Source of the DNA: Acidimicrobiia bacterium
GTDB lineage: Bacteria; Actinomycetota; Acidimicrobiia; Spongiisociales; UBA11373
NCBI GenBank assembly: GCA_016932695.1
Contig: JAFGCH010000063.1
Coordinates: 1 to 37,060 of the forward strand
Direction of reading: 5' to 3'
DNA: 37,060 nt
Each line of letters starts with the position of its first letter. The first letter of the stretch is position 1. The notes under the pieces are model-generated. The model was not told the DNA's origin and searched no databases. It saw only the letters and a list, made by a program, of their open reading frames with translations. Both the position numbers and the translations under genes were made by a program. Of this stretch, positions 1-37,060 are shown piece after piece.

Positions 1-22
1 GGTTCGAGTCCTGCCCCGGGCA
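1..22 (+). tRNA. 3' end of a tRNA, cut by the window start
   Basis: The first bases read as the 3' half of a T arm followed by an acceptor strand. G2 then TTCGAGT gives a canonical seven-base T loop, CCTGC (10-14) is the 3' side of the T stem, CCCGGGC (15-21) is the 3' acceptor strand and A22 is the discriminator. CCA is not encoded. The anticodon lies outside the window, so the isotype is unknown; an arginine tRNA is only a guess from the general look of the end. Confidence 0.72.
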
Positions 23-92
23 CGGTGATGTTGTGGGTGGCGGGATCGCCGCCTCCGTGACCTTCCGGATGGCGGCGAGTGCCCCTGCCCCA

Positions 93-98
93 TAGCCT
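93..98 (+). promoter_or_regulatory. -10 box TAGCCT of a leaderless-type promoter
   Basis: TAGCCT matches TANNNT and ends 7 nt before the GTG at 106. No Shine-Dalgarno sequence precedes that GTG. Transcription would then start at or next to the start codon. I see no clear -35 box. Confidence 0.45.
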
Positions 99-105
99 TC
101 CACTC

Positions 106-1452
106 GTGAAGTACTGGTCCTACACGGGGCGCCTCGCCACGGCCACCCCGGCGAGCCGCAACCGCGTCGTGGACTTCTGGCGGGTACTGGCCATCCTCAT
201 GGTGGTGTGCGGCCACTGGCTGGCGGTCACCATCTGGGTGCAGCCCGACGGCACCACCGACCTGCTCAACTCGCTGGAGTGGGTGCCCCATGCCGGATGG
301 GTGACCTGGCTGTTCCAGGTGATGCCGGTCTTCTTCCTCGCCGGTGGCTACGCCAACGCCCGAGCGCTGCAGCGGGTCAGCACGGGCGAGCAGCGGGCGC
401 GGGACTGGGTCACGCGGCGGGCGCGGCGCCTCTTCACCCCGGTGATCCCCCTGCTCATTGTGTGGGTGGGCCTCATCCTGGCGCTGCGCGGCGTCGTTCC
501 CCCTGAGGTCATGCACGCCGGGACGATGGCGGCAACCATGCCGATCTGGTTCCTAGCGGTCTACCTTTCGCTGACGGTGCTGGCCCCGCCGACTCATGCC
601 TGGTGGCGACGGAGCGGCCCATGGACGCTGCTCGTCCTCGCCGCCGCCGCAGTGGCCGTCGACGTGGCGCGGTTCGTCTTCGAGGTGCCCGGGATCGGCT
701 GGGTCAACTTCGCCTTCGTCTGGGCTCTGGTGCACCAGATCGGCTACTGGTGGGCCGACCGCGACGACCGGGGCGGGGTCCCGCGGTGGGCGGGATGGCC
801 GCTGGCCGCTGGGGCCCTGGGGCTGCTCGTCGCCCTGACCTGGTCGGGCCGGTATCCGGTGGCCATGGTGAGCATTCCCGGGCAGGGCGACGCCAACATG
901 ACTCCGCCGACCTTTGCCATCGCTGTCCTCGGCCTGGCGCAGTTCGGCGTCATCGGGGGCACCCGCCGCGCCGTGGAGCGACTCACCGCGCGAGAAGGTG
1001 CCTGGCACCTGATCATTGCCTTCGCCGGGGTGGCCATGACGGTCTTCCTCTGGCATCTCACCGCGGGAATGCTGACCGCCGCTGCCGGCCTCGCCGCCTG
1101 GGATGGGGCCGCCTTCAAAGTGGAGCCGGGAACCTGGTGGTGGTGGGGCAGCCGGCTCCCCTGGTTCCTGGTGCTCGGCCTCGTTACGGCCGTCCTGGTT
1201 TCCCTCTTTGCCCGCTTCGAGTGGGCGATCCGCGAGACGGGTCTCCCCAAGGCCTGGGGCACCGTCCTGGCCGGGGTGTTGCTGCTCGTGGGCTCGTCCG
1301 CCGCCACCGCTCTGGTGGGCATGGCGGCCAAGGAGGGGGCTCTCGATTGGTGGCGCGGGCTCATCCCCGCCGCCGCTGTGGTCGGCGCCGTACTGGTCGG
1401 GGCCTTCCCGGCACGACGCCGGTCCGGCGCGGGAGACACCCCGGGGCCCTGA
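106..1452 (+). CDS. Acyltransferase 3 family integral membrane protein
   Basis: This is a multi-pass membrane protein of about 448 residues. Its N-terminal pattern, VDFWRVLAILMVVCGHW, is characteristic of the acyltransferase 3 (OafA/YrhL-like) family, where the histidine at the end of the first helix is conserved. About ten hydrophobic segments follow. Known members move acyl groups from a donor to extracytoplasmic sugars, lipids or peptidoglycan; the acceptor here cannot be told. I prefer GTG 106 because a TANNNT box lies 7 nt upstream; GTG 79 is in frame and would add nine residues but has no ribosome site either. The stop lies 3 bases from the stop of the convergent peptidase gene. It stands alone downstream of a tRNA, with no surface-polysaccharide genes nearby. 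Confidence 0.82.
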   Translation: MKYWSYTGRLATATPASRNRVVDFWRVLAILMVVCGHWLAVTIWVQPDGTTDLLNSLEWVPHAGWVTWLFQVMPVFFLAGGYANARALQRVSTGEQRARDWVTRRARRLFTPVIPLLIVWVGLILALRGVVPPEVMHAGTMAATMPIWFLAVYLSLTVLAPPTHAWWRRSGPWTLLVLAAAAVAVDVARFVFEVPGIGWVNFAFVWALVHQIGYWWADRDDRGGVPRWAGWPLAAGALGLLVALTWSGRYPVAMVSIPGQGDANMTPPTFAIAVLGLAQFGVIGGTRRAVERLTAREGAWHLIIAFAGVAMTVFLWHLTAGMLTAAAGLAAWDGAAFKVEPGTWWWWGSRLPWFLVLGLVTAVLVSLFARFEWAIRETGLPKAWGTVLAGVLLLVGSSAATALVGMAAKEGALDWWRGLIPAAAVVGAVLVGAFPARRRSGAGDTPGP

Positions 1453-1455
1453 TGC

Positions 1456-3432
1456 CTATTCCGGCTTGGGCATCGGCCTGCCCAGGTAGCGCTCCAGCCA
1501 GCCGAGGAACTCGCCGTACCAGTGGAGGGAGTTCTGCGGCTTCAGTATCCAGTGGCCCTCGTCGGGGTAGTAGACCAGGCGGGCTTCCACCCCTTTCGCC
1601 TTCAGGATGCCGTACAACTCCAGGCCCTGGGTGACCACCACCCGGTAGTCCTGCTCGCCGTGGATCACCAGAGTTGGGGTGACCACGTCGGCCAGGGACT
1701 CGGTCGGGCTCCAGCGGCGTATCGGCTCCATGTCGTGCCAGGGCTCCCCGCCGAAGGCGGCCCGCCGGCCGTGGGTGATGTCGGTGGCGTATTGACCCAG
1801 CAGGTTGGTGACCCCGGCATGGCAGATGGCCGCCCGGAAGCGATCCGTCTGCCCGATCAGCCAGGCCACCAGGTAGCCGCCGTAGGAGCCGCCGGCGATG
1901 GCCATGCGGCCCGGGTCGATGAAGCCGCGACCCAGGAGATGGTCGGTGGCGGCGAGGACGTCGGCGGTGGGCTTGTCGCCCCAGGCCCCCTGGATGCCGC
2001 GAGCGAACTCGTTGCTCCAGGAGGAGGAACCGTGGAAGTTGACCGCGGCCACCACGTAACCGGCGGCGGCAAACACCTGGGCGTTCCACCGCCAGTGCCA
2101 CTGGTCCCCGTTGACCCCGTGGGGGCCGCCGTGGATGTTGTGCACCAGCGGCCAGCGCCGGCCCGCGTCGAAGCCGGGCGGGTAGGTGACCCACATCTGG
2201 ATCTCGGCGCCGTCGGCGCCGGGGAAGCGCACCTCCTCGGTGACCCCCATGTCTAGTGCGGCGAGGAGGTCGTCGTTGTGGTGGCCCACCGCTTCGAGGC
2301 GGCCGGCGGCGACGATCGCCACCTCGGCGGGCCGGGTGAGCGACTCGACCCGGCACCACACCCGGCCGTCCGCTACGGGACGGGGCCCATGCACCCAACC
2401 GCCCGGGGCCAGAACCCGGGGAACGCCCCCGCCGGCGGGTATGGCGAACAGCGAGCACCGGGCGTCGTCCTCGGCGGCGAAGACGATCTGCGCTCCATCG
2501 GGGGTGAACTCCCAACCGGTGGGGGAGCGGTCCCAGTCCTCGGTGAGCCCGGTGCGCTCCCCGGACTCCAGGTCCAGGCGCACCAAGCGGATGCGGTCGG
2601 CGTAGAAACCCGGCCAGTCGTACTGCACGCCGTAGAGCAGGGCTGCGCCGTCGGGGGCATAGCGGGGGCGCCGCTGGCTCGGCGGGCCGTCCGGGTCCAC
2701 CAGCGCGGGCGCGCCCCCGTCTAGGTCCAGGGTGTACACCCCGAAGCGCAAGTCGTCGTACGGAGGATCGACCGCGAGGGCGTGGAAGACCACCTGCCGC
2801 CCATCGGGGGACACGTCGTAGCCGGTACCGGCCTCCTCGAAGTCGATGGGGCAGGTCCAGCCTGGGGTCAGGTCGGCAGCCTCCCCGGTCGTCGCGTCGA
2901 CCCGGAACAGGTGGTGCACCTCGCCGCCCGTCAGCCAGCGGTCCCAGTAGCGGTAGATGCGATCCTCGGTCACCCGGGCCTTGACCTTGGACTGCTTGCG
3001 GGCGTCGCGCTCCGCCCGGGTGGCGTCGAGGCCGGGATGGTCCCGGTAGACCGGAGACCACACCAGCAAGGCCGACCCGTCGGGCAGCCAGCGGGGAGCC
3101 ACCGCTCCCAGGGGGAACTCGGTGAGGCACTGCGCCTCGCCGCCGTCCAGGCGCATGACGCACAACCGGCCGGGGTCGTCCTCGCCGCTCTTGCGGATGA
3201 AGGCGAGCCGCCGACCCGTCGGGTCGACGGCCGGAGCGGTGCTGTCGGCGTCTTCCCGGGTGAGGGGCCGGCTCTCCCCGGCGGCGGTGACCAGGTGGAG
3301 GCGGGTGCGCCCCCGGTTCTCGGCGGCGTCGTATTGGGTGATGGGGACGACGGCCGCCTCCCCGCCGGGCAGCGGCTCGGGCTGGCCGACGCGTCGCAGC
3401 TTCCAGAGATCCTGGGGCGTGATGGGTCGCAT
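1456..3432 (-). CDS. S9 family serine peptidase (prolyl oligopeptidase / acylaminoacyl-peptidase type)
   Basis: At 658 residues the protein has the normal S9 length and order: an N-terminal beta-propeller region with TolB/WD-like repeats (about residues 10-380; pieces such as LAFIRKSG, VVFHALAV, IVFAAEDD) and a C-terminal alpha/beta hydrolase domain (about 400-655). The nucleophile is Ser516 in GGSYGGY, the acid is Asp in HGEQDYRV, and the base is His in DEGHW. A short HGGPHG stretch before the nucleophile fits the oxyanion region. There is no signal peptide, so it is probably cytoplasmic and cleaves short peptides. The ATG is preceded by TAGGAT with a 6-nt spacer, suggesting a leaderless transcript. 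Specificity within S9 (dipeptidyl, acylaminoacyl or oligopeptidase) is not decidable from sequence alone. Confidence 0.9.
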   Translation of the reverse strand: MRPITPQDLWKLRRVGQPEPLPGGEAAVVPITQYDAAENRGRTRLHLVTAAGESRPLTREDADSTAPAVDPTGRRLAFIRKSGEDDPGRLCVMRLDGGEAQCLTEFPLGAVAPRWLPDGSALLVWSPVYRDHPGLDATRAERDARKQSKVKARVTEDRIYRYWDRWLTGGEVHHLFRVDATTGEAADLTPGWTCPIDFEEAGTGYDVSPDGRQVVFHALAVDPPYDDLRFGVYTLDLDGGAPALVDPDGPPSQRRPRYAPDGAALLYGVQYDWPGFYADRIRLVRLDLESGERTGLTEDWDRSPTGWEFTPDGAQIVFAAEDDARCSLFAIPAGGGVPRVLAPGGWVHGPRPVADGRVWCRVESLTRPAEVAIVAAGRLEAVGHHNDDLLAALDMGVTEEVRFPGADGAEIQMWVTYPPGFDAGRRWPLVHNIHGGPHGVNGDQWHWRWNAQVFAAAGYVVAAVNFHGSSSWSNEFARGIQGAWGDKPTADVLAATDHLLGRGFIDPGRMAIAGGSYGGYLVAWLIGQTDRFRAAICHAGVTNLLGQYATDITHGRRAAFGGEPWHDMEPIRRWSPTESLADVVTPTLVIHGEQDYRVVVTQGLELYGILKAKGVEARLVYYPDEGHWILKPQNSLHWYGEFLGWLERYLGRPMPKPE

Positions 3433-3438
3433 GCCCCG

Positions 3439-3444
3439 ATCCTA
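3439..3444 (-). promoter_or_regulatory. -10 box TAGGAT of a leaderless-type promoter
   Basis: On the minus strand TAGGAT is followed by a 6-nt spacer and then the ATG of the S9 peptidase. The embedded AGGA could also act as a weak ribosome site, so the leaderless reading is likely but not exclusive. Confidence 0.45.
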
Positions 3445-3466
3445 CGGACGCCGGCGACCGGCCCGG

Positions 3467-3997
3467 TCATTCCTCCGCGACTTGCCGCTTGCGCCTCAGG
3501 CGGCGGGGCCGGGCCAGTTCCGCGGCCAGGGCGGCGGTGGGCTTGCGGGCCGTCTCGGCCTGGGCCTGCTCGTACCCCAGGGTGGTGAAGTACATCGCTC
3601 GGTCGAAGAAGAGCACTGCCCGAGCGTTGAGATCGAGGGCCTGCTGCAGCACCAGGGCTGTGTCCAGGAAGCCCTCCCGGAGCACCAGCAGCCAGAGGTG
3701 GCGACGAGTGAGGATCAGGGCCTCGAGCACTTCGGAGAGGGCGAAACCTTCGGAGTGGCGCTGGCGGCCCAGCGCCGTATAGACCCGGGCCACATCGCTT
3801 GCGTTGGTATGGCGGCGGATCCACTTCCCCAGGTTCTGGTAGACGTCGTGGACCCGTTCGTACAGTTTGTCCTCGGGATAGTCGTGGTAGGTGGGCGTCT
3901 CCGGTCGGCGCTTGACGTCGGCGAGCCAGTCCTGAGTGAGCCCGTCGGCATGACGCTCGATGAGATCCACCAACTGCTGGCAGATGAGATCGGGCAT
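3467..3997 (-). CDS. Stand-alone RsbRD N-terminal-like sensor domain protein
   Basis: The 176-residue helical protein resembles the N-terminal domain of RsbR/RsbRD co-antagonists (RsbRD_N family). The pattern LIERHADGLTQDWLADVKRR, then PETPTYHDY, then an ALGRQRHSEGFALSEVLEAL segment is what I recognise. In RsbR-type proteins this four- to five-helix domain senses a signal and a C-terminal STAS domain passes it to a stressosome or sigma-factor switch. Here there is no STAS, kinase or other output domain; the protein ends in a short basic tail. A ribosome site GGGGAG lies 7 nt before the ATG. No anti-sigma or sigma genes are nearby, so its partner is unknown. Confidence 0.7.
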   Translation of the reverse strand: MPDLICQQLVDLIERHADGLTQDWLADVKRRPETPTYHDYPEDKLYERVHDVYQNLGKWIRRHTNASDVARVYTALGRQRHSEGFALSEVLEALILTRRHLWLLVLREGFLDTALVLQQALDLNARAVLFFDRAMYFTTLGYEQAQAETARKPTAALAAELARPRRLRRKRQVAEE

Positions 3998-4028
3998 TTG
4001 GTTTCTCCCCGGCGCGGCGTCGCCTTTC

Positions 4029-4034
4029 AGACTA
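4029..4034 (-). promoter_or_regulatory. Possible -10 box TAGTCT for the RsbRD-like gene
   Basis: TAGTCT on the minus strand lies 31 nt upstream of the ATG at 3997. It would give a leader of roughly 25 nt that contains the GGGGAG ribosome site. No convincing -35 box is seen. Confidence 0.3.
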
Positions 4035-4090
4035 CGCGCTCCTGCCCGCGGTGTGGGGCTGCCTTTGGGAGGGGAGGCTGCCGGGCCGGC

Positions 4091-5086
<996 letters not shown>

Positions 5087-6280
5087 TCACTCGCTCGGCC
5101 GGCTGCCGACGATGCTGACGAAGCTGACGCATTCCCCGGGATAGCCGCCCAGGTTGTGGGTGAGGCCCAGGGTCTTGTCGGTGTGGATCTGGCGTTCCGG
5201 CGGGGCCTCGCCGCGCAACTGCAACCAGCACTCGAAGATCATGCGCAGGCCGGAGGCGCCCACCGGGTGGCCGAAGCTCTTGAGCCCGCCGTCGGGGTTG
5301 ACCGGCAGGTCACCGTGGAGGTCGAAGGTGCCGTTGAGTACTTCCTGCCAGGCGGTGCCGCGGGGAGCAAAGCCCAGGTCTTCCATGAGGATGAGCTCGG
5401 TGGGGGTGAAGCAGTCGTGCACCTCGGCCATGGCCAGTTCGGCGCGAGGGTCGGTGACCCCGGCCTGGGTGTAGGCATCCTGCCCGGAGAGCACCACTTC
5501 GGGGAAGGTGGTGTAGTCGTAGCCGGGGTCGTTGGCCCCGCCGCCGGCCCCGGCAACGAACGCCAGGGCCTTCACGAAGAGAGGCTTGTCGGTGTAGCGG
5601 GGCGCATCTTCGGCCCGCACGATGATGGCGGCAGCCGCCCCGTCGGACACCCCGGAGCAGTCGAAGATGCCCAGGGGCCCGGCCACCAGGGGTGAGTTGC
5701 AGATGACCTCCGGGGCCACCTCCTTGCGGAACTGGGCCCGGGGGTTCAGCGAACCGTTGTGGTGGTTCTTCCAGGCGATGCGGGTGAACACCTCCTTGAG
5801 CTTCTCCTCGGTCACCCCGTACTTCCTGGCGTACGCCGGAGCGAGCAGGCTGAAGAGCGCCGGGGCGGTGAGGTCGGCGGTGGTGCCGTCGTTGGGCGGC
5901 AGGGGCAGCACCAGCCCGGAGTAGCCGGAGTCCTTCAGCTTCTCCACGCCGATGGCCATGGCGATGTCGTAGGCACCCGCCGCCACGGCGTAGCAGGCGT
6001 TGCGGAACGCTTCGGAGGCGGTGGCGCACAGGTTCTCCAGCCGGGAGACCGGCTTGGTGCCCAGCTTGAGAGGCTTGGCCAGCGTCATGCCGCTCATCCC
6101 CGAGGCCATGGTGCCCAGCCAGTAGGCATCTATGTCGTCCTTGGCCACTCCGGCGGAGGCCAGGACCTCGCCGGCGGCTTCCACCAGCAGATCGTCGGTG
6201 CTCTTGTCCCAGTGCTCATCGAACCGGGTGCAGCTCATCCCGACGATGGCCACCCGGTCGCGAATGCCCTTCGAGGCCAT
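5087..6280 (-). CDS. SCP2-type thiolase / acetyl-CoA acetyltransferase-like protein
   Basis: The 397-residue protein has two thiolase folds. Cys85 in ENLCATASEA is at the nucleophile position. HDCF in EVHDCFTPTEL is the hallmark of the SCP2/SCPx and archaeal thiolase subgroup. The histidine in KSFGHPVGASG is the usual active-site His, whereas the C-terminal Cys-x-Gly motif of classical thiolases is replaced by HNLGGYPG, as is normal for this subgroup. It should make or cleave beta-ketoacyl-CoA thioesters, or act as a partner-dependent aldolase like Ltp2. The ATG lies 1 nt after the stop of the DUF35 fusion gene, with AAGGAG 7 nt upstream, so the two are translationally coupled and probably form a complex. 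No lipid-transfer SCP2 domain is attached. Confidence 0.88.
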   Translation of the reverse strand: MASKGIRDRVAIVGMSCTRFDEHWDKSTDDLLVEAAGEVLASAGVAKDDIDAYWLGTMASGMSGMTLAKPLKLGTKPVSRLENLCATASEAFRNACYAVAAGAYDIAMAIGVEKLKDSGYSGLVLPLPPNDGTTADLTAPALFSLLAPAYARKYGVTEEKLKEVFTRIAWKNHHNGSLNPRAQFRKEVAPEVICNSPLVAGPLGIFDCSGVSDGAAAAIIVRAEDAPRYTDKPLFVKALAFVAGAGGGANDPGYDYTTFPEVVLSGQDAYTQAGVTDPRAELAMAEVHDCFTPTELILMEDLGFAPRGTAWQEVLNGTFDLHGDLPVNPDGGLKSFGHPVGASGLRMIFECWLQLRGEAPPERQIHTDKTLGLTHNLGGYPGECVSFVSIVGSRPSE

Positions 6281-6281
6281 G

Positions 6282-7715
6282 TCACACTCCTTGCGGCTCG
6301 GGAACGGCGGCGTCGCCGATGAGCCGTGCCTTCCAGAAGTAGTTCTGCACCCCGCCCGCGGCGAAGAGCCGGCGGAAGGTCATCTCCACCCGGCGGCCGA
6401 TGCCCACCGCGGCCGGGTCCACGTCGGTGAGCTCACAGCGGTAGCGGCCGCCCCCGTCGAAGTCCACCACCGCCGCCACTACCGGCGGGCTGGGGGAGTA
6501 GGCGAGACGGTCGATGGTGAAAGTGGCGATGGTGCCGGGGACATCGGCCAAACGCTCCGGAGTCATGTGGTCCACGGCCCCGCACCCGGCGCACACTCGC
6601 TGCGGCGGCAGGTGGCGCGTGCCGCAGTCGCGGCACCGTGAGCCGGTGAAGCCGAACTTCCACTCTTCGGAGCGCAGCGCCGGGGGGGCTGCCGGCGGCA
6701 CCGGGTCGGGGCGCCGGGGGCCTTGGCGAGGGAGCATGCCCCTCCAGGTGAGGAAGTCGGCGTAGGCCACCCGGCGCCCGGCGGCGGCTTGCTCGGCCAC
6801 CGTCGGGGAGGAGCGGTGCTCCGCCAGGGCCTCCGTGGCCCGTAGCACCAGGACGTCCGCCCCGTCGGCCAGCACCACCAGGGCGACGACCGCCCCAGGG
6901 CGGGCGGCATCCAGGGCCGACGCCAGCAGCAGTCCGGGATGGGCGGCCCCGGTGTTGCCCACGGTGGCGGCCAGGTCGTCCACCAGCACCTCGGCCTTGG
7001 CCCGGCTCATGCGGAGGAAGGCGCCGGCGGCCCGGGCGTGAGTGCCGGTGACGATCAGATGCTGCACATCGTCGGGAGCCACTCCCGCCTGCGCCAGGGC
7101 GGCGGCGACCGCCCGGCCCACATGCGGCAGGAAGGCGTGCACCCCGAAGCGCTCCTCCCAGCGCCGGGAGAACGACTCGCCCGGCACCCGCCATCGCTCC
7201 AGGAACTCCCCCGTGGCCGAGGCGACGGCGAGGCACTCCGCCAGCACCGGATGCGCCGCCTCCCCCGGCCCTACCAGGAAGGCGGCGGCGCCGTCGCCCC
7301 CCTCCCGTTCGTCCTCGCTGCCGGGGAGGCCGCTGCGGATGTCGGCCGCCACCACCAGGTTGCGTCGGGTAGAGGCCAGGGCGGCGGCCAGCAGGCCCAC
7401 CCCTGAGCGAACCGCGCCCCCCATGTCGTAGGCCCCCACCCCGGGGGGCAGTCCCAGGGCGGCATGAACGGCGGTGGCGTTGGTCTTGTCCAGATAAGCC
7501 GGGGCGGTGGTGGCGAACTGGAGCGCGGCCAGGTCGCCGGGGAGGCGGGGGAGAAGACGGCGCGAGGCGGCCACCGCCATGGAGGTGGAGTCCTCGTCGT
7601 AGGAGGCCACCGTGCGGGTGCCCTTGGCGGGCGGCCCGCCCAGGGCCTCCCCGATCGATTTCCGCTCCAGGCGGTAGTGGGGGAGATAGGTGGCATACCC
7701 CAGGATCCCGCTCAT
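6282..7715 (-). CDS. HMG-CoA synthase-like domain fused to DUF35 zinc ribbon/OB-fold; catalytic triad lost
   Basis: Residues 1 to about 330 follow the HMG-CoA synthase/KAS III fold: ILGYATYLPHYRL, then YDEDSTSMAVAA, and YLDKTNATAVHAALG. Residues about 350-477 form a DUF35 module with a zinc ribbon (Cys361, Cys364, Cys375, Cys378) followed by an OB-fold (GTIATFTIDRLAYSP, then RRVEMTFRRL). Compared by eye with archaeal HMG-CoA synthase, the nucleophile Cys is Val102 (DMGGAVRSG), the general-base Glu is Thr70, and the expected His is not in place near IVTGTHARA. In methanogens separate thiolase, DUF35 and HMG-CoA synthase proteins form one complex; here two parts are fused and the thiolase follows directly. 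The protein is probably a scaffold or an altered-chemistry enzyme. The ATG has GAAGGGG 5 nt upstream. Confidence 0.82.
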   Translation of the reverse strand: MSGILGYATYLPHYRLERKSIGEALGGPPAKGTRTVASYDEDSTSMAVAASRRLLPRLPGDLAALQFATTAPAYLDKTNATAVHAALGLPPGVGAYDMGGAVRSGVGLLAAALASTRRNLVVAADIRSGLPGSEDEREGGDGAAAFLVGPGEAAHPVLAECLAVASATGEFLERWRVPGESFSRRWEERFGVHAFLPHVGRAVAAALAQAGVAPDDVQHLIVTGTHARAAGAFLRMSRAKAEVLVDDLAATVGNTGAAHPGLLLASALDAARPGAVVALVVLADGADVLVLRATEALAEHRSSPTVAEQAAAGRRVAYADFLTWRGMLPRQGPRRPDPVPPAAPPALRSEEWKFGFTGSRCRDCGTRHLPPQRVCAGCGAVDHMTPERLADVPGTIATFTIDRLAYSPSPPVVAAVVDFDGGGRYRCELTDVDPAAVGIGRRVEMTFRRLFAAGGVQNYFWKARLIGDAAVPEPQGV

Positions 7716-7825
7716 AGCGCCCCTTCCCCGGTGCCGTTCTTCCGTGGTGGGCCGGCGACAGAGTCCGCCGGTTCTGTGAACCGCAGTTAATCTAGTACCG
7801 GCGGCGCCGAGCGTGAGGAGGGGCC
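7716..7825. promoter_or_regulatory. Divergent control region of the DUF35/thiolase operon and the MaoC gene
   Basis: Overlapping -10 boxes lie on opposite strands: TAATCT at 7788-7793 on plus and TAGATT at 7794-7789 on minus. The plus transcript would have a leader of about 25 nt with GAGGAGGGG just before ATG 7826. The minus transcript would have a leader of about 65 nt. A 15-base palindrome at 7769-7783 sits beside the boxes. Confidence 0.5.
7769..7783. promoter_or_regulatory. Candidate operator, 15-base perfect palindrome
   Basis: CGGTTC and GAACCG form 6-base arms around a TGT centre. The site lies 4 bases from the overlapping -10 boxes of the divergent promoter, where a repressor would block both directions. 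The size and form fit a TetR-family site, and a TetR gene lies about 1 kb away. That pairing is inference. Confidence 0.4.
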
Positions 7826-8680
7826 ATGCCCGTCGATCCGACTCAGGCCGTCGGGGCCTTGGTGGGCGACTTCACCTCGTCTTGGGATGAGGACCGGGTG
7901 ATCTTGTACCACCTGGCGGTGGGGGCGGGGCGTGATCCCGTCGCTCCCGGCGAGCTGGAGTACTGCTACGAGTCCCGCCTCAAGGTGCTGCCGTCGTTCG
8001 GGGTGATCCCGGCCCAAGGGGTGCTGGGCGGCATCTTCGGGGTGCCCGGGCTGTCCTTCAACCCGATGCTGCTCCTGCACGGGGAGCAGGAGATAGAGGT
8101 GCTCACCGCTCGCCTGCCCACGGCCGCCACGGTGCGCAGCCGGGGAAGGGTGGCGGCGATCTACGACAAGGGCAAGGCTGCCCTGGCGGTGCTGGAGGTG
8201 GATACCTCGAGCGCCTCGGGGGAGGTGATGTTCCGCAACCGTTTCTCCCTGTTCCTGCGGGGCGAGGGGGGCTTCGGAGGCGACCCCGGGCCCAAGACGG
8301 TGGAGACGGCCCCCGACGGCCCGGCCGACCTGGTGGTCGAATCCCCCACCCTGGCCCAGCAGGCCCTCCTCTACCGGCTGCTGGGCGACAAGAACCCGTT
8401 GCACGCCGATCCCGACTTCGCCGCCGGGGCCGGATTCGAGCGGCCCATCCTCCACGGCCTGTGCTCCTACGGCATCGTCTGCAAGGCGGTGGTGGACGGC
8501 ATGCTGGGAGGCGACACGGCGGCGGTAGCCGGGTACCGAGCCCGCTTCGCCGGAGTGGTCGTCCCGGGGGACACCATCGTCACCACAATGTGGCGCCGGG
8601 GGGATCGGGTCTACTTGACGGCCGCCGACAAGGAGCGCGGCACCCCGGTGCTGGCCAACGCCGTAGTCACCCTGCGTTGA
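7826..8680 (+). CDS. Double-hotdog MaoC-type enoyl-CoA hydratase (hydratase 2)
   Basis: The 284-residue protein has two hotdog folds like eukaryotic hydratase 2 and Mycobacterium MaoC-type hydratases. The C-terminal half carries the hydratase 2 motif at about residues 186-218: YRLLGDKNPLHADP with the catalytic Asp and His, followed by ERPILHGLCSYG. The N-terminal half (FGVIPAQGVL, then NPMLLLHGEQEIEV) is the substrate-binding non-catalytic fold. Such enzymes add water to trans-2-enoyl-CoA to give (R)-3-hydroxyacyl-CoA in fatty-acid or sterol side-chain degradation. It diverges from the DUF35/thiolase operon, and a hydratase followed by thiolase or aldolase cleavage would be a natural pair. 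The start is fixed by GAGGAGGGG immediately upstream of the ATG. Confidence 0.9.
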   Translation: MPVDPTQAVGALVGDFTSSWDEDRVILYHLAVGAGRDPVAPGELEYCYESRLKVLPSFGVIPAQGVLGGIFGVPGLSFNPMLLLHGEQEIEVLTARLPTAATVRSRGRVAAIYDKGKAALAVLEVDTSSASGEVMFRNRFSLFLRGEGGFGGDPGPKTVETAPDGPADLVVESPTLAQQALLYRLLGDKNPLHADPDFAAGAGFERPILHGLCSYGIVCKAVVDGMLGGDTAAVAGYRARFAGVVVPGDTIVTTMWRRGDRVYLTAADKERGTPVLANAVVTLR

Positions 8681-8767
8681 GTCTCTCGCCCCTCAGGGGG
8701 GAGTGCCGAGTCCTCGAGGCGAGGGGGGTCGTCGGGCTCGGCCGAGTCAGTGCTCGAGGGAGTCCCC

Positions 8768-9361
8768 TCAGTCGCCCAGCAAGGCGGCTTGCACCATGGC
8801 GATGAGGATCTCGGCTTCGCGCTCGGGGTTCATCCCGCTGTCGTAGTAGGCGACGCAGAGGCACATCCACAGCCCGGCGTGGACCATGAGGCGGACGGCC
8901 CGGTCGTCCAGGTCGGGGCGCAGGCGGCTCAGGGCCTCGACCCAGGCGGCTACGTGCCGCCGCTCTGCCCGATCCACCCAGCGCCGGGTGTCGGGGGCCA
9001 GGGCGTGCCGCTCCCGCATGATCACCGCCGAGATCCAGCGATCGGCGATCAAGCCCTCGATGAAGTTCCGGATGAGGCCGTCGAGGACCTCGCGCGGGAT
9101 GCCCGGGCCGGTGAGGATGGCCTGGTTCCGCTCCAGCCACCCGCCCAGGGCCTGGCGTATTCCGGTCGCCAGGATCTGCTCCTTGCTCTCGAAGTGGCGG
9201 TAGATGCCGGGCCCGGTGATGCCGGCGGCGGCGCCGATCTCGTCCATGCCGGTGGCGTGGTAGCCCTTGCGGTGGAAGAGGTCCATGGCCGCGGCCAGGA
9301 TGCGGGCACGGCGGTCGGGGCGCCGCTTGGCCCCCTCGGGAAGGCGGGAGGCGCCGCTCAT
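8768..9361 (-). CDS. TetR family transcriptional regulator
   Basis: The 197-residue protein has an N-terminal TetR helix-turn-helix at about residues 15-60: RRARILAAAMDLFHRKGYHATGMDEIGAAAGITGPGIYRHFESKEQIL. The remainder is a helical ligand-binding domain with VAAWVEALSRLRPDL and an MVQAALLGD end. Its ATG (9361-9359) overlaps the TGA stop (9360-9358) of the PrpE-like gene in an ATGA arrangement, so it is made by coupled translation with the synthetase. TetR proteins in this setting usually sense an acyl-CoA and repress their own operon. Candidate sites are the inverted repeat at 11306-11323 and the palindrome at 7769-7783. Confidence 0.9.
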   Translation of the reverse strand: MSGASRLPEGAKRRPDRRARILAAAMDLFHRKGYHATGMDEIGAAAGITGPGIYRHFESKEQILATGIRQALGGWLERNQAILTGPGIPREVLDGLIRNFIEGLIADRWISAVIMRERHALAPDTRRWVDRAERRHVAAWVEALSRLRPDLDDRAVRLMVHAGLWMCLCVAYYDSGMNPEREAEILIAMVQAALLGD

Positions 9362-11274
9362 GGCCGGGCTTGCGGCGCCGGGTCCTCGGGGAAGCCGAGG
9401 GCCGCCAGGGCCCGGCCGACCTCGTCGAGGCTGGTGGGGTCGTCGATGGTGGCGGGGGTGTTCCATTGTTCGCCGTCGGCGATTTGGCGCATGGTGCCGC
9501 GGAGGATCTTGCCGGAGCGGGTTTTGGGGAGGCGGGTGACGACGCTGGCTTGTTTGAAGGCGGCGACGGGCCCGATGCGATCGCGGACCATGGCGACGAG
9601 TTCGGCGACGATGTCGGTTTCGGGGCGGTCGACGCCTTGTTTGAGGACGACGAAGCCGACGGGGACTTGGCCTTTGAGACGGTCGGCGACGCCGATGACG
9701 GCGCATTCGGCGACGGCGGGGTGGGAGGCGAGGACTTCTTCCATGGCGCCGGTGGAGAGGCGGTGGCCGGCGACGTTGATGATGTCGTCGATGCGGCTCA
9801 TGATCCACAGGTAGCCGTCGGGGTCCCGGTAGCCGGCGTCGCCGGTGAGGTAGTAGCCGGGGTAGCGCTCCAGGTAGGAGGAGATGAAGCCCCCGTCGTT
9901 CTGCCACAGGGTGGGGAGGTTGCCGGGAGGTAGGGGGAGGCGGATGGTGATGGTGCCGATCTGGTCGGCGGGCAGGGGCTGGCCTTCGGGGTTGAGGATC
10001 TGCACGTCGTAGCCGGGGGCGGGGACGCCGGCGGAGCCGGGCTTGACCGGCAGCGCTTCGATGCCCAGGCAGTTGGCGGCGATGGCCCAGCCGGTCTCGG
10101 TCTGCCACCAGTGGTCGATGACCGGCACCCTGAGCTTGTCCTGCGCCCATCCGAGGGTGTCGGGGTCGCAGCGTTCCCCGGCCAGGAACAGGGTACGGAA
10201 ACGGCTCAGGTCGTAGCCGCCGACGAGTCTCCCTTCGGGGTCTTGCTGTTTGATGGCTCGCAGAGCGGTGGGGGCGGTGAACATCACGCTCACCCCGTGG
10301 TCGGCCACTACCCGCCAGAAGGCCCCGGCGTCGGGGGTGCCCACCGGTTTGCCCTCGTACAGCACGGTGGTGCAGCCGTGGAGGAGGGGGGCGTAGACGA
10401 TGTAGGAGTGCCCCACCACCCAGCCCACATCCGACGCCGCCCAGTACACCTCCCCGGGCCGCACGTCGTAGATGTGCTCCATGCTCCACCGGAGGGCGAC
10501 GGCGTGCCCGCCGTTGTCCCGCACCACCCCCTTGGGCACCCCGGTAGTGCCCGAGGTGTAGAGGATGTACAGCGGGTCGGTGGCCGCCACCGGCACACAT
10601 GGCGCCGGCTCGGCATCGGCCATCACCGTCTCCCAGTCCAGATCCCGGCCCGGGACCAAAGCCGCCTCCGCCTGGGGCCGCTGCCGGATCACACACCGCT
10701 CCGGCCGATGCGAAGCGATCTCCAGCGCCCGGTCCAACAGCGGCTTGTAAGCCACCACCCGGGAGGCCTCCAGACCGCAGGAAGCCGACAGGATCACCCG
10801 CGGCTTGGCATCATCCACCCGGGTGGCCAGCTCCTTGGCGGCAAACCCGCCGAACACCACCGAATGCACCGCCCCGATACGGGCACAGGCCAGCATCGAG
10901 ATCACCGCCTCGGGGATCATCGGCATGTAGATGATCACCCGATCCCCCCGCTCCACCCCCAAAGACCGCAAGCCCCCCGCCACCCGGGCCACCTCGTCCC
11001 GCAGCTCCCGGAACGTGTACCGGCGCACCACCCCCGTCACCGGGCTGTCGTACACCAACGCCACCTGATCCCCCCGCCCCGCATCCACATGACGATCCAC
11101 CGCGTTATGACACGTGTTCAACACCCCACCCGCAAACCAGCGGAAAAACGGCGGGTTAGAACCATCCAACGCCCGCGAAAACGGCTCCTCCCAACCGATG
11201 CCCGCCGCCGCCTCCCCCCAAAACCCCTCCGGATCGGCCAACGAACGAGCATGAGCCTCGGCATAAGCGCCCAC
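9358..11274 (-). CDS. PrpE-like propionyl/acetyl-CoA synthetase (AMP-forming)
   Basis: This is an ANL-superfamily ligase of 638 residues. The P-loop-like motif is YILYTSGTTGVPKG, the A5 core is WWQTETGW, and the A7/A8 region holds YLTGDAGYRD and IDDIINVAGHRLS. The acylatable lysine is about Lys589 in KTRSGKILRG. EGKPVGTPDAGAFWRVV and WSMEHIYDV favour the PrpE/ACSS3 branch over acetyl-CoA synthetase. It activates a short acid to acyl-adenylate and then acyl-CoA. I choose GTG 11274 because GGGAGGGG lies 6 nt upstream; an upstream TTG at 11298 would leave that site inside the gene. Codon use changes sharply along the gene: the 5' part prefers T/G-ending codons (TTG, TTT, GAT, GCG), the 3' part C-ending codons plus GAA, CAA and AAA. 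Confidence 0.9.
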   Translation of the reverse strand: MGAYAEAHARSLADPEGFWGEAAAGIGWEEPFSRALDGSNPPFFRWFAGGVLNTCHNAVDRHVDAGRGDQVALVYDSPVTGVVRRYTFRELRDEVARVAGGLRSLGVERGDRVIIYMPMIPEAVISMLACARIGAVHSVVFGGFAAKELATRVDDAKPRVILSASCGLEASRVVAYKPLLDRALEIASHRPERCVIRQRPQAEAALVPGRDLDWETVMADAEPAPCVPVAATDPLYILYTSGTTGVPKGVVRDNGGHAVALRWSMEHIYDVRPGEVYWAASDVGWVVGHSYIVYAPLLHGCTTVLYEGKPVGTPDAGAFWRVVADHGVSVMFTAPTALRAIKQQDPEGRLVGGYDLSRFRTLFLAGERCDPDTLGWAQDKLRVPVIDHWWQTETGWAIAANCLGIEALPVKPGSAGVPAPGYDVQILNPEGQPLPADQIGTITIRLPLPPGNLPTLWQNDGGFISSYLERYPGYYLTGDAGYRDPDGYLWIMSRIDDIINVAGHRLSTGAMEEVLASHPAVAECAVIGVADRLKGQVPVGFVVLKQGVDRPETDIVAELVAMVRDRIGPVAAFKQASVVTRLPKTRSGKILRGTMRQIADGEQWNTPATIDDPTSLDEVGRALAALGFPEDPAPQARP

Positions 11275-11298
11275 GACTAACCCCTCCCGATGATGCAA

Positions 11299-11391
11299 CC
11301 AGCCATGTTAATCAGCGCTAACAAGGGCGGTCGGACCGTTGCCTAGTACCGTAAAGGGAGCGCGAGTGGTGGAGCGGCCGGGGGAGGGCTT
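11299..11391. promoter_or_regulatory. Divergent control region of the PrpE-like/TetR operon and the PfkB kinase
   Basis: TAACAT (11310-11305, minus) is a possible -10 box giving a leader of about 24 nt with GGGAGGGG for the synthetase. TACCGT (11347-11352, plus) is a possible -10 box for the kinase, whose ribosome site GGGGGAGGG precedes GTG 11392. An inverted repeat overlaps the minus-strand box. Confidence 0.4.
11306..11323. promoter_or_regulatory. Candidate TetR operator, TGTTA-N8-TAACA inverted repeat
   Basis: Perfect 5-base arms TGTTA (11306-11310) and TAACA (11319-11323) flank 8 bases. The left arm overlaps the proposed -10 box of the PrpE-like/TetR operon, where binding would autoregulate the operon. 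The arms are short, so chance is possible. Confidence 0.35.
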
Positions 11392-12312
11392 GTGAAGGTC
11401 GCCTGCATCGGGGCGGTGCACATCGACGCCAAGGCACGCCTGGTGGGTGAGGCCCACCCGGCTACCTCGAACCCGGCGCGGGTGGTGCGTACCCCCGGCG
11501 GGGTAGCGGGGAACGTGGCACGCAACCTGGGCCGGCTGGGACTGCCGGTGAGCCTTTTCTCCATCATCGGGGATGATGCCGAAGGGCGCGCTCTCCTGGG
11601 TGAGCTGCACGCCGCCGCGGTGGATACCTCGGGGGTGCGCCGCTCCACGGGGCCGCCCACCGCGTCCTATCTGGCAGTGCTCGACCGGGACGGCCGGCTG
11701 ATGGTGGCCGCTGCCGACATGGAGGTATACGAGGCCCTCGACCCCTCTTGGGCCGATAGGGTGGGGCGCACCCTGGCTCGATTCGATGCCTGGGTGCTGG
11801 ATGCCAACCTGCCCGGTCCTACCCTGGCCCGGCTGATGGAATACGCCGGAGAGGCCCTGGTGGTGGGCGACCCGGTCTCGGTGCCCAAGGCGCCCCGTCT
11901 GGGAGGGGTCCTGCCTCGCCTGGACGCCGTCTTCCCGGATCGAGCCGAGGCCCTGGTCCTCGCCGGGCTGCCCCCCGGTGCCGAAGCCTCGGTGGCCGCC
12001 GCCGCCGCCGGCGTGCGGCGGCGCGGCGCTCGCTCGGTGATCGTCTCCCTGGGCTCGCGCGGCGCCTATGTGGACGAGAGCGCCGGGACGCGCCAGGTGG
12101 CTCCGGTACCCGCCCGGTCCGTGGTCGACGTGACCGGGGCGGGGGATGCCCAGATCGCCGGCTACGTCTACGGCCTGTCGCGCCCCGATGGGGTCCATCA
12201 CCCGCTGGAGTGGGGTATGGCAGCCGCCAGCCTCACCGTAGAGACCATCGACTCGGCGCGCGCCGACCTGACCCCGGCGCTCCTCCTCGGCCGGCTCGAG
12301 GGCCGCCGCTGA
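11392..12312 (+). CDS. PfkB family carbohydrate kinase (ribokinase/pseudouridine kinase type)
   Basis: The 306-residue protein has the PfkB signature 1 region RVVRTPGGVAGNVARNLGRLG near residues 28-48 and signature 2 DVTGAGDAQIAGYVYGL near residues 246-262. The Asp of GAGD is the catalytic base and the surrounding glycines form the anion hole. These kinases move phosphate from ATP to a sugar or nucleoside hydroxyl. The short first strand KVACIGAVHIDAK is like pseudouridine kinases, but no pseudouridine-5'-phosphate glycosidase gene is adjacent, so the substrate is open. GTG 11392 is preceded by GGGGGAGGG. It is a single-gene unit followed by a hairpin. Confidence 0.85.
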   Translation: MKVACIGAVHIDAKARLVGEAHPATSNPARVVRTPGGVAGNVARNLGRLGLPVSLFSIIGDDAEGRALLGELHAAAVDTSGVRRSTGPPTASYLAVLDRDGRLMVAAADMEVYEALDPSWADRVGRTLARFDAWVLDANLPGPTLARLMEYAGEALVVGDPVSVPKAPRLGGVLPRLDAVFPDRAEALVLAGLPPGAEASVAAAAAGVRRRGARSVIVSLGSRGAYVDESAGTRQVAPVPARSVVDVTGAGDAQIAGYVYGLSRPDGVHHPLEWGMAAASLTVETIDSARADLTPALLLGRLEGRR

Positions 12313-12329
12313 CCGGTCCCGGCGCGAAA

Positions 12330-12346
12330 CCGCCGCCTTGCGGCGG
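12330..12346 (+). terminator. Possible terminator hairpin after the PfkB kinase
   Basis: CCGCCGC, a CTT loop and GCGGCGG form a 7-bp all-GC stem 17 bases after the kinase stop. There is no T-run, which is common in high-GC actinobacteria but leaves the call weak. The remaining intergenic stretch up to 12505 shows nothing else I can name. Confidence 0.35.
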
Positions 12347-12505
12347 CGGCTCGCCGGCGCTGCCTCTTGGCCTGCTGGGTCAGCGCCCTAGGTTGTCGAC
12401 GCCCCGGCGTCTTGACGGTCCTCCGGGGATGGGCAGCTTCAGTGAACCACGGGGCAGGTAAACGTGGCATAAACACCGTGGGGAGGTGCGGAGGCAGGGC
12501 ATTGC

Positions 12506-12511
12506 TAGCGT
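12506..12511 (+). promoter_or_regulatory. -10 box TAGCGT of a leaderless-type promoter
   Basis: TAGCGT is followed by a 7-nt spacer and ATG 12519, the start that gives a clean signal peptide. No ribosome site lies at a usable distance. Confidence 0.45.
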
Positions 12512-12518
12512 GGCGGTC

Positions 12519-13970
12519 ATGACGCTATCCACCCGATACCGGGCCGCGTTCCTGGCGATCGCCGTCCTGGTCCTGCTGCTCACCGCGGCCGTCGGAGCCG
12601 AGGAGCCCCAGGACGATGCCGTGCCGGGCGAGTCCCTCGACCCGCGTATCGTCGGCGGCGTCGAGGTCCAGCCGCCCGGCAAGTACCCGTTCATCGTGGC
12701 TCTGGTCTTCGCCTCCGAGCCGGATACCTACTGGGGGCAGTACTGCGCCGGCACCCTCATCGACCCGTGGTGGGTGCTCACCGCCGGCCACTGCGTCTCG
12801 TTCCCGGCGGCCAACCAGCCCTGGGAAGTGGATGTGGTCGCCGGGCGCCACGACCTGCGCTACGGCACCGACGGGGAGCGGATCGGGATCACCGACATCT
12901 TCCTCCATCCGGGGTACGACGACAGCACCCTGGCCAACGACCTCGCCCTGCTCCGCCTGGAGAGAGCGGCCGTCGCGGCCACCCCCCTGGCGCTGGCCAC
13001 CGGCGCCGACGGGGATCTGTTCGCGCCCGGGGCTCTTGCCACGGTGATCGGTTGGGGGGCCACCCTGGGCAACCCACCGGGCACGCCCAACTACCCCGAC
13101 ACCCTGCGCGAGGTGCAGGTACCCATCGTCGCCGACGCCGACTGCACCGCGGCGTACGGGAGTGAGTTCATCCCGCCCGGCCAGATCTGCGCCGGGGATC
13201 TGCTCAACGGGGGAATCGACTCCTGCTACGGGGACAGCGGCGGGCCGCTGTTCGTGGCCGATGGGACCGACTACCTGCACGTGGGCATCGTGTCCACCGG
13301 CAAGGACTGCGCCCTGGCGGGCTTCCCGGGCATCTACACCCGCACCGCCACCTACGCCGAGTGGGCACAGGAGACCGTGACCGCCAATCCGGTACCGCTC
13401 TGCCGGGGGAGGACGGCCACTTTGGTGGGCACCATCAAGGATGACGTGCTCCGCGGCACCGTCGGGGACGATGTGATCGTCGGGCGGGCCGGCAGCGATG
13501 CCATCTACGGCGACGGCGGGGCCGACGTCATCTGCGCCGGGGCGGGCCGCGACATGGTGGAGGCCGGGGCCGGGGCCGACGTAGTCATCGGCGGGTCGGG
13601 CGGCGACCGGCTCTTCGGCGGCTTGGGCCACGACTTCCTGGCGGGCGGGTCGGGCCGGGACCGTCTGTACGGGGGCGAGGGCAACGATCGGCTCTTCGGC
13701 GGCGCCGACACCGACGTGGCTCTCGGCGAGGCGGGCGACGACCTGATCTACGGGGGCGACGGCCCCGACCGCCTCTACGGTGGGGAAGGCCGGGATGCTC
13801 TCTCCGGGTTCGGCGGCGACGACCGGATCCTCGGCGGCCCCGGCGACGACGAACTCACGGGCGGCGAAGGATTCGACTTCCTGCGCGGTGGCGGCGGTGT
13901 CGACCGCTGCTTCGGCGGCGAAGACGTCGTATGCGAGGCGGCCCACTCGACCTTCCATCTGCCGCAATGA
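12519..13970 (+). CDS. Secreted trypsin-like serine protease with C-terminal RTX calcium-binding repeats
   Basis: The 483-residue precursor begins with a signal peptide (basic RYR, then the hydrophobic core AAFLAIAVLVLLLTAAVGA). A short propeptide ends at the activation site R-IVGG. The S1 (chymotrypsin-fold) domain follows to about residue 290 with triad His91 (TAGHCV), Asp141 (NDLALL) and Ser240 (GDSGGPL). Asp234, six before the serine, fits a trypsin-like pocket for Arg/Lys. Residues about 310-470 are GGxGxDxx nonapeptide repeats that should bind calcium and fold as a beta-roll, closed by a Cys-rich end (DRCFGGEDVVCEA). ATG 12519 is chosen over GTG 12486 because the latter sits inside its own GGGGAGG. 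The protease probably acts outside the cell and may need calcium for stability. Confidence 0.88.
   Translation: MTLSTRYRAAFLAIAVLVLLLTAAVGAEEPQDDAVPGESLDPRIVGGVEVQPPGKYPFIVALVFASEPDTYWGQYCAGTLIDPWWVLTAGHCVSFPAANQPWEVDVVAGRHDLRYGTDGERIGITDIFLHPGYDDSTLANDLALLRLERAAVAATPLALATGADGDLFAPGALATVIGWGATLGNPPGTPNYPDTLREVQVPIVADADCTAAYGSEFIPPGQICAGDLLNGGIDSCYGDSGGPLFVADGTDYLHVGIVSTGKDCALAGFPGIYTRTATYAEWAQETVTANPVPLCRGRTATLVGTIKDDVLRGTVGDDVIVGRAGSDAIYGDGGADVICAGAGRDMVEAGAGADVVIGGSGGDRLFGGLGHDFLAGGSGRDRLYGGEGNDRLFGGADTDVALGEAGDDLIYGGDGPDRLYGGEGRDALSGFGGDDRILGGPGDDELTGGEGFDFLRGGGGVDRCFGGEDVVCEAAHSTFHLPQ
13446..13935 (+). repeat. Tandem RTX (GGxGxDxx) nonapeptide-coding repeats
   Basis: About 17 successive nine-residue units encode patterns such as GGEGNDRLF, GGDGPDRLY and GGPGDDELT. 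At DNA level they are 27-base units with strong GGC/GAC bias but poor identity. They form the calcium-binding part of the protease and are not a DNA-level mobile repeat. Confidence 0.85.
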
Positions 13971-14005
13971 GCCGGGCCGCCTCGCCGGGTTGCTGAGGCT
14001 GCAGC

Positions 14006-15604
14006 GTGATCATCGCCAAGAGCCTCGCCGTGGAAGCCGGGGGTCGGCCCCTGCTCGAAGAGGCCGACCTGGCCCTCTACTCGGGAGACAAGGTCGGGCT
14101 CGTCGGGCGCAACGGCGCGGGCAAGACCACCCTGCTGCGCACCTTGGCGGGGCTGCGCCCGCCGGCGGCGGGGACCGTGGCTTCCTCGGGGGTGATCGGG
14201 TACCTGTCCCAGGAAGCCGCCCTGCCCGAATTGGAGCATCCGCAGGCCACGGCGCTCGAGAGGATCCTCTCGGTGCACCGCATCGGGGTGTTGCAGCGTC
14301 AGATGGAGGAGACCCGGCGGCGCATGGCGGCGACCTCGGGAGCCGAGCGCGATCGCGCCATTCGCCGCTTCGCGCGACTGGAGGCAGAATTCGAGGTGGC
14401 GGGCGGCTACCGAGCGGAGGCCGAAGCGCGCCGCTTCGCCGCCGCCGTGGGCATCGGCGAGGCAGAGATGGCCCAGCCGGTGGCCACGATGTCGGGCGGG
14501 CAGCGGCGGCGGGTGGAACTGGCTCGGGTGCTCTTCGCCGAGACCGACGCCCTGCTCCTGGACGAGCCCACCAACCACCTGGATCTCGACGCCAAGGCCT
14601 GGCTGGTCGGCTACCTGGTGGATTACCCAGGCGCTCTCCTGATGGTGAGCCACGACCTGCCGCTGCTCGACGCGGCGATCACCTCGGTGCTGGCCTTCGA
14701 GGATGGCGCCCTGGAGCACTACCGGGGGACCTACTCGCACTACCTGGAGGAGGGCGAGAAGCGCCGGGAGCAGCGGCGCCGGCAGCGGCGGCATCAGGAG
14801 GAGAAGCTGGCCCACATGGAGGCCACCATCCGGCGGTTCAAGGGCAAGACAGAGAAGATGGCTCGCAAGGCCACGACCATGGAGACCCGCGCCGAGCGGC
14901 TGCGTGCCGGGATGGTGGAGGTGGGCCGGGCGCGCCGCGGGGTAGCGGTGAGCTTCCCCCAACCCGAGCCGTCGGGCCGGGTGCCGCTGGAAGGCATCGG
15001 CCTGGCCAAGGCCTACGGCGACAACGTGGTGTTCGTAGATGTCGGCGTGCACCTCCAGCGCGGGGAGCGCCTGCTCATCCTGGGTCTGAACGGGGCGGGC
15101 AAGACCACCTTGCTGCGGATACTGGCCGGGGTGGAGGCGCCCGATCTGGGGACGGTCACCCGGGGCCACAAGGCGGCGGTGGGCTACTACGCCCAGGAGC
15201 ACGAAGGCATCGTGCCCGAGGCCACCGTCCTGCAGCACCTGCAGGCGGTGTCCGCCGAACCGGAGCGGGTGCTGCGCGCCGTGCTGGGCCACTTCCTGCT
15301 CGCCGACCGCATCGACCAGCCGGCGGGCACCCTCTCGGGCGGCGAGAAGACCAAGCTGGCCTTGGCGGTGCTGGTGGTGGGGCGCCACAACGTGCTGCTC
15401 CTCGACGAGCCCACCAACAACCTGGATCCTCAGGCCAAGGGAGCGCTGCTGGCGGCGCTGCGCGCCTACCGGGGCACCGTGGTCCTGGTGAGCCACGACG
15501 CCGACTTTGTGGCCGACCTGGCTCCCGACCGGGCCGTGCTCATGCCCGAAGGGGAGACGGCCTACTTCGACGAGTCGCTGCTCGAACTGGTGGCTTTGGC
15601 CTGA
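14006..15604 (+). CDS. ABC-F family ATPase (translation factor/antibiotic-resistance type)
   Basis: The 532-residue protein has two ABC ATPase domains and no membrane segments. Domain 1 carries Walker A GRNGAGKTT, signature MSGGQ and Walker B LLLDEPTNHLD. Domain 2 carries GLNGAGKTT, LSGGE and LLLDEPTNNLD. Between them (about residues 235-305) lies the charged interdomain linker, EEGEKRREQRRRQRRHQEEKL onward, which in ABC-F proteins reaches toward the ribosomal peptidyl-transferase centre. Members act on the ribosome as housekeeping factors (Ettα-like) or protect it from antibiotics; this one cannot be assigned. GTG 14006 has GAGG 7 nt upstream and begins 35 nt after the protease stop, so it may be cotranscribed with it. 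The stop is 3 bases from a convergent small gene. Confidence 0.9.
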   Translation: MIIAKSLAVEAGGRPLLEEADLALYSGDKVGLVGRNGAGKTTLLRTLAGLRPPAAGTVASSGVIGYLSQEAALPELEHPQATALERILSVHRIGVLQRQMEETRRRMAATSGAERDRAIRRFARLEAEFEVAGGYRAEAEARRFAAAVGIGEAEMAQPVATMSGGQRRRVELARVLFAETDALLLDEPTNHLDLDAKAWLVGYLVDYPGALLMVSHDLPLLDAAITSVLAFEDGALEHYRGTYSHYLEEGEKRREQRRRQRRHQEEKLAHMEATIRRFKGKTEKMARKATTMETRAERLRAGMVEVGRARRGVAVSFPQPEPSGRVPLEGIGLAKAYGDNVVFVDVGVHLQRGERLLILGLNGAGKTTLLRILAGVEAPDLGTVTRGHKAAVGYYAQEHEGIVPEATVLQHLQAVSAEPERVLRAVLGHFLLADRIDQPAGTLSGGEKTKLALAVLVVGRHNVLLLDEPTNNLDPQAKGALLAALRAYRGTVVLVSHDADFVADLAPDRAVLMPEGETAYFDESLLELVALA

Positions 15605-15607
15605 GGG

Positions 15608-15823
15608 CTACACGAAGTAGTTCGCCACCAGCGCCACCCCGGCGGCGAACACCAGCAGCGAGATGAAGCGGATGATGAAGTTGGTGGCCACCAGGTTTCC
15701 CACCTCGGCGCCGTGCCGGGGGTGGGGCCAGAGCCGGGCCGCCCAGTGGACGAAGGGCTGGGCTCCGAGGACCCCGTAGGAGCCGAGGAGGATCAGGGCA
15801 ATGCCGAGAACAAGTTCGACCAC
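15608..15823 (-). CDS. Small two-helix membrane protein, unknown function
   Basis: The 71-residue protein has hydrophobic segments at about residues 3-24 (ELVLGIALILLGSYGVLGAQ) and 48-69 (FIIRFISLLVFAAGVALVANY), joined by a polar loop with WPHPRHGAEVG. I do not recognise a family. The GTG start has GGAGG 6 nt upstream, which supports a real gene. It lies convergent to the ABC-F gene and divergent from the Pat-type gene, so it has its own promoter and no operon partner to hint at a role. Confidence 0.6.
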   Translation of the reverse strand: MVELVLGIALILLGSYGVLGAQPFVHWAARLWPHPRHGAEVGNLVATNFIIRFISLLVFAAGVALVANYFV

Positions 15824-15920
15824 GGCCGACCTCCGCGTCGCACGATAGTCGCCGCCGCTCCTGCATGCGGGGTGCTCCGGGATCCTGGCAGAATGCTGTC
15901 GGCCGAGATCAGGAGTGACG

Positions 15921-18653
15921 GTGGCCGCCTATCCGAGTGACTACGACTTCCATGTGGTGCTGCGCGACGGGGGCCTGGCCCACATCCGTCCCATCAAGCC
16001 CGAGGATGCCGAGGGCTTGCACAACATGTTCCATCGCCTGGGGCGGGACAGCGTGTACCACCGCTTCTTTCGCCACAAGCAGGACCTCTCCGAGGAGGAA
16101 CTGGGCTACTTCACCGACCTCGATTACGACGACCGCATGGCCTTCGTGGTGGAGCTGGGGACCAAGATGGTCGCCGTTGGCCGCTACGACCGCATGGAAG
16201 ACGATGCTGCGGTCGCCGAGGTGGCTTTCGTGGTCGAGGACGGCCATCAGGGGCGGGGCATCGGCACCCAACTCCTCACCCACCTGACCAACTACGCCCG
16301 CAACAACGGGGTAACCGCGTTTCGGGCTTTCGTCCTCCCCGACAACTACCCCATGATGCGGGTGTTCCGCAGCTCCGGTTTCCAGCTCCGCCGGGAGATG
16401 GGCCAGGGCATCTACACCGTCGAGTTCCCCGTCGAGCTCACCGAAGAGGCCAAGCGGGCTGCCTGGCAGCACGAGCAGCACGCCGTGGCCGCTTCTCTTC
16501 TCCCGATGTTCTACCCGCGGAGCGTGGCCATCGTCGGGGCCAGTCGGGAAGAGCGCTCCATCGGGGCCCGGGTGATGCGCAACACCCTGCGCGCCCGGTT
16601 CTCCGGAGTGGTCTTCCCGGTCAACCCCAACGCCCCGGCGGTGGGATCGGTCAAGGCCTACAAGTCGGTGCTCGACATCCCCGATTCGGTGGACATGGCG
16701 GTGCTGGTGGTGCCGGCCCGTTTCGTGCTGTCGGTGGTGCAGGAGTGCGCCGACAAGGGGGTCAAGGCCCTGGTGGTGATCAGCGCCGGGTTCTCCGAGA
16801 CGGGTGACGCGGGTACCCAGCTGGAGACCGAGCTGCTCGAGTTGGTGCGGTCTGCCGGCATGCGCATGGTGGGCCCCAACTGCATGGGCATGCTCAACAC
16901 CGACCCGGCGGTGAACCTCGACGTGACTTTCTCCCCGACCTATCCGCCGCGGGGCAACGTCGCCATGTCCAGCCAGAGCGGGGCTCTGGGCATCGCCATC
17001 CTGGACTACGCCCGGCAGCTGGACATCGGCATCTCCTCGTTCGTGTCGATGGGCAACAAGGCCGACGTCTCGGCCAACGACCTGCTGCTCTACTGGGAGG
17101 GAGACCCCTCTACCGACGTGATCCTCTTGTACCTGGAATCCTTCGGGCACCCGCGCCGCTTCGCCCGCATCTCGCGCCGGGTGAACCGCAAGAAGCCCAT
17201 CGTGGTGGTGAAGTCGGGGCGCAGCCAGGCCGGGGCCCGGGCCGCCAGCAGCCACACCGGGTCCATGGCCAGCGGTGAGGTGGCGGTCTCCGCCCTGTTC
17301 CGCCAGACCGGGATGATCCGCACCGATACCCTGGAGGAGCTCTTCGAGGTGGCCACTCTCCTCGCCAACCAGCCCCTGCCCGGCGGCCGGCGAGTGGGCG
17401 TGCTCACCAACGCCGGCGGGCCGGGGATCCTGGCGGCCGACGCCCTTTCGGCCGACGGGCTCGACCTGCCGCTCTTCTCTCCGGCCTTGCAGGAGAAGCT
17501 GCGGGTGGGTCTGGCCGCCGAGGCCGCGGCGGGCAACCCGGTGGACATGATCGCCTCGGCCGGCCCCGATCAGTACCAGGCCTGCTTGCGGGAATTGCTC
17601 GCCAGCGACGAGATCGACTCGGTGATGGTGATCTACATCCCCACCGCCCCGCGAGCGAGCCGCGACGTTGAGCAGGCAGTGGCCGATGTGGTCGCCGAGG
17701 GCACCAACGGCAAGACGGTGTTGTCGGTGTTCATGCAGGCCGACGACGGCGACCTGGGGCCGATCAACCGGGGGGAGATTCGCATCCCCAGCTACGCCTT
17801 CCCCGAGCCGGCGGCCCGGGCGCTGGCACGGGCGGTGCGTTACGCCGAATGGCGGGCCCGTCCCGAGGGGGTCATTGCCGAGTTCGACGACACCGATACC
17901 GACGTGGCCCAGGACGTGATCTGGGGGGCGCTGGGGCGTCTCGGCCTGGAGGGCGGGTGGCTGCTGCCCCACGAAGCCGACGCCGTGCTCGACGCCTACG
18001 GTATCCCGCATCCCAAGTCCCGGCTGGTCCACTCCCGGGAGGAGGCGGTGCAAGCGGCGGCGGAGTTCGGTGGGCCGGTGGCCCTCAAGGTGGTAGCGCC
18101 CAGCGCCCTGCACAAGAGCGATGTCGGCGGCCTCGCCCTGAACCTCACGGGCGACGAAGAGGTGGCGGCGGGCTACGACCGGGTGGCCGCGGTGGCCGAG
18201 GACGTCCAGGGCGTGTTCGTGCAGGAGTTCGTCAAGGGCGGCCACGAGGTCATCGTGGGCATGGCCGAGGACCCCTCCTTCGGGCCGCTGATCGCCTTCG
18301 GCCTCGGTGGGGTGTTCGTAGAGCTCATCAAGGACATCTCCTTCCGCATGAACCCCATCACCGACATCGACGTCGACGAGATGATCTCCGAGGTCAAGGC
18401 GGCCAAGATGCTGGAGGGCTATCGGGGAGGTCCCGCCGGCGACATCCCGGCACTCAAGGATCTCATGCAGCGCCTTTCGGCGCTGGTGGAGGAAGTGCCG
18501 GAGATCGTCGAACTGGACCTGAACCCGGTGAAGGTGCTGGAGCCCGGTCGCGGGGCGGTGGTAGTGGACACCCGCGTGCGGGTTAGGTCGGTGCCGCAGC
18601 GCTGGCTGCCGAGCCGCAAGGACATCCCCGCGGCCGAGCGGCGGTTGCGCTGA
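15921..18653 (+). CDS. Pat-type protein acetyltransferase: GNAT domain fused to ADP-forming acyl-CoA synthetase-like domains
   Basis: The 910-residue protein has, in order: a GNAT domain (about 15-175; acetyl-CoA loop HQGRGIGTQLL), a CoA-binding Rossmann domain (about 195-290; VAIVGASREERSIGARVMRN), succinyl-CoA-ligase-like domains (about 300-620; MSSQSGALG) and an ATP-grasp domain (about 690-900; LKVVAPSALHKSDVGGLAL, ending ELDLNPVKV). GNAT-first order is the actinobacterial PatA layout; enteric Pat has GNAT last. The His at about residue 445 in ASSHTGSM aligns with the phospho-His of ADP-forming synthetases, so synthetase activity is possible. Pat proteins acetylate a catalytic Lys in AMP-forming acyl-CoA synthetases. 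GTG 15921 is chosen because AGGAG (15911-15915) lies 5 nt upstream; GTG 15915 overlaps that site. Confidence 0.87.
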   Translation: MAAYPSDYDFHVVLRDGGLAHIRPIKPEDAEGLHNMFHRLGRDSVYHRFFRHKQDLSEEELGYFTDLDYDDRMAFVVELGTKMVAVGRYDRMEDDAAVAEVAFVVEDGHQGRGIGTQLLTHLTNYARNNGVTAFRAFVLPDNYPMMRVFRSSGFQLRREMGQGIYTVEFPVELTEEAKRAAWQHEQHAVAASLLPMFYPRSVAIVGASREERSIGARVMRNTLRARFSGVVFPVNPNAPAVGSVKAYKSVLDIPDSVDMAVLVVPARFVLSVVQECADKGVKALVVISAGFSETGDAGTQLETELLELVRSAGMRMVGPNCMGMLNTDPAVNLDVTFSPTYPPRGNVAMSSQSGALGIAILDYARQLDIGISSFVSMGNKADVSANDLLLYWEGDPSTDVILLYLESFGHPRRFARISRRVNRKKPIVVVKSGRSQAGARAASSHTGSMASGEVAVSALFRQTGMIRTDTLEELFEVATLLANQPLPGGRRVGVLTNAGGPGILAADALSADGLDLPLFSPALQEKLRVGLAAEAAAGNPVDMIASAGPDQYQACLRELLASDEIDSVMVIYIPTAPRASRDVEQAVADVVAEGTNGKTVLSVFMQADDGDLGPINRGEIRIPSYAFPEPAARALARAVRYAEWRARPEGVIAEFDDTDTDVAQDVIWGALGRLGLEGGWLLPHEADAVLDAYGIPHPKSRLVHSREEAVQAAAEFGGPVALKVVAPSALHKSDVGGLALNLTGDEEVAAGYDRVAAVAEDVQGVFVQEFVKGGHEVIVGMAEDPSFGPLIAFGLGGVFVELIKDISFRMNPITDIDVDEMISEVKAAKMLEGYRGGPAGDIPALKDLMQRLSALVEEVPEIVELDLNPVKVLEPGRGAVVVDTRVRVRSVPQRWLPSRKDIPAAERRLR

Positions 18654-18654
18654 G

Positions 18655-19107
18655 CTAGAGCCGCCCGGGCCGGGTGGCGGCCGAGAGGCCGCCGCCGGAG
18701 GCGCGGCCGGTCGTCTCTTCGGGCGCGATCGCGACCACCGGGCGTTCCTCGGGATAGACGGCGGGGGCGGAGAAGCCCAGGGCCGACTCGCTGTGGTACT
18801 TGGCGAGCAAGGCGGCGATCGCCTCCTCCTCCAGCCGCGGGTCGGTGACCAGGCGGGCGCGCCCGCGCACGATCACGCTCTCCCAGCCGGTGTCCTCGCG
18901 AGGGCGGCTCACCTCGACGCAAACCCGGGGATCGCGCCGCAGCGCCTCCAGCCGCCTCCCCTCTCCGGTGCGGAAGACCAGGTCGCCCCCGAGCATCGCA
19001 TAGGACATCGGGGTCACGTAGGGTGCGTCGCCGTCGATCTGGGCGATGTGGGCCACCCGGCCCTGCTCCAGGATCTCCCGGCACTGGTCGGCGTTCAGCT
19101 CGATCAT
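18655..19107 (-). CDS. Pyridoxamine 5'-phosphate oxidase-family flavin-binding split-barrel protein
   Basis: The 150-residue protein has the split beta-barrel pattern of the PPOX/NimA-like group: LEQGRVAHIAQIDGDAPYVTPMSYAMLGGDLVFRTGEGRRLEAL, then VCVEVSR and a WESVIVRGRARLV strand. Relatives bind FMN, F420 or haem and reduce small substrates; the cofactor cannot be read here. The last 35 residues are low-complexity (ASGGGLSAATRPGRL). Its stop is separated by one base from that of the convergent Pat-type gene. A weak GACGGGAAC precedes the ATG. Confidence 0.78.
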   Translation of the reverse strand: MIELNADQCREILEQGRVAHIAQIDGDAPYVTPMSYAMLGGDLVFRTGEGRRLEALRRDPRVCVEVSRPREDTGWESVIVRGRARLVTDPRLEEEAIAALLAKYHSESALGFSAPAVYPEERPVVAIAPEETTGRASGGGLSAATRPGRL

Positions 19108-19183
19108 GTTCCCGTCTCGGCTCGGGGGCCTCAGTATGCCTCACTCGGCCGGGCTCGCGGGCGAGGCAGTGCGCCGGCCGCCC

Positions 19184-19189
19184 TACCAT
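19184..19189 (+). promoter_or_regulatory. Possible -10 box TACCAT for pyruvate phosphate dikinase
   Basis: TACCAT lies 34 nt upstream of ATG 19224 and would give a leader of about 28 nt that contains the GGGAG ribosome site. The rest of the divergent stretch 19108-19223 shows no other clear site. Confidence 0.35.
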
Positions 19190-19223
19190 GCGGCCGCTCA
19201 AACGATCCAGGGAGTGCTTTTCC

Positions 19224-21911
19224 ATGGCCGGAACCAAGTGGGTCTACGGGTTCGATGAGGTCGCCGAAGCCGAGAAGCAGGCCGGGGGCGACTGGGAAGG
19301 GGTACGCGCCCTGCTCGGCGGCAAGGGCGCCAACCTGGGGGACATGACCCGGTTGGGAGTGCCGGTGCCGCCGGGGTATACCGTGACCACTGAGGCCTGC
19401 CTGGCCTACCTGGCCGGGGGCGAGGCCTTCCCGCCCGGCTGCTGGGATCAGATCGAGGAGGCCCTGGGTCGGGTGGAGAAGTCCACCGGCAAGCGCTTCG
19501 GCGATCCCGAGAACCCGCTCCTGGTCTCCTGCCGGTCCGGTGCCAAGTTCTCTATGCCGGGGATGATGGACACCGTCCTGAACATCGGCATGAACGACGA
19601 AGTGGCCGCCGGCCTGGCCCGGCTCACCGGCGACGAGCGCTTCGTGTACGACTCCTATCGCCGCCTGGTGCAGATGTTCGGGGCGGTGGTGCTGGGCCAG
19701 CCCGACGAGGTGTTCGAGGAGGTCCTGGAGGAGCATCGCCGTGAGGCGGGGGTGGCCACCGACTCGGAGCTGCCGGCGGAGCGGCTGAAGGCGATCGTGG
19801 TCGAGTTCCGCCGGCTGGCCCCCGGGTTCCCCACGGAACCCAAGGAGCAGCTGCGCCTCGCCACCGAGGCCGTCTTCAGGTCGTGGAACGGCAAGCGGGC
19901 CATCGACTACCGCAACGCCGCCGGCATCGCCCACGACCTGGGTACCGCGGTGAACATCCAGACGATGGTCTTCGGCAACATGGGCAACGGTTCGGCTACG
20001 GGCGTGGCCATGTCGCGCAATGCCACCACGGGCGAGCCGAAGATCGAGGGCGACTACCTCATCAACGCCCAGGGCGAAGACGTGGTCGCCGGAATCAGGG
20101 CCACCAAGCCCCTGGAGCAACTGGCCGACGACCTTCCGGAGATGTACGACCAGTTCGCCGCCATCGCCGCCCGCCTCGAGCGCCACTACCGCGAGATGCA
20201 GGACATGGAGTTCACCGTGGAGCGCGGCAAGCTCTGGATCCTGCAGACCCGTGCCGGCAAGCGCACCGCCCAGGCGGCGGTCCGCATCGCCGCCGACATG
20301 GCCGACGAGGGCCTCATCACCCGCGAGGAAGCGGTCATGCGGGTGAAGCCCGACCAGGTGGACTTCTTCCTGCACCCCCAGTTCTCCGCGGAGTCGCTCA
20401 AGGAGGCGTCGCAGCTGGCCAAAGGCCTGAACGTCTCTCCGGGGGCGGCGGTGGGACTCGCCGCCTTCGACGCCGACCTGGCGGAGCGCTGGGCCAAGGT
20501 CGACGGCAAGCCCACCATCATGGTGCGGCCCGAGACCAAGCCCGACGACGTGCACGGCATGCTGGCCGCCGAGGGCATCCTGACCAGCCGGGGCGGGCGC
20601 ACCAGCCATGCCGCCCTGGTGGCCCGCCAGTTTGGGAAGCCGGCGGTGGTCGGGGTGGCCGAACTGGACATCGACATGGCCGCCCGCACCATGACCGTGG
20701 CCGGGCAGGTCATCAAGGAAGGCGACTGGATCTCCATCGACGGGACCAGCGGGGTGGTGTACCTGGGCCGCCTGGCGACGGTGGTGCCCGACATCAGCGA
20801 CCCCTGGCTGATGAAGCTGCTCTCCTGGGCGGACGAGTTGCGCACGCTGCGGGTGCGGGCCAACGCCGACTACCCGGTGGACGCCGAGCGGGCCCGTCGC
20901 TATGGGGCGGAGGGCATCGGTCTCACCCGCACCGAGCACATGTTCTTCGAGACCGAGCGCTTGCCGCTGGTGCAGAAGATGATCATGACCACCGACCCGG
21001 CGGAGCGGGCCGAGGCTCTGGAAGGCCTGTTGCCCTATCAGCGAGCCGACTTCGAGGGCCTCTTCCGGGCCATGGACGGCCTCCCGGTGATCATCCGGCT
21101 CATCGACCCGCCGCTGCACGAGTTCTTGCCGTCGGCGGCCGATCTCACCAAGCGGTTCATCGACCTGAAGGTCGAAGAGGCCAAGGGGGCGCAGGTGGCC
21201 GCCGAGATCGCCGAGGTCGAGGGGGTGCTGGCCCGGGTGGAGGCCCTGCATGAGGCCAACCCCATGCTGGGCACCCGCGGGGTGCGGCTGGGGATCATGA
21301 TCCCCGAACTGACCCGAATGCAGGTGCGTGCCATCTTCGAGGCGGCGTGCAACGTGGCCCGCGAAGGCGGGAAGGTGCACCCGGAGGTGATGATCCCCCT
21401 CACCAGCCACGTCAACGAGTTGAAGTGGCAGCGTGAGGTCCTCGAGGCGGAAGCCCGCCAGGTGATGGCGGAGCAGGGCCTGCAGGTGGACTACATGTTC
21501 GGCACCATGATCGAGATCCCTCGGGCGGCATTGACCGCCGACGAGGTGGCGCAGTACGCCGAGTTCTTCTCGTTCGGCACCAACGACCTGACCCAGACCA
21601 CCTTCGGGATCAGCCGCGACGACGCCGAGTCGGGGTTCCTGATGCGGTACCTGCAGGAGGGAATCCTGGAGGAGAACCCCTTCGCCACTCTGGACCGCCC
21701 TGGGGTGGGGCGCATCATGCGCCTCGCCGTCGAAGGCGGCAGGGCCACCCGGCCCGACCTGGAGATCGGCATCTGCGGCGAGCACGGCGGCGACCCCCGC
21801 TCGATCGCCCTGTGCCACGAGCTGGGGCTGGACTACGTCTCCTGCTCGCCCTTCCGGGTGCCCATCGCCCGGCTGGCGGCGGCGCAGGCGGCGGTGGAGA
21901 TGCCGCGGTAG
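19224..21911 (+). CDS. ppdK: Pyruvate, phosphate dikinase
   Basis: The 895-residue protein matches the full PPDK layout. An N-terminal ATP-grasp part has ALLGGKGANLGDMTRLGVPVPPG and the stretch SCRSGAKFSMPGMMDTVLNIG. The central swivelling domain carries phospho-acceptor His462 in GGRTSHAALVARQFGKPAVVG. A C-terminal TIM barrel has LTRTEHMFF, LGTRGVRLG and active-site Cys851 in GICGEHGGDP. It interconverts ATP, phosphate and pyruvate with AMP, PPi and PEP in the cytoplasm, serving gluconeogenesis or PPi-linked glycolysis. I choose ATG 19224, where homology starts, with GGGAG about 9 nt upstream; a longer open frame begins upstream but has no family similarity. The stop is 4 bases from the convergent histidine kinase. 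No PPDK regulatory protein gene is adjacent. Confidence 0.95.
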   Translation: MAGTKWVYGFDEVAEAEKQAGGDWEGVRALLGGKGANLGDMTRLGVPVPPGYTVTTEACLAYLAGGEAFPPGCWDQIEEALGRVEKSTGKRFGDPENPLLVSCRSGAKFSMPGMMDTVLNIGMNDEVAAGLARLTGDERFVYDSYRRLVQMFGAVVLGQPDEVFEEVLEEHRREAGVATDSELPAERLKAIVVEFRRLAPGFPTEPKEQLRLATEAVFRSWNGKRAIDYRNAAGIAHDLGTAVNIQTMVFGNMGNGSATGVAMSRNATTGEPKIEGDYLINAQGEDVVAGIRATKPLEQLADDLPEMYDQFAAIAARLERHYREMQDMEFTVERGKLWILQTRAGKRTAQAAVRIAADMADEGLITREEAVMRVKPDQVDFFLHPQFSAESLKEASQLAKGLNVSPGAAVGLAAFDADLAERWAKVDGKPTIMVRPETKPDDVHGMLAAEGILTSRGGRTSHAALVARQFGKPAVVGVAELDIDMAARTMTVAGQVIKEGDWISIDGTSGVVYLGRLATVVPDISDPWLMKLLSWADELRTLRVRANADYPVDAERARRYGAEGIGLTRTEHMFFETERLPLVQKMIMTTDPAERAEALEGLLPYQRADFEGLFRAMDGLPVIIRLIDPPLHEFLPSAADLTKRFIDLKVEEAKGAQVAAEIAEVEGVLARVEALHEANPMLGTRGVRLGIMIPELTRMQVRAIFEAACNVAREGGKVHPEVMIPLTSHVNELKWQREVLEAEARQVMAEQGLQVDYMFGTMIEIPRAALTADEVAQYAEFFSFGTNDLTQTTFGISRDDAESGFLMRYLQEGILEENPFATLDRPGVGRIMRLAVEGGRATRPDLEIGICGEHGGDPRSIALCHELGLDYVSCSPFRVPIARLAAAQAAVEMPR

Positions 21912-21915
21912 GAAC

Positions 21916-23034
21916 TCAGGCGGGGAACGAGGCCCGGACCACCGTCCCCTTGCCGGGGGCGGTGTCGAGATGGAAGGTCCCGCCGGCGGATTGAACGCGC
22001 TCGGCCATGTTGGCCAGGCCCATGCCGCGGCGGACCCGCCCCGGGTCGAAGCCGGCGCCGTCGTCGGCCACGGTGACCACCACCCGTTCCTCGTTCCCGT
22101 CCACCTGCACGTCGACCGCCCCCGCCCCGGAATGGCGCAGAGCGTTGCTCAGGGCTTCTTTGACCACGGCCAGCAACTCGTCGGCCAACTGAGGCGGGGG
22201 CAGCTCGCGGGGGCAGGACACGTCGAGGTTGACCTGCGTCTGGTAGGGCGCCGACAGCTGACCTACCAGATCGGCCAATTGCTGGCGCAGGGTGGGCCGG
22301 GCCCAGACCGGGGGGCGGAGGTCGAAGATGAAGCGCCGCAGGGCGGTGATGGTCTCGTCGAGTTTCTCCACGGCGCGGTCCAAGCGGGCCCGCACGTCGG
22401 CGTGGATCGGATCGATCTGATTGGCCTGGGCTTGGATGCTCAGCCCGACGGCGAAGAGATCCTGGATGATCGAGTCGTGCAGGTCCCGGGCGATGCGCTC
22501 CCTCTCCTCGAGCAGCGCCGCCCGGCGGAGCCGCTCCTGCAACTGCAAGGTCGAGACGGCGGAGCCGGCGGTCAGCGCCAGGAACTCCACCAGGGTCTCG
22601 TCTTCCTCCGAGAAGCCTCCTTCCTTGTCGGTGAGATACAAGTTGCCGAACACCCGATTACCCACGCGTACCGGCACCCCCAAGAAGGTGTGCATCGGCG
22701 GGTGCCCCGGGGGGAAGCCGACGGCGTCGGGATGGGTGCTCACGTTATCGAGGCGAAGGGTGCGGCCCGCACGGGTGATCGTCCCCAGGACCCCGCGGCC
22801 GGTGGGGAGGTGGGAGATGGCGATCGCTTCTTCTTCATCCATTCCCACGTGGAGGAAGTGCACCAGTTGGCCGTGCTCGCCGAGCACCCCGAGGGCGCCG
22901 TAACGCGCCCCGGTCAGCTCCATGGCGATCTCCACGGTGGAGCGCAGCAGGCCGGACAGCTCCACCTGCCCGGCGACGCTGGCGGCTCCCTCGACGAGCC
23001 CGGCGATGCGCTCGGGCGACAGTCTGCGGCTCAC
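21916..23034 (-). CDS. GAF-domain sensor histidine kinase (NarL/DevS type)
   Basis: The 372-residue cytoplasmic kinase has one GAF domain (about residues 10-165; TGARYGALGVLGEHG, then FLGVPVRVGNRVFGNLYLTDK). A HisKA_3 dimerisation domain follows with phospho-acceptor His186 in ERERIARDLHDSIIQDLF. The HATPase domain at about 270-370 has EALSNALRHSGA (N box), VADDGAGFD (G1) and GMGLANMAERV (G2). No transmembrane helix is present. The resemblance to DevS/DosT is in the GAF and H-box regions, but those kinases have two GAF domains and a haem; no haem ligand can be assigned here. GTG 23034 follows TAACCT with a 7-nt spacer. It is transcribed away from its likely partner regulator at 23122. Confidence 0.9.
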   Translation of the reverse strand: MSRRLSPERIAGLVEGAASVAGQVELSGLLRSTVEIAMELTGARYGALGVLGEHGQLVHFLHVGMDEEEAIAISHLPTGRGVLGTITRAGRTLRLDNVSTHPDAVGFPPGHPPMHTFLGVPVRVGNRVFGNLYLTDKEGGFSEEDETLVEFLALTAGSAVSTLQLQERLRRAALLEERERIARDLHDSIIQDLFAVGLSIQAQANQIDPIHADVRARLDRAVEKLDETITALRRFIFDLRPPVWARPTLRQQLADLVGQLSAPYQTQVNLDVSCPRELPPPQLADELLAVVKEALSNALRHSGAGAVDVQVDGNEERVVVTVADDGAGFDPGRVRRGMGLANMAERVQSAGGTFHLDTAPGKGTVVRASFPA

Positions 23035-23041
23035 AAGGCAC

Positions 23042-23047
23042 AGGTTA
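23042..23047 (-). promoter_or_regulatory. -10 box TAACCT of a leaderless-type promoter (histidine kinase)
   Basis: TAACCT on the minus strand, a 7-nt spacer and GTG 23034 form a leaderless arrangement. No ribosome site is visible upstream of the GTG. Confidence 0.45.
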
Positions 23048-23109
23048 GATGGGACCTTCGGCCTGCCGTGGGGGTCGATGGGCCGAAGCCGCTGCGGCCG
23101 GCCTCTCAG

Positions 23110-23115
23110 TACTGT
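23110..23115 (+). promoter_or_regulatory. -10 box TACTGT of a leaderless-type promoter (response regulator)
   Basis: TACTGT, a 6-nt spacer and ATG 23122 form a leaderless arrangement. The 87-bp region between the divergent kinase and regulator genes thus carries two such promoters, 62 bp apart. Confidence 0.5.
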
Positions 23116-23121
23116 TGACCC

Positions 23122-23799
23122 ATGGCGGGAGTGCTCCGCATCGAACTGGTGGACGACCACGAGGTCGTCCGGGAGGGGCTCAAGGCCCTGCTGAATGCCG
23201 AGAGCGACCTCGAGGTGGTGGGCGAGGCGGGGACGGTGGCCGAAGCGGTGCGCCGGGTGGGTTACGACAGCCCCGACGTGGTGGTGCTCGACGTGCGCCT
23301 CCCCGACGGCAGCGGGATCGAGGCCTGCCGCGAGATCCGCAATCGCTGGCCCCACGTGCGGGTGCTGATGCTGACCTCTTTCGCCGACGACGAGGCGCTC
23401 TTCGCCTCCATCATGGCGGGGGCCTCGGGCTACGTCCTCAAGCAGATCAAGGGCACCGACCTGGTGGACAGCGTGCGCCGCGTGGGCCGCGGGGAGTCGC
23501 TGCTCGACCCGGAGATGACCGCCCGGGTGTTCCGGCGCATCCGGGGCGAGGAAGCCGACGATCCCCTGCTGGCCCGCCTGTCCAAGCAGGAGCGGCGCAT
23601 CCTCGAACTGATCGCGGAGGGCCTGACCAACCGCCAGATCGCCGAGCGGATGTTCCTCGCCGAGAAGACGGTGAAGAACTACGTGTCTAACGTACTGGCC
23701 AAGCTGGACATGGGCCGGCGCAGCGAGGCGGCTGCCTACGCCGCCCGGCTCGAAGCCCAGCGTCAGCACAAGTACCCGCCGGAGCAGTGGCCGCAGTAG
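23122..23799 (+). CDS. NarL/LuxR family response regulator (DevR-like)
   Basis: The 225-residue regulator has a receiver domain (about 5-120) with acidic pocket Asp15/Asp16 (LVDDHE), phospho-acceptor Asp57 (VVLDVRLPDG), Thr in MLTSF and Lys in YVLKQIKG. The LuxR helix-turn-helix follows at about 150-210: LSKQERRILELIAEGLTNRQIAERM, then EKTVKNYVSNVLAKLDM. KNYVSNVLAKL is close to DevR/DosR of mycobacteria. Phosphorylation by the divergent GAF kinase is the natural expectation. DevR-type regulators control dormancy or low-oxygen genes, but I see no proven target here. The CBS-BON gene 51 nt downstream is probably cotranscribed. Confidence 0.92.
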   Translation: MAGVLRIELVDDHEVVREGLKALLNAESDLEVVGEAGTVAEAVRRVGYDSPDVVVLDVRLPDGSGIEACREIRNRWPHVRVLMLTSFADDEALFASIMAGASGYVLKQIKGTDLVDSVRRVGRGESLLDPEMTARVFRRIRGEEADDPLLARLSKQERRILELIAEGLTNRQIAERMFLAEKTVKNYVSNVLAKLDMGRRSEAAAYAARLEAQRQHKYPPEQWPQ

Positions 23800-23850
23800 C
23801 CGGGCGGTGCTGAGCGGCGGCGGCGATCCCGAGGGAGGAGGCCGGCCTTG

Positions 23851-24525
23851 ATGAAGGTCCGCGACATCATGACCACGGATCCCTTCAGGGTCACGGGCGA
23901 CACACGCCTTAGGGAGGCGGCGCGCCTCATGGTCCGCCACCGGGTGAGCGGGCTCCCCGTGGTGGACGAGGCCGGCAAGCTGGTCGGCATCGTCAGCGAG
24001 GGCGACTTCATCCGGCGGGAGGCGGGCCGCGACCGTCCCCAGGGGGTGAGCCTGCTCGACGCAGTGTTCGGCGAAGGTGAGTTGCAGCCGGCGGGTGCCG
24101 AGACCGTGGCCGAGGTCATGACCCGCAGCGTGGTCACCATCACCCCGGAGGCCACCATCGGTGAAGCCGCCCGGGTCATGGGCCGGCGCAACGTGAAGCG
24201 CCTTCCCGTGGTCGACCTGGAAGGCGAGCTGGTTGGGATCGTGAGCCGGGCCGATGTGGTCGGGGCCTTCACCAAGCCCGACGACGTCATCGAGGACGAG
24301 GTGCGGGAGGACGTCATCCGGCGCTTGCTCTTCCTCGACCCCGACCTGGTGCAGGTGTCGGTCGTCGATGGGGTGGTGACCCTCGAAGGCGAGCTGGAGA
24401 ACCGCACCGAGGCTCACCTGCTCGAGGAGCTCGCCCGGCGTATCGCCGGGGTGGTGCGGGTGGAGAGCCGGCTGCGCTACAAGATCGACGACCGCAAGCT
24501 GGAGCGGGGCTATCCGCTGCCCTGA
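23851..24525 (+). CDS. CBS-pair protein with C-terminal BON domain
   Basis: The 224-residue protein has two CBS domains (about residues 1-60, MKVRDIMTTDPFRV, then LPVVDEAGKLVGIVSEGDF; and about 85-145, VAEVMTRSVVTITPEATI, then VVDLEGELVGIVSRADVV). A BON domain follows at about 155-215 (DPDLVQVSVVDGVVTLEGELENRTEAHLLEEL). CBS pairs bind adenine nucleotides and BON domains bind membranes or partner proteins. The combination is common in actinobacteria, often beside DevR-type regulons, and usually has no known function. GGGAGGAG lies upstream; TTG 23848 is an equally possible start, 3 bases earlier. It follows the response regulator in the same direction. Confidence 0.85.
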   Translation: MKVRDIMTTDPFRVTGDTRLREAARLMVRHRVSGLPVVDEAGKLVGIVSEGDFIRREAGRDRPQGVSLLDAVFGEGELQPAGAETVAEVMTRSVVTITPEATIGEAARVMGRRNVKRLPVVDLEGELVGIVSRADVVGAFTKPDDVIEDEVREDVIRRLLFLDPDLVQVSVVDGVVTLEGELENRTEAHLLEELARRIAGVVRVESRLRYKIDDRKLERGYPLP

Positions 24526-24598
24526 GCGGGTCGCCACCTCCAGCGGCGAGTTCCTCGCCCTGACTTCCTGGGAAGGGCAGGGCATCCCGCTACTCGCG

Positions 24599-25360
24599 GT
24601 GCATGCCACCGGGTTCTGTAAGGAGCTGTGGGGCCCGGTGGCCGCCGCGCTGGCCCCCCACGCGGTGGTAGCTCCGGACCAGCGGGGGCACGGGGACTCC
24701 TCGGCGCCCCCGCCGCCCTACGACTGGTGGGACCTGGGGCAAGATCTGCTGACGGTGGTCGACGCCTGCAACCTGAGGGGCGGGGTCGGTCTGGGCCACT
24801 CCTCCGGTGCCGCCGCCCTGGTGATGGCGGAACTGCTCCAGCCCGCGACTTTCGCGGCCCTGGTTCTGGTGGAGCCGATCATCTTCCCGCTGCCGCCGGT
24901 GCGGACGGAGGATTTCTCCATGACCCGAGCCGCCCTGCGGCGCCGCCGCTCGTTCCCCTCGCCGGAGGCCGCGATCGAAGCACTGCGGGGCCGGGGCGCC
25001 TTCGCCGGATGGGGCGACACGGCGCTGGCCCTGTACGCCGCGCATGCCCTGCGGCCCGAGGGGGAAGCCTGGAGCCTGAAGTGCTCTCCCGAGATCGAGG
25101 CCGAGTTCTACCGCGGGGCCACGGCCCACGGTGCCTGGGAACGACTGGGAGAGCTGCGGTGCCCGGTGATCCTGGTGGGAGGAGCGGAGTCCGACAGCCA
25201 TCCGGCCGCGTTCCTCCTCGCCATGCAGGAGCGCTTTGGCTCGGCCCGCTTGGAAGTGGTGCCCGGGGCGGGCCACTTCCTGCCGATGGAGCGGCCCGAG
25301 GCGCTGGCCGCCCTGGTAGCGCCGTTCCTCGGCCCGAAGCCGAGCCACGGCGGCCGGTAG
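24599..25360 (+). CDS. Alpha/beta hydrolase, N-terminus unclear; possible MenH
   Basis: The 253 residues from GTG 24599 show an alpha/beta hydrolase: oxyanion HATGF, DQRGHGDS, nucleophile elbow GHSSGAA and catalytic His in GAGHFLPMERPEAL. The first beta strands are missing from this start. The same frame upstream, from 24527, reads coherently as RVATSSGEFLALTSWEGQGI and then PLLAV, but contains no ATG, GTG or TTG. The true start may be a rare codon, or the gene may carry a base error near the CBS-BON stop (24523-24525). The stop TAG is 12 nt before menF. MenH, an alpha/beta-fold enzyme acting between MenD and MenC, is missing elsewhere, so this is a candidate by position; motif evidence for MenH is weak. 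Confidence 0.72.
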   Translation: MHATGFCKELWGPVAAALAPHAVVAPDQRGHGDSSAPPPPYDWWDLGQDLLTVVDACNLRGGVGLGHSSGAAALVMAELLQPATFAALVLVEPIIFPLPPVRTEDFSMTRAALRRRRSFPSPEAAIEALRGRGAFAGWGDTALALYAAHALRPEGEAWSLKCSPEIEAEFYRGATAHGAWERLGELRCPVILVGGAESDSHPAAFLLAMQERFGSARLEVVPGAGHFLPMERPEALAALVAPFLGPKPSHGGR

Positions 25361-25363
25361 CAT
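25358..25363 (+). promoter_or_regulatory. -10 box TAGCAT overlapping the hydrolase stop codon (menF promoter)
   Basis: The TAG of TAGCAT is the hydrolase stop codon. A 9-nt spacer leads to GTG 25373 of menF, which has no ribosome site. A start at or 1-2 nt before the GTG would give a nearly leaderless message. Confidence 0.4.
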
Positions 25364-25372
25364 CGCGCCGTC

Positions 25373-26680
25373 GTGCTGATTCCCCGTCCCGCTCTCGCCG
25401 AACTGGCGGCCGCCCTTCGGGAGGCGCCGGGAGGGCTCCGGGTGGCGACGGTCGAGGTGGACCTCGACCCTCTGGATCTGGTGCGGGCCGGGGCCGGAGC
25501 CTTCGGTGCTGCGGCCTACTTCGCCGGTCGGCGCGGGCGGACGTTGAGCGGCCTCGGCACCGCCTGGGCGGCGGAGGCGTCGGGGCCGGGGCGGTTCGGA
25601 ACTATCGACGCCGCGCTCCGCGCCGAACTGCGCGAGGGCATCCCCGCCTTCTTCGGGTTTGCCTTCTCCCCGGGGAGCCCTACCTCCCCGGAGTGGCAGG
25701 GGTTCCCCGCCGCGGCGGTGCTGCTGCCTCAGATCACGGCCGCCCGTCACGACGCGGGCAGCCGACTGACGGTGGCCGTGCCTGCCGGGGCCAGCCCCGG
25801 CGCGGTGCTGGCAGCAGTCGCCACCTTGCGTCGACCGGCGGAACCGGTGGCGCCGGCGGCAGCCGGGGTGCGGGCGGTGCCCCCGGTGGGGGAGTGGCGG
25901 CGGCGGGTGGGAGCGGCCGCGGCGGTCGCCGGCCTAACCGGCCCGGCAAAGGTGGTGCTGGCCCGCTACCTGCGCGTGGCCCTCGATCGCCCCGCCGAGC
26001 CTTTCGACGTCGTGGCCCTGCTGCAGATGCGCTTCCCCGAGGCTTATGCCTACGGCTGGCAGGTCGGGGGAGCGGCTTGGGTAGGGGCCAGCCCCGAGCT
26101 GCTGGTCTCCCGGGAAGGAGAGCGGCTGGATTGCCTCCCGCTGGCGGGATCTGCGGCCCGGGGTGAGGATGCCGCCGCCGACCGCCGTCTGGGAGAAGCG
26201 CTACTGGCCAGTCCGAAGAACCGGGCGGAGCATGCCTTCGTGGTGGAAGCCATCAGCACCGCCCTGCGGCCGCGCTGCCGCACTCTGCAGGTGCCATCAG
26301 GGCCGGTGCTGCATCGACTGGCCGGGGTGCAGCACCTAGCCACGCCCATAGCCGGGACCACCTCCGCTCGCCTCCTCGACTTGGTGGCGGCCCTACACCC
26401 GACGCCGGCAGTGGGGGGAGTGCCGACGGAGGCCGCGCTGGGGGTCATCGCCGCGATGGAGAGTTTCGACCGGGGGTGGTACAGCGGGGGCATCGGCTGG
26501 GCCGATGCCCCCGGCCAGGGGGAGGTGGCGGTGGCGTTGCGGGGGGCCCTCGTGCGGCTCGACGAGGCCCGGTTCTATGCCGGCGCCGGGATCTTGGCGG
26601 GCTCGGATCCCGACGAGGAGGTCGAGGAAACCGATCTCAAGCTGAGGGCGGCTCTCGGGGTGTTCGGCGGCAGTCCCTAG
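25373..26680 (+). CDS. menF: Isochorismate synthase MenF
   Basis: The 435-residue protein has the chorismate-binding fold of the MenF/EntC/TrpE group. The C-terminal half carries the signatures FPEAYAYGWQVGGAAWVGASPELLVSREG, LPLAGSAARG, SPKNRAEHAFVVEAI, HLATPIAGTT, LHPTPAVGGVP, RGWYSGGIGW and the metal-binding EVEETDLKL. The G-A-SPELL and LAGS motifs with a following Lys-Asn-Arg fit isochorismate synthase. It converts chorismate to isochorismate, the first step of menaquinone synthesis; pairing with MenD supports MenF over a siderophore EntC. The first 200 residues are alanine-rich and poorly conserved, as usual. Its last bases overlap menD in a shared CTAG. Confidence 0.9.
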   Translation: MLIPRPALAELAAALREAPGGLRVATVEVDLDPLDLVRAGAGAFGAAAYFAGRRGRTLSGLGTAWAAEASGPGRFGTIDAALRAELREGIPAFFGFAFSPGSPTSPEWQGFPAAAVLLPQITAARHDAGSRLTVAVPAGASPGAVLAAVATLRRPAEPVAPAAAGVRAVPPVGEWRRRVGAAAAVAGLTGPAKVVLARYLRVALDRPAEPFDVVALLQMRFPEAYAYGWQVGGAAWVGASPELLVSREGERLDCLPLAGSAARGEDAAADRRLGEALLASPKNRAEHAFVVEAISTALRPRCRTLQVPSGPVLHRLAGVQHLATPIAGTTSARLLDLVAALHPTPAVGGVPTEAALGVIAAMESFDRGWYSGGIGWADAPGQGEVAVALRGALVRLDEARFYAGAGILAGSDPDEEVEETDLKLRAALGVFGGSP

Positions 26681-28380
26681 AGGCCGGTGATGGCCTCTTC
26701 CACCGCCCGGCGCAGTCGGCGGTGCAGGTCGAAGTTGGCCGCCCGCTCGGTGCGCACCTCGAGCAGGCGGGGGCGGTCGGGGACGGCGGCCACCGCCTCC
26801 TCCAGTTCGTGGCGGCGATGCACCCGCGTGGCGGTGACGCCGAACACCTGGGCTGCCGCCACGAAGTCGAGGCCGTGGGGCGTGCCCCAGTGGCGCTCGA
26901 AGTGCGCCGGGAAGGTCGCCTGTGGCAGGAAGTGGAAGATGGCCCCACCGTCGTTGTGGATCACCACGATGGTGGCCTTGATGCCGAGGCGAGCGGCGGT
27001 ACCCAGAGCGGTCAGGTCGTGCAATGTGGAGAGGTCACCAGCCAGCAGGTAGGCCGGGGAGCCGGCGGCCGCGGCGGCCCCCAGGCCGGTGGAGAGGAAG
27101 CCGTCGATGCCGGCTGCTCCCCGGTTGCCGATCAGGCGCACCGGCGCGGGCCGCGCCGGGAAGAAGGCATCGACATCGCGTATCGGCATCGAGGAGGCGA
27201 CGGCGAGCAGGGCACCGGCGGGGAGCGCTTCGCCGAGCACTCGTACCACCTCGGGTTCATTGGGGAATGCAGCCTCGGCCAGGACGCGGTCCAGGGCGGT
27301 GCGGGCGGCGGCGTCGGCCTGCCTCCAGGAATCGATCCATCCTCCGGGGGCGGGATGGGGAGCGGTGGCGGCCAGCGCCTCCAGCGTGGCCGTGGGGTCG
27401 GCTCGCACGACCAGCGAGGCGGTGGCTCCCGGGTCGCGCCAGCCGGCGGGGTCGATGAGCACCTGCTCCGCTTCGGGGTGCTCGGCGAGCCACTGCCATA
27501 GGGGTTTGGAGGTCGGCAAGGCCCCCACTCGCACCACCACCTCCGGCGGGGTGTGGCGAAGCCAGCCGGCGGCGGCGAGCGGGTCGGCGGCGGCGATCAC
27601 CCGGCTCAGGTCGTGGCGCCCGGCCCGGGCGCCGCTGAGAGGGTCGGCGACCAGGGGGAAGCCACAGGCGGCGGCACAGGCGGCGGCTGCGGCGGGGAGT
27701 GCCGGGTCGTCCTGAGGGCCGCAGACCACCAGGCCGCGCCGCCCCGAGACGTGGGCTGCCAGGCGGGCAACGGCGGCGCTGCCGGGCAGCACCCGGCCGG
27801 GCAGGACCACCGGCGGCTCGGCTCCTCCTATGGGAGGGGGAGAGTCGGGCACCAGGGGCTCGCGAAAGCGCAGGTTGAGGTGCACCGGCCCTGCTGGCGG
27901 CTCGAGGGCGGTGGTGACCAGGCGGGCGGCTAGGGCGGCGGCGAGGCCGGGGGCGGCCTCGCCCGGAGCGGGGGGCTCCAGGTCGTGCGCCCACTTGGCC
28001 GCCGCCCCGAACAGGCCGGCCTGGTCGATGGTCTGGGGGGCCCCTACACCCTGCAGGTCGGCCGGACGGTCCGCAGTGACCAGGATCAGCGGGACGCGGC
28101 CGTGGCGGGCCTCCACCGCCGCGGGGAGGAACTCGGCGGCGGCCGTACCTGAGGTACAGACGGCGACCGCGGGGAAGTGAGTGGCCCGGCCGATCCCGAG
28201 GGCGAAGAATGCCGACGATCGCTCGTCGATGTGGGGCCAGTCGGTGATGCCCGGCTCCTCGGCCAGGGCGAGAGCCAGGGGGGTGCTGCGCGAACCGGGG
28301 GTGATGCAGGCGTGGGCCACGCCCAGGGAGGCCAGGGCCCGTACCAGGGGGACGGTGAAGCCGTAGTTGCGGTCGGCCAC
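26677..28380 (-). CDS. menD: MenD, SEPHCHC synthase
   Basis: The 567-residue thiamine diphosphate enzyme has N-terminal GVAHACITPGSRSTPLALALAEE, the Glu in HIDERSSAFFALG that activates ThDP, and CTSGTAAAEFLPAVVEA-like sequence. The central domain follows, then the C-terminal ThDP/Mg motif GDLSTLHDLTALGTAARLGIKATIVVIHNDGGAIFHFLPQ. It adds 2-oxoglutarate-derived succinic semialdehyde to isochorismate to give SEPHCHC. It is convergent with menF (the stops share CTAG) and lies 160 nt beyond menA on the same strand. The GTG start is preceded by TAAGGT and an 8-nt spacer, so it has its own likely leaderless promoter and is not simply coupled to menBA. Confidence 0.94.
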   Translation of the reverse strand: MADRNYGFTVPLVRALASLGVAHACITPGSRSTPLALALAEEPGITDWPHIDERSSAFFALGIGRATHFPAVAVCTSGTAAAEFLPAAVEARHGRVPLILVTADRPADLQGVGAPQTIDQAGLFGAAAKWAHDLEPPAPGEAAPGLAAALAARLVTTALEPPAGPVHLNLRFREPLVPDSPPPIGGAEPPVVLPGRVLPGSAAVARLAAHVSGRRGLVVCGPQDDPALPAAAAACAAACGFPLVADPLSGARAGRHDLSRVIAAADPLAAAGWLRHTPPEVVVRVGALPTSKPLWQWLAEHPEAEQVLIDPAGWRDPGATASLVVRADPTATLEALAATAPHPAPGGWIDSWRQADAAARTALDRVLAEAAFPNEPEVVRVLGEALPAGALLAVASSMPIRDVDAFFPARPAPVRLIGNRGAAGIDGFLSTGLGAAAAAGSPAYLLAGDLSTLHDLTALGTAARLGIKATIVVIHNDGGAIFHFLPQATFPAHFERHWGTPHGLDFVAAAQVFGVTATRVHRRHELEEAVAAVPDRPRLLEVRTERAANFDLHRRLRRAVEEAITGL

Positions 28381-28388
28381 GAGGCTGA

Positions 28389-28394
28389 ACCTTA
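28389..28394 (-). promoter_or_regulatory. -10 box TAAGGT for menD
   Basis: TAAGGT on the minus strand lies 8 nt before GTG 28380. AAGG could double as a weak ribosome site, so the leaderless reading is not certain. Confidence 0.4.
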
Positions 28395-28411
28395 ACGGCG
28401 CCGCAATGAGC

Positions 28412-28435
28412 GAGCCGGCCCGATCGGGCCGGCTC
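28412..28435. promoter_or_regulatory. 24-bp perfect palindrome between menA and menD
   Basis: GAGCCGGCCC and GGGCCGGCTC flank GATC, giving 24 bp of complete dyad symmetry. It begins 17 nt upstream of the menD -10 box, where a -35 box would be, and 106 nt past the menA stop. It may be a terminator hairpin for menBA (no T-run) or an operator for menD. The remaining bases of 28381-28540 show nothing else clear. Confidence 0.5.
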
Positions 28436-28540
28436 TACTCCCCATGAGGTGGCCGGCGATCAGCGGCCTCCCGGAATCGACCCCGCGATGATCAATGGGG
28501 CGTGCCGGGACTATCGGCACTCGGCGGGCCCGGTTGAGGC

Positions 28541-29419
28541 CTAGATGGCGGCGCCGACGGCGACCAGGACCCCGAAGAGGGCATGGACCCGGGCGGTGGC
28601 CCGGAGGGCCCGGACTAGGGCCGGGCCTTCGGTCTCACGCCTTACGGCGGCGACTACGGGCACGGCCGCAGGCGCGGCGAGCAGGCCGAGGAGGCAGAGG
28701 GGGGGCACCGCTCCCACTGCTGCCTCGATCGTCAGGGCGACGAACGCCCCGACCATCAGGGCGGTGTAGAGGAGACGGCCGCCTTCTCTGCCCAGGGTCA
28801 CGGCCAGGGTGCGCTTGCCGGCCTCGCGGTCGGTGTCCACGTCCCGGACGTTGTTGGCTACCAGGATGGCGGTCACCGTGAAGCCCATCGGCACGGCCAG
28901 GAGCCAGGCGGCAGCGGGGGCGGTAGCGTCGTGCACGAAGCGGGAGCCCACGGTGGCCGCCAGCCCGAAGAACACGAAGACCGCCGCCTCGCCGAGGCCC
29001 AGGTAGCCGTAGGGCCGGGGCCCGCCGGTGTAAGCCAAGGCGGCGGCGAGGCTGGCGGCTCCTATCGCCAGCACAGGCCAACCGGCGATCACCGCCAGGT
29101 AGATCCCGCCGAGGGAGGCCAGGGCGAACACCACCGCCACCCCGGTCCAAACCTGCCGCGGCCCGAGCAGCCCCGAGGCCACCGCCCGAAGGGGCCCAAC
29201 CCGGGCCGGGCCGTCGGCCCCGCGGCGGGCGTCGGAGGCGTCATTGGCGAAGTTGGCCCCGATGTTGATGAGCAGCGCCGCCGCCATCGCCACCAGGAAG
29301 GCGTCGAGGCGGAACACCCCGTCCCCCCAGGCGAGGCCGGCGCCTACCGCCACCGGGGCGGCCGATGCCCAGAGGGTGGGGGGCCGGGCGGCCTGAACCC
29401 AGGGACGCAGGGCGGTCAC
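28541..29419 (-). CDS. menA: MenA, DHNA polyprenyltransferase
   Basis: The 292-residue UbiA-family membrane protein has about eight or nine hydrophobic helices. The first Asp-rich motif is [19 protein letters not shown] (N-x-x-x-D-x-x-x-D) and the second is [37 protein letters not shown] near the N-terminus is typical of MenA. It attaches a polyprenyl chain to DHNA to give demethylmenaquinone at the membrane. GTG 29419-29417 overlaps the menB stop TGA 29418-29416 as GTGA, showing translational coupling. Any longer reading upstream runs antiframe through menB and is not real. Confidence 0.93.
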
Positions 29420-30234
29420 GGGAGGCGGGGGAACTTGCCGAAGTCCGGGTCGCGCTTGTGCACGAACGAATCGCGCCCCTCCTGGGCCTCCTCGCTCATG
29501 TAGAAGAGCAGGGTGGCATCTCCGGCCAACTGCTGCTGGCCGGCCAGGCCGTCGGCGGCGGCGTTGATGGCTGCCTTCATCAGCCTGATGGCCAGGGGCG
29601 ACTTGGCCAGGATCTCCCGGGCCCAGGCCAACGTCTCCTCCTCGAGGTCGGCCAGGGGCACCACTTTGTTCACCATGCCCATCTCGAAGGCTTCCTGCGC
29701 CGAGTACTGGCGGCAGAGGTACCAGATCTCCCGAGCTCGCTTGTCGCCCACCATACGGGCCAGCAGGCCCGCTCCGTACCCGCCGTCGAAGGAGCCCACT
29801 TTCGGCCCCGTCTGGCCGAAGACGGCGTTGTCGGCGGCGATGGTGAGGTCGCACACCAGGTGCAGCACGTGGCCGCCGCCCACGGCATACCCGGCCACCA
29901 TGGCGATGATCGGCTTGGGAAGGCGCCGCATCTGGATCTGCAAGTCGAGCACATTGAGGCGGGGGATGCCCCGGGGATCCACGTAGCCGGCGTCGCCTCG
30001 GATCCGCTGGTCGCCGCCGGAGCAGAAGGCCTCGTCTCCGGCGCCGGTGAGGACGATCACCCCGATGCCGGAGTCGTTGCGGGCCCGCTCGAAGGCGTCG
30101 GAGAGCTCGAACAAGGTGGTAGGACGAAAGGCGTTGCGTACTTCGCGACGGTTGATGGTGATCTTGGCGATGCCCTCGGCGGTGGCGTAGAGGATGTCCT
30201 CGTAGTCCCCCGAGGGCTCCCACATCACGGGCAT
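29416..30234 (-). CDS. menB: MenB, DHNA-CoA synthase (naphthoate synthase)
   Basis: The 272-residue crotonase-fold protein shows MenB landmarks: [16 protein letters not shown], the oxyanion region [43 protein letters not shown], and the diagnostic [16 protein letters not shown]. The end, [25 protein letters not shown], is the usual MenB tail. It cyclises OSB-CoA to DHNA-CoA. AGGAG lies 7 nt before the ATG. It heads the menB-menA unit and diverges from menE, which makes its substrate. Confidence 0.95.
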
Positions 30235-30290
30235 GGGAGGTCTCCTGACGGGAGTGGGCGGCGCCCCGGTACTGTAGTGAGGCCCCGCCC
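30235..30290. promoter_or_regulatory. Divergent menB/menE promoter with overlapping -10 boxes
   Basis: TACTGTA at 30270-30276 reads TACTGT on plus (30270-30275) and TACAGT on minus (30276-30271), so both strands have a TANNNT box in the same 7 bases. The menE leader would be about 8 nt; the menB leader about 30 nt, with AGGAG at 30246-30242. No -35 boxes are evident. Confidence 0.5.
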
Positions 30291-31685
30291 ATGGACTGGC
30301 TCCACACCTCGGCTTCCTGCTTCCCCAACGACCCGGCCCTGTCCTGGGGCGGGGAGGTAGTGACCTACGCCGCTTTGCAGGCGGCAGCCGACGGCGTCGC
30401 TGCCGATCTGGCGGCTTCCGGGGTAGCTCCAGGGGATCGGGTAGCTCTCTGGGGGGAGGGCACGCCGGCTGCGGTGGCCGCCCTCTGGGGCATTCCCCGG
30501 GCCGGGGCGGTTGCCGTGCTGCTCAGCCCCCGCCTTCCGCCCACGACGGTGATGCAGTTGGCTGAGGCGACCGGGGTGCGGGCCGTGTGGGGACGGGGGC
30601 CGGGCCTGGACCTGCCCCGTTCCCGCCGCCGCTACCGGCTGCCGCCCCCGGGTCGGGGCGGGCCCCCGGATCCCGAAGCCCGCTTCGTCGTTTTCACTTC
30701 GGGGACGTCGGGAGGGGGAAGGCCGGTGGTGCTCACCGGCGCCAATCTGGCCGCCGCCGCGGCCGCCTCGCAGGCCCGCCTCGGCAACGGACGGGGAGAC
30801 CGCTGGCTCTGCGTCCTGCCGCTCTATCACGTGGGGGGGCTCTCCATCCTGTGGCGCAGCGCTCGCGAAGGGGGAGAGGTCGTGTTGGAGCCGTCCTTCG
30901 AGGCCGGGGGGGCGGCGGACCTGCTGGCTTCGGGCCGGATCGCCTTCGCCTCGCTGGTGCCCACCATGCTGCGGCGCATCCTGGAGCAGTGCCCCGGACC
31001 CTTCCCGGGCGTTCGGGGAGTGCTGGTGGGGGGCGGCCCGTCGGATCCGGGGTTGCTGGAAGCGGCCCGGCGCGTCGGCCTACCCGCGCTGCAGACCTAC
31101 GGCATGACCGAGACGGCTTCCCAGGTGGCCACCGAGGCCCCCGACGAAGCGGGGCGACGCCCGGGGAGCGCCGGCCGGCCCTTGGACGGGTTCGAGGTGC
31201 GGGCGGTGGGCGACTCCGGGCGGGTGCAACCGCCGGAGGTGGAAGGCCGCCTCGAGGTGCGCGGGCCGGCGGTCTCCCCCGGCTACCTGGGGGAGGCGGA
31301 GAGGTCTCAGGAGGCTTGGCACCGCACCGGCGACTCCGGGTGGCTCGACGCCGACGGCTACCTTTTCGTGGCCGGGCGGGCCGACGCAGTCATCGTGACC
31401 GGCGGGGAGAACGTCCATCCCGAAGAGGTCGAAGCCGTGCTGCGGGAGTACCCCGGAGTGGCCGATGCCCGGGTCTTCGGGGAGCCCGACCCGGAATGGG
31501 GCCGAAGGGTGGTGGCCGAGATCGCCTCCACCGGGCAACTCGATCTGGCCGGCCTGGAGGCCTTCGCCCGCTCCCGGCTCGCCTCGCACCAGGTGCCCAA
31601 GCGCTGGAGGGTGGTGGATAGCCTGGCTCGCTCCGAGATGGGGAAGCCCTTGCTTCCGGAGCAGAGCAAGGGGCCTCCCGGATAG
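30291..31685 (+). CDS. menE: MenE, o-succinylbenzoate-CoA ligase
   Basis: The 464-residue ANL ligase has the P-loop [19 protein letters not shown], then [16 protein letters not shown] (MenE-like), [59 protein letters not shown] and the C-terminal lysine motif [11 protein letters not shown]. It activates OSB with ATP and CoA to OSB-CoA, the MenB substrate. Menaquinone context supports MenE rather than another acyl-CoA ligase. The length is normal for the family. GAGG lies 8 nt before the ATG. Confidence 0.92.
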
Positions 31686-31705
31686 GCGTCACGCCACGGC
31701 CGGCT

Positions 31706-31711
31706 TAGGGT
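31706..31711 (+). promoter_or_regulatory. Possible -10 box TAGGGT for the DUF2157 gene
   Basis: TAGGGT lies 18 nt before ATG 31730. It would give a leader of about 12 nt that contains AGGAGGT. Confidence 0.35.
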
Positions 31712-31729
31712 GCGCTCAGGAGGTGCACC

Positions 31730-32884
31730 ATGAGGGCGAGCCTGATCCCGATCCTGATCATCGTCGTCGCGGTCGTCGCCGGGTTCTTCGTCTGGCAGCG
31801 GCGGCACGGGGGCGAGGCCGGTCGCGTGGGAGGGAAGCGGCCGGCCGCGGTGGTAGCGCCCGAGCCGCGGGGCGATCCCGGCAGGTTCATCCTGGGGGCG
31901 CCGGTACCCGGACCGGGCCGGTGGACTGCCGATCTCTCGCGCTGGGTTAGTGCCGGCCTGATCTCGGCAGACCAGGCCGCCGCCATCGCCCACTTCGAGG
32001 AGAGCGGAATCGGAGGTCGCTCGGCACCTATAGAGCGGCGCGTCTCCCTGCTCGCTGAGGCCCTGGGGTATGTGGGCATGGTGCTCGCTCTGGCGGGCGC
32101 CGCTGCCGGGCTGGCCCAGGGTTGGGAGGACCTCCCCGTCTGGGCCCGCCTGGTCATCCCGGCGGCGGTCACCGGCCTCCTGCTCCTGGGCGGGGTCTTC
32201 CTGCGGCATCAGGATGAGCCGGCCTTCCGCCGCCTGATGAGCGTGCTGTGGGTGCTCACCGTCGGCGGCCTCGCCTGGACTCTGGCCGTGATCGGGGCGG
32301 AGTTCACGGACTGGGACGCCGAGCCCATAGCCCTCATGGTGGGAGGCGGCTGCACCCTTCTGGCCGGGACCCTTTACCTGATCCGCCGGCACGGGCTGCA
32401 GCAGGTGGCGCTCCTCGCCTCGGGGCATGCGTTGGTCGTGTCCGGCCTCGTGGCCCTGCCCGGGCAGCGGCATCCCGGTTGGTGGTTTGCCGTCGCGGTA
32501 TGGGTGCTGGGGGCCGCCTGGGCGGCCCTCGGCTGGAAGGGGCTGCTGCCGCCGGGATGGCTGGCGGTGGCCCTCGGCTTCATGGGCATGGTGATCGCCC
32601 CGGCCATCGGCGTGGGGGAGTACGACTGGCTCCTGGCGCCCGCCCTGCTGACCGCCGCCGGCCTGGTGGCCCTCAGCGTGCCTACCCACCAGACGCCGCT
32701 GCTCGCCCTGGGCATGGTCGGCGCTTTCGGCTACATCACCTGGGCGGTGACCAACTACTTCCAGGACAGCCTGGGGGCGCCGGTGGCCCTGGTGGTCGTC
32801 GGTGCGGTGTTCCTGGCGATGGCGGTGCTGGCGGGCGGTCTGGCGCAGCGGAACAAGGGGAAGCCGGCGCGCTCTCCTGAGTAG
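31730..32884 (+). CDS. DUF2157-like integral membrane protein
   Basis: The 384-residue protein begins with one transmembrane helix (residues about 4-24), then a cytoplasmic part with LSRWVSAGLISADQAAAIAHFEE, the short helical pattern that precedes the membrane domain in DUF2157 proteins. About ten further hydrophobic helices follow (about 105-375). The molecular role of DUF2157 proteins is unknown. AGGAGGT lies 5 nt before the ATG. Its stop TAG (32882-32884) also forms the first bases of the -10 box for the SDR gene. It follows menE by 44 nt, but a role in quinone metabolism is not indicated. Confidence 0.72.
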   Translation: MRASLIPILIIVVAVVAGFFVWQRRHGGEAGRVGGKRPAAVVAPEPRGDPGRFILGAPVPGPGRWTADLSRWVSAGLISADQAAAIAHFEESGIGGRSAPIERRVSLLAEALGYVGMVLALAGAAAGLAQGWEDLPVWARLVIPAAVTGLLLLGGVFLRHQDEPAFRRLMSVLWVLTVGGLAWTLAVIGAEFTDWDAEPIALMVGGGCTLLAGTLYLIRRHGLQQVALLASGHALVVSGLVALPGQRHPGWWFAVAVWVLGAAWAALGWKGLLPPGWLAVALGFMGMVIAPAIGVGEYDWLLAPALLTAAGLVALSVPTHQTPLLALGMVGAFGYITWAVTNYFQDSLGAPVALVVVGAVFLAMAVLAGGLAQRNKGKPARSPE

Positions 32885-32887
32885 CAT
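32882..32887 (+). promoter_or_regulatory. -10 box TAGCAT overlapping the DUF2157 stop codon (SDR promoter)
   Basis: The TAG of TAGCAT is the stop codon of the preceding gene. An 8-nt spacer leads to ATG 32896, which has no ribosome site. The same arrangement and the same hexamer occur before menF at 25358. Confidence 0.45.
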
Positions 32888-32895
32888 CGCCGCCC

Positions 32896-33681
32896 ATGGA
32901 ATTGGGTCTCAGCAACAAGCGAGCCGCCGTGGCCGCCTCTTCGGGCGGCCTCGGCTACGCCATCGCCCGGGGACTGGCCGCCGAGGGCTGCCGGGTCGGG
33001 ATCTGCGGGCGCGACCGGTTCCGCATCGAACGCGCCGCCGCCTCTATCAGGGAGGAGACGGGGGCGGAGGTGGCCCCGGCTGTGGCCGACGTCGGCGAAG
33101 CCGGGGCGGGGACCGCCTGGATCGACGGCCTCGCCGCCGCCTGGGGCGGACTCGACCTGGTGGTGGCCAACGCCGGGGGGCCGCCGCCGGGGCGTTTCGC
33201 CGACACTCGTTCCAAGGACTGGGATGCCGCCTACCGGCTCACCTTGCGCTCGGCGCTGGAACTGGCCGCAGCCGCCCGGCCCCACCTCGGCCCGGGGAGC
33301 GCCGTGCTGTTCATGACCGGGGCGGTGGTGCGCCAGCCTGCGGGCTCTCTGGTCCTTTCGGGGATCATGCGCTCGGGAGTTGCCGGTCTCGCCAAGGCCC
33401 TGGCGGATGAGTGGGCCCCGGCGGGCATCCGGGTGAACCACCTGATCCCGGGGCGCATCGCCACCGAACGGGTGGCGGCGCTGGACTCCGACATGGCGCA
33501 GCGCCTCGGGGTGAGCCCGGAGGAGGCCCGCGCCGGCTACGAGGCGGCGATCCCGATGGGTAGGTACGGGACGGTGGAGGAGTTTGCCCGGGCGGCGGTC
33601 TTCCTGCTCTCCGATGCCGCCGCCTATATCACCGGCGCCACCCTCAACGTCGACGGCGGAATGGTGCGCGCCGTCGTCTAG
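32896..33681 (+). CDS. Atypical short-chain dehydrogenase/reductase family protein
   Basis: The 261-residue Rossmann protein has a nucleotide-binding motif AASSGGLGYAIARGLAAEG near residues 12-30 in place of the usual TGxxxGIG. NAG is present in LVVANAGGPPPG, and the C-terminus has AAAYITGATLNVDGG as in classical SDRs. The usual Tyr-x-x-x-Lys pair is absent: the expected position reads GSLVLSGIMRSGVAGLAK. A known SDR subgroup has LSNxxR-like sequence in place of YxxxK and has unclear chemistry; this protein seems to belong there. The cofactor (NAD or NADP) and substrate are unknown. The stop shares CTAG with the convergent Memo-like gene. Confidence 0.85.
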   Translation: MELGLSNKRAAVAASSGGLGYAIARGLAAEGCRVGICGRDRFRIERAAASIREETGAEVAPAVADVGEAGAGTAWIDGLAAAWGGLDLVVANAGGPPPGRFADTRSKDWDAAYRLTLRSALELAAAARPHLGPGSAVLFMTGAVVRQPAGSLVLSGIMRSGVAGLAKALADEWAPAGIRVNHLIPGRIATERVAALDSDMAQRLGVSPEEARAGYEAAIPMGRYGTVEEFARAAVFLLSDAAAYITGATLNVDGGMVRAVV

Positions 33682-34457
33682 GCGAAGGCGAAGGCCCCGT
33701 AGCCCACCACGCGGCTCCTGTCGCCGGCGGTGTCTCCCGAGTTGCGCAGGTCGAGGCGGGTCGCCGCGAGGCCGCTCCGGCGGGCGGCCAGGAGCAGAGC
33801 CTGCACCCCGACCAGGCCGCAGGCCGAGTCCGGGCCCAGGGCATCGGGATCGAGGCGCTCAATGGCCACGGCGGTGGCTTCGTCGGCCCGTCGGGCCGCC
33901 TCGTAGGGCAGGTAGTGGGAGAGGTCGGAAGAGACCACGACGACGGTGTCCGGTTCGCCCAGGCGCTCTTCGATGATGGGCGACACCTGCTCGGGAGCCG
34001 CCTGCCCGCACAGCAGGGCGGTGACCATTGGCCCACCCAGGGTTACCTGGAGGAAGGGGAGCTGCACCTCGAGGGAATGCTCCCGGGCGTGGGCCATCGG
34101 GGAGTCGGCTACTCCGGGATGGCTCCGGGCGCGTTCTTCTCCGGCGGGGTCGGTGGAGATCTCCCCGAGCGGGGTGGCCAGGGCGCCGGCTTCCGGCAGG
34201 GCCAGGCCGTCGAACCACACGAAGTGGGAGGGGCCGACGAGCAGCACCCGGTTCACCTCCGGCCGGGTGCGGGCCAGGTGGGCGTAGGCGGTGGCCGCCA
34301 CCGGCCCGGAGTACATGTACCCGGCGTGGGGGACGATCAGGGCCGCTGGGGCCGCCGCCTCCACGGGGGAGGCGGCGGCGAGCAGTCCTTCGACCTCGCG
34401 CTGCAGGCGGGCCGGGTCGGCCGGGTAGAACGCCCCGGCCACCGCCGGGGGGCGCAC
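33678..34457 (-). CDS. Memo-like protein (AmmeMemoRadiSam system protein B family)
   Basis: The 259-residue protein has the Memo landmarks RPPAVAGAFYPADP at the start, VPHAGYMYSGPVAATAYAHL (metal-binding His), VGPSHFVWFDGLALP, EHSLEVQLPFLQ, VVVSSDLSHYLPYEAARR and the GLVGVQALLLAAR region. Members share a dioxygenase LigB-like fold and often sit with AMMECR1 and radical SAM genes, which are absent here. GTG 34457 fits the usual N-terminus but is 15 nt from the strong AAGGAGG (34479-34473). That site would suit an ACG codon at 34466 much better. AAGGAGG overlaps the TAA of the upstream GH57 gene, so the two are coupled. The stop overlaps the SDR stop. Confidence 0.88.
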   Translation of the reverse strand: MRPPAVAGAFYPADPARLQREVEGLLAAASPVEAAAPAALIVPHAGYMYSGPVAATAYAHLARTRPEVNRVLLVGPSHFVWFDGLALPEAGALATPLGEISTDPAGEERARSHPGVADSPMAHAREHSLEVQLPFLQVTLGGPMVTALLCGQAAPEQVSPIIEERLGEPDTVVVVSSDLSHYLPYEAARRADEATAVAIERLDPDALGPDSACGLVGVQALLLAARRSGLAATRLDLRNSGDTAGDRSRVVGYGAFAFA

Positions 34458-34477
34458 CCTCGCCGTGGCGGTCCTCC

Positions 34478-37060
34478 TTACTGGGCGGTGAGCAGCGGTA
34501 TCTGGGCGAACTGGTCGGGAGTGAGCTCCTCCACCGACGCCGCCGGGGTGTAGCCCGACAGCACCAACTCCTGCAGCCCTTCCTCGGCGGAGAGCAGGTC
34601 CATGATCCGGGTGTGGGTGACTCCCGCCGCCGGGGCCCCACCGAGGCGCCATTGCTCGGCGGTGGCCATGACGTCGCGGATGCGACGCACCCCGCTGGAG
34701 GGGTAGCCCTCCTGACTCATCAGGGCCACGGCGTAACCCCAGGTGGTGGGGTCGTCACCACCGAGCAACTCCAGCGGCACCCGCACGATGACCTTGCCCT
34801 TGTCGCCGAGCACGATCACCCGGAAGGTGGGGGTGGTCTCCTCGGCGGTTCCGTCGGGCTGGGCCACGTAGATGGCCGGGTACCAGCCTTCCACGGTGAT
34901 GCCGTACTCCCAGCCGCTGCCCTCCTGGAGAGCGGCGTTGCGCCCGGGGATCAGCAGCCGGGCGCCGGTGCCGGCGCCGGGGTCCTGGTCGACGTAGATG
35001 TCGAAGGTCTGGATCGACAGGCCGTTGGGGCTGCCCCAGGAGTTGGCGATGGTGGCCAGCACCTCGAGGGTGATCACCAGATCCGCACCTTCGGTGCCGA
35101 TGGCGACGTTGGTGAGGTCGTAGGACCCGGCGGTGAACACCGAGTCGCTCGGGTAGGTGTAGGAGCCGGGGCCGTGGTCGTCGCCCTCGGGGTCGGCCAC
35201 CTCCAGGAACACGTCCACGTTGGAGATGTCGGGCACCTGGGCGGCGGCCGGGGCCTGGCTCGGGTACCGGCCGGTCTCGCCGGAGGCGTCCCAGGTGACC
35301 ACTCGGAAGGGGAGCAGGTCCCCGGCCTCGAGGGCGCCCAGAGCGGCCAGCGGGATGGTGAACTCGACCCGCGAGGCGTCGGCGCCGGAAGCCAGGATGA
35401 TCTGGCTCCAGCCGACCTCGGAGGTCCCCAGCGGAGGCAAGGGGGCCGCCGAGGTAACCCCCGAGCCACCGGCGTAGCGGAACAGGTGCGTGGCCCCGAA
35501 GCCGAGCAACTGCCCGCCCAGGGTGGTCGGCCGGGGATCGAGTGCGCCGGGCACGCCCAGGTACAGGTCGAACCCGGAGCCGACGGGGAACTCACCTGCC
35601 CAGTCGAAGCGGAAGTGCAGGCCGTCGGGGGTGATGCCGAAGTAGATCGCCGACCCGTCCTCGCCGAGGTAGGCGGCGGCGTCGGCCCACTCGTCCTCAG
35701 GGAACTGCCCGTCGATGGTCACCGCCAGCGGCTCTTCACCCGCGCCGCGGGTGGGCAGCGCCGGGGTCTCGGGGATTATCGGCACCGACACGAAGGCGGG
35801 CCGGTCCTGCCCCATGGCGTCGTAGACCTGGCCGAGCAACTCTCGGAAGGCGGTGTCGAAGTAGTCGTCGTTCCCGCTGGATTGGTCGTTGCCGTACCAC
35901 CAGAACCAATCGGAGCCCTCGGCGAAGAGCATCTTCTCGTAGGCGGCGGCCAGCGCCTCCGGGTTGATGTCGCCCGAGCGCTCGAAGCGGTGCAGATCGT
36001 CGCGCACCTCCCAGAGGTAGTCCCAGGCGGTGGCCTCTTCCGGCTCACCGATCCAGGTGGCGTAGTTGGAGGAGAACCAGGCCCCCGGCCAGACCTCGTC
36101 GAGAGCCTCGGTCCGGTCGCCGAAGGCCTCGAGGTACTGGCTGGGGGTGACGGTGCGCACCCAGTCGGCGTCGTTGAGGGCGCCGTAGAGGGCGCGCAGG
36201 AAGTCGATGCCGTCGTTGGGGTAGTTCTCCCAGGCGTTCTCCCCGTCGAGGATCACCGAGACCACGTGGGGCCCGGCGGCGCCCTCGGCGGCAAGGCGGT
36301 CCTTGATGCTCTGCAGTCGGTTCATGAAGTCGGCGGCGGCCTGCTCGGCCGGGGTGCCGGAGTACTGGAAGCCGACCAGGTCGGAGATCAGGCGGTCGCG
36401 GAAGAACATGGCTACCGGCTCGTTGCGGCGAGGCACGCCCAGCCACGGCCGGTAGAGGAGGTCGGCTTCCTGGACGGTGTCGTTCTGGTCGCGGGTGAAA
36501 GAGCCCAGGCCCAGTGAGGGGGCGAGCACGTCTTCCCCGGTGGCGATCCACTGCACCCCGTTGCCGGAGAACAAGGGGATCACGTACTGGGAGACGGCGC
36601 CTTCACCCGGCCACATTCCCACCGGCCGGGTGCCCAGCAGGCGCTCGGCGAGGTCGAGCCCGCGGATCACGTGGTCCTGGGCGTCGGTGACCTCGTTGAA
36701 GCGGTTGTCGGGAAGGATCGCCGTCGGGTCGCCCGTCGAGGCGGCCGCGGAGTCGGCGATCAGCGGCAGGATGGGGTGGGCCAGCGGGGTGGTGGTCACC
36801 TCGATGTTCCCCTGCTGCCATAGGCGGGCGTGGAGGGGGATCACCTCGCCGATGATGCGCAGGTGCTCGGCGAAGAGCACCGCCTTGTCCTCCTCGGTGA
36901 AGCCGCGTCCCTTGGCGACGAGCGAGGCCAGGGGCTCCTCGGCCAGGAACGACGGATCGGTCCAGGCCAGGTTGAAGAGGACCTGGAGGTCGCGGAAGTC
37001 CTCCTCCGCATAGGGCGTGCCGTCGCTGCGCAGCTGGCGCAGTTCGGCGTAGCGGGGGAA
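34478..37060 (-). CDS. GH57 glycoside hydrolase with glucodextranase-like C-terminal domain, N-terminus beyond the window
   Basis: The reading frame stays open to the window edge, giving at least 860 residues. The N-terminal part is GH57 (amylopullulanase/alpha-amylase type): FNLAWTDPSFL, TTTPLAHPILPLI, the MWPGEGAVSQYVIP block with the likely nucleophile Glu, IATGEDVLAPS, and ILDGENAWENYPNDG with the likely acid/base Asp. A DOMON-like beta-sandwich follows (LAVTIDGQFPEDEWADAAAYLGEDGSAIYFGIT). The C-terminus resembles glucodextranase domain C (YTYPSDSVFTAGSYDLTNVAIGTEGADLVITLEV, then FDIYVDQDPGAGTGARLL). Such enzymes cut or transfer alpha-glucans. Carbohydrate-binding-like C-terminal domains suggest an extracytoplasmic enzyme, but any signal peptide lies outside the window. 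It is followed by the Memo-like gene. Confidence 0.88.
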   Translation of the reverse strand, partial: FPRYAELRQLRSDGTPYAEEDFRDLQVLFNLAWTDPSFLAEEPLASLVAKGRGFTEEDKAVLFAEHLRIIGEVIPLHARLWQQGNIEVTTTPLAHPILPLIADSAAASTGDPTAILPDNRFNEVTDAQDHVIRGLDLAERLLGTRPVGMWPGEGAVSQYVIPLFSGNGVQWIATGEDVLAPSLGLGSFTRDQNDTVQEADLLYRPWLGVPRRNEPVAMFFRDRLISDLVGFQYSGTPAEQAAADFMNRLQSIKDRLAAEGAAGPHVVSVILDGENAWENYPNDGIDFLRALYGALNDADWVRTVTPSQYLEAFGDRTEALDEVWPGAWFSSNYATWIGEPEEATAWDYLWEVRDDLHRFERSGDINPEALAAAYEKMLFAEGSDWFWWYGNDQSSGNDDYFDTAFRELLGQVYDAMGQDRPAFVSVPIIPETPALPTRGAGEEPLAVTIDGQFPEDEWADAAAYLGEDGSAIYFGITPDGLHFRFDWAGEFPVGSGFDLYLGVPGALDPRPTTLGGQLLGFGATHLFRYAGGSGVTSAAPLPPLGTSEVGWSQIILASGADASRVEFTIPLAALGALEAGDLLPFRVVTWDASGETGRYPSQAPAAAQVPDISNVDVFLEVADPEGDDHGPGSYTYPSDSVFTAGSYDLTNVAIGTEGADLVITLEVLATIANSWGSPNGLSIQTFDIYVDQDPGAGTGARLLIPGRNAALQEGSGWEYGITVEGWYPAIYVAQPDGTAEETTPTFRVIVLGDKGKVIVRVPLELLGGDDPTTWGYAVALMSQEGYPSSGVRRIRDVMATAEQWRLGGAPAAGVTHTRIMDLLSAEEGLQELVLSGYTPAASVEELTPDQFAQIPLLTAQ

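Follow-up and report, generated by a model that had tools for sequence, protein, structure and literature searches.

The protein encoded by the fused gene of the window (the whole 37,060-nt stretch of DNA that was analysed), which joins a domain resembling HMG-CoA synthase (HMGCS) to a DUF35 domain, probably acts, without catalytic activity of its own, as the scaffold of an active SCP2-type thiolase that is encoded directly behind it, and would serve acyl-CoA catabolism, not the mevalonate pathway. This reading, to which we give a probability of roughly 0.73, draws together sequence, structural models and analogy with known complexes. The HMGCS-like domain, which has lost its catalytic triad, would act as a structural subunit shaping a putative shared CoA and substrate cavity, and the attached DUF35 domain would bridge it to the thiolase in a predicted physical complex. 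The chemistry would then be performed by the thiolase, as thiolytic cleavage or Claisen condensation of a beta-ketoacyl-CoA, the most likely role being the breakdown of an unusual acyl-CoA. The pair may accordingly be described as PhlACB-like parts in which the equivalents of PhlA and PhlB occupy one chain.

The fused gene and its junction with the thiolase

The extent that an earlier note had given for the fused gene is exact, and the gene sits on the minus strand (Table 1). The HMGCS-like and DUF35 parts form a single open frame, and not separate chains, both in the window gene and in its homologues, as the same note had proposed for the window. The DUF35 part scores above both of its Pfam cut-offs (OB_ChsH2_C, 46.6 vs 27.1 bits; zf-ChsH2, 29 vs 23.2), and the four zinc-ribbon cysteines previously listed are all present in the alignment. 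Read directly, the junction between the two genes is AAGGAG-TGTGAC-ATG, in which the stop codon TGA is followed by 1 nt and the ATG of the thiolase. The 1-nt distance described earlier is thereby borne out, and this spacing suggests translational coupling.

Table 1. Features of the fused gene, the adjoining thiolase gene and their neighbours in the window.
Feature	Position	Strand	Basis
Fused HMGCS-like and DUF35 (zinc ribbon, OB fold) protein, 477 aa	6282..7715	minus	ATG start
HMGCS-like domain, residues 1-327, triad replaced	6735..7715	minus	Alignment with 6ESQ_I and 111 homologues; fold match
Codon of Thr70	7506-7508	minus	
Codon of Val102	7410-7412	minus	
Codon of Thr223	7047-7049	minus	
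Codon of displaced His226	7038-7040	minus	
DUF35 domain, residues 351-465: zinc ribbon (Cys361, 364, 375, 378) and OB fold	6321..6665	minus	Pfam; Cys columns
AAGGAG, Shine-Dalgarno-like, within the 3' end of the fused gene, 6 nt ahead of the thiolase ATG	6287..6292	minus	Sequence
SCP2-type thiolase, 397 aa, active-site motifs intact	5087..6280	minus	Homology, alignment, model
Codon of thiolase Cys85	6026-6028	minus	
Codon of thiolase His288 (HDCF)	5417-5419	minus	
Codon of thiolase Cys290 (HDCF)	5411-5413	minus	
Codon of thiolase His338 (GHP)	5267-5269	minus	
Nitronate monooxygenase / FabK-like flavoprotein, next same-strand gene	4091..5071	minus	Pfam; syntenic in sister genome; putative member of the system
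MFE-2 type (R)-enoyl-CoA hydratase (MaoC), divergent neighbour	7826..8680	plus	Pfam; syntenic in sister genome; putative member of the system
Acyl-CoA synthetase, acetate/propionate-CoA ligase type	9358..11298	minus	Homology; syntenic in sister genome; putative member of the system

An HMG-CoA synthase fold without its catalytic triad

Residues 3-327 of the fused protein match chain I of 6ESQ at E = 9.9e-18, and at 6e-37 when the family profile is used. The AlphaFold2 model of the fusion (pLDDT 89.9, pTM 0.91) likewise finds 6ESQ_I as its top PDB match (TM-score 0.86 by target length, rmsd 2.3 A), followed by the PhlA and MucA chains, consistent with the previous view that the fold has been kept despite the loss of the triad. 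In the alignment with 6ESQ_I, Glu82, Cys114 and His238 of the Methanothermococcus enzyme fall on Thr70, Val102 and Thr223 of the window protein, and His226 stands three residues beyond the lost catalytic-His position, so that the absent triad and displaced His that had been read by eye are found here as well. His238 is a residue that we take to be catalytic in HMGCS; Cys114 and Glu82 are functional residues of the methanogen enzyme (PMC6392133).

The same alignment, which spans archaeal HMGCS and the fused homologues, holds no conserved Cys, Glu or His at the catalytic positions. Among 111 homologues the Cys position is filled by V (64), L (17), A (9), P (8) or I (7) and never by Cys (0/111), the Glu position by T, A, S, P or V and never by Glu (0/111), and the catalytic-His position never by His (0/111). 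The positive control, a stand-alone HMGCS of the same phylum (L212), displays its Glu, Cys and His intact in the same kind of alignment, and the method is therefore able to detect an intact triad. As the catalytic residue is missing at each of the three positions in all 111 homologues, the loss of the triad is a family trait, as had been supposed, and not a local mutation. Between two members of the genus, dN/dS is 0.29 for the HMGCS-like domain, 0.15 for DUF35 and 0.10 for the thiolase; judged from these ratios, the HMGCS-like domain is under purifying selection, although it is less constrained than the thiolase. The dN/dS of 0.24 and the occurrence of the loss in all 111 homologues rule out a pseudogene or a local mutation.

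The best NCBIfam matches of the N-terminal part are the archaeal HMGCS models, which might suggest a functional HMG-CoA synthase that works via other residues and feeds isoprenoid or ketogenic metabolism. This is highly improbable: the window protein scores far under the cut-offs of these models (125.7 vs 244 for NF003274; 88.1 vs 353 for TIGR00748), all three catalytic residues are missing, and NF003274 finds no match above its cut-off in any of the 396 genomes of the phylum. HMG-CoA reductase (PF00368) has no match in this 95.5% complete genome, which argues against a mevalonate pathway. A true HMG-CoA synthase was rejected in view of the residues, the model cut-offs and the absent reductase.

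An intact thiolase as obligate partner

The adjoining thiolase retains its catalytic residues across the family. Among family rows with a residue at the position in question, methanogens left out, Cys85 is kept in 99/99, the HDCF motif in 98/98 and the GHP His in 98/99. Its PDB matches are led by 6ESQ_A (E 1e-55), followed by SCP2 thiolases (1e-39) and PhlC (4e-24), and its model (pLDDT 86.6) also fits 6ESQ_A best. Mean column identity across the family is 78% for the thiolase vs 57% for the fusion.

The pairing of the two genes is just as consistent. Within 396 genomes of the phylum, every thiolase found at E <= 1e-110 (52/52) has the fused gene directly upstream, and the two genes adjoin in all 30 loci of a first set. 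The thiolase lies within 200 nt of the fused gene in 69 of 80 named loci, themselves a subset of at least 548 confirmed relatives, and somewhere in the locus in 78 of them. The association of the family with one particular thiolase across bacteria indicates that the fused protein is probably a non-catalytic scaffold. Some loci depart from the simple two-gene arrangement: one genome (G389, contigs C49 and C20) has three copies of the fusion-thiolase pair, another (G237:C1) has two closely spaced copies, and at L076:10001-12493 the fused frame overruns the thiolase start by about 1.07 kb in another frame, reflecting either a missing stop or an assembly error.

The earlier note had left the choice between a dead scaffold and new chemistry undecided. 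That the partner thiolase is both intact and obligate favours the scaffold, and nothing was found in this analysis that supports new chemistry. There is, nevertheless, a counterpoint, in that several positions of the HMGCS-like domain, Arg127, Trp186 and Glu187 among them, are invariant in the family and differ from the methanogen enzyme; such residues could mark a new site instead of an interface. A new active site built from Arg127, Asp141, Trp186-Glu187, His226 and Arg228, acting on the product or substrate of the thiolase, is unlikely. Of these residues, all except His226 are invariant across 62 aligned homologues, Trp186 and Glu187 align with Gly in the methanogen enzyme, and 89/111 members have a His three positions from the lost one; however, His226 is by the same count absent from a fifth of the members, the old pocket is without a conserved nucleophile, with V, L, A, P or I at the Cys position, and the HMGCS-like domain evolves faster than the thiolase. 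Asp141, which FabH-type proteins also commonly have, may moreover be structural. A milder version, in which a re-purposed site made of family-specific residues (Arg127, Trp186-Glu187 and Arg228) gates or chemically assists the thiolase throughout a widespread two-gene class, some members of which are without DUF35 zinc, may be entertained as a rather doubtful alternative to the scaffold.

Distribution of the family and loss of the zinc site

Scanning named genomes yielded at least 548 confirmed relatives. The 80 retained among them belong to Actinomycetota, with Streptomyces, Mycobacterium, Frankia, Nocardia and Acidimicrobiia, to Rokubacteria, to Chloroflexota and to other groups. At E <= 1e-20, matches turn up in 57 of 396 genomes of the phylum, and almost all cover the full length. 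A full-length match is found in only one of 119 relatives from the order of the window; this sister genome carries it at 80% identity, and the entire neighbourhood of the fused gene is syntenic there. Three contigs labelled as a Bifidobacterium breve MAG (L094, L106, L124) carry genes that nest among Acidimicrobiia/Ilumatobacteraceae, and the label looks wrong. The same phylum also has unfused sets of HMGCS-like, thiolase and DUF35 genes (L210:118-2701 and L211:1841-4395), in which the HMGCS-like protein is likewise without the triad.

The zinc-ribbon cysteines are all-or-none in the family: 65 of the 111 homologues have all four and 46 have none. In the zinc-less members (L032, L033, L036, L039 and 42 others), which are mostly from Acidimicrobiia, the cysteines are typically replaced by Asp, Ser, Ser and Gly, and the thiolase remains intact alongside. 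Two changes suffice to explain the pattern on a quick tree whose deep forks are weakly supported.

Comparison with characterized complexes

In the methanogen complex, DUF35 joins thiolase and HMGCS around a common CoA site (PMC12329534, PMC6392133). The structure of this complex, 6ESQ, contains the same three components and is the best solved-structure match for the HMGCS-like part and the thiolase alike, such that the top PDB matches of both are chains of one complex; chains of PhlACB and MucABC also rank high. The window locus encodes all three components of complexes of the 6ESQ and PhlACB type together. In 6ESQ, however, these are three separate chains and the HMGCS is active (Cys114, Glu82), whereas in the window the HMGCS-like part and DUF35 are fused and the triad is gone.

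The PhlACB complex (Pseudomonas protegens, 5M3K; Chromobacterium sphagni, 9SKH) shares an inactive HMGCS-like subunit with the window family. PhlA is without the Cys and Glu, the DUF35 subunit PhlB forms the bridge, acyl transfer uses residues of PhlC only, and activity requires co-expression of all three subunits (PMC6392133). PhlA and PhlB are nonetheless separate, and the complex is biosynthetic and performs CoA-independent acyl transfer, whereas the window thiolase is closer to SCP2-type thiolases. The MucABC complex of Streptococcus macacae (9VBO, 9VBT) similarly has a triad-less HMGCS/KAS III-like subunit beside a thiolase-fold subunit, but this HMGCS-like subunit is a separate chain and its counterpart in the window is fused to DUF35. 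In the alignment, MucA has Cys at the Glu position, Glu at the Cys position and Gln at the His position. MucABC is biosynthetic. The resemblance of BbsAB (7PXP), Ltp2-ChsH2 (6OK1) and Sal-Shy (9MYR) to the window pair is of another kind, as these are catabolic thiolase-fold enzymes with a DUF35 partner; they are without an HMGCS-like domain, and the DUF35 of Shy is fused to a MaoC-type domain, as is that of ChsH2.

As PhlA and MucA, the nearest inactive HMGCS-like subunits of known function, both belong to biosynthetic complexes, the window pair might by analogy be a C-acyltransferase of the PhlACB kind, engaged in making or modifying a secondary metabolite and not in degrading acyl-CoAs. This is improbable given that the thiolase resembles 6ESQ_A and the SCP2 thiolases more closely than PhlC and keeps HDCF, that the neighbours are of a catabolic acyl-CoA type, and that neither the surroundings of the window gene nor the scanned neighbour families showed a polyketide or phenolic pathway.

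Metabolic context

In addition to the genes that surround the pair in the window (Table 1), acyl-CoA dehydrogenases, class III CoA-transferases, AMP ligases and a short-chain dehydrogenase occur beside members elsewhere in the family. These neighbouring acyl-CoA genes, in the window and in the family, suggest acyl-CoA catabolism. No conserved neighbour that would indicate the substrate was found across the family, and the nitronate monooxygenase, MaoC and ligase genes are not conserved in the 80 named loci. Further along the window, a gene for a trypsin-like protease with RTX calcium-binding repeats (12486-13967, plus strand) is syntenic in the sister genome, and another (15915-18650, plus strand) fuses a GNAT acetyltransferase domain to an ADP-forming acyl-CoA synthetase with ATP-grasp.

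Significance

The earlier note had considered that a dead synthase kept as a scaffold would be a new variant. In this form the claim is not supported, as a dead HMGCS-like subunit together with DUF35 and a thiolase is already known from PhlACB (PhlA; PMC6392133) and from MucABC (MucA, by the alignment), and fusions of DUF35 to members of the thiolase superfamily were mentioned in 2010 (PMC2954200). The apparent novelty lies in a fused form that is widespread and obligately paired with a thiolase, and whose zinc site is either complete or lost altogether. A literature search that covered little subscription content found no description of the large fused family or of the all-or-none zinc loss, and no characterised member of the family.

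The family scores best against HMG-CoA synthase models and is, consequently, easily misread as evidence for a mevalonate pathway in bacteria that do not have one. Regarded instead as probable non-catalytic partners, these proteins would define a class of obligate two-gene thiolases without a known substrate. They also complete a natural series, in which the HMGCS-like subunit runs from active and separate, through dead but still separate and dead but fused, to dead, fused and zinc-less, and which may serve to probe the role of the HMGCS-like subunit and of the zinc.
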